A stretch of 62,219 bases of DNA, taken from assembly GCA_030431755.1 (NCBI GenBank), contig JAUIIK010000010.1, positions 1-62,219 on the forward strand, in the 5' to 3' direction. Of this stretch, positions 1 to 62,219 are shown piece after piece (the first letter of the stretch is position 1; the number at the start of each line of letters is the position of its first letter). This stretch comes from Chloroflexia bacterium (lineage in GTDB: Bacteria > Chloroflexota > Chloroflexia > Thermomicrobiales > CFX8). Below the pieces are notes generated by a model. It was not told the DNA's origin. It saw nothing but the letters and a program-made list of their open reading frames with translations, and did no database searches. A program made the translations under genes and the position numbers.

Positions 1-1158
1 CCGGGTTCCCTGGAAGAATCACCGCTGGTCGCCATGATCGAATGGAAGTCCGAGCCCTTCATGCCGCCGGAGGACAAGTTCAAGCAAATGCCCCAGGAGG
101 AAATCGACCTCGTCAAGGCCTGGATTCTTGCCGGCGCCAATGGAGCGCGCGACTTCATGCTGGCTGCCGTGGGGTTCCAAGATGTGCGCTTCTTCGAGGA
201 TCTGCCGAACAAGGTCGAATCCGCCGATGCCGATTTCAAGCGTGGATACGTCCTCGCTAACGGGATCGACCCACATGGCCGGGTGATCGCCTTCGTCTAC
301 CCCGGCGAGCCGCCGCCGGCGATGCCGAGCGGATCGTCGGTGATGCTCATGCCGGCGGAAGCCAACCAGAGCGTCAATGCCCGGCTGCTCGAAGCCGGAC
401 TCTCCTACGCCGCCTTCTACACCTCATTACCCATCGACCTCATGGACGGGTTAGCCGGGATCGTAACGGCGGCGCGGGCCGCCGGGGCCGGCTTTTGGCC
501 TCGCGAGCAGGCGACCGTGCAAGCTCCTGCCGTGCTGCGGGGCCTGGCTGACGCCGAAGCTATCGTCATCTGGCCGAAGCTCTTCCGGCGCTTGGTCAGC
601 TACTTCGGGGAGGGGCACAGCGGGCTTGCGGGCTTCGAGAACTGGCTGCGCTCCGACCCCGTCCACCGCGACGATAGCATCATCCTGCCGGACCGCGAGC
701 TCGGCAACATGCACGACATCTTCGAGATCGATCCGGTCGCCGACACGTTGGTGATGACGTATCGACCCGAAGAACTGATCATCGTTCCGGATGGTGTGCT
801 GCCGAACTTGCCGCCGCGTGAGCTTCCGCCTGTGGCCGTCGGCGCGGTGCGGATCGTGGCGGCGCTGGCGAATCCACTTGGCGCGGATAGCCCTGGCCGG
901 GAAACGATCACGCTGCTTAACGTCAGCCCGGAGGACGTGGCGCTGGACGGCTGGGATCTGATCGACCTGGCCGAGCGCCGGCACGAGCTGGCCGGGAACC
1001 TGGCCGCTGGCGAGGCGCTGCGCGTCACGCTAACGCGCTTGCAGCTGAACAACGCCGGCGACAGTGTCCAGCTACGTGACCCCGACGGGCAGGTCATCGA
1101 CAGCATCGCCTACCTGGCACAGTCGGCCGGCCGCGAGGGCTGGACGCTCGTCTTCTGA
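1..1158 (+). CDS. Nuclease-like (SNase-like) protein with C-terminal lamin-tail domain, 5' partial
   Basis: The frame is open from base 1, so the N-terminus lies outside the window; the first ATG inside is at 34. Counted from that ATG, residues about 45-165 resemble a staphylococcal-nuclease-like OB fold: a 'GYVLANGIDPHGRVIAFVYPG' type segment, then 'SVNARLLEAGLSYAAFYTSL' and a run of small residues ending 'GAGFWPRE'. A conserved-looking block follows around 190-235 (PKLFRRLVSYF, GNMHDIF). Residues about 270-370 look like a lamin-tail/LTD immunoglobulin-like domain (ITLLNVSPEDVALDGWDL, GDSVQLRDPDGQVIDS). The first 45 residues read more like the end of a Planctomycete-type cytochrome c segment (SPL..., MPP, EEIDLVKAWILAGAN), which is odd. 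Nuclease activity is not demonstrated, because I do not see an obvious full catalytic Arg/Glu set. The domain calls are by eye. Confidence 0.6.
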   Translation, partial: PGSLEESPLVAMIEWKSEPFMPPEDKFKQMPQEEIDLVKAWILAGANGARDFMLAAVGFQDVRFFEDLPNKVESADADFKRGYVLANGIDPHGRVIAFVYPGEPPPAMPSGSSVMLMPAEANQSVNARLLEAGLSYAAFYTSLPIDLMDGLAGIVTAARAAGAGFWPREQATVQAPAVLRGLADAEAIVIWPKLFRRLVSYFGEGHSGLAGFENWLRSDPVHRDDSIILPDRELGNMHDIFEIDPVADTLVMTYRPEELIIVPDGVLPNLPPRELPPVAVGAVRIVAALANPLGADSPGRETITLLNVSPEDVALDGWDLIDLAERRHELAGNLAAGEALRVTLTRLQLNNAGDSVQLRDPDGQVIDSIAYLAQSAGREGWTLVF

Positions 1159-1219
1159 CGGTTCTCCCGCACCGTTGCTGCATGTGACGGGTTGTACGTA
1201 CAGGGGCCGCGAAAACCGG

Positions 1220-1225
1220 TACAAT
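1220..1225 (+). promoter_or_regulatory. Possible -10 element (TACAAT)
   Basis: TACAAT lies 10 bases before the ATG of the membrane-protein gene at 1236. If used, it would give an almost leaderless transcript. No convincing -35 at 16-19 bp was found, so this is only a candidate. Confidence 0.3.
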
Positions 1226-1235
1226 CCCGGTCACT

Positions 1236-2072
1236 ATGCACGGGTCGAGCGGATCAGTCCAACGTTCACTGCAGGAGTACGGTCGCGGCATCGCCGGCGG
1301 GTTGCTCTTCAGCTTGCCGATGCTCTACACGATGGAGATCTGGCAGTTCGGCTTCTTCCTGGAGCCGTCGCGGATATTCATCTATGGTGTCGCGACCTTT
1401 GTGCTGCTGATGGGCTACAACCGCTTCGCCGGGCTGCACCAGGACGCTACCTGGCTGGAAGTCGTCATCGACTCGATTGAGGAGATGGGCATCGGTGTCG
1501 TCCTGTCGGCGCTGTTTCTCACCGTCATCGGCCGGATTACATTTGACACGACGCTGCCGGAAGCCGTCGGCAAGGCGGTTATCTCCGGGATGACCGTCGC
1601 CATCGGTGTCTCGGTCGGTACCGCCCAGCTTGGTGGTGGTGAGGACGAAACCGAAGCGCCCGTCGAGCCCCGGCCGTCGGCGTTTCACGAGCAGCTCATC
1701 ATTGCTGCCATCGCCGCCATCCTCGTCTCCGGTAGCATCGCGCCGACGGACGAGGTTGCATTTCTCGGGCGCAACCTCGAGCTCTGGAACCTGCTGGCGC
1801 TGGTCACGCTGTCGTTTCTGCTGACCGCCTTCATCCTCTTCTACGCTGATTTCATCGGGTCTATGCCGCACCTGCCACAGCCGAAGACGATACTGATCGT
1901 CATCGGCCGCTCAGCGTCTTCGTATGTCGTCGCATTGCTCGTTTCGGCGGCGATGCTCTGGTTCTTCGGCCGTTTCGATGACCTCACCCTGGTGCCGGCG
2001 CTCGCGGCGACCATCTCGCTCGGGCTGGTCTCGACGCTGGGGGCGTCGGCCGGGCGTCTGCTGTTGCAATGA
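1236..2072 (+). CDS. TIGR02587 / DUF2391-type integral membrane protein
   Basis: This 278-residue protein has about eight hydrophobic segments, at roughly residues 20-41, 47-64, 82-101, 112-133, 152-172, 182-207, 221-247 and 254-278. A polar loop rich in Glu/Asp lies near 135-150 (GGGEDETEAPVEP). The N-terminal part (SLPMLYTMEIW, LMGYNRFAGLHQD, IDSIEEMGIG) matches what I remember of TIGR02587. Members of that family are found next to TIGR02588 proteins, as here: the next gene starts 15 bases after this stop. The biochemical role of the family is unknown; a transport or channel role would be a guess. The ATG at 1236 keeps all the expected membrane segments. Confidence 0.8.
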   Translation: MHGSSGSVQRSLQEYGRGIAGGLLFSLPMLYTMEIWQFGFFLEPSRIFIYGVATFVLLMGYNRFAGLHQDATWLEVVIDSIEEMGIGVVLSALFLTVIGRITFDTTLPEAVGKAVISGMTVAIGVSVGTAQLGGGEDETEAPVEPRPSAFHEQLIIAAIAAILVSGSIAPTDEVAFLGRNLELWNLLALVTLSFLLTAFILFYADFIGSMPHLPQPKTILIVIGRSASSYVVALLVSAAMLWFFGRFDDLTLVPALAATISLGLVSTLGASAGRLLLQ

Positions 2073-2087
2073 TCGAGGAGGCTGCGC

Positions 2088-2468
2088 GTGGTTGAGAAGA
2101 ATTGGCTGGAGTGGACGGTCTTCTCCACAAGCCTGCTCGTGCTGGCGTTCATCTTCGCCTTCCTCGGCTACGACGCGCTGACCTCCGAGAACGAGCGCCC
2201 AGACCTCACCATCGAGCTCGGCGCGCCGGAGGAGCACGACGGCTATTTCGTCGTGCCGGTCAACTTCAAGAACGACGGTGGTCAGTCGGTCGAGGATGTC
2301 CAGGTCGATGTGACGTTAGTGGATGAGGGGCAGGAGGTCGAGACCTCTTCGGTCACCGCCCCGGTCGTGCCAAGAGAGTCGGAGCGCCGGGCCTGGGTCG
2401 TCTTCTCGACCGACCCTGCCAGCGCCGACAGGCTTGAAACGCGCATTGTGAGCTTCGTCGAGCCGTAG
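2088..2468 (+). CDS. TIGR02588 family protein, single-pass membrane anchored
   Basis: The protein has 126 residues, with one N-terminal membrane segment at about 10-28 (VFSTSLLVLAFIFAFLGYDA) and a beta-rich exported-looking domain. That domain resembles a CARDB/Ig-like fold: 'VPVNFKNDGGQSVEDVQVDVTL' and 'VVPRESERRAWVVF'. It starts at GTG 2088 behind a good ribosome binding site (CGAGGAGG, 2075-2082). It follows the TIGR02587 gene by 15 bases, the family's known arrangement, so the two are almost certainly co-transcribed and probably act together. Function is unknown. A beta-sandwich held on the outer face of the membrane beside an eight-helix partner is the physical picture the sequence supports. 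Confidence 0.8.
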   Translation: MVEKNWLEWTVFSTSLLVLAFIFAFLGYDALTSENERPDLTIELGAPEEHDGYFVVPVNFKNDGGQSVEDVQVDVTLVDEGQEVETSSVTAPVVPRESERRAWVVFSTDPASADRLETRIVSFVEP

Positions 2469-2478
2469 AGGCGTTCAT

Positions 2479-2778
2479 CTATTCATCGAGCAGCGCGGCG
2501 CGAAACGGCAGCGTCTCCGCGCCGCGCCCGCCGGTGTCGACGCGCACCCGCAGCCGCGTGCCATCCTGCAAGACAAGGTAATAGCCGTCGCTAATGACGG
2601 TTGCTTCGAGCCACGGACTCTCGATGATGCGTAAGCGGCCCGCCATGCGGCTAGGCTCTCCGGCCGCGCGCTCGTCAGCGCTCTCATATTCGATGATCAT
2701 GTCGTAGACGACGGGGATCTCTTCGCCGGTGCGTGTTTCGATTGTCCCACGCCCGTGGGCTTCGTCATGGCCGGTCAC
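2479..2778 (-). CDS. Small hypothetical protein, probable beta-barrel
   Basis: This 99-residue soluble protein ends 10 bases from the convergent TIGR02588 gene. I do not recognise the family. Residues 18-95 alternate in the pattern of a small beta barrel: 'EIPVVYDMIIEY', 'GRLRIIESPWLEATVISDGYYLVLQDGTRLRVRVD', 'ETLPFRAALL'. The YYLVLQDGTRLRV stretch looks like typical beta hairpins. There is no signal peptide or membrane segment. The coding-biased third positions and clean ATG support a real gene. A nucleic-acid or ligand-binding role is possible but not shown. Confidence 0.6.
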   Translation of the reverse strand: MTGHDEAHGRGTIETRTGEEIPVVYDMIIEYESADERAAGEPSRMAGRLRIIESPWLEATVISDGYYLVLQDGTRLRVRVDTGGRGAETLPFRAALLDE

Positions 2779-3365
2779 GTCTCACCTTCCTCGAACGCGC
2801 ATGCCAACTCATGTTCTACGGCCCGGCCGGCGGCGCAGATGTCGGGAGGCTTCAGCCAGACCGGATGTGGAGGCGTTCCCGCCCGAACGCGCGCGCCGGG
2901 CGGGAACGAGGCTCTCAGCTACCCCGGCTGTGAGAACGGGTGTGATTTCCATCGCGGCGGCGCTGCGTAAGAGCGGGGGGCGGCCGCCGGGACGCCGGGC
3001 GGCATGCTGTTGAGCAATGCGACGCCCTGAGGTCATTACGTCTTGTGGCCACGAGCCGGGGGTGTCGCGACCACAGGTGAATTTGCGCCCATGTTAACAG
3101 CGTCTGCCGTGGCGTCAAACATGCCTGCGTGCCGACCGAGGTTTATTCGGGGATACATCCGGCGTTTGGGCTGCGCATGGCCCTCGTGGGCCAGTTTCAA
3201 GGGCCACGATAGTGAGGTTTGGGCCGATTATTTGGCCCTAGTTGGCTATGTCGGGTTCGGGCTGCCCAACCTACCGTAGCAACAGGGATGTTCCTCGACG
3301 TTCTTGCGGTCAACTCCTGCGGGGAGCTTGCCGCGTGACTCTTTATTTGCGAAAGGGAATTGCGA
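2779..3365. other. Intergenic region with one strong hairpin
   Basis: No gene is convincing in these 587 bases. A perfect 11-bp stem sits at 2875-2885 / 2897-2907 (GTTCCCGCCCG and its complement) with an 11-base loop and no T-run on either side, so it is not a classical terminator. The rest shows no homology I can name. The 3' part leads into the ribosome binding site of the next gene (GAAAGGGA, near 3350-3358). Confidence 0.5.
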
Positions 3366-4277
3366 ATGCGCGCTCGATTGTTCGCGCTGGCCATGGTTGC
3401 GGCGATGCTTGCCAGCACGCTACTTCCGGCGGTCGCCGCCGAGAATTCGACATCAGACGGCGCTGACGAGGACCGTCGACTCCAGGCAGAAGCGCCAGAC
3501 TGTCCTGATTGGGCCGGGCCGGACGCGTTATTCGCGGCCCAGCAGACAGAGATCCTCGCTGAGATTGGCAAGGAATCCGAGCCCCGTGATCTCGTGCTTG
3601 GCATTATCGCCGCTGGTGAAGGCGAAGTCTCAACCGACGGGCCGCACCCACTGTTCATTGCTGCGCTGGTCGCCTACAAGGCGGCGCAGGAGGCAGCGAT
3701 CTTGATCGAGCGTGACCACGAACTCTATCTCGAGTGTGAGAACGAAGCGCATTGGGAGCTGCTGCGGTTGGTCGATGACAAGATCGACGAGCTGACCGCG
3801 ATCACCGAGACCGACGACACCGAGAACAACCGCATCGAGATCGAGAACGCGCTCTACCCGTGCACCCCGCTCGTCGGCTTCTACCTGCCGACCGCGAACG
3901 GCGGCCAGATTGAGACCGTCGCGGAGGTCGTTCAGGAGGCCATCGACGGCTCGCAGGGCGCTGGCTTCAACGTCACCAATGCCCAGCTCGCCTACAACAA
4001 CGCGGTCAACGTCATGAACCAGGGCGCATACCGCGACGCCTTCATCAGCTTCTGCGCGGCTTACGGCCAGCTCGTCGCCTCGTCCGGCGGCGGTAACAGC
4101 ACGAACATCGCGCGGACCTACGGCACCGGCTACATCAACCTCTGCGTCAGCTACTACACCGGCGCGGTGACCGAGTCGCGCGCCTACAACGCCCAGCCAC
4201 CGCTGGTCGACGCGTCGACGCTCTGCAAGTCGACCGAGAAGGCTGTCCAGGTGCTCGGCTGGACCTACGGCCGCTAG
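3366..4277 (+). CDS. Secreted protein of unknown function
   Basis: About 303 residues with a clear Sec signal peptide (MRARLFALAMVAAMLASTLLPAVAA, cleavage probably after AVAA). ATG 3366 is preferred over the in-frame TTG at 3360 because GAAAGGGA lies 8-15 bases upstream. Residues about 30-140 are acidic and helical and include Cys in DCPDW and LECEN. The second half starts near 'YPCTPLVGFYLPTANGG' and is Asn/Ala/Gly rich ('NVTNAQLAYNNAVNVMNQGAYRDAF'), with a helical repeat feel and Cys at SFCAAY, NLCVSYY and STLCKS. No catalytic motif is visible. It stands alone, followed by a strong terminator. The extracellular location is secure; the role is unknown. Confidence 0.75.
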   Translation: MRARLFALAMVAAMLASTLLPAVAAENSTSDGADEDRRLQAEAPDCPDWAGPDALFAAQQTEILAEIGKESEPRDLVLGIIAAGEGEVSTDGPHPLFIAALVAYKAAQEAAILIERDHELYLECENEAHWELLRLVDDKIDELTAITETDDTENNRIEIENALYPCTPLVGFYLPTANGGQIETVAEVVQEAIDGSQGAGFNVTNAQLAYNNAVNVMNQGAYRDAFISFCAAYGQLVASSGGGNSTNIARTYGTGYINLCVSYYTGAVTESRAYNAQPPLVDASTLCKSTEKAVQVLGWTYGR

Positions 4278-4302
4278 CCAGCCGCCTGCCTTTCGAATTC
4301 CA

Positions 4303-4336
4303 ACGGCGCCCGGTCACGCACCGGGCGCCGTTTTCT
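4303..4336 (+). terminator. Rho-independent terminator
   Basis: A 12-bp perfect stem (ACGGCGCCCGGT / ACCGGGCGCCGT) with loop CACGC, followed by TTTTCT, lies 25 bases after the stop of the secreted-protein gene. Confidence 0.9.
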
Positions 4337-4448
4337 CATGCCTGGATGGCTGCTGGACGTGGCGGATGACGCCATGCGAATCGTGTTGGCTGCCGTTCGG
4401 CTATGATCGACGCTCTAGCCGCACAGCGCATGGGAAGAGAGCCTGACA

Positions 4449-5300
4449 ATGTACCGACGCTTCTCCGAATGGGAATTCGACACCAACGGCATCACCACCG
4501 TCGTCAGCGAGTGGGGCGACAGCGACCGTTACGCCGTCCTGCTCCATGGCGTTAGCGGCAACCGGCACTACTGGTCGGACCTCGCGCCGCGGCTCGTCGC
4601 GGAAGGTTGGCACGTCTTCGCGCCGGACTTGCGCGGCAACGGCGACAGCCGGGTTACAGCAGACGATCAGGTCGGCGCCGATATCCAGATGTACGTCGAG
4701 GACCTGCGCGCCTGGACCAGTGAGCTTGGCCTGGATAGCTTCACCCTGGCCGGGCACTCCTTTGGCGGCCGTCTGACGGTCGATTTCACAGCGAAGTACC
4801 CGGACGCGGTCAACAAGATGATCCTGATCGCCGCTGCCGGGCCAGACGCCCTCGAAGACGTTGCCCGTCAGCATCCTGACCTCGTCGATCCCGGTGGCGC
4901 GAACTTCAGCGAGCTCTCCGAAATCGAGGGCCATGTCGTCGATGTCCTGCGGCGGCTGCGAGAGCGCCAACCCGACCGCCCGGCCACCCGCGCCGTCATG
5001 CGCCGCTGGCTTGAGAATCTGGAGATCGAGCCGGACGGCCACGCCAAGCACATAGACATCACCGCGACCTCGGCAGCCCAGATGAACATTATCCGGACAG
5101 AGGACCAGACGCCCTTGCTTGCGGACCTGACCCATCCGACGGTTGTTCTGCGATCGGTTGACGAGTCCCCGATGCTGCGCTACGTGATCCCACATTATGA
5201 CGACTTCTTGCCACACGCGACCTTCATCGACGACGTGCCCGGCGGCCACGATACGCCGACCGCCGCGCCCGATTACGTCTTGCGGGCGTTCCTCGACTAG
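4449..5300 (+). CDS. Alpha/beta-fold hydrolase
   Basis: A 283-residue protein of the alpha/beta hydrolase fold, usual length. The oxyanion region is 'LLHGVSGNRHYW', the strand-4 segment is 'VFAPDLRGNGDS', and the nucleophile elbow is 'LAGHSFGGRL' (Ser in GHSFGG, about residue 103). The likely catalytic His is in 'PGGHDTP' near the C-terminus, and the acid is probably the Asp in 'LRSVDESP'. The cap region near 130-190 is Arg-rich. There is no signal peptide, so it is cytoplasmic. The substrate cannot be told from sequence; esterase, haloperoxidase-like or C-C hydrolase activity are all possible. ATG 4449 has GGAAGAGA upstream. It is monocistronic and followed by a weak hairpin at 5325. Confidence 0.85.
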   Translation: MYRRFSEWEFDTNGITTVVSEWGDSDRYAVLLHGVSGNRHYWSDLAPRLVAEGWHVFAPDLRGNGDSRVTADDQVGADIQMYVEDLRAWTSELGLDSFTLAGHSFGGRLTVDFTAKYPDAVNKMILIAAAGPDALEDVARQHPDLVDPGGANFSELSEIEGHVVDVLRRLRERQPDRPATRAVMRRWLENLEIEPDGHAKHIDITATSAAQMNIIRTEDQTPLLADLTHPTVVLRSVDESPMLRYVIPHYDDFLPHATFIDDVPGGHDTPTAAPDYVLRAFLD

Positions 5301-5324
5301 CAGCGCGTACAGGGGAAATGGCGT

Positions 5325-5351
5325 GAAAGTCCCGAGCTATTCGGGGCTTTC
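5325..5351 (+). terminator. Weak terminator-like hairpin
   Basis: GAAAGTCCCGA pairs with TCGGGGCTTTC around loop GCTAT with one G-T pair. There is no strong T-tract, so termination is uncertain. Confidence 0.4.
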
Positions 5352-5425
5352 AACCTATGGTCGTCGCAGCGGGTAGCGGGTATTCCTGTGAGAGAGCGTG
5401 ACACGCAGGAAAGGCCCGCCGCGCA

Positions 5426-6415
5426 ATGCAGATCTTCCAGTACCGGCTCTTCGCAATCGCCTGCCTCCTCCTGGCTGGCGTGTTGGCTGCTTGCGGCGCG
5501 CCCGAAAGCTTCGAATCGTATAACCAAGCGCCGAGCCGGGAGCAGCTGATCGGACGGTTGCAGAGCCCGGACGACTCCGATGAGCTGCGGAGCTTCCGCA
5601 TCAGAGCCGTGACCCGCTTTACCGGCGACATCTTCCCCTTCCCGGTGATTACCGAGGAGACGCCCGGCAAGATCACCGTCGATGCGGATGTCGTGGTCGA
5701 GCCACATGCGATCCACTTGACGATGACCACGCCGGCGCTGGCCGGGCCCGGGGTGTTCGAAACCGTGCAGATGATCGTCATTGACGATCAAATCTGGCTC
5801 GGTGAGGACGAGCAGTGGTTGTCGCAGGAGCCGTATCTCGACGACATGGCCGGCTATCTGCTCGACTCATTCACTGAGTTCAGCAACCCGATTGGATCAC
5901 TACGAGACTCTCCCGAGACATCCGAGCTGCTGCGTGAGGCGCGGATCGTCGGCACTGAAGAGATCAATGGCCGGCGCACGACGCACTTTCACATGTCGAC
6001 CGAGGCCAATCTCGCGCTGATGATGGAGAACTTCGATGGACCGGTCGCCACGCCGGACGGCGAAGTTTGCGGCGATCTCGACGCGCTGGAAGGCGCCGGC
6101 CGCGATCTGCGCGACGGCGAGGAGATGGACGACTTCTTCGAGTGCATGGGCGCGGCGGCGCTTGCGGGCATGCCCGCGCCGGATGAGTATATTGAGCGCT
6201 TCGAGGTCGATGTCTGGGTCTCCGACGACGGTCTGGTGATGCGCGAGCAGACCGTCATAGAACTCGCCTATCTGCCGATGATGGCAGCGCTCGACGAGGG
6301 CGAACGCGCGCCGCTGGCCATCGAGACGATCTTCGATCTCTACGACCTCAACGCGCCAATCGAGATCGCCCCGCCCGACCCGGCGTCGCTCGCGACCGGC
6401 ATTCCCACGCCGTGA
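5426..6415 (+). CDS. LolA/LppX-like lipoprotein
   Basis: A 329-residue protein with a lipoprotein signal and lipobox LAAC (Cys about residue 22: 'LLLAGVLAACGAPES'), so it is membrane-anchored outside the cell. Residues about 45-300 have the long amphipathic beta-strand pattern of the LolA/LppX/LprG group that holds lipids in a half-barrel: 'FRIRAVTRFTGDIFPFPVITEETPGKITVDADVVVEPHAIHLTMTT...' is the first sheet, followed by 'MIVIDDQIWLGEDEQWLSQ' and 'IVGTEEINGRRTTHFHMS'. 'LVMREQTVIELAYL' near the end also fits. The family assignment is by pattern, not a database search. It is probably monocistronic, ending at the perfect terminator at 6416. Confidence 0.7.
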   Translation: MQIFQYRLFAIACLLLAGVLAACGAPESFESYNQAPSREQLIGRLQSPDDSDELRSFRIRAVTRFTGDIFPFPVITEETPGKITVDADVVVEPHAIHLTMTTPALAGPGVFETVQMIVIDDQIWLGEDEQWLSQEPYLDDMAGYLLDSFTEFSNPIGSLRDSPETSELLREARIVGTEEINGRRTTHFHMSTEANLALMMENFDGPVATPDGEVCGDLDALEGAGRDLRDGEEMDDFFECMGAAALAGMPAPDEYIERFEVDVWVSDDGLVMREQTVIELAYLPMMAALDEGERAPLAIETIFDLYDLNAPIEIAPPDPASLATGIPTP

Positions 6416-6446
6416 AACGAGCCGCCTCGACCGAGGCGGCTCGTTT
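6416..6446. terminator. Bidirectional rho-independent terminator
   Basis: A 14-bp perfect stem (AACGAGCCGCCTCG / CGAGGCGGCTCGTT) starts at the base after the lipoprotein stop. T-runs on the plus side and weakly on the minus side let it serve both this gene and the convergent RTX gene. Confidence 0.85.
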
Positions 6447-6475
6447 GCGCTGGGAGCGTGGCTGTGTTGGGGGGG

Positions 6476-7915
6476 CTACGGGGCTGAGTTGAGGGCGTAC
6501 TCGCAGCCCGAGACATAGATCTGGTTGCTGGCGTAGTCGGTTCCGCCGCCGCAGTTGTAAGCGGTGTTCCAGTCAGCGTCCCAAAGCTTGTCGTTGCCTG
6601 AGCCGTTCCAGTGGTTGTCGCCAAAGAGGCTGTCGACGCCGCTGCCGCCGAGCAAGACATCATTGCCGCCGTTGCCGTAGATGCTGTCTGCGCCGGTGCC
6701 GCCTTCGATCCGGTCGTGGCCGGAGCCGCCGGTCAGGTAGTCGTTGCCATTGCCGCCGTAGATCGAATCGTTGCTGTCGCTGCCATCGATCGTGTCGTTG
6801 CCGTCGTCGCCGTGCAGGTTGTCGGTGCCCTGGCCGCCCTTGATGGTGTCGTCGCCGCCTTTGCCGTAGACCGTGTCGTCGCCGGTCCCGGCTTCGATCT
6901 CGTCCCAATCGTCGCCACCGTAGATCGTGTCGTGGCCGGCGTCGCCGTGGATCGTGTTCCACCAGGGGCCGCCGACGAGGGTGTCGTTGCCGTCGCCGCC
7001 ATAGAGCAGGTTGAGGTCGCCGAACTGGCCGCCGCCATAGATCGCGTCGTCGCCGCCGTTGCCATGGATCTCATCGCCGCCATCGCCACCGGAGAGCGTG
7101 TCGTTGCCGTTGCCGCCGGTGATCAGATCGTCGCCGGCATAGCCCCAGGCGGAGTCGTTGTCATCGCCCCCGTCGAGGATATCGTCGCCGTCGTTGCCGA
7201 TGAGCGTGTCGTTGCCGGTGTAACCACGCAGGATGTCATTCCCGGCCTGTCCCAGGATGTAGTCGTTGCCTTGTTCGCCTTCGAGGGTGTCGTCGTCGTC
7301 GCCGCCATAGATGTAGTCGTTGTCGAAGCCGCCGCGGATGGTGTCCTTGCCGGCGTAGCCGTAGAGCCGGTCGCCCTGGTCGCCGCCGTCGATGAAGTCG
7401 TCGCCGTTGTCGCCGGAGATCGTGTCCTGGCCGCCACTGCCGCGCAACGTGTCGTCGCCATCACCGCCGTAGATGTAGTCGTAGCTGACCTGGCCGTCGA
7501 TCTCGTCGTTGCCGGCCTCACCCATGAGGGTGTCGCTGCCATCACCGCCGTAGATCTCGTCATCGCCCGGGCCGCCCCAGACACGGTCCGCGCCGCCGCC
7601 GGCCATGATGATGTCGTGTCCCGCGCCGCCGAGGATCTCGTCGCCGGAGCCGAGGCCGCAGATGATGTCGTCGCCCTCCAGCCCGTAGATGATGTCGCGG
7701 CCTTCGCTGGCCACGATGACGTCGTTGCCGCGCGTGCCGTAGAAGGCGGTGCGGCCATCCTCATAGCCGCTGGTGACGCCCGCCGAGGAGCGCAGGTTCG
7801 TGCAGCGCTGTTCGTCGGCCGAGACGCCCATGGGGATGCTGACTGCCAGCGCCAATGGGAAGGCGACTGCCGCCGAGCGGAGCGCCAGTTGCTTGAAGCG
7901 CGTCATCGTAAACAT
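6476..7915 (-). CDS. Secreted RTX (hemolysin-type calcium-binding) repeat protein
   Basis: About 479 residues. A Sec signal (MFTMTRFKQLALRSAAVAFPLALAVSIPMGVSA, cut before DEQR) is followed by a short Cys-containing linker. Then about 40 glycine/aspartate nonapeptides of the GGxGxDxUx type fill residues about 50-460 (for example GGDGDDTLRGSGGQD, GNDGDDILDGGDDND). Such repeats form calcium-filled parallel beta rolls outside the cell. The C-terminal end is not RTX (DADWNTAYNCGGGTDY, YVSGCEYALNS) and carries two Cys that could close the fold. I see no catalytic domain, so a structural, S-layer-like or adhesive role is likely. ATG 7915 is preferred over GTG 7924 because GAAGGG sits 8 bases upstream. 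It is transcribed after the HtrA gene in the same direction, but a strong hairpin lies between. Confidence 0.9.
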   Translation of the reverse strand: MFTMTRFKQLALRSAAVAFPLALAVSIPMGVSADEQRCTNLRSSAGVTSGYEDGRTAFYGTRGNDVIVASEGRDIIYGLEGDDIICGLGSGDEILGGAGHDIIMAGGGADRVWGGPGDDEIYGGDGSDTLMGEAGNDEIDGQVSYDYIYGGDGDDTLRGSGGQDTISGDNGDDFIDGGDQGDRLYGYAGKDTIRGGFDNDYIYGGDDDDTLEGEQGNDYILGQAGNDILRGYTGNDTLIGNDGDDILDGGDDNDSAWGYAGDDLITGGNGNDTLSGGDGGDEIHGNGGDDAIYGGGQFGDLNLLYGGDGNDTLVGGPWWNTIHGDAGHDTIYGGDDWDEIEAGTGDDTVYGKGGDDTIKGGQGTDNLHGDDGNDTIDGSDSNDSIYGGNGNDYLTGGSGHDRIEGGTGADSIYGNGGNDVLLGGSGVDSLFGDNHWNGSGNDKLWDADWNTAYNCGGGTDYASNQIYVSGCEYALNSAP

Positions 7916-8037
7916 TGGTCTCACCCTTCGTCTGATCGTTGGGCCGTGCGCCCGTCGTCTGTCCTGTGCTCACACACTAGGGTTGGCGCGGCGCAGCCGG
8001 GATAAACCGCGATACAGCCGTGGCGTACACGATTAAC

Positions 8038-8079
8038 CCAACGCGGCTCCCGGTCGTCGTTGACCGGGAGCCGCGTTGG
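8038..8079 (-). terminator. Terminator-like hairpin after the HtrA gene
   Basis: An 18-bp perfect stem (8038-8055 / 8062-8079) with a 6-base loop lies 30 bases downstream of the protease stop. Its T-run is weak on the minus strand, but stem strength and position suggest a terminator. Confidence 0.75.
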
Positions 8080-8108
8080 AAGGAAGGGCGTGAAAGGTTG
8101 GTCGGGCG

Positions 8109-9458
8109 CTAATCCAGATCGGATGGGCGCGTGCCGAGCGTGACCTGGAAGGTCAGCGTCTCGCCGCTATCGGGCCGGAAGACCTCGACCTCGATCGTGT
8201 CGCCCGGCGCGTACTGGAAGAGGATGGTCTGAAGCGAGCGGTCCTGCGAGATAGCCTCGCCGTTCATCGTGGTGATGATGTCGCCGGCCTGGATGCCGGA
8301 GTCGGCAACTGGGCCACCTTCGGAAACCTCCATGACGATTGCGCCGTAGTCGATCGGCAGATCCTGGGCCGCTGCTTGGCTCGGCGACAGGACGTCGAAC
8401 GAGATGCCCAGGAAGGGCCGGGTCACTGAACCTTCATCAATGAGTGCGCTGACGATCTTCTCGACGGTGCTGCTCGGGATGGCGAAGGCCAGGCCCTCGG
8501 CCGCGACGCCATTCTGGGTCGTGCGGATGACCGCGACATTGACCGCGACGACTTCGCCGTTCATGTTGAGCAACGGGCCGCCCGAGTTGCCGGGGTTGAT
8601 CGGCGCGTCGTGCTGCACCAGGTTGTCGAGGTCGTCGAGCTGGCGGCCGAGACCGGAGACGACGCCGGCCGTCACCGTGCTGTTGTAGTCGCCCAGGGCG
8701 CTACCGATAGCGACGACTTCTTCTCCGGGGCGCAGCGCGTCGGAATCGCCAAGCGGCACGACACCGGGAACGCCGCCATCGACTTTGATCAGCGCCAGAT
8801 CGGTGCGCGGGTCGGTTCCGACCAGCGTGCCGATTGTCGAGCTGCCGTCGTAGAAGATGATCTGGAGGCCATCGCTGCCGTCGACGACGTGGTTGTTGGT
8901 GACGATGTAGCCCTCTTCGCTGATGATGAACCCGGTGCCCGCGCCGGCCGGGAAGGGGTTGCCATCATTGAAGAGGCCGCCATCGAAGACCACCTGATTG
9001 ATGACGGTGACGACCGCCGGGTTGACCTGCTCGTAAATATCGGCCGGGCTGACGTCGGAGCCGCTGCTGTTACTGGCGTCCGAGCTGTCGCCCGATTCCG
9101 CCGTCGGCGTGTTCTCCGTCTGCAGGAAGGCCGCGCCGTCGCTGGTCTCCTCGGCGGGGTCGGTTGGCGGCGTTGCATTGAGTGCCGACGCGCGCTCGCC
9201 CGCTGGCGTCGCGGTGACGACCGTGGTGTCACCGTCGCCATCATTGAGCATGTAGCCCACCGCGCCACCGGCGATGCCGCCGCCGGTGATCCCCAGCACT
9301 AGCACGATCGCGGCGATTGCGAGGACCGCCCGGCGGCCTATGCCGTTACCGTTACCGTTGCCGTTATCCGGCGGTGCGGGCGGCGGATCGGGTTCTCGTG
9401 CTTGAAAGTAGCTCGAGTCTGGCGAGCGCCAGGGATCGTTGTTCTGATTGTCGTACAT
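8109..9458 (-). CDS. HtrA/DegP-type trypsin-like serine protease with PDZ domain (S1C)
   Basis: About 449 residues from ATG 9458, chosen because GGAAG lies 8 bases upstream; in-frame starts at 9473 and 9527 have poorer sites. The cytoplasmic N-terminus is Pro/Asn/Gly rich (DNGNGNGNGIG), then a membrane anchor at about 44-70 and a low-complexity Ser/Thr/Asp linker to about 135. The protease domain carries the triad His190 (VTNNHVV), Asp220 (PRTDLALI) and Ser292 (NPGNSGGPL). A single PDZ domain follows from about 345 (FLGISFDV..., GGPVADSGIQAGDII). The family degrades or refolds misfolded extracytoplasmic proteins. Lying upstream of the RTX gene on the same strand, it could process or quality-control that protein. 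Confidence 0.93.
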   Translation of the reverse strand: MYDNQNNDPWRSPDSSYFQAREPDPPPAPPDNGNGNGNGIGRRAVLAIAAIVLVLGITGGGIAGGAVGYMLNDGDGDTTVVTATPAGERASALNATPPTDPAEETSDGAAFLQTENTPTAESGDSSDASNSSGSDVSPADIYEQVNPAVVTVINQVVFDGGLFNDGNPFPAGAGTGFIISEEGYIVTNNHVVDGSDGLQIIFYDGSSTIGTLVGTDPRTDLALIKVDGGVPGVVPLGDSDALRPGEEVVAIGSALGDYNSTVTAGVVSGLGRQLDDLDNLVQHDAPINPGNSGGPLLNMNGEVVAVNVAVIRTTQNGVAAEGLAFAIPSSTVEKIVSALIDEGSVTRPFLGISFDVLSPSQAAAQDLPIDYGAIVMEVSEGGPVADSGIQAGDIITTMNGEAISQDRSLQTILFQYAPGDTIEVEVFRPDSGETLTFQVTLGTRPSDLD

Positions 9459-9931
9459 AGACCGTGCTTCCATTGCTCTACGTCGAACCGTTCTGTCCCT
9501 AGTCTGCGGGTATTCCCTGAAAATCACCTGAATTCAAGCTGATTTCTTCATGAGCGCGGCCGGGTCCGGTCAGGTCGATGTTGGAGGATAGCGCCATTGG
9601 CGCTCGTCGAGATAGTGACCCGCACAAATGACCACCGGCCGCCGCTCCCGTGTGGGAGACCGGCGGCCGGTTGGGAAGGGGGATGGGGGATGTACGCCGC
9701 GCCGGTCGGGGGAGATCCGTCGCGACGGTGGTTCGTGCGATGCGTGGCTGCGTGGTGATCGGCCAGTAGAGTTGGACCTCGGGTGGCGCCGGAGGGGGAT
9801 AACTCCGGCTCTGGCCGCTGATCACATGCTGCAAGCGCATCGATCTGTTACCTATGATGGACCCGGTAGCTGAAACCTGGGTTAAGCGTTTATGAAACGT
9901 AGCTGAAATCGGGGGCGAAGGAGTCGGGGCG
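9459..9931. other. Divergent intergenic region with a strong hairpin
   Basis: This 473-bp region separates the HtrA gene (minus) from the rhodanese gene (plus). A nested hairpin occupies 9633-9670: ACCGGCCGCC pairs with GGCGGCCGGT, and inside it CTCCC pairs with GGGAG. It is not a gene end, so termination is not an obvious role. A small RNA, an attenuator or a repeat are all possible. No ORF here looks coding. Confidence 0.5.
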
Positions 9932-10933
9932 TTGGGATTCGGGAATCTGCACAATCAACCAGCGCCAGGCTGGCGGCTGACACGGCGTGGATTGCTGGCG
10001 CTTGCCGGGGCTGCGGTTGTCGCCGCCTGCGGCCGGAGCGGCGATACGTCTGAGACTAGCGAGCTGGATTCCGCGTTGCTGGAGCCCGAATATCCCGCCG
10101 CGGATGGGCTCCTGGCGGGGCCAGAGTGGCTGCGGGAGCGGTTGGACGACCCGGCGCTGCGGCTGCTCGATCTCTCGGCCCTGCCGGACTACCGCGACGG
10201 CCACCTGCCGGGCGCGCGGCATTTCTGGTGGCAAGACCTGATCGAGATTCACAACCCCGTTTACGGGATGCTGCTCGGCCCGGACGGCCGCCAGGAGGTC
10301 ATGCGCACGGCCGGGATTGGCCCGGATGCAACGGTCGTCTGCTACGACCGCGCCGGTGGGATCCACGCCAGCCGCCTGATCTGGGTGCTGCGCTACATGG
10401 GTTTCACGAATGTCCATCTGCTGGTCGGCGGTCTCCAGGGGTGGCGCGCGGCCGGCGGCGAGGTCACGAACAGGGCGGTCGATGCGCCGCCGCCCGGTGG
10501 CATCGGCGACGCGTTCGATGAGTCGATCAACGCGAACGCAGCTGACATCCGCAGTCGCCTCGGCGAAGCGGGATTGGCCATCATCGACACCCGCACTCGC
10601 GCTGAGTTGGAGGAGACCTGGCGTGGCCAGTTGCGACGCGGCTTGATCCCCGGCAGCCGCTGGCTACCGCGCGACAGCTTCCTGACCGCTGGCCCGGCGC
10701 CAGTGTTGATTGGTCCAGACGAGCTGAGCGAGCGCCTCGCCGGAGCCGGCGTCGACCCCGCCACCACGAGCGAGATCATCGTCTACGGACTCCACGCGAC
10801 GTTGGCCAGCCTGCCCTGGCTGGCGCTGACCGCCCTCGACGGCCCCGCCGTCCGTCTCTACGACGGCTCCTGGGCCGACTGGTCCAGCCACCCCGACCTC
10901 CCCATCGACCCGCTGCCGGAGTTTGAGTCTTAG
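9932..10933 (+). CDS. Two-domain rhodanese-like lipoprotein lacking the catalytic cysteine
   Basis: 333 residues from TTG 9932, which follows GAAGGAG by 8 bases. The N-terminus combines a twin-arginine motif (RLTRRGLLALAG, residues 15-26) and a lipobox (VVAAC, Cys33), so it is a Tat-exported lipoprotein. Two rhodanese domains follow, at about 55-180 and 195-325. The first has the usual inactive N-domain pattern (VVCYDRAGGIHASR; Cys137 is one residue before the Tyr and is not the catalytic position). The second ends correctly (RLYDGSWADW), but the catalytic loop reads VYGLHAT where active enzymes have VYCxxGVTA, so Cys is replaced by Gly286. Sulfur transfer from thiosulfate by the canonical mechanism is therefore unlikely; binding or a non-canonical role is possible. 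Confidence 0.85.
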   Translation: MGFGNLHNQPAPGWRLTRRGLLALAGAAVVAACGRSGDTSETSELDSALLEPEYPAADGLLAGPEWLRERLDDPALRLLDLSALPDYRDGHLPGARHFWWQDLIEIHNPVYGMLLGPDGRQEVMRTAGIGPDATVVCYDRAGGIHASRLIWVLRYMGFTNVHLLVGGLQGWRAAGGEVTNRAVDAPPPGGIGDAFDESINANAADIRSRLGEAGLAIIDTRTRAELEETWRGQLRRGLIPGSRWLPRDSFLTAGPAPVLIGPDELSERLAGAGVDPATTSEIIVYGLHATLASLPWLALTALDGPAVRLYDGSWADWSSHPDLPIDPLPEFES

Positions 10934-11019
10934 GCGCATCCATGTGTGATTGTCGAGAAACACCATGAGACCGCACTCGGATAGTTCGGTACGGTGATCC
11001 GGCCATCATCTGAGATGAT

Positions 11020-11877
11020 TCAGTATGTGAACCGATATTCGTCGACGTCAACCACCGGGCGGTACCCGATGCGTTGATAGATGCTGTTCGAGGTTGGGTT
11101 GCTGAGGTCAGTAAAGAGAAAACAGAAGCGCCTGCCGCTGTCGATCAGTCGCTGGCTGAGAGCGGCCGTGAGCGCCGAGCCATAGCCGTGTCGTCGGAAT
11201 GCCGGAGGTGTGTAGACCGGCCCGACCCTCATCCCGTTCGGCGTTGGACCGCTGTAGCCGGCCATGGACACCAATTGCTGATCTTCCCAGAAGCACAGAC
11301 CACGGTTGTCGGCTGTGATGCCAAGTTGAGCGAGTCGTTCCGCTTGTTCGCGATCCTGGCGGCCAAAGGCCTCCATGTCAAAGGCCATGCGCCATTCGAT
11401 AGCCAGCTCGAAATCGTCCGGGGTTGCGGCGCGCATTCTTCCTCTGACATCCGGGACCGGAACTACTTCGACTAACTGAAAGATGCGTTGTGCTACGCCG
11501 CTACGGAAGGCTACGCCAGTTCGTGCTGTCCAGAGTTCCGCGAAGCGCCGGGCAGCGTCGCTTGGGCCAAGCACACCAGGTAGATCAGGATAGAGGGCGT
11601 GGACATTATCAACGAGTTGTTCGATTGCAGCAGGATGGGCCCGCGTGACTTGGATATTGTGTGGCGGAGTCCGGAGCGCCGCCGCGTGGATTTCGTCACC
11701 GTTGTTGACGGTGGCCATATAGGGATGGAGTTCATCGTAGAGCGATGTGTGCGCGATGTCTGCGGCGATACCCAACATCAGGTTGTTCTCCGCTTCGCGC
11801 TGAAGCAGAAACGGCGTGGCTGCTCGTCTGAATGCGTGAATGTCAGCATATCGCTGAATTTGCATCTGGACCCCCAT
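11020..11877 (-). CDS. GNAT family N-acetyltransferase
   Basis: A 285-residue protein with a two-part layout. The N-terminal half (1-140) is a degenerate GNAT-like lobe ('PFLLQREAENNLMLGIAAD'). The C-terminal half (150-285) has the acetyl-CoA binding motif A: 'VGPVYTPPAFRRHGYGSALT' (R-R-H-G-Y-G pyrophosphate loop). 'SNSIYQRIGYRPVVDVDEYRF' follows as the last strands. Related double-GNAT proteins occur as standalone acetyltransferases of unknown acceptor. The start could be ATG 11877 or ATG 11865; neither has a strong ribosome binding site. It is monocistronic and convergent with the rhodanese gene. Confidence 0.85.
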   Translation of the reverse strand: MGVQMQIQRYADIHAFRRAATPFLLQREAENNLMLGIAADIAHTSLYDELHPYMATVNNGDEIHAAALRTPPHNIQVTRAHPAAIEQLVDNVHALYPDLPGVLGPSDAARRFAELWTARTGVAFRSGVAQRIFQLVEVVPVPDVRGRMRAATPDDFELAIEWRMAFDMEAFGRQDREQAERLAQLGITADNRGLCFWEDQQLVSMAGYSGPTPNGMRVGPVYTPPAFRRHGYGSALTAALSQRLIDSGRRFCFLFTDLSNPTSNSIYQRIGYRPVVDVDEYRFTY

Positions 11878-12506
11878 GTCTGGAGCTTTCCAGTGAGTTG
11901 GCTACCTGCGTTCGAAGGGATCTATCCACATTCTAAGCACAATGACACGCTCGTAGATCCCTCGCTTCGAAGACTCCACTCGGGATGCCAGTGGCGTTGC
12001 AGTTGGGGTTTCCTGGGGGCAGTGGCAACGCTCATCAACGGTGGAGCAGGCAGGTTTCTGCTACACACTGCTGGCATGCATGCCTTCTCTGCCGGTCCCT
12101 GGGCCGACCACCCATCGACTCGCTGCCGGAGTTTGAGTCGTGAACGTCTTCCTGTGTCGCAGCGCGAGAATGTTGGACGTGGCTGAAGTCCCTTGTGACT
12201 CGTAGGGATGGGGCTCGTCCCCATCCGTGCTTATCGGCAACTTCACCGGATGGGGACGAGCCCCATCCCTACGGAGTTGTTCGATCGTTTTGGGCTCGTT
12301 CAGTGGCAACTCACGCTACTGGGCTGCACGGTGAGACGCACTCGGTATGCAGTTGGGTCTCCGTGCAGGGAATCAGGTTGTCTATTGCGAAGGAATCGAC
12401 TGCTAACTGAGTCGCAGTGCCACGTTCGTAGATCGCTTGCTTCGGAGACTCCACTCGGGATGCCAGTCGCGTTGCTGTGCGAGCTTTGAAACTCTGCAGT
12501 CGCGCT
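11878..12506. repeat. Gene-free region with repeated segments
   Basis: No coding sequence is supported here. Two copies of a degenerate segment occur in the same orientation, at about 11950-12003 and 12424-12477 (shared core GACTCCACTCGGGATGCCAG, then GCGTTGC). Between them lies the perfect inverted repeat described separately at 12201-12273. A fragment CGACTCGCTGCCGGAGTTTG at 12117 echoes the 3' end of the rhodanese gene (near 10911-10926), which suggests an old local duplication. Confidence 0.55.
12201..12273. repeat. Palindromic repeat, family A copy 1
   Basis: Two 27-base arms (12201-12227 and 12247-12273) are perfect reverse complements around a 19-base spacer. The core is GGGATGGGGCTCGTCCCC. 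The same core recurs at 29465. Each arm is itself partly self-complementary (GGGG...CCCC), as in REP-type elements. Confidence 0.85.
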
Positions 12507-12827
12507 CTAACCGGCGCTTTCGCTGACGAAGGCTTTGGCCTCCAGCAGGAGGCCGCGCCAGGCGGTCTCGTCCGGGTTGGGGATGGCGACCCATTCGCGG
12601 AAGACGCGGCCATTGGGCGCGAAGGACTCGCCCACGCCCGCCTCGACGAGGTCGTTGACCCGGTTGGCCGGGAGCTTCACGATCAGATGGTGGGCGCGGT
12701 GGTCGAGCGAGGCGAAGAACGCGTCGTCGACGCGCAGGCAGGGAAAGCCCATCATCGTCGACCGGGTGACCGCTGCATCGGCGTACAGCTCCTCGGCTAG
12801 CTGCCAGAAAAGCTCGTCGGGTGGCAT
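12507..12827 (-). CDS. TfoX/YjbR-like small protein
   Basis: About 106 residues from ATG 12827 (AAGGGT 8 bases upstream), preferred over the longer frame from 12863. The pattern 'STMMGFPCLRVDDAFFASLD', 'HLIVKLPANRVNDLVEAG', 'REWVAIPNPDETAWRGLLLEAKAFV' fits the TfoX N-terminal / MmcQ-YjbR fold: a small alpha-beta protein with a central beta hairpin and a C-terminal 'W..L..EA..FV' helix. Members have been annotated as DNA-binding or competence-related, but the role of most is unknown. It is a single gene divergent from the globin-coupled transducer at 12998. Confidence 0.65.
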   Translation of the reverse strand: MPPDELFWQLAEELYADAAVTRSTMMGFPCLRVDDAFFASLDHRAHHLIVKLPANRVNDLVEAGVGESFAPNGRVFREWVAIPNPDETAWRGLLLEAKAFVSESAG

Positions 12828-12997
12828 CGAGATGACCCTTCTCTCACTGCATGCATAGAACATGTGTTCGTATCATACTGCCAGGCAATGATCAGGACAA
12901 TAGGACTGCTTGGTAGTTCAACTTCCCGGGCCGGCTGCCGATAATTTAGGTGGCGGTTTGCGCTCTTGTTAGACCTATGTTTGGGAGAACCCGCGAG

Positions 12998-14383
12998 ATG
13001 AAGGACAACCAGAACCACTCTGGCAATGCAGCGAATTTTGAGATCAACGAGTCCAACTTCCGAAACTACCTGGCCGTGCAGATCGGGTTCACCGACGCGG
13101 ATGCTGAGGAGCTCAAGGGACTCGCGTCATGGGCCGAGAGCATCGCTGATGAGTTGATCCACGATTTCTACGAGGGCCAGTTCAAGCAGCCTGAGTTTGT
13201 CCGGATCATCCAGAACGCCGGCTCGAATCGCGAACGGCTCTCCGCCGCACAGAAGCGCTATTTCCTCGACTGGTTCAAGGGCATGCCGAATGGCGACTAC
13301 CTCTGGGGCCGGCAGCACATCGGCAGCCTGCACGCGCGCATCGGCGTGACGCCGCGTTGGTATATCAGCTCCTACCAGAACTACTACGACCTGCTCTATC
13401 CGATGTTCAGGAACAAGCTCCGTCTGCGTCCCGGCGCGGCCAATCGGGCGATCTCGGCCGTCGGCAAGCTGATTACCTTCGACCAAGCCATCATCATGGA
13501 TACCTACGTCACCGGACTCACCGCACAGCTCGAAGGCACGCTGGGGCATCTGAGCAGCAACACCGACGACGTCGCCCAGGCGGTTGACGATCTGGCGCGT
13601 GGCTCGCAGGCACAGGCCCAGTCAGTCCAGGATGTATCTGACTCAATGAATGAGATCGCGCTCGGCATCGATCGCGTCGCCGACGCCGCGAGCCGCACGG
13701 CCGCCGTTGGCGAGCAGATGCGCGACGCCGCCCAGGAGGGCGCGGACGTCGTCGAGCGGCTGGTCGGCGGAATCGGCAACATCAACGAAACCAGCGGTCA
13801 GATCTCCGACCGCATCGGTGATCTCGATCTTGCCAGTGAGGAGATCGGCCGAATCGTCGAGACCATCGACGCGATCGCCGGCGAAACCAACCTGCTGGCG
13901 CTCAACGCCGCGATCGAGGCGGCCCGCGCCGGCGAGCATGGCCGGGGATTCGCCGTCGTCGCTGACGAGGTCCGCACGCTTGCCGAGAGCAGCCGCAAGG
14001 AGACCCAGGCGATTTCGGACCTGGTCAGCCGGGTGCGTCACTCAATCGAGCTGGCCGTTGAGGCCGTCCAGGCAGGGCGGGCGGAAGCGCGCCAGGGCGT
14101 TCAGCTGGCGACCGCGGCCCAGGCCAGCCTCTCCGAGGTTCTATCGTCGGTCGACGCGACCGCGGACCAGGTGCAGGACATTGCCGCGAACTCCCAGGAG
14201 ATGTCGGCCGCCGTCCGCAGCGTCGTGGCCGAGGTCGAGTCGATCAGCGCCGTCGTCGAGGAAGCCAGCGCCGCCACCGAGCAGCTCGCCGCGACCGCCG
14301 ACAATCTGGCCCAGATCGCCCGCGGCGAGGGTCAGTCCGGCCCGTCATCGGCGCAGGTCATCCGCATCGACCGGGCCGCCTGA
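12998..14383 (+). CDS. Globin-coupled sensor methyl-accepting transducer (soluble)
   Basis: About 461 residues from ATG 12998 (GGGAG upstream). Residues about 20-190 form a protoglobin/globin-coupled sensor domain with the signature [15 protein letters not shown]; His112 is the expected proximal haem ligand. The rest is a cytoplasmic chemoreceptor signalling coiled coil, with the conserved tip [19 protein letters not shown]. There are no membrane segments and no HAMP domain, so it is a soluble haem sensor of oxygen or another gas, like HemAT. No cheA, cheW or flagellar gene lies in this window, so its partners must be elsewhere. A strong terminator follows at 14408. Confidence 0.93.
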
Positions 14384-14407
14384 GCCAACCAAACAAACGA
14401 AGCACAG

Positions 14408-14438
14408 ACGGCTCCCTCAGCGCGCGGGAGCCGTTTTC
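14408..14438 (+). terminator. Rho-independent terminator
   Basis: A 9-bp stem (ACGGCTCCC / GGGAGCCGT) with a 9-base loop, followed by TTTC, lies 25 bases after the transducer stop. Confidence 0.85.
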
Positions 14439-14451
14439 GTGTTGCCCGGAG

Positions 14452-14482
14452 TTGTGAGCGAGCAGTAGGGAGTCGCTACAAT
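14452..14482 (+). promoter_or_regulatory. Possible promoter of the VOC gene
   Basis: TTGTGA (14452-14457) and TACAAT (14477-14482) are separated by 19 bp, about 40 bases before the ATG at 14520. The spacing is slightly long. Confidence 0.35.
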
Positions 14483-14519
14483 TGGCGTCTACCGCGCTCA
14501 ATCGAAAGGACGAGCAACG

Positions 14520-15026
14520 ATGACCTCCACCGCTCCTCAGCTATCCCTGCCGGATCGTGACGGACTGAAAGCGCCCTTTGCCGCGCTGCATCATGTCGCG
14601 TTGGTGACGAACGACATGGAGGCGACGGTCAAGTTCTACCGCGATATTCTCGGCAGCGAGATCGCGATGGCTCACCGCCAGGGCGAGCACAACGTCCGCC
14701 ACTACTTCATCACCGTCGCGCCCAACACCGTCTTCGCCTTCTTCGAGTTCCCCGAGGCCGAGATGCTGGACTATCTGCCGCCGACACAGCCCAAGAGCGG
14801 CCGGTCGCTCGACCACATCTCCTTCTTCCTGAACTCGCACGAGGAACTCGCTGCCTGGAAGACGAAGCTCGACGGCCACGGCATCGAATACAGCTCGATG
14901 GAAGTGCCCGGCATGGTCAGCGCCATCTTCTTCCCCGACCCGAACAACATCGTCATTGAACTGATGGTGATGCCACTGGACCAGCTCTCGTTCCCGAAGC
15001 TGGATGATCCGGAACCGGCGTATTAG
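14520..15026 (+). CDS. VOC family (glyoxalase/dioxygenase-fold) protein
   Basis: A 168-residue protein with two beta-alpha-beta-beta-beta modules typical of the vicinal oxygen chelate fold. Module 1 begins 'LHHVALVTNDMEATVKFYRD' (metal His in HHVAL). Module 2 begins 'SLDHISFFLNSHEELAAW' (metal His in LDHI) and ends 'FFPDPNNIVIELMV' (metal Glu). The set of two His and one Glu supports a divalent-metal enzyme such as a dioxygenase or glyoxalase, but the substrate is not determined. ATG 14520 follows GAAAGGA. It is a single gene. Its stop (TAG) is immediately followed by a palindromic-repeat arm (15027-15062). Confidence 0.85.
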   Translation: MTSTAPQLSLPDRDGLKAPFAALHHVALVTNDMEATVKFYRDILGSEIAMAHRQGEHNVRHYFITVAPNTVFAFFEFPEAEMLDYLPPTQPKSGRSLDHISFFLNSHEELAAWKTKLDGHGIEYSSMEVPGMVSAIFFPDPNNIVIELMVMPLDQLSFPKLDDPEPAY

Positions 15027-15069
15027 AGGGTAGGGGGTAGGTTATAGGGGATAGCAGAGGTTGTAGAGA

Positions 15070-15201
15070 CTCCCTCCCCTGTCCCCTCCCTCGACTTCGA
15101 GGGAGGGGTATCACGTTGCCTGTTGCGAGTGTCATGGATGTTGACAATGCTTCGACAGAATCTCCCTCCCTCGGTTCCGAGGGAGGGGACAGGGGAGGGA
15201 G
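15070..15201. repeat. MITE-like element, family B copy 1
   Basis: About 132 bp bounded by inverted arms 15070-15108 and 15163-15201. Each arm contains CTCCCTCCCCTGTCCCC next to a smaller palindrome CCCTCG-NNNN-CGAGGG. The 54-base core, read in reverse complement, aligns with the cores of the copies at 28276 and 30818 (shared start ATTCTGTCGAA, then GTCAAC). A half-arm of the family C palindrome (GGGGATAGCAGAG) precedes it at 15047-15060. Confidence 0.85.
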
Positions 15202-15221
15202 CGACTTCTCTTCCTACTGCC

Positions 15222-15662
15222 TCATTCCCGCGTATCCCCGGCCAGGCGGAGGAGGCCGGGGATGAAGACAACGGCTGCGACGATGTGCATGATGATCAGG
15301 ATCACGACGCCCGCGCCGCTGGAATCATCATCGCTCAATAGACCCAATGGCGGAATGAACGAGACGGCCAGGCCGATGAGCCCGATGATTGTCCAGGCTC
15401 GTCGGATGTTGCTGGCGCGCCAGCGGACGATGACGAAGGCGGTTGTCGCGATCAGGCCGTACATGATCGAGGCCATGACGACCGGCCCGGCCGAAGCGAG
15501 CGGGTCGAAGCTGTCCGGGACATCGACGAGCGCCAGACCGATCGCGCGGACGATCAGGTTGGCGATCATCGAAACGCCAATACATGCGATGGCGGCGATC
15601 AGGATCGAAACCCACGGCAGCGTCGCGAACTTCGAGCGGTTGGATGTCGACTCGGCAGACAT
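15222..15662 (-). CDS. Small integral membrane protein, DUF6069-like
   Basis: 146 residues with four membrane segments at about 14-38 (LPWVSILIAAIACIGVSMIA), 57-80 (GPVVMASIMYGLIATTAFVIV), 90-107 (TIIGLIGLAVSFIPPLGL) and 118-140 (VVILIIMHIVAAVVFIPGLL). The pattern of four helices with 'R.W...G' before helix 3 and 'MH..A....IPGL.R' in helix 4 resembles DUF6069; this is from memory. Function is unknown. It lies 60 bases from the end of the DHA2 exporter gene on the same strand, so it may be the last gene of that operon. It has its own ribosome binding site (GAGG before ATG 15662). Confidence 0.65.
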   Translation of the reverse strand: MSAESTSNRSKFATLPWVSILIAAIACIGVSMIANLIVRAIGLALVDVPDSFDPLASAGPVVMASIMYGLIATTAFVIVRWRASNIRRAWTIIGLIGLAVSFIPPLGLLSDDDSSGAGVVILIIMHIVAAVVFIPGLLRLAGDTRE

Positions 15663-15721
15663 GGAGATTCCTCGCGTTTTCCGTTCAAGCGGCGGATGCT
15701 GGATGACGCAAGTCTAGTCAA

Positions 15722-17368
15722 TTACTTCCCGATAGGTTGCGGCAGCGCTTCCCGGGGCGGACTCTCGGGCGCCGCTTCCCGCTGTTCGGTGATGATGACG
15801 TTGCGGATCAGGAGCGCCGTGACCGCAGCGCCGACCAGGACCGTGATGCTGACGTAGAAGGTGCTCTGCATTGCGTCGACAAACGCCTGGGAGACCGCCT
15901 GCATGACCGCCGGAATCTGCTCTGCCGGGACCACCGTTGGGATGATCTCTGTGCGGCCCTCGCCGGCCAGCTCGGCCACCTGGGCCTTTAGCGCCGGGTC
16001 GAGCTGCACGGTTGCCAGCTCATCGGCCGTGTAGCTGCCGGCCCAGCTCTGGAGCGCCGAGCCGAGGATGGCGATGCCGAGGATCTGGCCGAGGTTACGA
16101 ACGGTATTGACAATGCCCGAGGCGCTGCCGGAGATGCGCGGCGGCACCTCCTTCATCGCTGCGTTGGTCATCGGCGGGAAAGTCATGCCCATGCCGAGAC
16201 CGGTCACGGCCAGGGCAGGGAGGATGCCCCAGACCGTTGTGTCCAGATTGATGCGTGTCGTCAGGAAAAAGACGCCGGTAGCCGCTGTCGAGAGCCCCCC
16301 GACCAGCAGCCAGCGCGACCCGATGGTGTCGCTTAGCCGTCCGGCGATCGGCGCGACGAGCATGATCGTGAAGGCCATCGGCGTCAGCGCCAACCCGGCC
16401 CGGATCGGCGTGTAGCCGAGGATCGCTTGCAGGAAGATGGTGATTGGGAAGAAGATACCGAACATGCCGAAGGCCATCACGCCGGTGATGACGTTGCCGG
16501 CCCAGAAGTTGCGGAGCTTGAATAGCTCGACCTTCATCATCGGGTCGCGTTGGCGCAGCTCCCACCAGACGAAGGCGGCAACGAAGACAGTGCCGGCTGT
16601 CAGCAGGCTAAGGATCTCTGGACTAGTCCAGCCGTAGCGGTTGCCCTCGATCAACGCGAAGACAATGGCGAAGATACCCGCGCCGGAGAGCAGGATGCCG
16701 CCCCAGTCGAGGCTGGTGCTGGCTTCCGGGTCGCGCGATTCCGGAACAATCATGATCGCCGCGATGATCCCGACGATGCCGACCGGGACATTGATCAGGA
16801 AAACCCATTCCCATGCATAGCTGGTGACAATCAGGCCACCGATGATCGGGCCGAAGACTGCGCCGAGAGCCGTGATCGAGCCCCAGATGCCCATGGCCGC
16901 GCCGCGCCGCTCGGGCGGGAAGACGACGGTAATGAGCGAGAGTGTCTGCGGCATCATGAACGCGCCGCCGACGCCCTGGAGCGCCCGGAAGGCGATCAAC
17001 GCGTTGGCGCCACCGATACCGGTGACGTCGCCGAACCAGCTCGATGCCGCGCAGAGCCCGGAGGCCGCGGCGAAGATCGCCATGCCAACGACGAAGAGCC
17101 GTTTGCGGCCAAAGACATCGCCGAGCCGCCCGAAGGAGAGCAGCAGGACGGCGAAGGCCAGCAGGTAGCTATCGAGAATCCACTGGATCTCCGAGAGGTC
17201 TGCGTTCAGCCCTTCGCGAATCTTGACCTGGGCCACATTGACGATGGTCGTGTCGAGCAGGAGCATGAAGATCGCGCCGGCCAGAACAGCCAGCACGAGC
17301 CAGGGATTGCGTTCCTGGCTCGTGCCGGCCGACCGTGCCGGAGCGTCGGTCGTACGGGATTCAGACAT
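15722..17368 (-). CDS. DHA2-family MFS drug:proton antiporter (EmrB/QacA type)
   Basis: 548 residues, the usual length for 14-helix DHA2 exporters. The first helix carries 'LDTTIVNVAQVKI', the DHA2 motif-D1-like signature. Motif A is 'GRLGDVFGRKRLFVVG' and motif C is 'GSITALGAVFGPIIGGLIV'. The last helices are 'ISITVLVGAAVTALLI'. It pumps hydrophobic or cationic drugs out, driven by protons. It starts 33 bases after the MarR-type gene, so the two form a regulator-pump operon. A large predicted outer loop near residues 430-490 (TADELATVQLDPALKAQVAELAGEG) lies before the final helix. Confidence 0.93.
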   Translation of the reverse strand: MSESRTTDAPARSAGTSQERNPWLVLAVLAGAIFMLLLDTTIVNVAQVKIREGLNADLSEIQWILDSYLLAFAVLLLSFGRLGDVFGRKRLFVVGMAIFAAASGLCAASSWFGDVTGIGGANALIAFRALQGVGGAFMMPQTLSLITVVFPPERRGAAMGIWGSITALGAVFGPIIGGLIVTSYAWEWVFLINVPVGIVGIIAAIMIVPESRDPEASTSLDWGGILLSGAGIFAIVFALIEGNRYGWTSPEILSLLTAGTVFVAAFVWWELRQRDPMMKVELFKLRNFWAGNVITGVMAFGMFGIFFPITIFLQAILGYTPIRAGLALTPMAFTIMLVAPIAGRLSDTIGSRWLLVGGLSTAATGVFFLTTRINLDTTVWGILPALAVTGLGMGMTFPPMTNAAMKEVPPRISGSASGIVNTVRNLGQILGIAILGSALQSWAGSYTADELATVQLDPALKAQVAELAGEGRTEIIPTVVPAEQIPAVMQAVSQAFVDAMQSTFYVSITVLVGAAVTALLIRNVIITEQREAAPESPPREALPQPIGK

Positions 17369-17400
17369 GTGTCACTCTCTCCATTGAGGTGGCGGAGACC

Positions 17401-17973
17401 TTACGCGTTGGTCTCCTGCGGGCAGTTGTCGCGTTCTATTACATCCTGCTCGAAGACTTCAGCGAAGGCTTCGAGGGTGCGGACGACGATCGGTTGCTCT
17501 TCGGCGGTAAAGCGCTCGAAGACCTGCTCTACTTTGGAACGTTGGATGTTCCAGAAATAGTCCGCAAGCTCGATGGCTTTCGGCGTGAGCTCGACGAGCA
17601 CCTCGCGGCGGTCGTCGGGGTTGACCTTGCGCTCGGCCAGGCCAGCTTCGACGAGGCCGTCGATCTGTTCCGACGCCGTCGGCGCTGAGACGCCGATCCA
17701 GCCGGCGATGTCACCGACCTTGGCCGGACCATTGCGGTAGAGCTGCATCGCGATGCGCATCTGCGCCGGCGAACCCGGCCCGCTCCAGCGGCCGCGCAAG
17801 CGCTCTTGGAGCGCCTTCTTCCCGCGTCCACGGCCTTTGCCCCGGTGTGGACCGCCCCGCTTGCCGCGCCGATGCGGCGGGCCGCCCATGTGCCGGAGCA
17901 TGCTGCGCTTGAAACGCGGCAGCGCGTCGAGCGCCCGGTCGATCAGCTCGTCCTGTTCAGTTCTGCTTTCCAT
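17401..17973 (-). CDS. MarR family transcriptional regulator
   Basis: About 190 residues from ATG 17973, chosen because GGAAAGG lies 7 bases upstream. A very basic Arg/Lys/Gly/His stretch at about residues 30-60 (GGPHRGKGRGRGKK) precedes the winged helix. The recognition region is 'AKVGDIAGWIGVSAPTASEQIDGLVEAGLAERKVNPDDRREVLVELTPKAIEL', which includes the classical DDRR wing. MarR proteins usually repress the adjacent pump and release DNA on ligand binding. Here the pump gene starts 33 bases downstream. The basic insert may add non-specific DNA or nucleoid contact. See the promoter at 18027 for a likely autoregulatory site. Confidence 0.92.
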   Translation of the reverse strand: MESRTEQDELIDRALDALPRFKRSMLRHMGGPPHRRGKRGGPHRGKGRGRGKKALQERLRGRWSGPGSPAQMRIAMQLYRNGPAKVGDIAGWIGVSAPTASEQIDGLVEAGLAERKVNPDDRREVLVELTPKAIELADYFWNIQRSKVEQVFERFTAEEQPIVVRTLEAFAEVFEQDVIERDNCPQETNA

Positions 17974-18026
17974 TGCAGAGCCTTTCCGTTTGCGTGGCTC
18001 CATTGCCACAATCGTTCGACTGCCGA

Positions 18027-18065
18027 ATGATAAGGTATCCGAATTATAATGTCAAGGTTTCCGAA
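18027..18065 (-). promoter_or_regulatory. Sigma-70 promoter with direct-repeat operator, MarR-DHA2 operon
   Basis: On the minus strand, TTGACA (complement of 18050-18055) and TATCAT (18027-18032) are 17 bp apart, a near-perfect promoter. On the plus strand, AAGGTATCCGAA (18032-18043) and AAGGTTTCCGAA (18054-18065) are direct repeats 22 bp apart that overlap the -10/-35 region. This fits repressor binding on one face of the helix. Confidence 0.8.
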
Positions 18066-18077
18066 ACAAATTAAGAA

Positions 18078-18160
18078 GGGGATAGGTGACAGGGTTTAGG
18101 GGATAGCAGAAAAGAAGTCGTCCAACTCTGCTAGCCTCTGTTCCCTAGCACCTGTCCCCT
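18078..18160. repeat. Palindromic repeat, family C copy 1
   Basis: Imperfect inverted arms 18078-18110 (GGGGATAGGTGACAGGG, then GGGGATAGCAGA) and 18127-18160 (TCTGCTAGCC..., ending CACCTGTCCCCT). It sits between the MarR promoter and the 3' end of the next exporter gene. Relatives lie at 27313-27407, with half-arms near 15027 and 30978. Confidence 0.75.
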
Positions 18161-18168
18161 GGCTTCGC

Positions 18169-19464
18169 CTACTCCTCGAACGCTGGCGCGGCTCTCCGGG
18201 GCCAGGGGGCGAAGGCGAACCAGAGTGGGACGAGTGTGATAAGCACCGCTGCGGAGACCTGGATGGTTCTCACACCGAACTCACTGATGGCGAACCCGGC
18301 AACAAGCGTTCCCAGGGTGCCCGCAATCGCCACGCTCGTGAAGAGTGCATTCAGGACGCGGCCGAGTGCCCGCTCGGGTGCGCGTTCTTGCACGATGGTG
18401 CGCATGATCGGATTGAATGGTCCGCCCGCCAACCCGAAGACGAAGATCGCGAAGATGTCGCTCGCGAGATAAGTTGTCAGGGTGAACAACCATAGCGCTG
18501 CCGCACTGACCACGGATGTTGCGACCAGACTCGCGTAGCGGCGGTAGCGAACGCCGATGGAGCCGTAGGCAATCGTCCCGACGAGCGTGCCGCTGCCAAG
18601 GGCTGCGATGAGTAGCGCAAGATATGCGGCATCATCGAAGACCTCATCGACGTACACTGGCAAGATGACGCCGAAGTAGGCAATGAGCACAAAGCTGTAG
18701 AGCGCCGCGATAGGTTGGATGACGCCGACGACCTGGTCTCGCAACACGAATCGGAAGCCCGCCAGGAACGCTTCGATGCCACTTTCCTCCTGCGCCTCGC
18801 CGCCGGCCTCGCTGAGTGCGCGCGTAGGCGTCCGGATCAGCAGCGCGATCATCAAGACCGAGACGGCAAACGTGCCGGCATCGACGAAGAGCACGTTGAC
18901 CGGGCGCATGAAGATGGTTAGAGCGCCGAAGAGCAGCGGTCCGAGAATCGTGTCGCCCACAACCACCGCGCCGCGGTAGACCGAGTTTGCGCGCTCCAGC
19001 GGCATCCGGCTCAACTGCGCAAGCGCCGGGGTTAATGCGCTCCGTGCGGTGCGCGCCGGCGTGTCGAAGTATGCGCCTAGCAGGACGAGCGCCAGGAGCA
19101 GCCAGAACGGCAGCAAGTCGGAGAAATAGAGAACTGGGATTGCGAGCACGGTCATCCCGCTCAGCGCATCGGCGAGGACGCTCATGCGCCGGTATCCCAT
19201 GCGGTCGACGAGCGTGCCGATGGTCAAACCAGAAGCTATCACCGCGACTGCGAACATCGTGCTGACGAGGCCGGTACGGCTCGCGCTGTCGGTCGTTTGC
19301 AGCACGAACCACGGCACGGCGAGGAAGGTGATCGTGTTGCCGGCCTGGGAGATTCCGTTTGCGGCAGCGAGAATCCAGATACCAGTACGTTCGTGGAATG
19401 TCGCTCGTCTGTGCTCTACCAAACGGGCAGCCGCGTCGTTTCGAAGCGCGAATGTGTTGGCCAA
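18169..19464 (-). CDS. MFS exporter (MFS_3/EntS-like), third of a tandem trio
   Basis: 431 residues, twelve membrane helices. The start appears to be TTG 19464 (MANTF..., matching the MAN start of the neighbouring paralogue), without a good ribosome binding site. The N-terminal helix is 'GIWILAAANGISQAGNTITFLAVPWFVLQTT' and motif A is 'GTLVDRMGYRRMSVLADALSG'. The C-terminal end WPRRAAPAFEE is also found in the paralogue at 19564. These proteins resemble enterobactin or macrolide exporters (EntS, MefA); the substrate is unknown. It lies 100 bp after the preceding paralogue, so it is probably the last gene of the DUF2089 operon. Its stop borders a palindromic repeat. Confidence 0.88.
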   Translation of the reverse strand: MANTFALRNDAAARLVEHRRATFHERTGIWILAAANGISQAGNTITFLAVPWFVLQTTDSASRTGLVSTMFAVAVIASGLTIGTLVDRMGYRRMSVLADALSGMTVLAIPVLYFSDLLPFWLLLALVLLGAYFDTPARTARSALTPALAQLSRMPLERANSVYRGAVVVGDTILGPLLFGALTIFMRPVNVLFVDAGTFAVSVLMIALLIRTPTRALSEAGGEAQEESGIEAFLAGFRFVLRDQVVGVIQPIAALYSFVLIAYFGVILPVYVDEVFDDAAYLALLIAALGSGTLVGTIAYGSIGVRYRRYASLVATSVVSAAALWLFTLTTYLASDIFAIFVFGLAGGPFNPIMRTIVQERAPERALGRVLNALFTSVAIAGTLGTLVAGFAISEFGVRTIQVSAAVLITLVPLWFAFAPWPRRAAPAFEE

Positions 19465-19563
19465 TCGTACACTGGCCGGTCGCGGCTATTGGATTGGTCG
19501 CGACATCGATCGTTGGATCGGCGAATGGGTTCTGGATGTGAGCCATGCCAGATGCGGACCTGG

Positions 19564-20832
19564 CTATTCTTCGAACGCTGGCGCGGCTCTCCGGGGCCAG
19601 GGGGCGAAGGCGATCCAGAATGGGACGACGGTCAGCAGGGCGGCCGCAGTGAGCAGGCTGGGACGGAGCCCGATGGTGTCGACGGCCAGCCCTGCGCCCA
19701 GCACGCCGAGTGGGGCGGCCACGGTGAAGAGGGTGAAGATCGCGCTGAGCACCCGGCCCAGCATCTGCTCGGGCGTGCGGAGCTGCACCAGCGTCTGGAG
19801 CAGTGGGTTGGCAGGTCCCATGCCGATGCCGAAGAGGAACATCGCCAGCAGGTCCGTCGGCAGGTAGACCGGCAGGGTGAAGAGCCAGATCGCCACGGCG
19901 CTGAGCGTAAATCCGGCCAGAAAGGTGTTGTAGCGGCTGAAGCGGTCGCCATACGCGCCAAAGAGCACCGTTCCCGCCAGCATCCCGAGGCCCATCGCGC
20001 TGATGATCAGTCCGAAGTAGGCCGGGTTGTCGAACTCGTCGCGGACATAGACCGGGAAGAGCACCCCGCCGTAGGCACGTCCAACAAAGTTGAAGAGGAT
20101 CGCGACGGGCAGCACCGTCTGGAGCACACGGTCGCGGAGCACGAAGCGGAAACCGGCCAGCAGGCGCTCGACGCCGCCGCTCTCCGTCTCGTCCGCCACG
20201 TCCTCACCCGCCTTAGCGCCAACAGATTTGACGGAGATCAGCAGCCCGACGATGAGGATCGAGACGGCGAACGTCCCGGCATCGATGAAGAGCACATTGG
20301 CCGCCCCGACTGCTGTGATCAGGACGCCGGCTAACAAGGGCGCGATGACCGCGTCGCTCGCGCCGAAGGATATCTGCATGATCGAGTTGGCCCGTTCGAG
20401 CGGCATCCCGGCCCGGCGCGCCAGCGAGGGCACCAGCGCCCCGCGCGCCGTATGCCCCGGCACGTCGAAGAAAGTGCCGAGAAAGATCAGGACGAGTAGC
20501 TGGCTGAAGGTCAACCAGTTCAGCAGGTAAAGGACAGGAATCAGCGCCGTGGTGAGGCCGCTGAGGACGTCCGAAATGATGCTTGAGGCGCGGAATCCCA
20601 GCCGGTCGACGATTGGGCCGGAGACGATGCCGGCGGCGACGGGCGAGAGTGCCACGACCGCCCCGGCAACCCCGGTCCGGCTGGCGCTATCGGTGGTGAT
20701 GAGGACGAACCAGGGCACCGCCAGCGCAGTCATCGAGTTGCCGGTCTGCGAGATGCCGTTGGCGATGGCCAGCGCCCAGATACCGGTGCGATCCGGCGCG
20801 TGCGACTCTCCGTTCGCCTGCGGGTTAGCCAT
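19564..20832 (-). CDS. MFS exporter (MFS_3/EntS-like), second of a tandem trio
   Basis: 422 residues, twelve helices, close paralogue of both neighbours. The start is 'MANPQANGESHAPDRTGIWALAIANGISQTGNSMTALAVPWFVL' and motif A is 'GPIVDRLGFRASSIISDVLSG'. Its ATG at 20832 overlaps the end of the preceding gene by 8 bases, so translation is probably coupled. Its last codons and the roughly 50 preceding bases are almost identical to those of the next gene, pointing to tandem duplication or gene conversion. The transport substrate cannot be inferred. The conserved helix-1 'NGISQTGNS' region is shared by all three copies. Confidence 0.9.
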   Translation of the reverse strand: MANPQANGESHAPDRTGIWALAIANGISQTGNSMTALAVPWFVLITTDSASRTGVAGAVVALSPVAAGIVSGPIVDRLGFRASSIISDVLSGLTTALIPVLYLLNWLTFSQLLVLIFLGTFFDVPGHTARGALVPSLARRAGMPLERANSIMQISFGASDAVIAPLLAGVLITAVGAANVLFIDAGTFAVSILIVGLLISVKSVGAKAGEDVADETESGGVERLLAGFRFVLRDRVLQTVLPVAILFNFVGRAYGGVLFPVYVRDEFDNPAYFGLIISAMGLGMLAGTVLFGAYGDRFSRYNTFLAGFTLSAVAIWLFTLPVYLPTDLLAMFLFGIGMGPANPLLQTLVQLRTPEQMLGRVLSAIFTLFTVAAPLGVLGAGLAVDTIGLRPSLLTAAALLTVVPFWIAFAPWPRRAAPAFEE

Positions 20833-22141
20833 CTACGCCGGCGAGCGCCTGGTCGTCGTCGAACTGGCGCACGACGCCGTAGACGCTGTAGACGCGCAGC
20901 ATGGCCAGCGTTACGCCGACTGCGGCGGCGATCATGACGGCCGAGAGACCCACGCCTTCGATCAGGAAACCGGCGATGAAGACCCCGAGCGGGGCAAGCG
21001 CGCCACCGAAGGCGATCATCGCGCCGTAGACCCTCCCGAGCATCTCCTCCGGCGTCCGTTTCTGGACGATAGTGATCCCGAGGACGTTTGTTGGGCCGGT
21101 GGCAAGCCCGATGAGCGTCATGGCCGTAATCGCCGCCCAGACATTCGTCGAGAAGGCCAGCAACCAGAAGCCGACTGAAACCAGCGTGACCCCGCCCATC
21201 AGTGTCCAGGAGCGGCGTAGCAGGTGGCCCTTCCAGCCGAAGGCGAGCGTCCCGACGGCCGAGCCCGCGCCGAAGGCGGCGATCGTCAGGCCGAGGGCGC
21301 TCGAGCTGTCGAACTCGTCGCGGGCCAGCACCGGCAGGATGACCGCGATCGTTGGCGAGAAGATGAAGTTGTAGAGGAGCGAGATCGGGATCACCAGCCG
21401 CAGGAACTCGTCGCCGATCATGAAGCGGTAGCCATCACGCAGGGACTGCATGAACGAAGGGGATTCGGCCGCTTGCCCGGCTTCTTCGCCATCCGCCGGC
21501 GCGGATCTCCGGCTTTCGCCCGGCACGCGCACGAGGAGGGCGATGATGATGATCGAGAGGACGAAGGTGGCGGCGTCGATATAGAGCACGGCCGCCGCGC
21601 CCATGACGCCGATCATGATGCCGGCAACCAACGGCCCGAGCAGCGCGCGGCTGCTTTGGTCGGCGAACTGCATCGCCGAGTTGGCGCGTTCCAATGGCAT
21701 CGCCGCCGCCCGGGCGAGCCGCGGGACGAGCGCGCCGCGCGCCACGCCGCCGGGAGCGTCGAAGAGCGCGCCGGCAAAGATGAGTACCAGCAGATGCCAG
21801 AACTCGAGCCAGCCCAGGAAGTGCAGCGTCGGGATGATCGCGACGGTGACTGCGCTCAAGAGGTCGGAGAAGATGCTCGATCGCTTGAACCCAAAGCGGT
21901 CGACGATGGCCCCGCCGAGCGTGCCGGAGAGGACGGTTGCCAGCACGGTCAGCCCGCCGGCGATGCCGGTCCGGGCCGGGCTGCCGGTCGTCACCAGCAC
22001 GAACCAGGGAATCGCGATGTTCGTGATGCCATTGCCCACGTTCGAAATCGTGGTCGCTGCGACGAGGGCCGGGATGCCGATGCGGTCTGGCGGTGTGTCG
22101 GTTGCGCCCGTTTGTTCGAGCGCTGGCGCGTCCGTCGACAT
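20825..22141 (-). CDS. MFS exporter (MFS_3/EntS-like), first of a tandem trio
   Basis: 438 residues, twelve helices. Helix 1 is 'GIPALVAATTISNVGNGITNIAIPWFVLVTTGSPARTG' and motif A is 'GAIVDRFGFKRSSIFSDLLSA'. The cytoplasmic loop between helices 6 and 7 is Ala/Glu-rich (SRRSAPADGEEAGQAAESP). ATG 22141 follows GGGAGG. It begins 68 bases after the DUF4097 gene and overlaps the next exporter gene by 8 bases. The three pumps in a row behind an envelope-stress-like regulator suggest export of a toxic or surface-active compound, possibly with heteromeric or redundant pumps; this is inference. Confidence 0.9.
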   Translation of the reverse strand: MSTDAPALEQTGATDTPPDRIGIPALVAATTISNVGNGITNIAIPWFVLVTTGSPARTGIAGGLTVLATVLSGTLGGAIVDRFGFKRSSIFSDLLSAVTVAIIPTLHFLGWLEFWHLLVLIFAGALFDAPGGVARGALVPRLARAAAMPLERANSAMQFADQSSRALLGPLVAGIMIGVMGAAAVLYIDAATFVLSIIIIALLVRVPGESRRSAPADGEEAGQAAESPSFMQSLRDGYRFMIGDEFLRLVIPISLLYNFIFSPTIAVILPVLARDEFDSSSALGLTIAAFGAGSAVGTLAFGWKGHLLRRSWTLMGGVTLVSVGFWLLAFSTNVWAAITAMTLIGLATGPTNVLGITIVQKRTPEEMLGRVYGAMIAFGGALAPLGVFIAGFLIEGVGLSAVMIAAAVGVTLAMLRVYSVYGVVRQFDDDQALAGVDG

Positions 22142-22208
22142 GGCGCTTCCCTCCCGTGCCTCTCCGGGCTGATTCGTTCGTTCGATCAGGTGCTTCGCCG
22201 GTTGCCGG

Positions 22209-23582
22209 CTAGCCGGATTCGCGCTCCATCGCCGCGAGCAGGATGTCGGCTTCGGCGGCGGTCAGGCGGCCCTGAGCCAGCGCTTCGAGTATCTGGCGGC
22301 GCTGCCTGTCGCGGTTGCTGAGTCCTCCGGCCGGGGCCGGTTCGCGCGTGACTTTGGCCATGCGGACATTGATATCCCCGCGTTGGGTCAGCGCCCGGAC
22401 GAGAATGCGGTCGGTCTCCGAGCTGTCGCTGACACCGACGTAGCGGCGCGTCGAGCTGCGGGGTCCCGGCCGTCCGACCTCGACAAGTGGAATCGCGCTC
22501 TGGACCGAGCCGCGGTTGAGGATGAGCTCGACGCGGGTCGCCTGGTCCTCGGCGACATCCAGATTGATGTTGCCGCGTCCGGTCTTGAAGCGGAAGTGCT
22601 CCCGGCCGCCCGCAGAGCCCGTCGCGTTCACCCGTACCCCGGCGTCGCTGGCGTGGAAGATGGGCGTGCCGTCGGCTCGGCGGAACTCGACGCCTTCGGG
22701 CCCGGCGATAAAGCGCTCCGTGCCGCCGGTGCTCACCCGGACGCCGGCATCGCTGGCGATGAACTCGACGCTACCCAGGTTGAAGCGCACCTCTTCCTCG
22801 ATCTCTTCAACAGCCTCTTCGAGCGCGGCATTGAAGTCGGGGAGGTCGATATCCGGCTCGCCGCCGGGTTCGGCTGGGGCAGTGAAGAGCAGCCGGGCAG
22901 TTGAGGTGATATCGCCGCGCGCGATGTCGATTTCGGCGGAGACGAGGCTGCCGCCCTGAACGCGCACATCGCCGCTCGCGCCGTGCACGCGCAACGCTTG
23001 TTCGCTAGGCCGCAGGACGGTTACATCGCCCTTGCCGACTCGTAGCACGACGTTGCCGGCGCAATCCTGGAGATCGACGTTGCCTTTGCTGGTATCCAGT
23101 GCAAGATCGCCTTTGCAGCCCGCAACGGTGACGTGGCCACTGCTCGCGCGGCAGGCGATATCGCCCTCGCGTTGGCGGATGACGGCGTCGCCGCTGGAGA
23201 TGTTGGCGGCGATGTCGCCATGGCCGCCGCTGATCCGCAGGTTGCCGCTATCGAGATTGACCGCTAGCGAGGCGGAGATGCCTTCCAGGGTGAGATTGCC
23301 GCGGTTGATGTTGGCGGCGACTGTCGGGAGGTCGCTGGATGGGACTCTTAGCACCGGCGCCGACATGCCGCGGTAGCGGCCTTCCTGGCTGACGATCAGA
23401 CGCGAGCCGCGCATCGCCAGGCTGGGCGCGCCGGTCCCGGACTCCGCCAGGAGCCGGGCCGCGCCATCGAGCTCGGGATCTGCCTCCACCACCAGGTCGA
23501 GCCTCGTTGCTCGAATTTCGATACCGCTCAGGTCGTCGAACGGTAGCTCCTGGCTGGCGGCAGGGTTGGGGTGGGAGGACAC
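22209..23582 (-). CDS. DUF4097-type beta-repeat protein with C-terminal SHOCT-like motif
   Basis: 457 residues from GTG 23582; its ribosome binding site AAGGAAG overlaps the stop of the DUF2089 gene. Residues about 80-235 are short repeats of about 17-20 residues such as 'NINRGNLTLEGISASLAVNLDSGNLRISGG', the pattern of DUF4097/head-domain beta solenoids. Residues 250-400 are less repetitive ('VEFIASDAGVRVSTGG', 'IFHASDAGVRVNATG'). The last 35 residues (RQILEALAQGRLTAAEADILLAAM) form a SHOCT/YvlB-like helical motif also seen at the end of the DUF2089 protein. There is no signal peptide. In Firmicutes, YvlB/LiaX-type DUF4097 proteins take part in envelope stress responses; the same is plausible here. 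Confidence 0.8.
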   Translation of the reverse strand: MSSHPNPAASQELPFDDLSGIEIRATRLDLVVEADPELDGAARLLAESGTGAPSLAMRGSRLIVSQEGRYRGMSAPVLRVPSSDLPTVAANINRGNLTLEGISASLAVNLDSGNLRISGGHGDIAANISSGDAVIRQREGDIACRASSGHVTVAGCKGDLALDTSKGNVDLQDCAGNVVLRVGKGDVTVLRPSEQALRVHGASGDVRVQGGSLVSAEIDIARGDITSTARLLFTAPAEPGGEPDIDLPDFNAALEEAVEEIEEEVRFNLGSVEFIASDAGVRVSTGGTERFIAGPEGVEFRRADGTPIFHASDAGVRVNATGSAGGREHFRFKTGRGNINLDVAEDQATRVELILNRGSVQSAIPLVEVGRPGPRSSTRRYVGVSDSSETDRILVRALTQRGDINVRMAKVTREPAPAGGLSNRDRQRRQILEALAQGRLTAAEADILLAAMERESG

Positions 23583-23592
23583 GCTAGCTTCC

Positions 23593-23994
23593 TTAGTCGT
23601 TCTGCGCCGGCAGCGACGCGAGTAGCTCCATCGCCTCGTCGACGCTTAACTCGCCGTTCGAGACGCGGGCCATCACATCGTCCCGGCTCAAGGCCGTCGC
23701 TGTTGCGGTTTCGGTTGCGTGTTCGCCGGGTTCCAGCGCCGCGATCAGGTCGTCGAGCTTGGCCCGGACAGTTGGATAGCTGACGCCGAGGCTGCGCTCA
23801 ACATCGGACATATTGCCCCGGCTGGTGACAAAGAGATGCAGGAAGGCGAGCTGGTCGTCGGTCAGCTGGGTAAACGGGCCGCCGCCTTCCATGGGAAACC
23901 GGCCACGGATTGTGATGTCACATTCGCGGCAGTGCAACTCGCGAATTTCGAGTTGTCCGCCACAGGAAATACAATGTTCGACAGGTACAGTCAT
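23593..23994 (-). CDS. DUF2089 family regulator (zinc ribbon plus helix-turn-helix)
   Basis: About 133 residues from ATG 23994 (AGGAGG 5 bases upstream; the GTG just before is less well placed). Residues 7-30 hold a four-Cys zinc ribbon (CISCGG...CREC). The middle has a sigma-70-region-4-like HTH ('LAFLHLFVTSRGNMSDVERSLGVSYPTVRAKLDDLI'). The C-terminus ('VMARVSNGELSVDEAMELLASL') is the same short helical motif that ends the DUF4097 protein. It is the first gene of the five-gene operon and probably its regulator. A near-consensus promoter and a palindrome lie upstream (24018-24071). Confidence 0.88.
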   Translation of the reverse strand: MTVPVEHCISCGGQLEIRELHCRECDITIRGRFPMEGGGPFTQLTDDQLAFLHLFVTSRGNMSDVERSLGVSYPTVRAKLDDLIAALEPGEHATETATATALSRDDVMARVSNGELSVDEAMELLASLPAQND

Positions 23995-24017
23995 CACTGC
24001 CTCCTCTATCTATGAAG

Positions 24018-24071
24018 ATATTACGGAATCATATAAGATTTGTCAAGTTCTAATGAGAATTTCGAGATTCT
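24018..24071 (-). promoter_or_regulatory. Promoter and palindromic operator candidate for the DUF2089 operon
   Basis: On the minus strand, TTGACA (complement of 24041-24046) and TAATAT (24018-24023) are separated by 17 bp. Ten bases further upstream, 24056-24071 reads AGAATTTCGAGATTCT, a 16-bp palindrome with one symmetric mismatch around TCGA. The order operator, -35, -10, AGGAGG, ATG is compact and suggests control by the DUF2089 protein itself or another dimeric factor. Confidence 0.75.
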
Positions 24072-24154
24072 GATTCGATAGACCTCGCTGATACGCGACC
24101 CAATTATTTGCTATTCTCCAGCATCGGCTACAGAAATCGAAAGGGGAACCGACG

Positions 24155-24343
24155 ATGGCCGCGAAATTCGAAGTCTACAAGGATGCCCGTGGTGAATTCC
24201 GCTGGCGGCTCAAGGCGACCAACGGTCAGACAATCGCAACCGGCGGCGAAGGCTACACGAGCAAGGCCGGCTGCATGAACGGGATCGATTCGGTCCGGCG
24301 CAATGCCCCCGAAGCTGAGATCGACGACCAGACGGACGATTAG
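24155..24343 (+). CDS. DUF1508 (YegP-like) small protein
   Basis: 62 residues. The sequence FEVYKDARGEFRWRLKATNG...IATGGEGYTSKAGCMNGIDSVRRNAPEAEI is a textbook single DUF1508 repeat: an alpha-beta sandwich whose function is not established, often one or two copies per protein and sometimes stress-associated. ATG 24155 is preceded by GAAAGGGGA. It is divergent from the DUF2089 operon and followed by a hairpin. It is highly charged and cytoplasmic. Confidence 0.93.
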   Translation: MAAKFEVYKDARGEFRWRLKATNGQTIATGGEGYTSKAGCMNGIDSVRRNAPEAEIDDQTDD

Positions 24344-24370
24344 TCCCGGTAACTCGTCCCGAGCGGTGAC

Positions 24371-24402
24371 AAGCGGCGCTGTTTTATGCGCGCCGCTTGC
24401 TC
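24371..24402. terminator. Hairpin, probable bidirectional terminator
   Basis: AAGCGGCGC (24371-24379) pairs with GCGCCGCTT (24390-24398) around a T-rich loop, between the convergent DUF1508 and phosphoesterase genes. The T-tails are short. Confidence 0.6.
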
Positions 24403-24420
24403 GTTAACGCGACTGACACC

Positions 24421-25155
24421 CTATCGCGCCCAGAGACTGATCCACCATTCCGCATGAGGCATGCCGGCGGCGCGTGCCGCTACCAGCAGCGGCGCGGGGT
24501 CATACGGCAGACGGTGGAGCTGACAGGCGACACCGCCCGCATTGACGTCGATAACGGCGAACTCCGCCCGGGCGACGCAACGCGCATCCGGATCGGGCGG
24601 CGCGGGGTCGTAAGCCAGCCCGACTGCGCCGGGATTGAGCAGGAGCCGCGAGCGATGCCGTCGGAGCATCTGAATGTGAGTATGTCCGCCAGCGATGATC
24701 GTCGCCGCCTGCCCGGCGAGCATGTCATCGAGCGCATCCGGGTCCGTCTCAGCACGGATAACATCGTCGAACGAGCGCGGTGAACCGTGGACGCAGAGCA
24801 GCGGCTGGGCGAGACCCAGATCGATCTCAAGCGCCGGCGGCAACCCGCTAATGAAGTCTTTGTCGTCCTCGGTTAGCTGCGCGTGCCCCCAACGACTCAT
24901 TTCCAGAAAGTGCTGCATGGAACCGTCGGCAGAGCTGGGATCCGGCGGGTCAACGATCTCGGCGTCGGCGTTGCCCATCACCGTCGGGATGTCTCGTTCT
25001 CGGAGCATCGCGACGGCTTCGCCTGGCTGCGGCCCGGTCGCCGCAACATCCCCGAGACAGACGACGCGCTCGACCCCCAGCCGGTCAAGCTCCGCCAGTG
25101 CCAGCCCCAGCGCGACGGCGTTCCCGTGGATGTCAGCGATGAGCGCTATTTGCAT
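24421..25155 (-). CDS. Calcineurin-like metallophosphoesterase
   Basis: 244 residues, all metallophosphoesterase motifs in order: DIHGN (residues 8-12), GDVAATGP (about 36), GNAD (about 61; the usual His of GNHD is Ala), VHGSP (about 122) and GGHTH (about 156). It resembles YfcE/MJ0936-type phosphodiesterases acting on small phosphodiesters. The GNAD variant is common in this subgroup, where the proton donor can differ. It is cytoplasmic and a single gene, with the repeat-filled 25.2-25.9 kb region upstream. Confidence 0.9.
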   Translation of the reverse strand: MQIALIADIHGNAVALGLALAELDRLGVERVVCLGDVAATGPQPGEAVAMLRERDIPTVMGNADAEIVDPPDPSSADGSMQHFLEMSRWGHAQLTEDDKDFISGLPPALEIDLGLAQPLLCVHGSPRSFDDVIRAETDPDALDDMLAGQAATIIAGGHTHIQMLRRHRSRLLLNPGAVGLAYDPAPPDPDARCVARAEFAVIDVNAGGVACQLHRLPYDPAPLLVAARAAGMPHAEWWISLWAR

Positions 25156-25955
25156 GGTCTTGCTCTCAATCGATTGACTTCACCGACGAAGCGTCTCGCA
25201 CCGTAAGAGTGGAGTTCATCTCACTGTTCATGTATCAATCTAAGCCGTTCGCTTGCCGCGCGCCCGAAATCTGTTGGCACGTAGTGCCATGCGGCAGACG
25301 CCACAGTAGCAACATGGTCATTCCGACGCAGGAGGGATCTTGTTGCGAGCGTGCAACATGTCGGCGTGGCTAGACGTTGACAACAACGCTGTGGCGACGG
25401 GCACCATGTCTTCGGGACGCCAGTGCTGCGCTCGAAGATCCCTCGTGCCTCGGGATGCCAACGGCGATGCGGGTAGCTCCAGGCGCATCCTGGTTGAAGT
25501 CGTACCGCAGCGTATATAGGCTCGATTCGTCTTCTCTGACGCCTGCTTATCTTGATGCACGCAGATGGAGCTCATCTCCACCCTTGCGAGGACGTATATT
25601 GGAGCGTTTCCGTTGTGCATGTCATTATCGAGGTTGGGCAAAGTGATCGGCGGTTGCTACAGGAGGTGTTAGATATCGTCGCGCGGGAAATTCGCCATCA
25701 TCTCGTGTCTTCCCGGATGACTCAGCATGCATCAAACTTGTCATCTAGACCGGAGCGGAGGCTTTGCGACGCCGGGTACCCGCGTGCGGGTGTGAGAGAT
25801 CTCAACGCTGCGCATCACCGGTGTTCGACTGAGATTTCTCGCTCCGCTCGAAATGACAAGGTCGTTACGGTTGAGTCACCCGGCGAAGTGAGACGATTCT
25901 TTCACTTCGCAAGCAACAGGGCACTAGAGTCTATCACCGGGATTCTGGTCGCTTC
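25156..25955. other. 800-bp gene-free region with decayed repeats
   Basis: I see no supported coding sequence. A segment at about 25279-25336 (GCAGACGCCACAGTAGCAAC, then CGACGCAGGA) matches 34222-34281 in the same orientation. Next to it, 25430-25465 holds a GATCCCTCGTGCCTCGGGATGCC motif related to the repeats at 11950 and 12424. A separate inverted-repeat element is at 25738-25862. The region looks like a landing zone for non-coding insertion elements. Confidence 0.55.
25738..25862. repeat. Inverted-repeat element, family D
   Basis: About 125 bp with imperfect terminal inverted repeats. It starts CTTGTCATCTAGACCGGAGC and ends with GCTCCGCTCGAAATGACAAG. Inside, a GGTACCCGCGTGCGGGTGT palindrome and GAGATCTC occur. 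The terminal TTGTCAT...GGAGCGGAG type is a widespread bacterial non-coding repeat pattern; mobility is inferred from the ends. Confidence 0.65.
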
Positions 25956-26399
25956 CTACTCATCGCCGCTGCCGTCGAGTCCGACGGCCGGCAGCGCCAG
26001 CTGCTGGCCGAGGGTGCGGCGGGCTTCTCGCTCGACGGCGCGGCGCTCGAAGAGATAGCGCATGAGCGCGCGCAGCATCTCGCGGTCACGCGGGTCAAGC
26101 TCGGGCAGGCGGCGCAGGTAGAGCATCAGCTCGGGGTCGTTGATGCCCTCGGCGATGTCGGCCAGGGTCACGTCGCCCGGCAGGCTCAGGCCGGCGTCGC
26201 GGTAAAGCTCGGCCCAGCTGTGGCCCATCGCGCCGCAGACGCGGCTGAGGACGGTCAGGCCGGGCTGTTCCGGCACATCCCGTTCGAGGCGTGAGAGATA
26301 GCCGCGGCTGATGCCGGCCCGCTGGGCCAGCTCTTCCTGGGTCCAGCCAAGCTCTTCGCGCCAGCCGGCCAGCACCGGCCCGATCCGTCCTCCAAGCAT
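25956..26399 (-). CDS. XRE family helix-turn-helix regulator
   Basis: 147 residues. The N-terminal Cro/C1 HTH, residues about 8-65: 'LAGWREELGWTQEELAQRAGISRGYLSRLERDVPEQPGLTVLSRVCGAMG'. The C-terminal part is helical (DPELMLYLRRLPELDPRDREMLRALMRYLFERRAVEREARRTL), resembling the oligomerisation/effector tail of small XRE regulators. It starts 4 bases after the stop of the F420 oxidoreductase gene, so the two are co-transcribed. GGAG 8 bases upstream of ATG 26399 lies inside the upstream gene. Its target is unknown; control of the oxidoreductase operon is a simple hypothesis. Confidence 0.9.
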   Translation of the reverse strand: MLGGRIGPVLAGWREELGWTQEELAQRAGISRGYLSRLERDVPEQPGLTVLSRVCGAMGHSWAELYRDAGLSLPGDVTLADIAEGINDPELMLYLRRLPELDPRDREMLRALMRYLFERRAVEREARRTLGQQLALPAVGLDGSGDE

Positions 26400-26403
26400 C
26401 GTC

Positions 26404-27261
26404 CTAGCTCCAGCGTTCGCGCAGCGCCGGGATGGTGTTCTCGACGAAGTTGCGCATCACGTTCATGTCGTCGGGCGCGTGGAAGAGGAAGTCGGTCATG
26501 CCGAGGTCGCGCAGCGACTGCAGCTCGGCGACGATCTCATCCTCGTTGTTGTCGGTCAGGAAGGTGTCGCCCTTGGTCGTCGAGCGGCGGATCTCAGCCG
26601 GGTCGCGGCCGATCTGCTCGCAGACGCTGTTGATGCGGTCCGCGCGCGCCTGATACTCCGCTGGATCGCTGAAGTTATTGTCCCATTGGTCGGCGAAGCG
26701 GGCGATGATCCCGAGCATGCGCGGCTTCGAGCCACCGATTACCAGCGGCATCGGGTTGCGGACAGGCTTCGGCTCGAAGATGGCGTCCTTCATCGTATAG
26801 AACTTGCCCTCGAAGTTGGTGCGGTCCTCGGACTGCAGCAGCTTGAAGATCTGCAGCGCCTCTTCGAGCATCGAGACGCGGTCGCCGTCACGCGGGAAGT
26901 CGAAGCCGAACATCTCGTGCTCGCCGCCGAACCAGGCCGCGCCGATACCGAAGAGCACACGCCCGTTCGAGATGTGATCGACGGTCGTGACGTTCTTCAG
27001 CAGCATGGCCGGGTTGCGGTAGGTGATGCCGGTGACCATCGGGCCGATTTCGACATTCTTCGTCGCCTCGGCCAGCCCGGCCAGCAGGGTCCAGCCTTCG
27101 AGATTGGGATTATCGCGCGGATCACTGAGCGGGATCATGTGGTCGAAGACCCAGGCGCTCTCCAGCCCCCAGTCGTCGGCGGCCTGGAACCACTCCTTGA
27201 TCTCGGCCCACTCGCGGTGGTGCTGGCTGCAACGCAATCCAAAACGTACGGCATGTGCCAT
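26404..27261 (-). CDS. F420-dependent LLM class oxidoreductase (TIGR03560-like)
   Basis: 285 residues of the bacterial-luciferase TIM-barrel fold. Features: 'RFGLRCSQHHREWAEIKEWFQAADDWGLESAWVFDHMIP', then 'IGPMVTGITYRNPAMLLKNVTTVDHISNGRVLFGIGAAW' (the family's NPA.L.K...T.D..S.GR signature), 'EMFGFDFPRDGDRVSMLEEAL' and 'PLVIGGSKPRMLGIIARFADQWD'. These match F420-dependent TIGR03560 enzymes, which occur in Actinobacteria and Chloroflexota. The reaction is a hydride transfer from F420H2 to an unknown substrate. Its ribosome binding site is GAGAGGA. A family C palindrome lies just upstream of the gene. Confidence 0.9.
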   Translation of the reverse strand: MAHAVRFGLRCSQHHREWAEIKEWFQAADDWGLESAWVFDHMIPLSDPRDNPNLEGWTLLAGLAEATKNVEIGPMVTGITYRNPAMLLKNVTTVDHISNGRVLFGIGAAWFGGEHEMFGFDFPRDGDRVSMLEEALQIFKLLQSEDRTNFEGKFYTMKDAIFEPKPVRNPMPLVIGGSKPRMLGIIARFADQWDNNFSDPAEYQARADRINSVCEQIGRDPAEIRRSTTKGDTFLTDNNEDEIVAELQSLRDLGMTDFLFHAPDDMNVMRNFVENTIPALRERWS

Positions 27262-27312
27262 TGGGATTAGAATCCTCTCTGAAGAACAAAACGTTGTCTC
27301 TAGATGCTAGCA

Positions 27313-27412
27313 CTGGGGAAGGGGCTAGGTGATAGGTTACAGGGGATAGCAGAGGCGCTGTTCCCGCGTTAGCTCTGCTACAACCTATCCCCTATCACCG
27401 ATCCCCTCGCCT
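27313..27412. repeat. Palindromic repeat, family C copy 2
   Basis: Arms 27316-27354 (ending AGGGGATAGCAGAG) and 27373-27407 (CTCTGCTACAACCTATCCCC...) are largely complementary around an 18-base spacer. It sits between divergent genes, and its right end runs into the ribosome binding site of the Mrp gene (GAAGGAGG). Confidence 0.8.
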
Positions 27413-27426
27413 CCGAAGGAGGCTCC

Positions 27427-28239
27427 GTGGATCGCCTCAAGCTCGACCATGTGAAACACGTTATCGCCGTTGCCAGCGGCAAGGGCGGTGTTGGGAAGTC
27501 GACTGTGGCTGTGAATCTGGCGGTCGGGCTGGCGGCGCGTGGGTTGCGGGTTGGCTTGCTTGATGCCGACGTGCATGGGCCGAATGTGCCGCTGATGCTC
27601 GGAGTGCGGCGGCGGGAGGCGGCACAGGGCTGGTCGGCCTTCGTCCCGCTGGCGAGTGGGAGTGGCGCGGCATCGTCGTCCAACATGCCGCCGCTGGAGC
27701 GCTACGGTGTCAAGGTTATGTCGATTGGTCTTCTGGTCGGTGAAGACCAGACGGCGATGCTCGATAACGTTGAAACCGTTGGCTGGCTAGTCCGCAACCT
27801 CCTGACGCTGGTCGACTGGGGCGAGCTTGACGTCCTGCTGCTCGATTTCCCGCCCGGTACCAGTGAGCCACAGGCGACGCTCCTCAAATCCGTCGTTCTC
27901 GATGGCGCAATCCTCGTCGTTACGCCGCAGGATCTCGCCCGGCTCGACAGCACCCGTGCCCTGCGTGCTTTCCAGCGCAACAACGTCCCGGTGCTCGGCC
28001 TGGTTGAGAACATGAGCTACTTGCGCTGCCCCCACTGTGGCGAACGGATCGAGATCTTCCACCGCACCGACGTCGAACGCCCGATCTCGACCGAAGTCCC
28101 GCTCCTGGCCGAAATCCCGCTCGACCCCGCCCTCTCCGCAGCCGGCGACACCGGTCGCCCGGTATTGATCACCGACCCCGACGGAGTGCAAGCTGAGGCG
28201 CTGTGGGCGTTGATTGACGCGGTGCGGGGGAGGTTGTAG
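27427..28239 (+). CDS. mrp: Mrp/NBP35 family iron-sulfur cluster carrier ATPase
   Basis: 270 residues from GTG 27427 (GAAGGAGG upstream). The deviant Walker A SGKGGVGKST lies at residues 17-26, 'LLDADVHGPNVPLMLG' follows, and 'LLLDFPPGTSEPQATL' is the switch II region. A CPHCG motif near residue 202 is the CxxC that binds the bridging Fe-S cluster at the dimer interface. These P-loop proteins carry and transfer Fe-S clusters in the cytoplasm. The N-terminal DUF59 domain found in many Mrp proteins is absent, as in ApbC/NBP35 short forms. The stop codon TAG lies inside the left arm of a palindromic repeat that begins at 28229. Confidence 0.93.
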   Translation: MDRLKLDHVKHVIAVASGKGGVGKSTVAVNLAVGLAARGLRVGLLDADVHGPNVPLMLGVRRREAAQGWSAFVPLASGSGAASSSNMPPLERYGVKVMSIGLLVGEDQTAMLDNVETVGWLVRNLLTLVDWGELDVLLLDFPPGTSEPQATLLKSVVLDGAILVVTPQDLARLDSTRALRAFQRNNVPVLGLVENMSYLRCPHCGERIEIFHRTDVERPISTEVPLLAEIPLDPALSAAGDTGRPVLITDPDGVQAEALWALIDAVRGRL

Positions 28240-28453
28240 TACGTAGTTTGTAGTTGGTAGGAATACGGGAACGGGCTCCCTCCCCTGTCCCCTCCCTCGA
28301 AACCAAGGGAGGGGGATTCTGTCGAAATCCGTCAACTTCCTTGGAAACTCATAAGTGTTAGCCAGATACCCCTCCCTCGATATCGAGGGAGGGGACAGGG
28401 GAGGGAGCTTCTTGGCTGTTCACTACAAACTACCCACTACAACCTACAACCTC
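28229..28453. repeat. MITE-like element, family B copy 2 with outer inverted arms
   Basis: The core element 28276-28411 (136 bp) has the same inverted arms as copy 1. Around it, a second set of inverted arms, 28229-28260 (GGAGGTTGTAGTACGTAG...) and 28419-28453 (its approximate complement), makes a nested 225-bp palindrome. The outer arm contains the stop codon of the Mrp gene. Confidence 0.85.
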
Positions 28454-28569
28454 CTCCCACATCCCGTACCACCGGCCACTTGCCAGCCGTTGTGCAGGCG
28501 CATATTCTGATTGCGAATCTGCGTTTGTATGGACGGGCTGGAGCTGGATTGGCGAGCGAGACACATCCC

Positions 28570-29469
28570 ATGCGCTGGCGGCAGCTGCTGACCGCTCCAA
28601 TTGAAACGCTCCTCGACGGTATCCGGCGCTTCTTCGCCTTCTACCGCTGGATGACCGAGTGGGATGCGATGGAGGATCCGCCGGTGCGCGACGCGACGCC
28701 GCTGCGGCCGCTGGTCCTCCGGCTGGCGATCGAGGTCGCGACGGTGCTGCTCTTGCTCGGCGCGATCTTCGGCACGATCTGGCTGCTCGACTCTGGCCTC
28801 CAGGTGAACTGGTGGGTTGGCGTGATGATGGGCGTCGCGCTGCTGGTTTTCGGCGTCGGCGGGCAGCTCTGGATGCCCGGCGGCTGGCGGCCGAGCGTGG
28901 CGCTCTTTGGGGTCGTCTCGGCCGGTGCGATCGTCCTCTGGTCGACGGCGCTGGCCTTCGAGGCGCGCGGGCCGGTCGTCGATCCCTCGTTGCCGGTCGA
29001 GCGGACGATCCTGCGCTATGTCCTGATCGCGACGACGCTCTTCCTGCTGCGCGACCTGCTCTTCGCCTACAAGCCGCTGTTCGAGTGGCGAGGCCTGGCG
29101 CAAGCCCGCTACGAAATCGCCACCGGCTCGATGGCGCTGACGATCGCCGTGCTATTCGTGTTTACACTCGCTCGCGGATTGCCTGGCCTGGCGTTGACCG
29201 GCCTGATGATGTCGATCCTCTTCCTGGCGGCGATGGCCGTCTCGCTCAGCCCGGCCAACCGGCTGCCGCGCATCGCGATCATCCTGATCCCGGCGACCAT
29301 CGTCGTGACCTGGGTCCAACTCGTCTGGTCCCCCTGGGTGCTGCGCGTCGACCGTGGCGAGACCCACCTCTCCGCCGAGCTCTCAACCCTGATCGCCCTC
29401 GTTTTCCTCTACGAACTTGCCAGCAGCCGCTATCGGCAGCGGGGGAGCCGAGGCTCCTCCGATTCGTAG
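28570..29469 (+). CDS. Integral membrane protein of unknown function
   Basis: About 299 residues from ATG 28570. The frame continues upstream to 28480, but that part is basic, unlike the rest, and overlaps the region after the repeat. About eight membrane helices: 'LRLAIEVATVLLLLGAIFGTIWLL', 'WWVGVMMGVALLVFGVGG', 'SVALFGVVSAGAIVLWSTAL', 'ILRYVLIATTLFLLRDLLFAY', 'MALTIAVLFVFTLARG', 'LALTGLMMSILFLAAMAVSL', 'IAIILIPATIVVTWVQLV', 'LSTLIALVFLYELA'. I do not recognise the family. The N-terminal 'FYRWMTEWDAME' is amphipathic. The stop TAG lies in the first arm of the repeat at 29465. Confidence 0.75.
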   Translation: MRWRQLLTAPIETLLDGIRRFFAFYRWMTEWDAMEDPPVRDATPLRPLVLRLAIEVATVLLLLGAIFGTIWLLDSGLQVNWWVGVMMGVALLVFGVGGQLWMPGGWRPSVALFGVVSAGAIVLWSTALAFEARGPVVDPSLPVERTILRYVLIATTLFLLRDLLFAYKPLFEWRGLAQARYEIATGSMALTIAVLFVFTLARGLPGLALTGLMMSILFLAAMAVSLSPANRLPRIAIILIPATIVVTWVQLVWSPWVLRVDRGETHLSAELSTLIALVFLYELASSRYRQRGSRGSSDS

Positions 29470-29552
29470 GGATGGGGCTCGTCCCCATCCGGGCCCGGGT
29501 TGCGTACGTACGCGGGCCCATGGGGCACCCCGGACGAGTCCCATCCCTACGA
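29465..29552. repeat. Palindromic repeat, family A copy 2
   Basis: The left arm 29465-29491 is identical to the arm at 12201 (core GGGATGGGGCTCGTCCCC). The right arm, about 29521-29552, is a degenerate complement (GGACGAGTCCCATCCCTACGA). The spacer contains its own palindrome (GCGTACGTACGC). The left arm provides the stop codon of the membrane-protein gene. Confidence 0.8.
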
Positions 29553-29567
29553 GGTCGTTCGTTTTTG

Positions 29568-30809
29568 TTACGTCGATAGGTAATCCAATGCCGACAGTGC
29601 ATGTACCTGGACGGTTGCCAGCAGGTCGTCGAGGAGGACATGCTCGTCGGGGGCGCCCATGGCGTAGGGGGTGGGGCCGTAGACGTAAGCGGGGATGCCG
29701 CGGTAGCGCCAGAGACGGCAGTCGGTGCCGCCAAGGCCGAGCGACGGTAGCGGGCGGATGCCGCGGGCTGCTTCGGCGTTGTTCTGGATGATCGCTACAA
29801 GCTCGTGGTCGGGCTCGCAGGCGTTGGATTCGGCGCGGTTGATGATGCGATAGCTTGCGCCCTCGTGACGGGCGATGATCTCGTCGACCTTCGCCAGCAC
29901 TTCGTCGGTCGTGACGCCGACCGGGGTACGGATGTCGACCTCGACGCGGCAGCTTGCCGCAATCATGTTGACCTTGTCGCCACCCTCGATGACACCGGCG
30001 TTGACCGTCACATGGGTCAGCGCATCGACGGTGCCGGGACCGAAGGTCTCTTCCAGCCGCTCGCGGGAGTCCTCGACCGAAGCCAGGACCGCCGCCGAGG
30101 CGCGGATCTCGATCTCGTTCAACGCCTGCAGATCGCGCAGCACATCCCCGGCGAGGAGGATGGCGTTCGGGCTCGTCTGCGGGTAGCCGCCGTGGCCGCC
30201 CGGCGTCTGGACGTTCAGCTCGATCCAGAGTGGCCCCTTCTCGGCGTAGCGCACGAAGTAGGGCGTGCTCGGCTCGCCGCTCAACAAGGCGTCGCCGAGG
30301 ACGTCGGGCCGGTGCTTGACGAGATGCCGCGCGCCGTAGGGGCCGAAGGTCTCCTCGTCTGAGACGAGTGTCAGCGTCAGCTTGCCCGGCCAGTGCTCGC
30401 GGCGCTCGGCCAGATAGACGAATGTCAGGATCGAGGCGGCGGTCCCGGCCTTCATATCGTTCGCGCCGCGCCCGTAGAGCTTCCCGTCGCGTACAACGCC
30501 GGAGAAGGGATCGTCGGTCCAGGCGTCTGCGTCGCCAGCCGGGAAGACATCGAAGTGGCCGTTGAGGACGAGGTGCTTGCCCGGCCCGTTGCCCTCGACG
30601 TGCGCGATCACATTCGGCATCGTCGGCTCCGGCGCGACGATCTCATAGTCCATCCCGTGCCGTCCAAGATAGTCGACGACCCAGGCGCAGACCTCCGTCG
30701 TGTCGCCCGGCGGGTTCTCGCTCGGGATGCGGATCAGGTCCTGGACCAGCTCGATGATCCGATCCCGGTCGGCGGCGAGCTGTTCAGTCAGTTGTTGGCG
30801 GATGGTCAT
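29568..30809 (-). CDS. M20 family metallopeptidase (ArgE/DapE-like)
   Basis: 413 residues. Zinc and catalytic motifs are all present: GHFDVFP (His85, Asp87), GRGANDMKAG (Asp118), SDEETFG (Glu152 catalytic base, Glu153 metal) and the final-His region near 'GPTPYAMGAPDEH'. The lid/dimerisation domain is about 180-300 ('GGHGGYPQTSPNAILLAGDVLRDL'). The family removes acyl groups or splits dipeptides in the cytoplasm; the exact substrate (acetylornithine, succinyl-diaminopimelate or a dipeptide) is open. The ribosome binding site GGGAG 8 bases before ATG 30809 is formed by the end of the MITE-like element at 30818-30952. Confidence 0.92.
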   Translation of the reverse strand: MTIRQQLTEQLAADRDRIIELVQDLIRIPSENPPGDTTEVCAWVVDYLGRHGMDYEIVAPEPTMPNVIAHVEGNGPGKHLVLNGHFDVFPAGDADAWTDDPFSGVVRDGKLYGRGANDMKAGTAASILTFVYLAERREHWPGKLTLTLVSDEETFGPYGARHLVKHRPDVLGDALLSGEPSTPYFVRYAEKGPLWIELNVQTPGGHGGYPQTSPNAILLAGDVLRDLQALNEIEIRASAAVLASVEDSRERLEETFGPGTVDALTHVTVNAGVIEGGDKVNMIAASCRVEVDIRTPVGVTTDEVLAKVDEIIARHEGASYRIINRAESNACEPDHELVAIIQNNAEAARGIRPLPSLGLGGTDCRLWRYRGIPAYVYGPTPYAMGAPDEHVLLDDLLATVQVHALSALDYLST

Positions 30810-30817
30810 GGAGACGG

Positions 30818-30952
30818 CTCCCTCCCCTGTCCCCTCCCTCGAAACCGAGGGAAGGGGATCACGTCGAAACTCTGTTCACTTCCTTAGAAGAGATGCATGC
30901 GTATCAACCAGATCCCCCTCCCTCGGTTTCGAGGGAGGGGACAGGGGAGGGA
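30818..30952. repeat. MITE-like element, family B copy 3
   Basis: About 135 bp with arms 30818-30857 and 30914-30952. The core (CACGTCGAAACTCTGTTCAC, then TTCCTTAGAAG) matches copy 2. One end (GGGGAGGGAG on the minus strand) is the ribosome binding site of the M20 peptidase. A half-arm of family C (CTATCACCTGTTCCCT) follows at about 30983-31001. Confidence 0.85.
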
Positions 30953-30977
30953 GCATTCCCGGCTGCTTCCCTCTTCC

Positions 30978-32918
30978 CTAATCCCTATCACCTGTTCCCT
31001 CTCTCCGCACACCCACCCGCACCCGTCCATCCTTCCCCTCGCGCAGCTCGCGGTCGGCTTTGTCGAGGTTGACGGCGGCGTTGATCAGGGCCATGTGGGT
31101 GAAGGCCTGGGGGAAGTTACCGAGGAACTCGCCGGTGCGCGGGTCGATCTCCTCGGAGTAGAGGCCGAGGTCATTCGAATAGTTGATCAGCTTGGCGAAG
31201 AGCTCGCGGGCTTTGTCGACCCGGCCCAGGAAGGCCAGGTTGTCGACCATCCAGAAGGAGCAGATCGTGAAGGTGCCCTCGTGGCCGGCGACGCCATCGT
31301 CGGTTTCCTCGGTGCGGTAGCGGTAGACGAGGCCGTTGTGGGTCAGATGCTCCTGAATGGCGTCGACCGTGCCGGCCATGCGCGGGTCGTCGCCCTTGAC
31401 GAAATGGACCATCGGCAGCAGCAGGGCGCTGGCGTCGAGGGTGTCGCTGTCGTAGGCCTGGGTGAATGCCCCGAGCTCTGCGTTGAAGCCGCGTGCGAGG
31501 GTCATCGCCTTGATCTCGTCGCGGATCTTGCTCCAGCGTTCGATGTCGCCCGGTAGCTCGTGGCGCTTCGCCAGCCGCACGGCGCGTTGGAGCGCTACCC
31601 AGCACATGACTTTGGAGTGGAGGAAATGTTGCGGGCCGCCGCGCACCTCCCAGATGCCCTGGTCCTTCTCGCGCCAGACATCGCAGACCTCGTCGGCCAG
31701 GCGTTGCAGGGCGTCCCACATCCGTCCGGCCAGAGCGACGCCGTCGTGGCCGTAGCGTTCGAGGCCGTCCCAGACCTCGTAGAAGAGGTAGGCCGTGTCG
31801 AAGATCTCGCCGTAGATATCGAGCTGCCGCTGGTCGTGCGCGCCGTTGCCGATCCGCACCGGGCGGGAGTCGCGGTAGCCGGAGAGGTGATCGAGCGTTT
31901 CTTCGTAGAGCTCCGTCTCGCCCCGGATACCGTACATGATCTGGATCTGGCCGCCATTCTGGTTGAAGGCGCGGTCCTGGATCCAGCGCATGAAATCGTG
32001 CGCTTCGTCATAGAAGCCGATCAACCCGAAGGACCAGAGCGTCAGTGTCGCGTCGCGAATCCAGGTGTAGCGGTAGTCCCAGTTGCGTTCGCCGCCGATA
32101 TGCTCTGGGAGGGAGGTTGTGGCGGCGGCGACAATCGAGCCGGCCGGCCGGAAGGTGAGCAGTTTGAGCGTCAGCGCGCTGCGGATGACCATACTGCGGT
32201 ACATCCCGAAATAGGGGCACTCCGCGACCCACTGCCGCCAGAAGTTGACGGCTTCGTTGATGCGGTGGCGCACCTGCCCCGGCACCGGTGTCGGCGGCTG
32301 GGAGTTCGACAGGACGGCGAAGAGGCGGTCGCCGGTTTGCAGGGTGCAGCGGCAGCCGATGGCGTCCGCGCCGTCGCGTTCCTCGAGCGGCCAGTTGCCG
32401 GTCAACCAGACCTCATCGGGCACGCGTTCGTCCTCACTCGTCCCGCCGGTCCTCCAGCGGACGGTGTGGTTCTCGATGATCTCTGTGCTGGCCGGCCGAC
32501 GGGCGTAGTCGGGCGTGACCTTGCAGTGCAGCTCGACCTCCATCGTCCCGCGCGTGCATTCGACCAGCCGCAGGATCTCATGGGCCGGCTCGTCTGCGCG
32601 GTCATCGCTGGCCGGGACGGTGAAGCAGTCGGTCAGCTCGACGGTCCCGCTGGAGGTTGAGAAAGTCGTCCGGAGGACGTTCGAGTCGTCGATGTAGCGG
32701 CGGGTCTGGGTGAAGTGACCGACTGGCCGGATCTGGAAGCTGCCGCCTTTGTCGGTGTCGAGGACCTTGAGAAAGAAAGGCGGGCTGTCGATGAAGGGTA
32801 GCGCGCACCAATCGATGCCGCCCTCGCTGTTGACCAGCGCCAAACCACGGGTGTCGCCGATGATGCCGTAGTCGGAGATAGGCCGATAGCCGTCGCTCCC
32901 GGCGGCAGCGCTTGTCAT
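30978..32918 (-). CDS. Glycoside hydrolase family 15 protein (glucoamylase/trehalase-like)
   Basis: 646 residues, the usual length for bacterial GH15 proteins with an N-terminal trehalase-like domain. Start: 'YRPISDYGIIGDTRGLALVNSEGGIDWCALP' (residues 11-41), the domain's signature. The (alpha/alpha)6 barrel begins near 'SLPEHIGGERNWDYRYTWIRDATLTLWSF' and continues through 'WEVRGGPQHFLHSKVMCW' and 'YRYRTEETDDGVAGHEGTFTICSFW' (Glu residues of the active site lie in these segments). It has no signal peptide, so it works on cytoplasmic sugars such as trehalose, maltose or dextrins. The last residues (REGTGDRD) and the TAG are encoded by a repeat arm (30978 onwards). Confidence 0.93.
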   Translation of the reverse strand: MTSAAAGSDGYRPISDYGIIGDTRGLALVNSEGGIDWCALPFIDSPPFFLKVLDTDKGGSFQIRPVGHFTQTRRYIDDSNVLRTTFSTSSGTVELTDCFTVPASDDRADEPAHEILRLVECTRGTMEVELHCKVTPDYARRPASTEIIENHTVRWRTGGTSEDERVPDEVWLTGNWPLEERDGADAIGCRCTLQTGDRLFAVLSNSQPPTPVPGQVRHRINEAVNFWRQWVAECPYFGMYRSMVIRSALTLKLLTFRPAGSIVAAATTSLPEHIGGERNWDYRYTWIRDATLTLWSFGLIGFYDEAHDFMRWIQDRAFNQNGGQIQIMYGIRGETELYEETLDHLSGYRDSRPVRIGNGAHDQRQLDIYGEIFDTAYLFYEVWDGLERYGHDGVALAGRMWDALQRLADEVCDVWREKDQGIWEVRGGPQHFLHSKVMCWVALQRAVRLAKRHELPGDIERWSKIRDEIKAMTLARGFNAELGAFTQAYDSDTLDASALLLPMVHFVKGDDPRMAGTVDAIQEHLTHNGLVYRYRTEETDDGVAGHEGTFTICSFWMVDNLAFLGRVDKARELFAKLINYSNDLGLYSEEIDPRTGEFLGNFPQAFTHMALINAAVNLDKADRELREGKDGRVRVGVRREGTGDRD

Positions 32919-33150
32919 TCCCTACCCTCCCCGCTCCGTCATCCTCAACATGTGCGTGCGCTGATGGTATCAGGCGCACCCGCCGGGGCGCTCGACAACC
33001 TCTCAATTGGCTCACGCGGTAGCTGGCGGTTGCCGGGAGGCGAGCCTTGCTCACGCTCGCGTCATACGGCCGCACAGCGAGGGAGTCCGGTTGCATTGCG
33101 CTGGCTGGGCCGAGATAGCGCGGCCCAGCCAGTGCGGTGGATGGCGTGGA

Positions 33151-33882
33151 CTACCCCGCCAGGCGGTAGCTGGTGGTGTCGAGGAAAGCTTCGACGACGA
33201 CCGGGTCGAAGTGGTGGCCGGCTTCGCTGCGCACGAGCTCGATAGCGCGATCCTGCGGCCAGGCTGCGCGGTAGGGCCGGTCGTGGGTCAGGGCGTCCCA
33301 GACATCGGCAACGGCGAAGATACGCGCCGGAAGCGGGATATCCTCGCCAGCCAGGCCGTCCGGGTAGCCGCGCCCGTCCCAGCGCTCATGGTGGCTGCGG
33401 ATGATCTCGATGGACGGCTCGAGCAGCGCGACGGAGCGGATCAGCTCGCAGCCGCGGCCTGGATGTTCGCGGATCGACGTCCATTCCGGGTCGGTCAGCT
33501 TGCCGCGTTTTCGCAGGATGTAGCCGGGCACGAAGAGCTTGCCAACGTCGTGCAACAAACCGCCGCGCTGAAGGTTCGGCCACGCCGCCTGGGGCACGCC
33601 AAGCTCGCTCGCCAGGGCGACGGCGTGGCGGGTCACGCGCAGCGCGTGCCGGGTTGCGCCGGGGGCATGCTCGTCGAGTAGCCCGAGCCAGTGCTCGATG
33701 ATGCGGTCGCAGAGATCGGCGTTGAGCTCACTGATCGTGAGCATAGTGAGTAGGTCGTCCTCGAATGGCTGCCGACGTCCGCCGGGATCGAGCGCCTCGC
33801 CCAGCCGGTAACGCGCCGAGCTGCCGTCCGAACCAAATGCTAGTGGGAGCGTCGGGGCGATCAGGGCGGAGGTGATAAGCAA
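33151..33882 (-). CDS. HD-GYP domain phosphodiesterase-like protein
   Basis: About 243 residues from TTG 33882. This start has GAAGGAG 6 bases upstream (complement of 33889-33895), much better than the ATG at 34002. Residues about 75-243 are an HD-GYP domain: GLLHDVGKL, HPGRGCELI, and HHERWDGRGYPDGLAGEDIPLPARIFAVADVWDALT with the GYP triad. Such enzymes hydrolyse cyclic di-GMP (or related cyclic dinucleotides) to pGpG/GMP. The N-terminal 70 residues show no sensor I know ('DDLLTMLTISELNADLCDRIIEHWLGLLDEH'). It is cytoplasmic; no GGDEF gene is in this window. Confidence 0.9.
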   Translation of the reverse strand: MLITSALIAPTLPLAFGSDGSSARYRLGEALDPGGRRQPFEDDLLTMLTISELNADLCDRIIEHWLGLLDEHAPGATRHALRVTRHAVALASELGVPQAAWPNLQRGGLLHDVGKLFVPGYILRKRGKLTDPEWTSIREHPGRGCELIRSVALLEPSIEIIRSHHERWDGRGYPDGLAGEDIPLPARIFAVADVWDALTHDRPYRAAWPQDRAIELVRSEAGHHFDPVVVEAFLDTTSYRLAG

Positions 33883-34556
33883 CGCGGTCTCCTTCGTGGA
33901 GCGCAGGCTGGCCGGTGCGGAATTGGACGCGCGGGCCGCTGTGCAGTCGATCAGTCGTTCTGTAATTACTCTACGGTCAGCGGACCGGTTTGGATATCGC
34001 ATGTTTGTGGGGTTTGTGGATATGACCGGGTTGGAAGTGCATAGGTAGAATTACCTATATGCTCATATAGGCATAATAGAGCTTTGGTCGAGACCGCTTC
34101 TCTTCACGACTAGATACCCGCGATGCGCCAGCCGGGGCTGGCTTCCGCTACGCATGACCGCTCGTTGTGCAGCGTACGCAGCTCGAGGCTGTCTCCACGA
34201 TGCATGCATCACGTTAAGCGGCACGCGGCGCCACACAGCAGACGCCACAGCAACAACCGTGGCATCCCGACGCAGGACAGATGTCGGGGCGGCAGTCGGC
34301 AATCGATGACGTTGGAACGACCGGGACAGTCTTCCGCGGAGCGTGGCGCTGGCGGTCGGAGGCCCCTCGGGCGCAGAGCCTTCCTCGTGATGCCAGGCTC
34401 GGAGCGGGGCGTGCGCCAGGGACGTTGCTTGGCGGTGTCCGGTGGAGACGACGGGCGCGATCTTTCTGTCTGACGCCTAACTTGATGTATGGAAGATGAG
34501 ATGAACCCCACCACGATCCGTTGTAGCGGTAGTGACATGTCGCTGTGTGCTTGGGT
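33883..34556. other. Gene-free region with element E copy 2
   Basis: About 670 bases between the HD-GYP gene and the first LuxR-ATPase gene (both minus strand). No supported ORF. The segment 34222-34281 matches 25279-25336. The segment at about 34330-34420 resembles 39070-39150 (GGAGCGTGGCGCTGGCGGTC, then CCCCTCGGGCGCAGAGCC). The 34045-34075 stretch is unusually AT-rich and could hold a promoter for either neighbour. Confidence 0.5.
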
Positions 34557-37496
34557 CTAGATCAGTTTCTGCCGCAGGGCCGTGCTGACGGCGGCGGCGC
34601 GTGAGTTGACCTCGAGCTTGCCGTAGATCGAGCGCAGGTGGTGGCCGACGGTGCGGTGACTGATGAAGAGCTGCTCGCCGACTTCGATGTCGGTCATGCC
34701 GTCGGCGACGAGTCGCAGCACTTCGGTCTCGCGGTCGGTCAGGATGGCCTCGGGCTCCGCGCCCAGCGTGCCGTCGCCGGCCTGGACCAGGGCTTCGTTG
34801 ATTCGGTCGATGTAGCGTTGAAGTGGCGTCGTCTTGAGCGCCCCGATCGTATACACCACCTCCGCCAGCGCCGCCTCCGCTTCGTCGAGCATGCCGGTCG
34901 CTGCCAGGAACTCGGCTTGCACCAGCAACGTCTGGGCGCGTTCGTAGGGCGACCCGCAGCGCTCGACCAACTCGAGCGCTTGCGTCAGCCGCTCTGCTGC
35001 GGTAACGGCGCGCGCTTCGCGGAGATCGACTCGTGCCAGAAACCGTAACGCACCAACGATCGCCAGAGGTTGCTCGGGCTGGGTTGCCAGGCGCAACGCC
35101 TCTTCGCCGGCCTCGCGAGCTTGATCCAGCGCGCCCTCAATCAAATGGATATGGCCTAGCAGGAGTTGGTGTTCGGCTCTGCCGGGCACCGTCTCGGTCC
35201 AGTCGAGCCAGCGCTTGAGCGCGTTGGTCCAGATGCGCGCATCTTCGAGCTCTTTGCTTTCGACTGCCAGCGCCGCGCCGAGTGTGAACAGGATAATTGC
35301 CCAGGCCGCGGGGATCGCGCCCGGCTCCGTTTCGACGCCGTCCGGCAGGCCGTCCTGGATGTGGCGGCGCACGGCGGCGGTGTCGCCGCGCGCATGGGCG
35401 ATGCGCGCCGCCATCGTCAGCGCCAGATACGGGAAGACCATGCCTGGCCGCGCCTGGGAGGTCGCCAGCTCCAGCACCTCGTCCCACGCCCCATCGACGA
35501 AGAGTGACGGTAGCAATCCAAAGCGCGGCGGCAGCGCCGTCGTCTGACCGCTGTAGAGCGCCCAGAGCTCCTCGCACTCGGCGAACCGCAAGCGGCGTTC
35601 CTCCGGGTCGGCGATCGCGTAGACATATGTCTCGCTGACCATCTGAACGACCGGCACGGCGAGCGATACGACGTTCGGCTCAAAGCGTTCGAACGCGGCT
35701 CGGGAATCAGCGAAAGCCCCTCGGGCGCTAGCGGGATCACCAAGCATTGCGAGGCTGACGGCGCGTGCGAGATGGGCAGTGCCAAGCCCGAACCAGGTGT
35801 GCTGTGTGGGCGATCGATCTTCGCGCGCGATGAAGCGATCTGCGCGGGCCAGGGCGTCCCGGTAGCGGCCAAATGCGCTCAGGTGGACACTGATGATGCC
35901 TTCGGCCGAGTCGGTGTCAAAGCCGAGTTGACTATAGACGCGGGCGCGTTCGTCTTCATCGAGCGCACTAATGACTGGCAGCGCGGCTTCGAGGTCATCG
36001 AGGCCGTTTTCTCCCGCGCGTGGCCGGTTGACGCCACGTGTCCAGCGCACGAGCGCCAGCAGCGTCTCGTCATTGGCGGCCCGGGCGTTGCGTTCGGCTT
36101 CGTCGAGATAGCCCAGCGCCGGGCGCGAGGTGCTGTCGCGGAGCGAGCGCGCGATCTTGAGTCGCAGCCAACCTTCAGCGCCCGGGTCGTCGCCACGCGC
36201 GGCGACATGCGCCAGCGCCTCGCGAAAGCGTTCGCTCGCCTCGACATATGCGCCTGCCTGGTAGCAGCGGTCGCCGGCGCGTTGGAGCCACTCAGCGGCC
36301 CGCGGGTCGCCGGCCCGATCGAAATGATAGGCGAGTGACTCCGGGTCCGCGCCGGCCCGGTCCAGCAGCGTCTCGCCGGCGCGCTGGTGCAGGCCGATGC
36401 GGGTAAGCGGCGCAAGCCCGGCGTAGAGCGCCTCGCGGGTTACTTCGTGGCGGAAGTGGAGCGCGCCATCCTGCCCGGCGTCGTCCAGCAGCCCCGTCTG
36501 ATAGCCCTGGGCGACGGCGGCGTCCAGTGTCTGGGGCGGCGCTTCGGTCATCGCCAACCAGAGATCGAGCGGCACATGCGGCCCAACGACGGCGGCGACT
36601 TCGAGCAGGTAGCGTAGCTCATCGTCGATGACGGCCAGCCGGTTGTCGATGAGCTGCCGGATAAACGCCGGCACCTCCGCGCCGTCGAGGTCGCCGATCT
36701 GCCAGCCGTTGTCCGTCGACGTCAAGAGCGACTGTTCTCCCAGTGACCGGAGCAGCTCCTCGACAAAGAGCGGGCTACCGCTGGTGCGGTCGAGCAGATA
36801 TGCGGCGAGTCGTCGCCGCTGCACGCTATCCAGGCCGTAGGTGCTTTCCAGCCAGCTCTCGATGGCGTTGCGCGAGAGCCCGTGGAGGTTGATGCGCTGC
36901 ACAGGCGCTTCCCTCACCAGGTAGGGAATCAGGTGGTAGAGCGGGTCGCCGCGCTGGATATGCTCGGAACGGTAGGTCACGAGCACGAGTAGCGGCAGGC
37001 GTGGCAGTTCACGCGCAAGCTGCCGTAGGAAATCGAGGCTGGCTTCGTCCATCCAGTGGGCATCGTCGAGGAGGATGACGGATGGCTGCGATGTCACCCG
37101 GCTCATGACAGCCGTGCGCAACGCCGCCGCCGCGAGCGGTTCCGACTCTTCCAGGCCAAACTCCGGGATAACCGGCGCGCCAGGGTCAAGCGTCGGCCCG
37201 TCCGCCACCAGGATATCTTGCCAGGGGCCGAAGGGCGGGGTGATCGACAGATCGAATGCGCGTCCGGTTGCCGTCCATGCGCCGCGCTCGTCTGCTGCCT
37301 CGACGATGGCGCGCGCCAATGATGACTTTCCGACGCCCGCTTCACCAGCAATGAGCGCCAGCGACCCCTGGCCGGCCAGGGCGGCATCGAGACACTGTGC
37401 TAAGGCTGTGTATTCGTCGGATCTTCCGAAGAGTGTATGGTCTTCGTGCCCGTCAAAAATCGAGGGTTCGCTGCCTGTTGTCACACACGCATCCAC
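34557..37496 (-). CDS. Large LuxR family regulator with AAA ATPase domain (LAL type)
   Basis: 979 residues from GTG 37496. The N-terminal STAND/AAA ATPase has Walker A GEAGVGKSS (Lys57) and Walker B VILLDDAHW (about residues 140-147). Then come a winged helix ('LAAYLLDRTSGSPLFVEELLRSL', about 230-260) and a long helical TPR-like region to about 900. The C-terminal LuxR HTH is at about 915-975: 'LTDRETEVLRLVADGMTDIEVGEQLFISHRTVGHHLRSIYGKLEV'. The architecture matches MalT/LAL regulators, where an inducer and ATP drive oligomerisation and DNA binding. The neighbouring exporter at 37580 is upstream on the same strand and may be a target. Confidence 0.93.
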   Translation of the reverse strand: MDACVTTGSEPSIFDGHEDHTLFGRSDEYTALAQCLDAALAGQGSLALIAGEAGVGKSSLARAIVEAADERGAWTATGRAFDLSITPPFGPWQDILVADGPTLDPGAPVIPEFGLEESEPLAAAALRTAVMSRVTSQPSVILLDDAHWMDEASLDFLRQLARELPRLPLLVLVTYRSEHIQRGDPLYHLIPYLVREAPVQRINLHGLSRNAIESWLESTYGLDSVQRRRLAAYLLDRTSGSPLFVEELLRSLGEQSLLTSTDNGWQIGDLDGAEVPAFIRQLIDNRLAVIDDELRYLLEVAAVVGPHVPLDLWLAMTEAPPQTLDAAVAQGYQTGLLDDAGQDGALHFRHEVTREALYAGLAPLTRIGLHQRAGETLLDRAGADPESLAYHFDRAGDPRAAEWLQRAGDRCYQAGAYVEASERFREALAHVAARGDDPGAEGWLRLKIARSLRDSTSRPALGYLDEAERNARAANDETLLALVRWTRGVNRPRAGENGLDDLEAALPVISALDEDERARVYSQLGFDTDSAEGIISVHLSAFGRYRDALARADRFIAREDRSPTQHTWFGLGTAHLARAVSLAMLGDPASARGAFADSRAAFERFEPNVVSLAVPVVQMVSETYVYAIADPEERRLRFAECEELWALYSGQTTALPPRFGLLPSLFVDGAWDEVLELATSQARPGMVFPYLALTMAARIAHARGDTAAVRRHIQDGLPDGVETEPGAIPAAWAIILFTLGAALAVESKELEDARIWTNALKRWLDWTETVPGRAEHQLLLGHIHLIEGALDQAREAGEEALRLATQPEQPLAIVGALRFLARVDLREARAVTAAERLTQALELVERCGSPYERAQTLLVQAEFLAATGMLDEAEAALAEVVYTIGALKTTPLQRYIDRINEALVQAGDGTLGAEPEAILTDRETEVLRLVADGMTDIEVGEQLFISHRTVGHHLRSIYGKLEVNSRAAAVSTALRQKLI

Positions 37497-37579
37497 ACTA
37501 CTCGGAGGTCAAACTATCGCGCGGATAGAATACCACCCACCCTTACTATCTATCGTATTAAATGCGCTGCGTGTGTCGC

Positions 37580-38824
37580 TCATTCCCGCGCTGGGGTATT
37601 GCGAGCGTGTCCGAGCGTCAGGACCAGGGCTGCCGAGAAGGCGAAGACCGGCAATCCAACGCCGAGTAAGCGGTAGCCGCCGAGGCCGATCAGCGAGCCG
37701 CCGAGCAGGCTGCCGAGCGCCGCGCCGAGGGTGATCGTCGAAGCGTTCAGCACCATCGTCGTGGCCGCGCCGGCCGGTGAGACATTGGCCAGTAATGTCG
37801 TGAAGGCGACGCGGCCGATACCGCCGACCACGGTCAGGCAGACGAGCATCCCGACCGTCAGATAGGGGCCGGCGTCAGCAATCAGGATTGCCGCCCAGAG
37901 GACGCCGATGAGCGCCGTGCTGAGGGCGAAGATCGTCGCCAACGGGACGCCGCGCATGCGGCCCCCGCCGAGGACGCTGCCGGCGAAGAAGCCCGCGCCG
38001 GTGGCCATGTAGCCGTAGCCGATCTCCTGGGTGGTGAAGCCGAGCTGATCCTCGAAGAATGCGCCCAGGTAGGTAAAGGGGCCGGTCCAGGCAATGGCCT
38101 GGAGCAACGCTGCTCCGAAGAGCAGGACCATACGGCGCTCAGCAATGAGCGGCAGGTATGCCTCGACGAGTCCGCGTAACAGCGAGCCTGTGGCGTCCTC
38201 GCGCGGCGCTTCGCGAGGGAAGAAGAGCCCGAAGCCGAGCAAGGCCAGCGCTGTCAGGAACGCAACGAAGCCAAATGCAGCCCGCCAGGAGAGCGCCGCG
38301 CCGATTGACGTGAGCAGCGGCGCCCCGACGACGGCCCCGGCCGCGACGGTTGCCGTGATGATGCTGAGCGCCCGGCGGCGGGCGTCACCGGCGAAGCGCG
38401 ATCCGGCCACCGCCAGCGGCACGCCCGAGGAGACCGACCCGCCGATACCGCCGATCATCCGGGTGATGAGCAGGACGCCGAAGCCGGGCGCAAGCGCCGT
38501 GCCCGCCGCGCTGAGCAGTGTCGTCACCAGGCCGGCCAGGATCATCCTGCGGTGGCCCAGCCGGTCGGCCAGCGGGCCAACGACGAGACCGCCGATAGCC
38601 GTTATCAGGAAGGTCGCCGTGGCCACCTGCCCGAGTACTGGAACGCTCGTCCCAATATCGGCGCTGATGGCCGGCAGGAACGGGCCCAGCGCGAACCCGT
38701 TCAGCAGCCCCACGAACGAGGTCAGTGTCAATGGGGCGAGCAACCCGGTGTTGAGCCGGGTCAGTGGTTCTGGCGCCGCCGTGCCGCGCGAGGGTTTCAG
38801 AGTAGATGATGGCGCAGCGTTCAT
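37580..38824 (-). CDS. MFS transporter (DHA1/AraJ-like)
   Basis: 414 residues, twelve helices. Motif A: 'GPLADRLGHRRMILAG' after helix 2. Motif C-like 'ITATVAAGAVVGAPLLTSIG' in helix 5 marks it as an antiporter-type exporter of the DHA1 group. A 30-residue polar N-terminal tail precedes helix 1. ATG 38824 has AGGA 7 bases upstream. It is transcribed just before the LuxR-ATPase gene (84-base gap), so it may share its control. The substrate is unknown. Confidence 0.9.
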   Translation of the reverse strand: MNAAPSSTLKPSRGTAAPEPLTRLNTGLLAPLTLTSFVGLLNGFALGPFLPAISADIGTSVPVLGQVATATFLITAIGGLVVGPLADRLGHRRMILAGLVTTLLSAAGTALAPGFGVLLITRMIGGIGGSVSSGVPLAVAGSRFAGDARRRALSIITATVAAGAVVGAPLLTSIGAALSWRAAFGFVAFLTALALLGFGLFFPREAPREDATGSLLRGLVEAYLPLIAERRMVLLFGAALLQAIAWTGPFTYLGAFFEDQLGFTTQEIGYGYMATGAGFFAGSVLGGGRMRGVPLATIFALSTALIGVLWAAILIADAGPYLTVGMLVCLTVVGGIGRVAFTTLLANVSPAGAATTMVLNASTITLGAALGSLLGGSLIGLGGYRLLGVGLPVFAFSAALVLTLGHARNTPARE

Positions 38825-39322
38825 CTACGCATCCTAGACCCTTTTTTCCAAATGGTGGCGCAGGGCGATAGAGGAAGCGAGATTATGTCTAATTATCGCG
38901 CACGTAGTCACGGCGTCCTACCTGAAGACATCCGTGGAGCGCTGTCCGCAACGTCTGACCAGACATTCCACCGCGCCAACCTGGCCATCCCGAGGGATCG
39001 AGGATCTGCCGGGCGTGTGCCCTCCGTCAGGGGGGACAGAGGGCTGTTGACAGCGCGGTGGCGACAGGCAGGATTTTTCGCAGAGCGCCGCGCTGGCGTT
39101 CGTAGCCCCCTCAGGCGCAAAGCCATCTGCGAGATGCTCGGGTTGGATCGCAGGCGCGGCATGATGCTGAGTTGTCGCGCACGCTAAACTTGACGGACGC
39201 ATCCCGCCGGCTCAGGCGCCCCACTTCCATGCAGATTGGCATAGGTCGCGCGTCCCTGCTACGGATGGTTCAAGCCGTCAGATGCGCGCGGGGCGACCAG
39301 ATCGTACCTCGCCGTGCGTCGT
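38825..39322. other. Gene-free region with repeat remnants
   Basis: About 500 bases, no supported ORF. 38990-39160 resembles 34290-34420 in part (GCAGAGCGCCGCGCTGGCGT, then CCCTCAGGCGCAAAGCC), so this is another worn copy of the family E type. No hairpin with a T-run was seen. Confidence 0.45.
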
Positions 39323-39823
39323 TCAGGGCGTCGCGCACATGGCCCACACCGTCAGCGACTCGGCGCTACCAGTCGGGTTCGTCGCCCGTGATTGCCAAGA
39401 GCCTGCTGGAATGCCCGGCGAACTGCTGTCGATCTCAAGCGGGCTACCATCGGCAACTGCAAAGCCGCCGCCCGTCGCAACGTCGCCTGGATCGCATTGG
39501 GCCAATACCAACCCGGCGGTGCCCGGGTCGATGGAATCGGAAACACCACGCATGTACGGATCTCGGAGCCCGAGCGTGTCGGTGCCAGCCCAGCTGACCG
39601 GAGTTTCGCCGCTGGAGCAGGTGATCGCGCCATAGGGTCGCATACGAACCGCGCCGGTGTAGTTACTGACGCAGGCGTTGATATCGCCTGGTGCTGCGTC
39701 AGCGCTGAACTGACCGATCGCCAGGCCGATTGCGATGCCGGTCGTCAGCACCAGCAGCGTGATGGTGATGAGCAATGCTCGCGCGAGTAGTTGGTGGTGT
39801 GGATCTCGAATAGCGGATATCAA
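39323..39823 (-). CDS. Membrane-anchored or secreted protein of unknown function
   Basis: 166 residues from TTG 39823 (GGGGA 5 bases upstream). One N-terminal hydrophobic segment at about 14-38 (ARALLITITLLVLTTGIAIGLAIGQ), probably a signal anchor. After it, 'GDINACVSNYTGAVRMRPYGAITCSSGETPVSW' is a short two-Cys module I have seen at the start of many actinobacterial and Chloroflexota extracellular proteins. The C-terminal part ('CDPGDVATGGGFAVADGSPLEIDSSSP...AESLTVWAMCA') pairs two more Cys. Four cysteines, likely two disulfides, outside the cell. No catalytic signature. Monocistronic. Confidence 0.7.
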   Translation of the reverse strand: MISAIRDPHHQLLARALLITITLLVLTTGIAIGLAIGQFSADAAPGDINACVSNYTGAVRMRPYGAITCSSGETPVSWAGTDTLGLRDPYMRGVSDSIDPGTAGLVLAQCDPGDVATGGGFAVADGSPLEIDSSSPGIPAGSWQSRATNPTGSAESLTVWAMCATP

Positions 39824-40151
39824 TTCGTTCCCCGTTCATACAGTGACAGCCAAGCTGGCGTAGTGAGTTAACGCGTGGCGCTCAGTCAGGCCGGGTGAGT
39901 CCAGTTCCTCCTCCCGTTGTCGGACTGCTTATGGCATCTCACGGTGTAACGGGGAAGTGGGCTGCGTAGTTGTGGTTTTCTAGCTCGATCCGGCCGCTTG
40001 CACGACCTGAACACCATCAACCATGTTCGGAATTGCGCCAGCGCACGCGAGCGGCCACGAACATTGGCCGACCGGGCCGGGGCAAGCGCGATATGCGGCT
40101 CCGAGCCCAAGCGCGGGATGTCATCTGCCTGGAAGGGGCTGACCGGCCGGG
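39824..40151. other. Intergenic region, nothing recognised
   Basis: 328 bases between a minus-strand TTG start (39823) and the end of the M81 gene (40152). A few GC-rich short palindromes (such as GGCCGGGTGAG) but no stable terminator, RNA motif or ORF with coding character. Confidence 0.4.
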
Positions 40152-41714
40152 CTACTCGGGCTGGTCTCTGACCCCGCTCTCCGGCGACCAATCGAATGCG
40201 TCGTCGATTGGCCAGAGCGGGCGCTGGAGGTGGCGGAAGGGCAGGCTCGCGTAGTCGACTGTGCTCGCGCCAGGCGTGGCCAGCTCGATGATCTTCGAGA
40301 CGACTGGCCGCAGCGACGCGCGGTGAGCCTGATTCGACTTGACGGCGATGATCTTCTTCTCCTCGAAAAGGATCCCGGCGCTCTTCATGAAATCCCGGTC
40401 GTTGCGGGTATGCTCGCGGGTGACAATCACATCGATCTTGTTCTCCAGCCGCAGCACGACCCGTAGCCCGGCCTCGGCCTCGCGCCAGGCAGCGCGGTTG
40501 ACGTCCCTGCCCCAGCCGCCGTGGGTTGGGCCGCAGATCATGTACCTGCCGTCGTCGATGGTCTTGACCTGAGCCCGGATTGGAAGCGGCGCGTAGAAGC
40601 GTTGGTCGATGCTCGCGCCGATCTCGATCTCCAGACGCGCCCCAACCCCGGCTGACACCGCGGCGTCGACCACGACCGGATCGCGGATCGTCACGACGCA
40701 GTCCCGCGCGCCCTGACGGAGCAGGCTCGCCAGCACGGCCGGGCTGTCGGAGGGTGTCGCGCTACCGGGATCGTCGCCGAGATCGACCAGAACGACCGGC
40801 AGTTCCTCATCGCTCTCGAGCGCCAACCGAACGCCCTCATCGACTGGGTAGATCGGCCGCACGTCGCGAATCGCGTGGCGCTTGGCCCAGACACGAGCAG
40901 CCATCTCCCGGGCCAGCCGTTCGGCCACTTCGGGGTCGCCGTCGGTCGTCGCGACGACTGACATGCTTGCTTCGGGCGTGTCGGCGTAGCCGTAGCCACC
41001 GAGGATTGTCACGTCGATGACGCCCGGCGTCTCTTCAACCGCCTCGCGGATGAGGTTGAGCTGGTAGAGGGGCAGGCGTTCCTCTTCATCGGCATCATGC
41101 GACCAGGTGCTCTGGCCGATGTTCGGCCCGATGATCGGAACATGAACGAGCTTCGTGACTGGTTGGATCTCGCCATCGAGCGTCCGCAGCATGCACCGCG
41201 CCGCTTCCAGGCCACACTCATAGCTGTCGATGTGCGGGTTGGTGTTGTTCGGGAACGCGCCCGAGAGCAGCGCAACCTCAGTCTGGGTCATGATCGCGTG
41301 AAAGTCGTAGGTCGCGACAAGTGGAACGGTCGCTCCGACCACGGCGCGGGCCGCCTGCAATAGGTTGCCCTCGGCATCGGTGTACGGATCTCCCGCCGCC
41401 ATTGCGCCGTGGAGCGCGAAGAACACGCCGTCGAGCGGCAGCGCCTCTCTAATGCTGTCGATGATGATGTCGCGGTAGTGCTCGAACATCGCCGCGCTGA
41501 CCAGTCCGCCGTGGACGAAGCGCACACTGGCGGCCGGCACGATCTCGATATCATCGCGCGCGACCCCTTCCAGAAAGCCGCCGAGGTAGCTCTTCGGGTG
41601 CGCCTGCTCGATCATCTCCTGGCCGACCTGTAGCTCGGCGTCGGGCGCGGTGTTCTGTTCCAGCGCAAATGTGTTCGTTTCGTGGAAGAACGACGCGACC
41701 GCGACCCGCTTCAT
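40152..41714 (-). CDS. M81 family metallopeptidase (MlrC-like)
   Basis: 520 residues, the family's usual length. The N-terminal half holds the probable metal-binding regions: 'ASFFHETNTFA' (residues 8-18), 'FFALHGAMAAGDPYTDAEG' and 'YDFHAIMTQ'. The C-terminal MlrC_C domain starts around 320 ('LPVVLVDLGDDPGSATPSDSPAVL') and includes 'VDAAVSAGVGARLEIEIG'. MlrC in microcystin degraders acts on a linear tetrapeptide; most homologues have unknown substrates. The ATG overlaps the stop of the DinB gene by 4 bases (ATGA), so translation is coupled. Confidence 0.92.
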   Translation of the reverse strand: MKRVAVASFFHETNTFALEQNTAPDAELQVGQEMIEQAHPKSYLGGFLEGVARDDIEIVPAASVRFVHGGLVSAAMFEHYRDIIIDSIREALPLDGVFFALHGAMAAGDPYTDAEGNLLQAARAVVGATVPLVATYDFHAIMTQTEVALLSGAFPNNTNPHIDSYECGLEAARCMLRTLDGEIQPVTKLVHVPIIGPNIGQSTWSHDADEEERLPLYQLNLIREAVEETPGVIDVTILGGYGYADTPEASMSVVATTDGDPEVAERLAREMAARVWAKRHAIRDVRPIYPVDEGVRLALESDEELPVVLVDLGDDPGSATPSDSPAVLASLLRQGARDCVVTIRDPVVVDAAVSAGVGARLEIEIGASIDQRFYAPLPIRAQVKTIDDGRYMICGPTHGGWGRDVNRAAWREAEAGLRVVLRLENKIDVIVTREHTRNDRDFMKSAGILFEEKKIIAVKSNQAHRASLRPVVSKIIELATPGASTVDYASLPFRHLQRPLWPIDDAFDWSPESGVRDQPE

Positions 41715-42253
41715 TCTCCGGCCTCGACCGTTTCCAGCACATCAAGCAGCTGACCCATCTCGCCGCGGTGCTCGGCCTCGTGCTGGAGCAGGTGGTGGAC
41801 GACCCAGACGGTCGAGACAACGGCGTCCGGGAGCGTGCGGGCTTGCCGGAACTCTGCATCGGACAGCGCCAGCAGCGTCTCGGTCAGCGCGGCACGGACC
41901 TGCGCGAGCCGTGCCAGATGGGCCTCGAGGGTTAAGCCGGTGACGGTGGTCAGGCGGCGCTGTTCGTCGCGGTGATCCCAGGGAAAGAGGGCGACGATCT
42001 CCGCCGGGTACTCCTCGTGCTCCTCGATCTCGATGCAGAGCCAGTCCGCTTCGATGATTGCGATGTGATAGAGCAGCGTGCCAATCGTGTGCTCGTGATA
42101 GGGAGCCTGAGCATCGACCATCGCCGGTGTGACGCGCTCCAGAAGTTCGAGCGTTCGTTGGCGCGCGTTCGCGAGTGCCGCGATCCAGAGTCCAACGCCG
42201 GGAGCAGCGCCAGTCGGCGCGTTCAATGTAATCTCTCGGATCTCGTCGTTCAT
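41711..42253 (-). CDS. DinB family protein
   Basis: 180 residues. A four-helix DinB bundle with metal-type histidines: 'YHEHTIGTLLYHIAIIEADWL' (His within 'LLYHIA'), and 'VSTVWVVHHLLQHEAEHRGEMGQLL' (HHLLQHEAEHRG at about 155-168). The pattern H...HxxxH is that of DinB/YfiT metal-binding proteins, some of which are thiol-dependent transferases (bacillithiol or mycothiol). The overlap with the M81 gene ties it to that peptidase. GAGGGTGAG precedes ATG 42253. Confidence 0.9.
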   Translation of the reverse strand: MNDEIREITLNAPTGAAPGVGLWIAALANARQRTLELLERVTPAMVDAQAPYHEHTIGTLLYHIAIIEADWLCIEIEEHEEYPAEIVALFPWDHRDEQRRLTTVTGLTLEAHLARLAQVRAALTETLLALSDAEFRQARTLPDAVVSTVWVVHHLLQHEAEHRGEMGQLLDVLETVEAGE

Positions 42254-42429
42254 GGGCTCACCCTCATTTGCGATGTTGGCTGCTTCGTCGGTAGCGGTGT
42301 GCCATCGTCGCCGGAATGGGAGCCGGTACGGGACCTCCGTGACGGGAAGATGGCGGACACGGCAACATTCTATCCGCTTCCGCCATGCTCCCGTCGTTCA
42401 CCTGGCCGGGTTGGCCTCTGTCAAAGGAC

Positions 42430-43830
42430 TCAGGCCATCGGTCTAATGTTCTGGTTCATCCGGAAGAGGTTGGCCGGGTCGTACTTGGTCTTGATCTCGA
42501 CCAGGCGGTCGTAGTTCTCACCGTAGGCGCTGCGAACGCGTCCAACCTCCTCGTCGCCGCTCAGGAAGTTCAGAAAGACCTGATCGGAGTCCGGGCGCTG
42601 GACGGCGCGGAAGAGGTCGCGGGCCCAGCCGATGTGCTCGTCGGATTCCGTCGGATCGACCCAGTTCGCGAGAATGAGCATGTTGTAGGGCGCGCTGCGC
42701 TGGTAGTAGGCCATGGCGTCGCGCGGCACGCGGTGGCATGCGCCGTGCGGATTCTGGAGGAAGACCATCGAGTACGGCGAGGTCATCGCCCGGCCCGACG
42801 CGATGATGGCGTCGAGCACATCGTCGCTGAGAGCGTCGATCAGGCTCGACTTCCAGTAGTTCTGACGGTCGTCCGGGAAGAAATCGTCGAACATCGACTG
42901 AAGCTGGGTGTAGGGCATCCGTCCGATCATGTCGGCCACCGGCACGCCGAATGAGCGGAGTGGCTCGATGATGCGCTCGCCTTCGTCTGGATCGCCGGAA
43001 TAGCAGACGAAGAGCGCGGCAAGGCAAGCGCCGTCGGGGTTGGTCATGAAGCCTGCTTCGATCGCTAGTTCATCGGGTAGATCCGCCGTGAACTCCCGGT
43101 AGAAGCGCATGACGCTCTCAGCTTCGGAGGCAGGATAGAAGACTGGCCCGGCGAGAACCTCCGCGAGCGGGTGGAGTCGGTACTCGAACGAGGTCACGAT
43201 GCCGAAGTTACCGCCACCGCCTCTGATGGCCCAGAAGAGATCGGCGTTCTCTTCGTCGCTGGCGCGCAGGAGTTGCCCAGCGGCGGTGACGACGTCGGCC
43301 GCGATCAGGTTGTCGCAGGCGTAGCCGTGTTTGAAGCTCAGCCAGCCGATGCCGCCACCGAGCGTGAACCCGGCGATGCCGGTGCTGCCGACGATGCCGC
43401 CCGGCGTCGCCAGTCCGTACGCCTGGGTCGCGGCATCCAGCTCGGACCAGAGCACGCCCGGCTGGGCACGAACGGTTCTGGCGTCGGGATCGACCTCGAT
43501 TCGCTTCATCGGCGCAAGGTCGATCATCAGGCCGTCGTCGCAGACGGCTGTCCCGGCGACGTTGTGGCCGCCGCCACGTACCGAAATCAACAGCCCCTGC
43601 TCGCGACCGAAATTCACCGCCGCGATGACGTCTCCGGCGTTGGTACAGCGCGCGATGAGCGCCGGTCGACGGTCGATCATGCCGTTCCAGACCTGGCGGG
43701 CGTCGTCATAGCCCGGAGCGCCGGGCTGGAGTAGCTCGCCTTGCAGGCTCTCTCCAAACGCTTCGATCTCGTGCTGTGCCAGGGCTGTCTGACTTCCGTC
43801 GACGGTGCGGGCGCTCGTTGTCTGACTCAT
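42430..43830 (-). CDS. FAD-linked oxidoreductase of the berberine-bridge-enzyme type
   Basis: 466 residues. FAD_binding_4 domain: 'VRGGGHNVAGTAVCDDGLMIDLAPMK' (the His in GGGHN is the usual covalent FAD ligand) and 'ALATPGGIVGSTGIAGFTLGGGIGWLSFKHGYACDN'. The second covalent-link Cys of bicovalent members is not at its expected place (GGIVG), so FAD attachment is probably single. C-terminal BBE motif: 'YGENYDRLVEIKTKYDPANLFRMNQNI'. Typical reactions are sugar, alcohol or alkaloid oxidations. No signal peptide. AAGGGAG precedes ATG 43830. It lies 129 bases after the LuxR-ATPase gene on the same strand and 176 bases before DinB. Confidence 0.93.
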   Translation of the reverse strand: MSQTTSARTVDGSQTALAQHEIEAFGESLQGELLQPGAPGYDDARQVWNGMIDRRPALIARCTNAGDVIAAVNFGREQGLLISVRGGGHNVAGTAVCDDGLMIDLAPMKRIEVDPDARTVRAQPGVLWSELDAATQAYGLATPGGIVGSTGIAGFTLGGGIGWLSFKHGYACDNLIAADVVTAAGQLLRASDEENADLFWAIRGGGGNFGIVTSFEYRLHPLAEVLAGPVFYPASEAESVMRFYREFTADLPDELAIEAGFMTNPDGACLAALFVCYSGDPDEGERIIEPLRSFGVPVADMIGRMPYTQLQSMFDDFFPDDRQNYWKSSLIDALSDDVLDAIIASGRAMTSPYSMVFLQNPHGACHRVPRDAMAYYQRSAPYNMLILANWVDPTESDEHIGWARDLFRAVQRPDSDQVFLNFLSGDEEVGRVRSAYGENYDRLVEIKTKYDPANLFRMNQNIRPMA

Positions 43831-43958
43831 GCTGGCTCCCTTCAGAAGTGCCGTTGTGATGCTCTGTTTCTACGATAGGAGCCGGGCCGCCGCCTGTGTA
43901 TCACCAGTCTTGCCGGGGTAGACAGACCAGTGGATCCGGGCGACATAGGCAAGGTTGC

Positions 43959-46900
43959 CTACCTGCTCCCATCAACCCCTCCGGTTAGCAAGCCCCGTTC
44001 GACGGCGACCCTGGTTGCAGCGGCCCGCGATGGCACATCGAGCTTGGCGAGGATCGAGCGCATGTGGGCATTGACAGTGCGGGTGCTGATGCTCAGCAGA
44101 TGGCTGATCTCGGTATCGGTCATGCCCTGGCCGACGAGGCCGAGGACTTCTCTTTCGCGCGGACTCAGGCTCGCGTTTGTCTGCTGTTCAGACTCAAGCG
44201 CTGCGAGCAGCTTTTCGGCCCGTTCCACGAGACGTGTCATTCCGAGCTCCGCAGCCAGTGTCGCTGCTGCGCGGGCATGGTCGAGCGCCGCCTCGCGGTC
44301 ATCCGGTCCGTTCCGCGCATCGAGCATCTGCGCCCAGGCGAAGCGGGTGTGGGCGATGTGGGGCTGCATCGCCATCTGTTCGTGCTTCTCGAGCGCCAGC
44401 GCGTAGTGGCGCTCGGCATCCGGCCAGCGTTCCAGCGTCGTCGCCAGCAGGCCGAGGTAGTAGGCGGTTGAACCGTGGCAGACGGCGCTGATCGCCAGCA
44501 ACGCGTACTGCCCGGCATATGGCAGGAGCAGGTCGTACAGCGTCTGAGCCCGAAGCCTGTCTCCAAGCCGAGTGCATGTTTCGGCCAGCAGTCCGAGCAG
44601 GCTGAGCCACGACATATCGAATGGTATGTCGGCGAAATCCTGTGTCGCAACAAGCTCGAACTTTTCCCTCGCCAGTTCGACCTCTCCGACCTCCAGGTAG
44701 AGCAGCGGCAGATGGATGTCGGCGAGATGGGAGTAGCGGGTGATGCCGGTGAGCGGCTCCTGGCTGGTCGCCTCGACGAGCTCGCGTAGCTCTGCGAGCC
44801 TGCCCTGTTCGCGACGCAGGGCGAAGAGTTGAAACTGATGCTGTCGGGCCGAGGAGCTTTGCCAGAGCCCGCCGCCCATCTCGATCAACGGCTCCGCCTC
44901 GGCGTACCTGCCGGCTAGCAGCAGCATCATCGCCCGGTAGACGGCGGAGCGGAGGGTGACGTAGGGCACACGGGACTGCTCGCCGATCTGTGACATCTTC
45001 TCCGACGCTCGCTCGGCTCTGGCCAGATCGCCGGCTTCGACCAAATCTTCGAGCTGGATCATGCGCGCCCAGGCCGTCGAGAGCAGATCTCCAGTCACTT
45101 CGACCAGATCGACAAGCTCCTCGGCCTCGGCCAAGCGCTCATTGAGGTTGTCGGGCGCCCAGCCGCTGAAGTGCCGTGCCGCAATTGCATAGGCGAGCGT
45201 CGCCGGATCGCCGAGCCGGCGGGCGAGCGCGACCGTCTCGGCCCCGACCGCGCGGATACGCTCAATATCGAAGGTGGACTCGCTGTTTGGGAGATCGAGC
45301 GCCAGCCGCGAGAGGATGCGGACGCGCTGCTCGGTGACGTCATCACCGAGCAGCGTCAGGGCTTCTTCAAGCAGTCGAATCTGCTGAGCGCCGCCGAAGG
45401 TAGCGATGACGTTGTAGCCGGAGTATCCGATCACCGCCGCGGCGAAATGTTCGGCTGATCCCAACGTGCGCGCGATCTCGATCGCCTGGAGGAAGGTCGC
45501 GCGTGCCTCCGGCGCGTCGCCTGAGCCGCCGCCGATGCGGTTCTGGGCTTCGCCGAGCGCGAGCAGAAGTTCCAGCCGGCGCATTGGATCGGGATCGCTC
45601 TGCAGCGCTAGTGCCTGGAGTGCCTGGACGAAGTGGCTGGCGGCCGGTTCCCAGGCAACCTGGTCCATCGCCTGCCTGCCGGCGCGGGTAGCGTAGTCAA
45701 TCGCCCGCTCGAAATCGCCGGCGGGAGCTGCTTGCAGGAAGTGGTGCGAGATCTCTGAGAAGTGCGGCGCAAGGTTGGCGGCGTGCGTACGCTCGAGCGC
45801 TTCTCCAATTGTCTTGTGGAGCGTCACTCTGCGCGAGGTTGTCAGTTGGCCATAGATCACCTCGCGGATGAGGATGTGACTGAAGCGGTACTGTCCGAGA
45901 GTGTCGTCTTCGTGAATCACCTGGATAGCGATGGCTTCGTCCAGCAGGTCGAGCAGCTCGATGCGCGCGACCCCGCTGGCCGGTTCGAGGATGGCGAGGC
46001 CGAAGTCGCGGCCGATAACCGACGCCACGGCCAGCGCGTCGTGGCAGGCCGGCGAGAGCCGATTCAAGCGCCGGCCGATGACTTCTCGCACACTCTCAGG
46101 TACTCGAATTCGCCAGGAAGCCGGCGGAGAAGCTTTGTCGAGAGCGCCGTCCACTTCAAGAAGTCTCAGCACCTCGGTCATGAAGAAGGGGTTGCCTTCG
46201 GTCTCCCCGAAGATGGCATCGATGAGCTCTGGCGGCGACTCACGGCCGGCTACGAGCGTGACGAACTCCCCTACCGAGGGTTTGCCGAGCCCCTGGAGCG
46301 GGATACGCCGGCACACGGCAGCGCGAATGAGGCCGGAGATGATCGGCGCGAGCGGATGGTCCTGAGGAACATCCGCCGGCCGGTAGGTCGCCAGGATGCA
46401 CAGGCGGCTGTCGTGCATTTCCTGGGTGAGGAAGTGCACGAGCATGACCGACGGAGTATCGGCCCGGTGGAGATCGTCGATGACGATCATGAGAGGCGTG
46501 TCCTGGGCGATGTTCCGGAGCAGCGACGCAATGGCATCGAAGAGCCGAAAGCGGCTCTCCGCGGGATCGAGCTCCGGGAGCGGCGCCAGGTCGGAGACGT
46601 GCTCTTGGATCTCCGGAACAATCTGGGCGATATCGGCCGCGCCGCTCCCGAACTGGCGTCGAATGGTGTCGGGATCGCTCGCCCTCAGATGGGCGCGTAT
46701 CAGCTGGATCCAGGGCCAGAATGCCGGCGCGCCCTCCCACTCGTAGCAGCGGCCCCAGAGGACCCGAACATCCTGCGCGCGGGCGTCAGCCGCGATCTCC
46801 TCGGCCAAGCGGGTCTTGCCGATGCCCGGGTCGCCGGCCAGCAGCACGAACTGTCCCTGACCGGCCAGCATGCGGTGGATGCTGTCATGGATCTGGCCAC

Positions 46901-47006
46901 GTTCTGGTTCTCGGCCGACGAAGGGCGCGTGCGGCGGCAGGGCGGTGGATTCGACGCCGGTGTGTTTCTGGTGGTGAGGTTGCTGATCCGGTTCGATCGA
47001 GATCAC
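43959..47006 (-). CDS. Large LuxR family regulator with AAA ATPase domain (second LAL type)
   Basis: 1015 residues from GTG 47006; the GGGAGG directly adjoins this GTG, so the exact start is uncertain. Walker A LLAGDPGIGKT (Lys64), then the Walker B IVIDDLHR. 'FPFVGREPERGQIHDSIHRML' type AAA_16 start at about residue 28. TPR-like helices fill the middle. LuxR HTH at about 945-1010: 'LSPREREVLGLVGQGMTDTEISHLLSISTRTVNAHMRSILAKLDV'. It is a paralogue in architecture, not close sequence, of the regulator at 34557. The FAD oxidase, DinB and M81 genes directly downstream on the same strand are its natural targets or partners. Confidence 0.93.
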   Translation of the reverse strand: MISIEPDQQPHHQKHTGVESTALPPHAPFVGREPERGQIHDSIHRMLAGQGQFVLLAGDPGIGKTRLAEEIAADARAQDVRVLWGRCYEWEGAPAFWPWIQLIRAHLRASDPDTIRRQFGSGAADIAQIVPEIQEHVSDLAPLPELDPAESRFRLFDAIASLLRNIAQDTPLMIVIDDLHRADTPSVMLVHFLTQEMHDSRLCILATYRPADVPQDHPLAPIISGLIRAAVCRRIPLQGLGKPSVGEFVTLVAGRESPPELIDAIFGETEGNPFFMTEVLRLLEVDGALDKASPPASWRIRVPESVREVIGRRLNRLSPACHDALAVASVIGRDFGLAILEPASGVARIELLDLLDEAIAIQVIHEDDTLGQYRFSHILIREVIYGQLTTSRRVTLHKTIGEALERTHAANLAPHFSEISHHFLQAAPAGDFERAIDYATRAGRQAMDQVAWEPAASHFVQALQALALQSDPDPMRRLELLLALGEAQNRIGGGSGDAPEARATFLQAIEIARTLGSAEHFAAAVIGYSGYNVIATFGGAQQIRLLEEALTLLGDDVTEQRVRILSRLALDLPNSESTFDIERIRAVGAETVALARRLGDPATLAYAIAARHFSGWAPDNLNERLAEAEELVDLVEVTGDLLSTAWARMIQLEDLVEAGDLARAERASEKMSQIGEQSRVPYVTLRSAVYRAMMLLLAGRYAEAEPLIEMGGGLWQSSSARQHQFQLFALRREQGRLAELRELVEATSQEPLTGITRYSHLADIHLPLLYLEVGEVELAREKFELVATQDFADIPFDMSWLSLLGLLAETCTRLGDRLRAQTLYDLLLPYAGQYALLAISAVCHGSTAYYLGLLATTLERWPDAERHYALALEKHEQMAMQPHIAHTRFAWAQMLDARNGPDDREAALDHARAAATLAAELGMTRLVERAEKLLAALESEQQTNASLSPREREVLGLVGQGMTDTEISHLLSISTRTVNAHMRSILAKLDVPSRAAATRVAVERGLLTGGVDGSR

Positions 47007-47108
47007 CCTCCCGATTCGTCAGCGTTTCGGTTGGGGCAGGCACAGTGTAGCAAGCGCCTGGAGAAGATGGCGTGTGGAGTCGTCTTGGCCGAGAAGCGAC
47101 ATGCGCCG

Positions 47109-47672
47109 TCAGTGCGCGATCTGCCGCGAGACCTCCGCGCTCTCGATCAGCAGCGTATGCCAGTCGTCTGCCAAGGGCGCAACGCCGAGATCGTTGATGC
47201 AGAAGCGGACGACTTCTTCGATAGCGACAGGGCCGGTGGGCACATGGAGATCGTTCAGGCTTACATATTGGGAGCCGACATTGATGGGCGCTGGCCCTTG
47301 CAGATGGTGCCGCGCCCAGAAGGCGTCCTCGCCATCAGGCGCGCTCACATACTCCCAGCGAAACATCGGCTCGTGTTGGCCCTCAGGTAGAAGCGTGTAG
47401 CGATACCAGGCTGCCCGCAGGCCAACCTGTCGTCGGTCGGCTGAGATCGCCACACAGCGTAACGTTATCTCCAGGTGAACAGGACCAAATTGTGAGTTGA
47501 GTTGCACCGGGACGGCGCGGCCAGCCTGGCGGAACTGGATCGTCGAAACATCGTCTCCTCGTTCGATGTAGGAGATGAGACGTCGGTGGGTGAGGGTCAG
47601 GTTGAGCATCCTATTGAGGTGGTCAGCATAGGTGCTACTGGCTTCGCGGAGTGAGCGGCCTGTAATGGACAT
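47109..47672 (-). CDS. Unrecognised protein, second gene of a two-gene unit
   Basis: 187 residues, no family recognised with confidence. A helical N-terminus (MSITGRSLREASSTYADHLNRMLNLTLTHRRLISYIERG) leads to a beta-rich middle ('VPVQLNSQFGPVHLEITLRCVAISADRRQVGLRAAWYRYTLLPEG', 'PMFRWEYVSAPDG') with 'FWARHHLQGPAPINVG' and 'LNDLHVPTGPVAIEEVVRF'. The W-E-Y...HH...LH.PTG pattern faintly recalls DUF6516/TumE-type toxin folds. The start lies 2 bases after the upstream small gene's stop (TAG GT ATG), the tight spacing usual in toxin-antitoxin operons. Cytoplasmic. A TA toxin is only a hypothesis. Confidence 0.55.
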   Translation of the reverse strand: MSITGRSLREASSTYADHLNRMLNLTLTHRRLISYIERGDDVSTIQFRQAGRAVPVQLNSQFGPVHLEITLRCVAISADRRQVGLRAAWYRYTLLPEGQHEPMFRWEYVSAPDGEDAFWARHHLQGPAPINVGSQYVSLNDLHVPTGPVAIEEVVRFCINDLGVAPLADDWHTLLIESAEVSRQIAH

Positions 47673-47674
47673 AC

Positions 47675-47926
47675 CTACCGCTCTTGTGGCTCGCTCTTAC
47701 GGTACATCCACAATAGAGATTCAACGCTTGTGCCGAGCCCGTGTTTCGGGAGCTTACCGGTCCGCGCCTGTTCTTCCGCTTCTTCGAAGGTGAGACCAAG
47801 CACGCCCGCCTCTATCTCAATGAGCTCACGCAACTGCTCATGGCTGAGGACCCCGTCTTCGATGGCATCAATCAGATGCTGGGGAAGCTCATAGTCGTAG
47901 CAGGTTTTCTCAGCTGTCTCAGCCAT
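47675..47926 (-). CDS. Small acidic protein, first gene of the two-gene unit
   Basis: 83 residues, acidic and helical: 'YDYELPQHLIDAIEDGVLSHEQLRELIEIEAGVLGLTFEEAEEQARTGKLPKHGLGTSVESLLWM'. There is no DNA-binding motif that I can name. GGGAG precedes ATG 47926, and the downstream partner starts 2 bases after the stop. Size, charge and spacing fit an antitoxin or small immunity-like partner for the 187-residue protein; this is inference from arrangement only. Confidence 0.55.
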   Translation of the reverse strand: MAETAEKTCYDYELPQHLIDAIEDGVLSHEQLRELIEIEAGVLGLTFEEAEEQARTGKLPKHGLGTSVESLLWMYRKSEPQER

Positions 47927-47986
47927 CGCGCATCTCCCTTGACTTCTGCTGCAACGATTCTACTCGGGATGGCTATTGTTAACGGA

Positions 47987-48020
47987 GCTGGAGGTGTTGC
48001 ACAGGCGCAACACCTCCAGC
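47987..48020 (-). terminator. Terminator-like hairpin after ileS
   Basis: A 14-bp perfect stem (GCTGGAGGTGTTGC and its complement) with a 6-base loop, ending 7 bases after the ileS stop. There is no T-run beyond TCCGTT, so termination may be partial. Confidence 0.7.
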
Positions 48021-48026
48021 CTGCAA

Positions 48027-51000
48027 TTATCGCTTGTCCAGCAGCGACCCAACCCGGGTCAGGCCAGCGTAGGCGACGTGGTTGCCGAGTTTGACGTCGT
48101 CGTGGTGGGCGCAGTCCTCGGCGTCGCCGGCGATGAGCTCCTCGGCGAGGGTTTCGGCCTTGATGTAGTCGGCGTGGGCCTTGATCGCCTCGGCTTCCTC
48201 GCCGGTTGCGCTGTAGACGAGCTTGATCGTGTCCTCGATCTGCAAACCGGCCTGCTTGCGGAGGTCCTGGACGCCGCGGACGAAGTCGCGGGCCATGCCC
48301 TCCAGCACCAGCTCGTGGGTCAGGGTCGTGTCGAGTGCGGCCAGGACATCGCCATCCTCGGCGACGTTGAAGCCCTCACGCTCGGCGACGTCGACGAGCA
48401 CTTCCTCGTCGGTCAGCTCGATGTCGCTGCCGTTCAGGGCGACACTCACCGTCTCCCCGGCACGGAATGCGCCGGCGACGGAGGCCGGATCGAGCTGCAT
48501 GATCGCGCCACGCAAGGCGTTCATCTGCTTGCCGTACTTCGGGCCGAGGACAGCGAAGTTGGGCTTCACCTGGTACTCGGCGTACTCGGCCGGGTCGTCG
48601 ATCCAGTCGATGCGCTTGACGTTCAATTCGTCGAGCAGCTGCTCCTGGAGCGAATCGACGCCCTGCCGGACCTCGCCGTTGCGGGCCCAGATGTAGAGCG
48701 TCGCGAGCGGCTGGCGGACCTTGACGTTGGCTTTGTTGCGGGCCGCGCGGCCGAGGTTCGTGACGCGCAGCAGCGCCGCCATGTCGCGGTCGAGGTCGGC
48801 GTCGACTCTGCTCGCGTCAACCTCCGGATAGGCGGTCAGGTGGATCGAACGCGGCGCGTCCTGCTCTACTGCGACGACGAGATTTTGGTACATCTCCTCG
48901 GTTGTGAAGGGGATGAAGGGCGCCATCAGCTTGGACAACTCGACCAGCACCTCGTAGAGGGTCTGGTAGGCGGCGGCCTTATCGCGGTCGGCTTCGGTCT
49001 TCCAGAAGCGCCGGCGGTTGCGGCGGATGTACCAGTTCGACAGCTCTTCGATGGCGAAGTTCTCGATGGCACGGGTCGCCCGGACGGGATCGTAGTCGTC
49101 GAGGCCGGCGCGGACCTCGGAGATGGCGTGCTGGAGCCGCGAGACGATCCAGCAGTCGAGCAGGGTGCGCTCGGCCAGCGGGACCTGGTTCTCGGGCAGC
49201 GTCGGATCGAAGCCGTCGAGGGCTGCATAGTTGACGAAGAAGGCGTAGGAGTTCCAGATCGGGATGATGACCTGCCGCCGGACCTCGTCGCCGAGGCCGT
49301 AGCCGAAGTTCAGATTGACCGTCGGGTTGTGCCGGCAGTAGAGCCAGCGCATGACGTCGGAACCCATGCGGTCTGCGGCCTCGTCGTAGGGGATCGAGTT
49401 GCCGGCGCTCTTGTGCATCTCCCGGCCATGCTCGTCGCGTAGCAGGGCGAAGCCGAGGCAGGTCTCGTAGGGCGCTTCATCGGCCATGACGACGCTCTGA
49501 GCCAGCATCGAGTAGAACCAGTTGCGGAACTGGCCGGGGAAGGACTCGGTGATGAAGTCGGCCGGAAACCACTCGCGCCACTTGTCGCGATCCTCGGTGT
49601 AGTACATCGTGCTGAAGGGCACTGCACCAGCGTCGAGCCACGGATTGCCGACATCCTTGATGCGGCTGACCTCGGCGTCGCACTCCGAGCAGCGGAGCTT
49701 GACAGCATCGACCCACGGGCGGTGCGGTGAGTTCCCCTCGAACTCGTCCCAGCCGCTGACGGCGCGCTCGCGCAGCTCTTCCTTCGATCCGATGACCTCG
49801 AAGCTGCCGCATTCCTTGCACTCGTAAATGGGAAGGGCCAGGCCCCAGTAGCGCTTCTTGGAGATCATCCAGTCATCCATGTTGCGCAGCCAGTCCAGCT
49901 CGCGATCGAGGCCGAACTCGGGAATCCAGCGGACATCCCGGGCGATCTCCTGGAGCCGCTCGCGGAGCGGGTCCATCGCGATGTACCACTCGTCGACGAC
50001 GCGGAAGACGACATCGGTCTTGCAGCGCCAGCAGGTCGCGTAACGGTGGGTGTAGTCGTGATCGTAGAGCAGTAGCCCGCGCTCGCGGAGATCGTCGATG
50101 ACCGGTCCCGCGACGTCGTGGGCGTACATGCCGGTGAGGAAGCCGAAGCCATCGTAGAAGTGGCCGAGCTCGCCGATCGGCGCGATGACCTGGAGGTCGT
50201 GCTCCTTCGACAGGCCGTAGTCCTCGCGTCCACAGCCCGGCGCGATGTGGACGATACCGCTACCCTCGTCGGCCGCGACATCGTCCCAGGCGATAACGCG
50301 GTGCCGCACTTCGCTATTGGCTGGCAGGTGGTCGTAGAGGCCAGTGTAGCTCCGTCCGACGAGATCGGACCCTTTGACCTTATCGAGTTCGGTGTAGTCG
50401 CCGCGGAGTGCGTGCTGCATCGCTTCCTCGGCCAGGTAGAAGATCTCGCCGCCCTGCTCGACCTTGACGTAGGTCAGCTCCGGGTGGACGGCCGCGGCGA
50501 CGTTGGCCGGCAGCGTCCAGGGGGTCGTCGTCCAGACAAGCAACGAGGCGTCTTCGTCATCCAGCTTCAGCAGGGCGTAGAGCGAGCGGTGGGTGCGCTC
50601 GGTGTAGCCCTCGCCGATCTCCATCTCCGAGAGGCCGGTGCCGCAACGCGGGCACCAGGGCATCGAATCATCGCCTTTATAGAGGAGGCCGCGCTCTTTG
50701 CACTGCTTCAGGAAATTCCAGATCGTGTAGTTATTGACATCGGACATCGTGTAGTAGGAGTTGTCCCAGTCCATGAAGCTTCCGAGCCGCTTCGTCTGCT
50801 CCGTCTGGACCATCGCGTACTTGCGGACGCGCTCCTTGCACTTCTCGACGAACTTCGCGATGCCGTACTCCTCGATGTCCCGTTTTGAGGTGAAGCCCAG
50901 CTCGCGCTCGACCTCGACCTCGACCCAGAGCCCCTGGCAATCGAAGCCGTTTTGGTAGCGCTGCCGGTGACCGAGCATCGTGTTGTAGCGCACCCAGAGA

Positions 51001-51224
51001 TCCTTGTAGGTACGCCCCCAGGCATGATGGACGCCCATCGGGTTGTTGGCGGTGATCGGGCCATCGAGGAAGGACCAGTTGGTCGGGCTGTCATCGTTCT
51101 TTGAGAGATATTCCTCGACAACGCCATCGCCGTACCACCAGTACAGCCGATCCCGTTCCATGGCCGGGAAATCGACCCTGGTTTCGACGGAGTTGAAGCC
51201 CTTTTTGGCTGGTGCTGATGTCAT
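48027..51224 (-). CDS. ileS: Isoleucine--tRNA ligase
   Basis: 1065 residues, long-type class I synthetase. The HIGH-equivalent signature sits in 'GPITANNPMGVHHAWGRTYKD' (about 57-77). The CP1 editing domain follows (for example 'LLVWTTTPWTLPANVAAAVHPE'). The KMSKS loop is degenerate: 'GREMHKSAGNSIPYDEAADRMGSDVMRWLY', with the second Lys-Ser retained. A C-terminal anticodon-binding region starts near 680 and a tRNA-binding tail after 900. Zn-finger-type pairs are visible (CWRCKTD, ECKECGS, RCSECDAE). Its identity as Ile-specific is supported by the T-box leader, whose specifier codon reads AUC. GGGAG precedes ATG 51224. It attaches isoleucine to tRNA in the cytoplasm. Confidence 0.95.
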   Translation of the reverse strand: MTSAPAKKGFNSVETRVDFPAMERDRLYWWYGDGVVEEYLSKNDDSPTNWSFLDGPITANNPMGVHHAWGRTYKDLWVRYNTMLGHRQRYQNGFDCQGLWVEVEVERELGFTSKRDIEEYGIAKFVEKCKERVRKYAMVQTEQTKRLGSFMDWDNSYYTMSDVNNYTIWNFLKQCKERGLLYKGDDSMPWCPRCGTGLSEMEIGEGYTERTHRSLYALLKLDDEDASLLVWTTTPWTLPANVAAAVHPELTYVKVEQGGEIFYLAEEAMQHALRGDYTELDKVKGSDLVGRSYTGLYDHLPANSEVRHRVIAWDDVAADEGSGIVHIAPGCGREDYGLSKEHDLQVIAPIGELGHFYDGFGFLTGMYAHDVAGPVIDDLRERGLLLYDHDYTHRYATCWRCKTDVVFRVVDEWYIAMDPLRERLQEIARDVRWIPEFGLDRELDWLRNMDDWMISKKRYWGLALPIYECKECGSFEVIGSKEELRERAVSGWDEFEGNSPHRPWVDAVKLRCSECDAEVSRIKDVGNPWLDAGAVPFSTMYYTEDRDKWREWFPADFITESFPGQFRNWFYSMLAQSVVMADEAPYETCLGFALLRDEHGREMHKSAGNSIPYDEAADRMGSDVMRWLYCRHNPTVNLNFGYGLGDEVRRQVIIPIWNSYAFFVNYAALDGFDPTLPENQVPLAERTLLDCWIVSRLQHAISEVRAGLDDYDPVRATRAIENFAIEELSNWYIRRNRRRFWKTEADRDKAAAYQTLYEVLVELSKLMAPFIPFTTEEMYQNLVVAVEQDAPRSIHLTAYPEVDASRVDADLDRDMAALLRVTNLGRAARNKANVKVRQPLATLYIWARNGEVRQGVDSLQEQLLDELNVKRIDWIDDPAEYAEYQVKPNFAVLGPKYGKQMNALRGAIMQLDPASVAGAFRAGETVSVALNGSDIELTDEEVLVDVAEREGFNVAEDGDVLAALDTTLTHELVLEGMARDFVRGVQDLRKQAGLQIEDTIKLVYSATGEEAEAIKAHADYIKAETLAEELIAGDAEDCAHHDDVKLGNHVAYAGLTRVGSLLDKR

Positions 51225-51243
51225 GCTGCGTGCTCCCTATTGA

Positions 51244-51393
51244 GTTTGTCGGTTGTCGTACGTCGTTTGTAGGAAAGCCCGTCTTTGTTCTGCTCCCCTC
51301 TCCCCGCGTAGTGCAACGGAGCAGTGGGAGAGGGGCTGGGGGTGAGGGAGATTCCCCGGTTTTCCTTCAAACGACCTACGACAACCGACAAAC
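51244..51393. repeat. 150-bp palindrome between T-box and ileS (family F)
   Basis: Arms 51244-51276 and 51361-51393 are complementary at 31 of 33 positions. Inside, a GGGAGAGGGGCTGGGGGTGA/CTCCCCTCTCCCC stretch pairs with itself. The outer arm (TTGTCGTACGTCGTTTGTAG) resembles the outer arm at 28233 (TTGTAGTACGTAGTTTGTAG). It lies in the ileS leader, 3' of the attenuator. Confidence 0.85.
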
Positions 51394-51410
51394 TGACTCT
51401 TTCTTAAACA

Positions 51411-51735
51411 AAAAGACCCATCCTCGAAATCGAGGACGGGCGTCACCCGCGGTACCACCTCGGTTGCCCGTGCAGCGCAGGCACGAGCCACTCGTTCCGG
51501 CGCTGCTCGACACTGCGAGCGCTACCGGCGCCGTTGGTAACGGGCGGCGAACCCGGCCACGTCTACTTGGGTTGTGTTGCGTGCAACCCGTTCGGGTGGC
51601 GGCTCGGGAATGATCTTCGGCCGGTCGCGTACCGTCCGGCTCTCACTGCCCCGGACTCGCTAGGGGCCTCGGCCCCGGCCTACTCGTTTCCGTCAACGCC
51701 TCAACCTGCCTCTCGGCAACTTCCAGTATAGCACC
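51411..51735 (-). ncRNA. T-box riboswitch leader (isoleucine, specifier AUC)
   Basis: Read on the minus strand from about 51735: the AGTA element (GAAACGAGTAGG), a distal stem-I motif (GCAGTGAGAGCCGGAC), and the specifier loop GAAGAUCAUUCCCGAGCC with AUC at 51612-51614. A variable region follows. The T-box sequence AGGTGGTACCGCG (51448-51460) pairs with the acceptor end of tRNA. The terminator hairpin 51415-51443 (CCCGTCCTCG / CGAGGATGGG) ends in UUUUU (51411-51415). Uncharged tRNA-Ile would favour the antiterminator and turn on ileS. A TATACT at 51725-51730 (minus strand) may be its -10. Confidence 0.93.
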
Positions 51736-52064
51736 GGCTCCTAGATCGTCTCTGCCCAGATAGTCACGAACGCAGTGCACAAGGGGCATGAAACCCGTAG
51801 AGAGCTTGGCTGGAGCAGAGAGCGAGTTTGCCAGTTGACAGACTGAGCCGAGGAGGGCGTTCTTCGGGCTCCCGAATTCTCGACAAGCGCTCCGTTGCGC
51901 TTGTTCTTTCGTCAAGGTGCGGACCACTTCGCATCCAGTTCCTGCGAGTACTTTCTCTTGCGGGTGTTGGCGCTCGCAGAGCTCTCGTTGGGTCTCCATC
52001 ACGCTAAATCTGCCATTGGTCAGCAGGCCCATTGATATACTCCGGGCGAATGTGGAGGTGACAA
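51736..52064. other. Intergenic region between T-box promoter and the TA pair
   Basis: 329 bases with no coding sequence I trust. A frame across it (51643-52122 minus) overlaps the T-box and has no family features. The plus side ends with GATATACT and GGAGGTGAC before the ATG at 52065, which may be the pair's promoter and ribosome binding site. Confidence 0.45.
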
Positions 52065-52328
52065 ATGTCTGAGCAGCCCTCGGCTTCTGACGCCGGTCTT
52101 CTGCTTGATGACGACCAGCCACTTATCGGGCTAATGCTTGAAGAAAACGGCCACGATGTCGTGCGCTACTTCGTTGACGACGATGCCGCCGATGCTGCGC
52201 TGTCGGATGACGTCACGGAGTGTGCGCTCAAGGCAATTGGCTCATTCGGAGATGTTGATTGGGAGGCAATGGTCGAAGCTTTGGATCGTATTCGCCATGA
52301 GACCCCTCCAACTCCGCCAATTGAGTGA
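52065..52328 (+). CDS. Putative antitoxin, acidic small protein
   Basis: 87 residues, rich in Asp/Glu ('YFVDDDAADAALSDDVTECALKAIGSFGDVDWEAMVEALDRIRHE'). It ends at a TGATG overlap with the PIN-domain gene, so the two are translationally coupled. GGAGGTG before ATG 52065 is a good ribosome binding site. No AbrB, RHH or Phd motif is obvious, so it would be a less common antitoxin type. The call rests on the operon with a PIN toxin. Confidence 0.6.
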   Translation: MSEQPSASDAGLLLDDDQPLIGLMLEENGHDVVRYFVDDDAADAALSDDVTECALKAIGSFGDVDWEAMVEALDRIRHETPPTPPIE

Positions 52329-52774
52329 TGCGAGAATATCTAGTTGATACCGGCCCGCTTGCAGCGCTTCTCCATGACAGAACGCAGGTGGTTGAGCTGA
52401 TTACGCCGTGGATGATCGCGCACAAGGCAGCGACGAGCGCACTCGTGTATGCCGAGATTGTCGAATACATTCGGCCACGCGCGGAGCTTGATGCGTATCA
52501 CCGGTCCTTGCGCTCGATACTGCGTGAAATTCATCCCTACTTCCCAACATATTCGATATTGCGGCGCTACGCTGATATCCGGCTGCGACTTCGACCTCCA
52601 CACGGTCCTGGACTCGTCGGCGATATCGATACGCTGATTGCAGCAACTGCGTTGGAGCGCAATCTTTCTGTGGTTACACTCGACCGTGATTTCCTGCGTG
52701 TGCCGAGATTGGGAGTGATACTGCTGGATCGTTCGACATTTGCTATTGCCGAGCAGCGCACCGCTCCTTCCTGA
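52328..52774 (+). CDS. PIN-domain ribonuclease, VapC-like toxin
   Basis: About 148 residues from ATG 52328, one base overlapping the antitoxin stop (TGATG). PIN residues: Asp7 (LVDTGPLAALL), Glu in 'TSALVYAEIVEY' (about 44), Asp in 'GDIDTLIAATALERNLSVVTLDRDFLRV' (about 96-100 and 116). These four acidic residues bind Mg/Mn for RNA cleavage. VapC toxins cut tRNA or rRNA when the antitoxin is lost. The longer frame from GTG 52325 is less likely. Confidence 0.85.
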   Translation: MREYLVDTGPLAALLHDRTQVVELITPWMIAHKAATSALVYAEIVEYIRPRAELDAYHRSLRSILREIHPYFPTYSILRRYADIRLRLRPPHGPGLVGDIDTLIAATALERNLSVVTLDRDFLRVPRLGVILLDRSTFAIAEQRTAPS

Positions 52775-52790
52775 CTAGTACCGCCGTAAC

Positions 52791-54053
52791 GTGCCAGATC
52801 GATTCGCCGACCGTCATTTCCGGGGCTTGTGGCGCAACGGGAATTTTCTGAGGCTGTGGGCCGGGGAGACGATCTCGGTCTTCGGGACGCAGATCAGCGT
52901 CGTGGCGATTCCGCTGCTCGCGGTCCTGACCTTTGAGGCGTCGCCAGCGGAGATGGGGCTGCTGGCTGCGTCGAGCGAATTGCCGGCGTTGTTTCTGGCG
53001 CTCTTTGTCGGGGTCTGGGTCGACCGCCTGCGCCGCCGTCCGGTGATGATCGCCGCCAATATCGGCAGGGCGTTGCTTCTCTTTCTGATTCCCCTGGCTG
53101 TCTGGCTGGGCTGGTTGAACATCCGGATGCTCTATGTCATCTCGTTCCTGGCCGGGACGCTGACCGTCTTCTTTGCCGTCGGCTACCAGTCCTATCTGCC
53201 GACGATCGTCCGGCGGGATCAACTCGTCGAGGGCAACAGCAAGCTGGCCATGAGCGGGTCCGGCGCGCTCATCATCGGCCCGGCGCTGGCCGGTGCGATT
53301 GTCCAGCTGGCCTCGGCTGCGCTCGCGATTCTGATCGATGCGATCTCCTACCTCGTCTCGGCGCTCTTCCTCTGGCGAATCGACGCGCCGGAGAGCGCGG
53401 CGGCGGCGCGGGATGCCAGGAAAGGGATCTGGCAGGAGATCGGCGAGGGCCTGCGGACAGTACGCGATGAGCCGATTCTGAGGACGCTCGGCATCAGCAC
53501 CGGCATCGCCGTCCTCTTCGAGAACATCCAGTTCGTCGCAGTCGTGCTCTACATCACCCGCGATCTGGGCCTGAGCGCCGGGACATTTGGCCTTATCTTC
53601 GCCTCGGGTGGCATTGGCTATCTCGTTGGGGCGCTGCTTGCCAGCCGTATCTCGGCCCGGATCGGTCTGGGCCGGGCCATCGTCGGCGGACTGGCGCTCT
53701 CATCAGTGAGCAATGTGCTTGTACCGTTGGCGAGCGGCTCGGCGGTCTTTTCGGTCGGTGTGTTGCTGGTGGCGTTTGCGACCGGCGCTGCCGGCGGTAC
53801 GGTCTACGATCTGAATCAAGTCAGTCTCCGGCAGGCCGTCACGCCGGACCGCTTGCTCGGGCGCGTGGCCGGGAGCTTGCGGGTCGTCATCCGCGGGGCC
53901 GCGCCGGTCGGGGCCTTGATCGGCGGATTTCTGGGCGAGTGGGTTGGACTGCGCGGGGCGCTCGTCGTTGCCGCGGCTGGTTTCCCCCTGGCCGTCGCCG
54001 TGGTCTGGTTCTCGCCGGTGCGCTTGCTGGACGCGCCGCCGCCGGCGAGCTGA
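52791..54053 (+). CDS. MFS exporter (MFS_3/EntS-like)
   Basis: 420 residues from GTG 52791; no good ribosome binding site is visible. Twelve helices: 'FLRLWAGETISVFGTQISVVAIPLLAVLTF' (helix 1 with the QIS motif of this group), 'GVWVDRLRRRPVMIAANIGRALLL' (motif A), 'DLGLSAGTFGLIFASGGIGYLVGALLASRIS'. The last residues are 'WFSPVRLLDAPPPAS'. Related to macrolide and siderophore exporters and to the tandem trio at 18-22 kb, but divergent in sequence. Substrate unknown. It is 16 bases after the PIN gene, probably co-transcribed by proximity rather than function. Confidence 0.88.
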   Translation: MPDRFADRHFRGLWRNGNFLRLWAGETISVFGTQISVVAIPLLAVLTFEASPAEMGLLAASSELPALFLALFVGVWVDRLRRRPVMIAANIGRALLLFLIPLAVWLGWLNIRMLYVISFLAGTLTVFFAVGYQSYLPTIVRRDQLVEGNSKLAMSGSGALIIGPALAGAIVQLASAALAILIDAISYLVSALFLWRIDAPESAAAARDARKGIWQEIGEGLRTVRDEPILRTLGISTGIAVLFENIQFVAVVLYITRDLGLSAGTFGLIFASGGIGYLVGALLASRISARIGLGRAIVGGLALSSVSNVLVPLASGSAVFSVGVLLVAFATGAAGGTVYDLNQVSLRQAVTPDRLLGRVAGSLRVVIRGAAPVGALIGGFLGEWVGLRGALVVAAAGFPLAVAVVWFSPVRLLDAPPPAS

Positions 54054-54127
54054 CCGGCTCCAGCGAGTCTCCGGTCGCCGTCGCCTCGACCAGCGGTATT
54101 GAGCGCTATGTATCGGGCCCAGGGGAG

Positions 54128-56764
54128 CTACCAGTAAGTGATGCTGGTTTCTGCTCCGGACGCTGTCCCGAATGCGCCAGCCGCTCCCACTGAGATCGCG
54201 ATGTCGAGTTCGAGGTCCTCCGGGCAGTGGCAGCCCTGATTTCCGGTGCAGGTGCAGCCTGGCGGGCAGCACCAGTCGTCGGGGCAGCAGACTGGGTAGA
54301 TCGACGGGCAACAGGAGGAATCACCGCAGCAGACCGGGAAGCCGCTTGAGCAGCAGTAGTCGTAATCGTTGCAGCAGTGCGGGTAGTCGCCGCCACAGCA
54401 GAGCCCGCCGCCGCAATCGATCAGCTCCGGGCAGCAGACGCCATCGGGCACACAGGTGCCATTGGCGCAGCAGGTACCGCTGCACTGCCGGCAGCGGCCG
54501 TCATCGTTGCAGACTTCGCAAGCCCCACAGTCGCCATCGCTGACGCACTCGAGGCACAGCCCGTCGATGCAGTCCGTGCCCGCCGGGCATTCGATCCCGC
54601 ATGCGCCGCAGTGGTCGTCGTTCGAGAGGATATCGACGCACATATCCTCGCAGCAGACCTCGTCAGCCTGACATGCGTCACACGGGCCTGGCTGTTGGCA
54701 GACACCGTTGACGCAGTTCTCGTTGTCGTTGCAGACGACGCCACAGCCGCCGCAATTCTGGTCGTCGTCCAGCGGGTCGAGGCAGACGCCGTCGCAACAG
54801 ATCTGGCCGGCAAAGCAGTCGAGGCCACAACCACCGCAGTTCTGGACGTCGTTGAGCAGGTCCAGGCAGACGCCATCGCAGCAATAGTTGCTGAGATCGT
54901 TGCCGGGACATGCTTCGCAGGGGTCGGCCGGTGCGTAGCAAACGCCGTTGACGCAATCGTGCCCATCCGGGCAAGCGGCGCCGCATGCCCCGCAGTTGGC
55001 GTTGTCGGAGAGGATGTCGATGCATGTCCCGCCACAGCATGTCTGGCCAGGGGCGCAACGCGCGCCACAGCTACCGCAATTGTTGGCGTCGGTGTTGAGG
55101 TTCGTGCAGCCGCCCTGACAGCAGAAATTCGATGTATCGGTACCCGAACAGGTGGTGCAATCGGGGCAAACGGGGCGACAGCGATCTTCACAGTCTGCGA
55201 CGGTTGCCTGTTTTAGGCAGACGCTGGTGATGAGATCAACGCAGACGACGACATCCGGCGCTTGGTTACCGTCCGTAGCGGAGCCTCCAGCGTCCGGGCT
55301 GGTTGACTCGCAGAAAACGTGTGCAAGCTCAGTACACGATCCAGTTGCCTCCAGGAATGCTTCAAAGTATGCGTACGGTGACGCGAGGCACTCGTTGACG
55401 CATCTGGCGCATGGATCGCTCCCCTGGAGCTGACTCCCTGATGTGGTTGTGGTGCTACCACCGGATGTGGGGAAATGCGCCTGAACCTGGCCATTCACGT
55501 CGACGTAGAGGACGTAGAGCAGATCATCCAGCGCCGTCACCACCGTGGCATAGGTTGTGGCGACCCCGGACAGGTCCGGGTCGAAGGTGAGGGTCGCTTG
55601 CAATGGGTTGGGCGGTGAAGATTCGTAGGCAACCTGGAGGAAAGAGGTTGGCGTCAGGCCCGTTCCGCTCGCCTGCGTTGCGCTCTGCCCAAGCTGTGAA
55701 AACCCTTGTGCGCTGAGATAGGCCGCAAGCTGCTGATAGTCGGAGTTGCCGCCAGCCGTCTCGGCGAGCTGGGCTTCGACTGCCGGCGGAGCCTTCGTAA
55801 TCGCGGCGTCCTCTTGCGGCGTCGTGCGCCAGGCAAAGTAGTGCTGGCCGACGTTGCCGGCCTCGACCTGCCAGCCGGGCGCATTTGTTGGCGTGTAGGT
55901 CAGGCAACGGCGCTCGAAGCACTGCCAGAGGACATCCTGGGCCGTCCCACCGATGGAGACGCGCGACCAGTAGGCCTCGGTGATCGGCAGGCCGGTCGCG
56001 AAGAACCAGGGGTCGAAGAGCTGTGCCTCGGTCGTCTCACCGTCGATATAGACGGGGCCGCTCTGGTTGGTGAACTCCCAGAAGACCGACGCGACGGTGT
56101 GGTCGATGCCGGGAACGGTGATCTGTTCCGCCGCCGTCACGCCGAATTGCGCGTAGCTGTCGTCCGCGCCGATCGCGCCATCGGCGTAGGTGGTGGTGAT
56201 GGTCGTGCCCGGCACGGTCGCCGGCGCGGTGAGCATCCCGAGCTGTTCGATCTCGGCGTAGGTCGGGCGTTCGCCTGGATCGCCGGCGATGTTGACCTGG
56301 GCTGGTTGACGGGTAATGAAGTCGTCGTTGCCGACTTGCATCTGGCCGGTTATCAGCTCCCAGGCAAGCCGGCCGTTGGTGACGAAGAACGGGTTGGCCG
56401 GATCGAGCTCCGGGTAGGTCAGCTCCATGCGGGATTTGTCGAAGTATTGGACAGTGCGTTGGCCGCCGGGCGATTCGGTGTAGTCCTCGGTGAGCGCTTC
56501 GGTAAAGGCTTCCGGCCCCCACATCCAGGTGCGGTTGGCCGCGCCCGATGCGACCGGTTGGTCGGTCCGGGCCCAGGTGCGCTGGAAGGCTTCATTGGCG
56601 GGCGCAACGCTTGGTGCGCGTTCTTCCGCCGTTGTCGTGTCTTCGCGGCCAAAGCGTGACAGGAGACCGCCAGCGGCTAATCCGAGCGCGCCCTTGAGCA
56701 GGCCACGTCGGGAAGAACGCGCGCTGATCAGTTTTGAAAGTTCGTCAAAGCGATGCTCGCGCAT
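54128..56764 (-). CDS. Tat-exported cysteine-rich protein with LGFP-like N-terminal domain
   Basis: About 878 residues from ATG 56764 (GGAAG 8 bases upstream). Tat signal: SSRRGLLKGALGLAAGGLLSR, Arg19-Arg20. Residues about 70-340 resemble extracellular LGFP/peptidoglycan-associated repeats ('DKSRMELTYPE...NPFFVTNGRLAWELITGQMQVG', 'TGLPITEAYWSRVSIGG', 'QHYFAWRT'). After a beta-rich linker, residues about 440-850 are Cys-rich, with MXAN_6577-like modules such as 'NNCGSCGARCAPGQTCCGGTC' and 'CCDGVCLDPLDDDQNCGGCG'. I count roughly 80 Cys in this half, mostly in CC or CxxC. The last 30 residues are Cys-free (DIAISVGAAGAFGTASGAETSITYW). It is divergent from the MauE-thioredoxin gene at 56994. Likely cell-wall or extracellular. 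Confidence 0.85.
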   Translation of the reverse strand: MREHRFDELSKLISARSSRRGLLKGALGLAAGGLLSRFGREDTTTAEERAPSVAPANEAFQRTWARTDQPVASGAANRTWMWGPEAFTEALTEDYTESPGGQRTVQYFDKSRMELTYPELDPANPFFVTNGRLAWELITGQMQVGNDDFITRQPAQVNIAGDPGERPTYAEIEQLGMLTAPATVPGTTITTTYADGAIGADDSYAQFGVTAAEQITVPGIDHTVASVFWEFTNQSGPVYIDGETTEAQLFDPWFFATGLPITEAYWSRVSIGGTAQDVLWQCFERRCLTYTPTNAPGWQVEAGNVGQHYFAWRTTPQEDAAITKAPPAVEAQLAETAGGNSDYQQLAAYLSAQGFSQLGQSATQASGTGLTPTSFLQVAYESSPPNPLQATLTFDPDLSGVATTYATVVTALDDLLYVLYVDVNGQVQAHFPTSGGSTTTTSGSQLQGSDPCARCVNECLASPYAYFEAFLEATGSCTELAHVFCESTSPDAGGSATDGNQAPDVVVCVDLITSVCLKQATVADCEDRCRPVCPDCTTCSGTDTSNFCCQGGCTNLNTDANNCGSCGARCAPGQTCCGGTCIDILSDNANCGACGAACPDGHDCVNGVCYAPADPCEACPGNDLSNYCCDGVCLDLLNDVQNCGGCGLDCFAGQICCDGVCLDPLDDDQNCGGCGVVCNDNENCVNGVCQQPGPCDACQADEVCCEDMCVDILSNDDHCGACGIECPAGTDCIDGLCLECVSDGDCGACEVCNDDGRCRQCSGTCCANGTCVPDGVCCPELIDCGGGLCCGGDYPHCCNDYDYCCSSGFPVCCGDSSCCPSIYPVCCPDDWCCPPGCTCTGNQGCHCPEDLELDIAISVGAAGAFGTASGAETSITYW

Positions 56765-56947
56765 GCCCGTAGCTTCCATCGCCGGCCCGACGTGCTAACT
56801 CCTCGTGAATGCCTAACATATAGTCAGTATTCTATTGCCGCCAAGTGCCGTAGGCTCACTCTAGACCGCCTGAAAATGCGCGTCAAGCGCTGCGCCCAAC
56901 GGTGCTAGGATGGTCGCGAGCAACTGGTCGCAACACACCGTCAACGC

Positions 56948-56978
56948 CTAGGGCGAGGCGCGTTTCGCCGCCTCGCAG
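56948..56978 (+). promoter_or_regulatory. Leader hairpin before the MauE-thioredoxin gene
   Basis: GGGCGAGGCG pairs with CGCCGCCTCG (about 8 pairs plus extension) immediately before the ribosome binding site GGAGGGA (56981-56987). A stem this close could modulate translation. The rest of the 56780-56947 divergent region is AT-richer near the minus-strand gene; no further motif stands out. Confidence 0.4.
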
Positions 56979-56993
56979 GCCGGAGGGACGTGA

Positions 56994-59015
56994 ATGGATC
57001 TCGCACTACTCCTGGCACGGCTCATACTTGCGGGCGTCTTTGCCGTTGCCGGGATCGCCAAGCTCATGGACCGTGACGGCGCGCGCGCCGCCCTGACGGG
57101 GTTCGGCGTGCCGGAGCGCCTGGCGCGGCCGTTGGCGGTTAGCTTGCCAGTCGTCGAACTGGGTGTCGCGCTGGCGCTCCTGCCGCTCGTGACAGCCTTT
57201 TGGGGGGCCATCGGCGCGCTCGTTTTGCTTGGCCTCTTCGTCATCGGGATTGCGCTCAGTATGGCGCGCGGCGAAGCGCCGGACTGCCACTGCTTCGGCC
57301 AGCTCCACTCCGAACCGGCCGGCTGGCGCACACTCATCCGCAACGCGGCGCTCGCGCTCGTGACGCTCTTCGTCCTGGTGGCGGGTGGCGCGCGACCCGG
57401 CTCGAGCTTGACTGGCTGGCTCGGGGATCTGAGCGGCGCAGAGCAGTTCGGGTTGGTCTTCGCAGCCGTATTGGCGTTCGCCGTGAGCGCCCAAGCCTGG
57501 TTCCTCTTCCAGCTGATGGCCCAGAATGGACGCTTGTTGTCGCGGGTTGAGGCGCTTGAGTCCGCAGCGTTGGCGGGCGGCGACCAGCAAGCTGGTCCAG
57601 CGCTGCCGAAACTCCCGGATATCGGGTTGCCCATCGGCGCGCCTGCGCCCGCGTTCAGCCTGGCCGGTCTCTATGGCGAAACGACGACGCTCGAGGCCCT
57701 GCTTGCGCCGGGTAAACCGAGCCTGCTGCTCTTTACTGATCCCAATTGCGCGCCCTGTAACGCGCTCCTGCCCGAAGTCGCCCGCTGGCAGCGAGAACAC
57801 CGTGACGACATGACCGTCGCAATCATCAGCCGCCGCGAGCTGGAGGCGAATCGCTCCAAAGCCGAGGAGCATGGTCTCCGGAACGTGCTAGTGCAGCAAG
57901 ACATGGAGGTGTACGGAGCATTCCAGGCGCGCGGGACACCTTCGGCGGTCTTCGTGCGGCCGGATGGGATAGTGGCCAGCCCGGTTGCCGGTGGCGCGCG
58001 CCAGATCGAGCGGCTGGTCGAGGCCGTGCTGGCCGGTGCGTTGGAGCCTGCGCCCACGCAGCACGGCGGCGCAAGCGCGACGAACGGGCATGGCGAGCCG
58101 CCCGGCTTGGCCTCGGCCCGGAGGCCGGCCCCGGCAGCGACCCTGACCGCCCGGCCGCCCGGCGGGCAAGCCCTGCCGGACATCGCGCTGCCGGACGCCG
58201 ATGGCAATGAGGTGCGACTGTCCGCGTTTCAGGGCCGTCCGACCGTCCTGCTCTTCTGGAACCCCGGCTGTGGTTTCTGCCAGCGCATGGTTGGCGAACT
58301 CGAAACCTGGGCGCGGGAGCGGCCGCCGGACGCGCCGGGGCTGGCGATCATCTCCAGTGGCGGCGTCGATGGCGGGCCAGTGAGCCGTCTGGGAGCTCCC
58401 TATCTGCTTGACGACGGCTTCGCGGCCGGGCGGCAGTTCGGGGCGAGCGGGACGCCCTCCGCCGTGCTGATCGATAGCGCCGGCAAGCTCGCCTCGAACG
58501 TCATGGTCGGCGCTGACAAGGTGCTGAGCTTGCTCGACCCCGCGCGCCGGATGGCCCAGGCGAACGGCAATGGCAACGGGAACGGCACACTGCCGCCGCT
58601 TGCTCCGATGGTTCGACTCGGCTCGCCGGTTCCAGCATTCCGAGTGCCCGATCTCGATGGCAACATGGTCGATGCATCGGCGTTGAGCGGTCAGACGACG
58701 CTGGTCCTCTTCTGGGATCCCAACTGCGGCTTCTGCCAGCGCATGGCCGACGACCTGCGGGCGCTTGAGGCAGACGCCGCCGCGCCGCCGCTCTTTGTGA
58801 TCTCGACCGGCACGCCAGATGTCAACCGGGCGCTCGGTCTGAAGTCGACGATCGTGCTCGATGAAGGGTTCACGCTCGGCCGCAGCTTCAGCGCGAGCGG
58901 CACGCCGTCGGCAATGCTCGTGGACCGTAAGGGCCGCGTCGCGTCAGCGATTGCCGCCGGCGCGCCAGCCATCCTCGATCTGGCGCGCGAAGCGCGGCGC
59001 GGATCGAATGCCTAA
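56994..59015 (+). CDS. MauE membrane domain fused to three thioredoxin-like (TlpA/MauD-type) domains
   Basis: 673 residues from ATG 56994 (GGAGGGA upstream). Residues 1-175: MauE/DoxX-like membrane domain with about five helices and a CHCFG motif (Cys98, Cys100). Then three redoxin domains: domain 1, about 205-345, active site NCAPC (Cys252, Cys255); domain 2, about 392-515, GCGFC (Cys426, Cys429); domain 3, about 538-670, NCGFC (Cys578, Cys581). Each has a cis-Pro loop GTPSA (about 314, 486, 658). MauE and MauD assemble disulfides in methylamine dehydrogenase; fusions with one redoxin domain are known, but three in tandem are unusual. The domains probably face outward. Its divergent neighbour is a protein with about 80 Cys, a likely client. 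Confidence 0.93.
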   Translation: MDLALLLARLILAGVFAVAGIAKLMDRDGARAALTGFGVPERLARPLAVSLPVVELGVALALLPLVTAFWGAIGALVLLGLFVIGIALSMARGEAPDCHCFGQLHSEPAGWRTLIRNAALALVTLFVLVAGGARPGSSLTGWLGDLSGAEQFGLVFAAVLAFAVSAQAWFLFQLMAQNGRLLSRVEALESAALAGGDQQAGPALPKLPDIGLPIGAPAPAFSLAGLYGETTTLEALLAPGKPSLLLFTDPNCAPCNALLPEVARWQREHRDDMTVAIISRRELEANRSKAEEHGLRNVLVQQDMEVYGAFQARGTPSAVFVRPDGIVASPVAGGARQIERLVEAVLAGALEPAPTQHGGASATNGHGEPPGLASARRPAPAATLTARPPGGQALPDIALPDADGNEVRLSAFQGRPTVLLFWNPGCGFCQRMVGELETWARERPPDAPGLAIISSGGVDGGPVSRLGAPYLLDDGFAAGRQFGASGTPSAVLIDSAGKLASNVMVGADKVLSLLDPARRMAQANGNGNGNGTLPPLAPMVRLGSPVPAFRVPDLDGNMVDASALSGQTTLVLFWDPNCGFCQRMADDLRALEADAAAPPLFVISTGTPDVNRALGLKSTIVLDEGFTLGRSFSASGTPSAMLVDRKGRVASAIAAGAPAILDLAREARRGSNA

Positions 59016-59169
59016 GCTCCCGCGACGATGCCGGCCGGCTTGAACCGCCAGCGCCAACAACACACTGAATATCGCTGTGCCACTTTGAGCGCAGGAATCC
59101 GATAGCCAGCCACCGCCTCCAGACATAGCCTGAGCTGACGATTCGTGTTGCGCCAGGAGGTACAGATTC

Positions 59170-60132
59170 GTGACGGTTCCGCATCATCCATTTCGTTTCG
59201 GTGTGATCAATGAGACGCTGGCTGCGGCGGAACGCTGGCAACATCATGTCAGGCGTGTCGAAGCGCTCGGCTATGCCACTTTCCTGATCCGCGATCACAT
59301 CCTGCCGGATTTCTTTGGCTCGCAGCTTGCTCCACTGACTGCGCTTGCGACCGCGGCGGCGGTGACCGAGCGGCTGCATGTCGGCACGCTGGTCTTTTCG
59401 AACGACTTCCGCCACCCGGCCTTCCTGGCCAAGGAGGCTGCGACACTGGACGCGCTCTCCGGCGGCCGCTTCGAGCTCGGCATCGGGGCCGGCTGGCTCC
59501 GGTCCGAGTACGAGGCTGCCGGATTGACGCTCGACAGCGCCGGCACACGCATCGACCGGCTGGAAGAGTCCTTGCAGATTCTGCGCGGCCTGCTCGGTGG
59601 CGAGCCTGTCGATTTTGACGGCTGCCACTATGCCATCGATGGCATTGAGAACTACCCGCCGCCTGTCCGCCCTGGTGGTCCGCCGCTGCTCATCGGCGGC
59701 GGCAAGCCGAAGATGCTCAGACTGGCAGGCCGGTATGCCGACACGGTCAGTATCCTGACGACTTCAGTCGCCAGTGGTGTGGTTGACCCAGCCCCCGGCG
59801 AGCGCCTGCCGGAGGAAGTCGAACGCAAGCTGGGCTGGATCCGGGAAGGGGCCGGTGAGCGTTACCCGGAGATCGAGCTGAGCCTGATCCCAACGTTGAT
59901 GGTGACTGAGGACCGACTTGGCGCGGCGGCGGAGCTAATTGCCGAGCGTGACTGGGCAGACTTGACGCCGGAGGCCGTGCTTTCGATGCCCTCAGTGCTG
60001 ATCGGAACCTACGACCAGATCTGCGCGACGCTGGTCGAACGCCGCCAGCGCTACGGCTTCTCCTACTACATCTTCTCCGATGCGCTTGTCGACATCGCCG
60101 CGCCAGTGGTCAGCGCGCTTGCCGGGAGTTAG
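59170..60132 (+). CDS. F420-dependent LLM class oxidoreductase (TIGR03621-like)
   Basis: 320 residues from GTG 59170 (AGGAGG upstream). Luciferase-like TIM barrel: 'FRFGVINETLAAAERWQHHVRRVEALGYATFLIRDHILPDFF' (residues 8-49), 'VFSNDFRHPAFLAKEAATLDALSGGRFELGIGAGW' and 'PPLLIGGGKPKMLRLAGRYADTVSI'. 'NDFRHP...LAKE...LD.LS.GR' matches TIGR03621. Reduced F420 would be the hydride donor; the substrate is unknown. It is a distant paralogue of the TIGR03560-like gene at 26404. Monocistronic or with the GNAT gene 125 bases downstream. Confidence 0.9.
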   Translation: MTVPHHPFRFGVINETLAAAERWQHHVRRVEALGYATFLIRDHILPDFFGSQLAPLTALATAAAVTERLHVGTLVFSNDFRHPAFLAKEAATLDALSGGRFELGIGAGWLRSEYEAAGLTLDSAGTRIDRLEESLQILRGLLGGEPVDFDGCHYAIDGIENYPPPVRPGGPPLLIGGGKPKMLRLAGRYADTVSILTTSVASGVVDPAPGERLPEEVERKLGWIREGAGERYPEIELSLIPTLMVTEDRLGAAAELIAERDWADLTPEAVLSMPSVLIGTYDQICATLVERRQRYGFSYYIFSDALVDIAAPVVSALAGS

Positions 60133-60256
60133 CTACGCTGTTGCAGTTGCCAGGGCAAATAAAATAATGTCTGCGGACAAGCTCGTGCTAAAATCGCTCT
60201 CGCTATAGATGTGCGCAGGAAGCGAGGGCAAGATGCCGGGCTGGGAGGGAGGCGCG

Positions 60257-60736
60257 ATGCAGATACGCGCCTTCGTGGAAGCGGATCGCGCGGCGCTGGT
60301 AGCGCTTGCGCCGAGACTGACGATCGGGATGCCGGCCTGGCGGGACGCCGCCGGTTGTCTTGCGGCCGTCCACGGCTGGGTGGCGGCGGCGATGGAACGC
60401 GACGCGGCCGACGGCGCGCTCCTGGTCGCGGCGGGCGCTGATGGGCAGGTAGCCGGGTTCATTAGTATCGAGCGCGCGACACATTTCAGCGGCGAGCGGG
60501 AGGCCTGTGTCGGTGAACTGGTCGTCGATGTGCGCTACGAGGGCCGCGGTGTTGGCCGGGAGCTGGTGCAAGCGGCTGAGCGCTGGGCTGTCGCTGAAGG
60601 CTACCGAACGCTGACGCTCATCACCGGCGCGGACAACGGCAATGCGCGCCGTTTCTACGACCGCCTCGGCTTCCAGGAGGAAGAAGTCCGGCTGACGAAG
60701 ATGCTATCGATAGCCGACGACGGTTTGGGCGGATGA
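60257..60736 (+). CDS. GNAT family N-acetyltransferase
   Basis: About 159 residues from ATG 60257 (GGGAGGGA 7 bases upstream; the longer frame from 60209 is not needed). Motif A: 'ELVVDVRYEGRGVGRELVQAAERWAVAEGYRTLTLIT' with the R-G-V-G pyrophosphate loop. C-terminal 'NGNARRFYDRLGFQEEEVRLTKML' is the standard final beta-alpha-beta. The N-terminal 'IRAFVEADRAALVAL' fits. Acceptor unknown. Confidence 0.93.
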   Translation: MQIRAFVEADRAALVALAPRLTIGMPAWRDAAGCLAAVHGWVAAAMERDAADGALLVAAGADGQVAGFISIERATHFSGEREACVGELVVDVRYEGRGVGRELVQAAERWAVAEGYRTLTLITGADNGNARRFYDRLGFQEEEVRLTKMLSIADDGLGG

Positions 60737-60816
60737 CCCGGTGATGAGATCCGCATGCGGCGGTTACACGTTTACCTATCAATGGCAGATGCGATGCACT
60801 GACTGGATTCTCAATC

Positions 60817-62219
60817 TTGCGGTACTGGAAATCTCTAGTCTTACTGCTACTCACCGTGCCGCTCCTGGCTACTAGCCAAGTCGACGCGCAACAGACCGTC
60901 ACTGAACCGACCGAAGCGACGCTCATCGGAACCTCGCCCTATCTTGGAGGCGGGCTAACGACTGATGGCCGTTGGGTTGTCTACAGTGGGAGCGCCGACC
61001 TCAACGGTCGAGATTTCGACGTGTTCGGGATCGATCTGGCGACCGGTGAAGAGTTCGATATTGCGACGGGACCTGGTTCACAGAGTTCGCCCAATGTCGA
61101 TGGCGATTACGTCGTCTGGTACGTGCTCACCGACGAGCGTCAGGCGATCGATGCAATGTATCTCCCGACCCGCGAAGTATTCACCGTTTCCGCGGCACAG
61201 TACGGCAACTACGATCCAAAGATATCCGGTGACTGGGTCATCTGGCAACACTACTCGGACGATAGGGTTAAATCACTATTGGCCCGGAACATGCGAACGA
61301 TGGAGCCCGTCCAGCAAATACATACGTTTCCAGGAGGGGACAACGAACCATCGCGCATATTCACACGGCTTGATGATGGCCGAGTTCTGCTCTACGAGGT
61401 CTACGATTTCTTGTTGGATCCCAACACCTGGGTTGACGACTGGCGTATGTCCATTTTCGATCTTACTACTGGAGGATCACGCGCGGTCGTAGCGGGGCAA
61501 GCGCTGTACGACTATTTGGTGGATGACAATGGCCATGAGGCGTCCCTGATTGTCCGAGAAGGAACTGTCCCGCCAAATGGCTTTGCGTTCGCAGACTCGA
61601 CGCTTGTCTATCAGGAGTGGCGTATTGATGGTGATCTGACGCTTATTGCTCAGGACGTCGACACAGGTGAACGCCGCGAGATAGCTTGGTACCCGACCCC
61701 GTTCGACCAATATGATGAGTTTGGATCACCCGTGCCTGGGATCTATATGGATCGATGGAATGCGCTTGCCACTGACGGCCGGCTCGTCTTCTGGGTTGAG
61801 CATGAGGTTCGCGATTTTGGCTACCCGTCGACGATTCAGGGTTTCGATCTTGAGTCCGGGGTCCAGATGGCCGTTGTCCAAGAGCGCGAGGCTATGTACT
61901 GGCCAGATTCATTCTTCATCATGGAGGCATCGAACGAGATGCTCGTCTGGGCCTATCACGGTGAACTTGCACCCAGATATTCAGATATTGCGGTCGAACT
62001 CCACGCCGCCCAAATCGCTGACCTTGTTCCAGAGCATGTGAATCCCGCGTTGCCGGTGCCTCCACGGGTCGATGCGCCGACCCTGCGGTACTTTGCGGAA
62101 ACCGGCCACATACTGCGGCATCGTTTCCTGGAATTCTGGGAACTCAACGGCGGTTTGCCGGTGTTCGGTTTCCCGCTTACCGAGAAATTCTGGGAGGCTT
62201 CGGACGCGTCTGACACACG
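60817..62219 (+). CDS. Secreted beta-propeller-like protein, 3' partial
   Basis: The frame starts at TTG 60817 (signal peptide MRYWKSLVLLLLTVPLLATSQVDA) and is open to the end of the window, so at least 467 residues are seen and the stop is missing. The body consists of repeated blade-like units: 'TTDGRWVVYSGSADLNGRDFDVFGIDLATGEEF', 'SPNVDGDYVVWYVLTDERQAIDAMYL', 'SGDWVIWQHYSDDRVKSLLARNM', 'TDGRLVFWVEHEVRDFGYPSTIQGFDLESG', a TolB/WD40-like pattern. Near the end, 'TGHILRHRFLEFWELNGGLPVFGFPLTEKFWE' is the LGFP-like module also seen in the Cys-rich protein at 54128. No good ribosome binding site before the TTG. Extracellular. Confidence 0.8.
   Translation, partial: MRYWKSLVLLLLTVPLLATSQVDAQQTVTEPTEATLIGTSPYLGGGLTTDGRWVVYSGSADLNGRDFDVFGIDLATGEEFDIATGPGSQSSPNVDGDYVVWYVLTDERQAIDAMYLPTREVFTVSAAQYGNYDPKISGDWVIWQHYSDDRVKSLLARNMRTMEPVQQIHTFPGGDNEPSRIFTRLDDGRVLLYEVYDFLLDPNTWVDDWRMSIFDLTTGGSRAVVAGQALYDYLVDDNGHEASLIVREGTVPPNGFAFADSTLVYQEWRIDGDLTLIAQDVDTGERREIAWYPTPFDQYDEFGSPVPGIYMDRWNALATDGRLVFWVEHEVRDFGYPSTIQGFDLESGVQMAVVQEREAMYWPDSFFIMEASNEMLVWAYHGELAPRYSDIAVELHAAQIADLVPEHVNPALPVPPRVDAPTLRYFAETGHILRHRFLEFWELNGGLPVFGFPLTEKFWEASDASDT

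Follow-up and report, generated by a model that had tools for sequence, protein, structure and literature searches.

A MauE membrane domain fused to three thioredoxin-like domains beside a Cys-rich Tat-type protein in a Thermomicrobiales genome: a probable single-chain disulfide machine

Described systems and how the locus compares

MauE has been speculated, in a passage of PMC7794033 that cites van der Palen 1997, to help form the disulfides of the methylamine dehydrogenase small subunit. Here we compare this and related systems with a gene from a Chloroflexia bacterium of the Thermomicrobiales, lying in a stretch of 62,219 nucleotides (the window), which joins a MauE domain and three redoxin domains (T1, T2 and T3) in one chain. 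The mau operons of Paracoccus denitrificans (L265), Indioceanicola and Methylobacterium have the gene order mauB-mauE-mauD-mauA. They combine, as the fusion does, a MauE that carries CxC with an adjacent membrane-anchored redoxin, MauD. MauE and MauD are needed for the small subunit MauA, a Cys-rich exported protein whose leader, FDDM...TSRR, is of the Tat type, and the fusion would serve proteins of a similar kind; unlike the fusion, the mau operons have two separate genes, one redoxin and one client of 12-14 Cys. Matching domains of the fusion and of MauE or MauD from mau operons share 27-39% identity. The three MauE proteins from mau operons have DCGCF where the fusion has CHC, and the MauD motif is CPVC or CPMC.

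In Streptomyces, MauE/MauD homologues occur beside Cys-rich precursors among the RiPP candidates of decRiPPter (PMC7794033), and DoxX and redoxin genes (SviE/SviF) occur in lasso peptide clusters, where deletion of those genes did not abolish the disulfides of sviceucin and MS-271 (PMC9266682). These clusters share with the fusion locus a MauE- or DoxX-type membrane protein and a redoxin beside a small Cys-rich or disulfide-bearing product, but they consist of separate genes, their clients are peptides and no Tat leader has been reported for them. DsbD or CcdA acting with TlpA/ResA/CcmG or DsbC resembles the proposed mode of the fusion in that a membrane electron carrier feeds redoxins of the TlpA/ResA fold, and DsbD also has the single-chain design; the membrane domain is DsbD_TM in these systems, whereas that of the fusion is MauE. 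In VKOR-thioredoxin fusions, a quinone-linked membrane protein is joined to a redoxin and is a partner of exported proteins. The joining of a membrane protein to a redoxin is common to these proteins and the MauE fusion, yet VKOR and MauE are different Pfam families. A Pfam scan of the fusion at E 0.01 gave no match to DsbD_TM (PF02683) or to VKOR (PF07884). The open literature that we searched held no description of a MauE fused to several redoxins, and a first-pass annotation of this DNA likewise knew of no account of a MauE joined to three.

The fusion gene and its Cys-rich neighbour

The fusion gene and a divergent gene for a Cys-rich protein share one intergenic region (Table 1). The fusion ORF is preceded by an RBS-like GGAGGG (56982-56987) and has orthologues of 44-54% identity. 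It passed the gathering score of PF07291 (MauE; 94.9 bits vs a cut-off of 27), and the AhpC-TSA/Redoxin models of Pfam matched three stretches (113.7 and 92.8 bits). The protein has eight Cys in total, those of CHC and of three CxxC motifs (CAPC at residue 252, CGFC at 426 and CGFC at 578), and GTPSA loops at residues 314, 486 and 636. Pfam and the motif positions thereby confirm the first-pass description of a MauE domain followed by three thioredoxin-like domains, to which we add a fifth membrane helix ahead of the redoxins.

Table 1. Features of the fusion gene, its neighbour and the region between them (window positions)
Feature	Position	Strand	Basis
MauE-Trx-Trx-Trx fusion gene, 673 aa	56994..59015	+	ORF, Pfam/NCBIfam matches, orthologues
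MauE membrane domain, residues 1-129, TM helices 1-4	56994..57380	+	PF07291 match; AF2 model
CHC motif of MauE, residues 98-100, loop TM3/TM4	57285..57293	+	Homologue alignment
TM5, residues 148 to about 175	57435..57518	+	Hydropathy; AF2 helices
Redoxin domain T1, residues 213-343, CAPC at 57747-57758; MauD-like, putative relay type	57630..58022	+	Own HMM; TIGR02661 best stretch
Redoxin domain T2, residues 390-514, CGFC at 58269-58280	58161..58535	+	Pfam, own HMM
Redoxin domain T3, residues 541-665, CGFC at 58725-58736; T2 duplicate	58614..58988	+	Within-protein identity
Divergent intergenic region common to both genes	56765..56993	.	ORF positions
Tat-type Cys-rich protein, 883 aa, 84 Cys	54128..56779	-	ORF, Pfam
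Leader MREHRFDELSKLISARSSRRGLLKGALGLAAGGLL...	56645..56764	-	SRRGLLK twin-arginine motif; FDxL...SRR in linked clients of several phyla
Uncharacterised domain, residues ~55-322	55814..56617	-	About 50 paralogous matches in genome
Cys-rich region with Stig1 repeats, residues 454-852, 82 Cys	54224..55420	-	PF04885

Four residues of the MauE domain, C98, C100, R116 and N117, were invariant among 28 aligned homologues. TM5 makes the number of helices between the CHC loop and the redoxins even, and the count of membrane helices therefore predicts that both share one side of the membrane. In the AF2 model, the MauE domain had a pLDDT of 89.8, and the whole chain a pTM of 0.39; the arrangement of the domains was therefore kept out of the argument. 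A Foldseek search with the predicted MauE domain (window 56994-57566) returned no match at E 0.001. With VIA-align, this domain aligned to the human receptor assembly factor NACHO/TMEM35A (Z 13.5, rmsd 2.1, 115 residues), a score that exceeds those of the next rows yet lies within the range of helical bundles, and that we regard as a lead only. The predicted domain could have a DoxX-superfamily fold. Against VKOR chains, its structural Z was about 6, the background level for helical bundles.

With a thioredoxin fold, three CxxC motifs and three GTP loops, the fusion redoxins are of the TlpA/ResA type, and their fold is that of ResA/CcmG (AF2 model vs ResA, Z 18.5, rmsd 2.1 over 131 residues). 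The MauD equivalog model TIGR02661 scored 93.6 bits on the fusion, below its cut-off of 188.6, with the best stretch in T1. The AhpC-TSA and Redoxin matches would also suit peroxide or thiol peroxidase modules that do not act on proteins. We find this scarcely credible, since CxxC is present in all three domains, which align best with ResA/CcmG-type oxidoreductases, are fused to MauE and resemble MauD.

Of the 84 Cys of the neighbour, 82 fall in the last 431 residues, close to the roughly 80 in 440 residues first counted. The Stig1 model PF04885 matched two stretches and passed its cut-off (82.5 bits vs 24.1), and C_rich_MXAN6577 (NF041328), with 70.9 bits, stayed under its cut-off of 100. Translation likely starts at the second ATG, at 56764 (MREHRFDEL), which is preferred because it aligns with homologous leaders (MEDRKFDDL, MDVRRFDEL). 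From this start the two genes are separated by about 230 bp, as first reported, and from the longest ORF by 214 bp. Export by Tat is likely, judging from SRRGLLK at residues 23-29; curated TAT models were silent on the neighbour, and TIGR01409 fires on a related client in locus L180. The first-pass annotation was right about the Cys-rich part of the neighbour; we add that the domain at residues ~55-322 belongs to a large paralogous family (about 50 copies). It had no Pfam match, and shows the motif FERRCLTYTPxNxxGWQVEAGNVGQHYYAWRY.

The host genome (5.1 Mb, 97% complete) contains no MauE match other than the fusion, and no Cys-rich ORF other than the neighbour lies in the 561 kb sampled, window included, which amount to 11% of that genome. 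The Pfam scan recognised neither mauA nor mauB among the eight genes at window 48030-62217, and no methylamine dehydrogenase gene was recognised next to the fusion. The genome also carries a VKOR gene and CcdA/DsbD-type genes, separate from the fusion, which shows that a general disulfide system coexists with it, a point against the reading proposed below.

Linkage of MauE-redoxin fusions to Cys-rich genes

Triple-redoxin homologues with 44-54% identity are common in Thermomicrobiales. Forms with two redoxins were seen in Chloroflexota, Actinobacteriota, Acidobacteriota and deltaproteobacterial MAGs, one-redoxin forms also exist, and a four-redoxin MauE fusion (CGPC, CGFC, CGFC, CGFC) was seen at L061:7959-10481. 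The family is a real and widespread, apparently undescribed, fused variant of MauE/MauD. We surveyed the neighbours of 82 non-redundant MauE-redoxin loci, which had been retrieved by the fusion only and not by their neighbours. In 21 of them, a Cys-rich gene of the exported type lay at most 0.9 kb from the fusion. These comprised the window, L178 and L180 in the same family as the host, L171 and L187 in other Thermomicrobiales, L075 (Anaerolineae), L083, L084 and L233 in other Chloroflexota, two copies in L230 and one in L232 of genome G253, L081, L092, L236, L238 and L241 in Actinobacteriota, L079, L245 and L248 in Acidobacteriota, and L089 in Deltaproteobacteria.

Tat-type Cys-rich ORFs numbered 20 near the fusions (139 kb, 15% of the flanks) vs 7 far from them (805 kb), and 3 of these 7 belong to sister copies of the fusion. 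The excess gives a binomial p of 7e-12, a value that ignores kinship and uses a motif set after some of the sequences were known. The linked loci are not phylogenetically independent. On the tree of MauE plus T1, the linkage label required 13 changes, at least four of them forced by well-supported branches, which indicates that it was gained or lost repeatedly. In G253, three paralogous MauE-redoxin-redoxin fusions on one contig each adjoin their own small Cys-rich Tat-type protein. The divergent layout recurs in L178, from a related genus, but the Cys-rich body there is a different one, with only the first 50 residues in common with the window neighbour. The linked client families are unrelated (Stig1, Disintegrin-like, PqqD-fused or without a match), and often only the leader is common to them. 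The paralogous pairs, the swapped client in L178 and the unrelated client families speak for function rather than inherited position.

The fusion might instead serve the cell wall space as a redoxin of general use, unconnected to Cys-rich proteins in particular, in which case its neighbour in the window would be coincidental. This would fit the lack of a Cys-rich neighbour in most triple fusions and in the Acidobacteriota copies described below. We consider it unlikely in view of the linkage enrichment, the three pairs of G253, the exchange of the client in the same slot in L178, and the fact that the only MauE of the host adjoins the only Cys-rich ORF of the sampled sequence.

Among 18 linked clients, 17 had an even number of mature Cys, as did 31 of all 36 clients (p = 6e-6, with boundaries set by hand and repeats and kinship uncorrected). 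Even counts are as expected if nearly all Cys pair, and support that view. The high Cys density and the CxxC modules might also point to metal binding through reduced thiols, which the fusion would keep reduced. Such a role appears very improbable: metal clusters would not be expected to give even counts, secreted proteins rich in disulfides are known to contain Stig1 and Disintegrin-like modules, and the leaders predict export.

The linked clients have leaders of the FDxL...SRR type, and so have the MauA proteins, for example MLGNFRFDDMVEKLSRRVAGQTSRRSVIGKLG, in the form RFDDM...TSRR. A Tat-type client is therefore the normal case for MauE/MauD, and the oxidation of a Tat client is not the unusual twist that the first-pass annotation had taken it for. 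A model built from the leaders of the linked clients found the MauA of Methylobacterium at E = 3e-6 and the other two MauA at about 1e-3, a level where ordinary Tat proteins also score. We rejected the leader as an exclusive tag of Cys-rich clients, because a 2-Cys protein in L203 (771-1358) has the same leader type and two of the three MauA score no higher than ordinary Tat proteins do.

Linkage is rare in the triple form. Twelve of the 14 triple fusions with both flanks read had no linked Cys-rich gene, the exceptions being the window and L178, and the quadruple fusion adjoined none either. The triple form is therefore not dedicated to one adjacent client. The first-pass proposal of a relay dedicated to the neighbour is in this way upheld for the class (21 of 82 loci, unrelated bodies, several phyla) and fails for the word dedicated; homologues of the triple fusion without any Cys-rich neighbour, which the annotation had named as evidence against it, are the majority. 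The genomes of unlinked triple fusions often encode many Cys-rich Tat-type proteins elsewhere, and a machine shared by several clients is consistent with this. The adjacent 84-Cys protein would be the likeliest client of the fusion in the window, perhaps not the sole one.

Most two-redoxin copies of Acidobacteriota are flanked by der and tgt and have no Cys-rich neighbour. Those of L249-L264, between der (engA) and tgt, have T2 motifs such as CPHC or CPFC and apparently form a separate lineage. Thirteen of 14 genomes with Stig1 carry a match to the fusion, but this co-occurrence at genome level was set aside as weak evidence, being largely confined to two families.

Several further loci were observed. 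Proteins that begin with a PqqD-like (peptide-recognition) domain, end in a Cys-rich tail and have an internal signal of the SRR type adjoin MauE-redoxin fusions in three phyla (L233:7072-7773, L241:7238-7828 and L248:8640-9302), and may possibly be a second kind of client. In Actinobacteriota, the product of L236:5909-7861 is of the Tat type and contains 80 Cys and seven stretches that match the Disintegrin model PF00200; a MauE gene adjoins it at the contig end. A Tat-type Stig1-repeat protein with 182 mature Cys was found at L207:361-3033, in a genome whose fusion is unlinked. At 3.5-4 kb from the one-redoxin MauE fusions of L185 and L186, we noted proteins of about 10 Cys whose leader is RFDxxSRxL...RR (L185:6982-7893, L186:6100-6969 and L186:15229-16104); a two-redoxin gene, separate from the fusion, is present at these loci as well.

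Redoxin types, proposed mechanism and significance

The CxxC motifs were compared in 69 MauE fusion proteins with at least two redoxins. In T1, the third position of the motif was P in 66 of 69 domains (CGPC in 43), and in T2 it was F, Y, H or W in 67 of 69 (CGFC in 39, CGYC in 8 and CPHC in 6); third and fourth redoxin domains carry CGFC, CGYC or CGHC. We take the CxPC of T1 to be a thioredoxin/TlpA-like motif type, CGFC and CGYC of T2 and T3 presumably have the DsbC-like dipeptide, and the CPHC of some T2 domains is presumably DsbA-like. Within proteins, T2 and T3 shared a mean identity of 0.58 vs 0.33 for T1 and T2 (19 proteins; 0.45 vs 0.31 in the window protein alone), indicating that T3 was duplicated from T2 and that T1 is a different module. 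Judged by its motifs, the family architecture is a putative relay-type CxPC domain with one to three CGFC/CGYC/CPHC domains of the putative oxidase or isomerase type, and the roles of the redoxins do differ. Of the possibilities first offered for three redoxins in series, the series reading would apply to T1 and T2 and the differing roles agree with the motifs, and T2 with T3 would represent parallel capacity.

These findings suggest that the fusion is probably a single-chain, membrane-anchored, MauE/MauD-like disulfide machine for exported Cys-rich proteins. Its mode of action would be that of MauE and MauD with a further redoxin of the Dsb type added. In the MauE domain, the invariant CxC would exchange electrons with the membrane and pass the redox state to T1, the presumed relay domain, which would in turn serve T2 and T3. 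Outside the cytoplasmic membrane, these two, presumably of the oxidase/isomerase type, would act on Cys-rich proteins that have been exported, with oxidation or isomerisation as the net result, and the Cys of the clients would pair as disulfides, as their even numbers suggest.

A sub-case of this explanation, with the direction fixed, is reductive. MauE would draw electrons from the cytoplasm or membrane, as DsbD or CcdA do, and keep T1 reduced; T1 would keep T2 and T3 reduced as isomerases that mend wrong pairings in many-Cys proteins, and VKOR would perform the net oxidation. The combination of CxPC in T1 with mostly CGFC or CGYC in T2 and T3 agrees with this, on a motif typing from general knowledge, and the VKOR of the host genome could supply the oxidation. 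Yet CPHC is present in some T2 domains of Acidobacteriota, and the fusion is found in some VKOR-negative genomes, for example G006 (96% completeness). We would put the reductive version a little short of an even chance. The presence of VKOR or CcdA was discarded as a clue to electron direction, as it followed no clear pattern among genomes.

Beyond the disulfide machine proposed for the window, we suggest tentatively, and with more doubt than conviction, that bacteria have in the MauE-(redoxin)n fusions one more disulfide system coupled to the membrane, beside DsbB/VKOR and DsbD/CcdA, and that this system is specialised in proteins exported by Tat that contain tens of Cys. Relay and oxidase/isomerase domains would be united in one chain, the extra CGFC copies would provide capacity, the classical MauE/MauD would be a special case, and the FDxL-extended Tat leader would be a shared, non-exclusive mark of clients.

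As far as the passage in PMC7794033 goes, what has been said of the chemistry of MauE is only a speculated help with the disulfides of one enzyme subunit. A natural single-chain version, in which relay and substrate-facing domains are set apart and which is repeatedly paired with a likely client, makes the role of MauE directly testable. If our reading is true, the fusions could become a tool for making disulfide-rich proteins, and they would account for the folding, in several phyla, of exported proteins whose Cys number from 16 to over 100.
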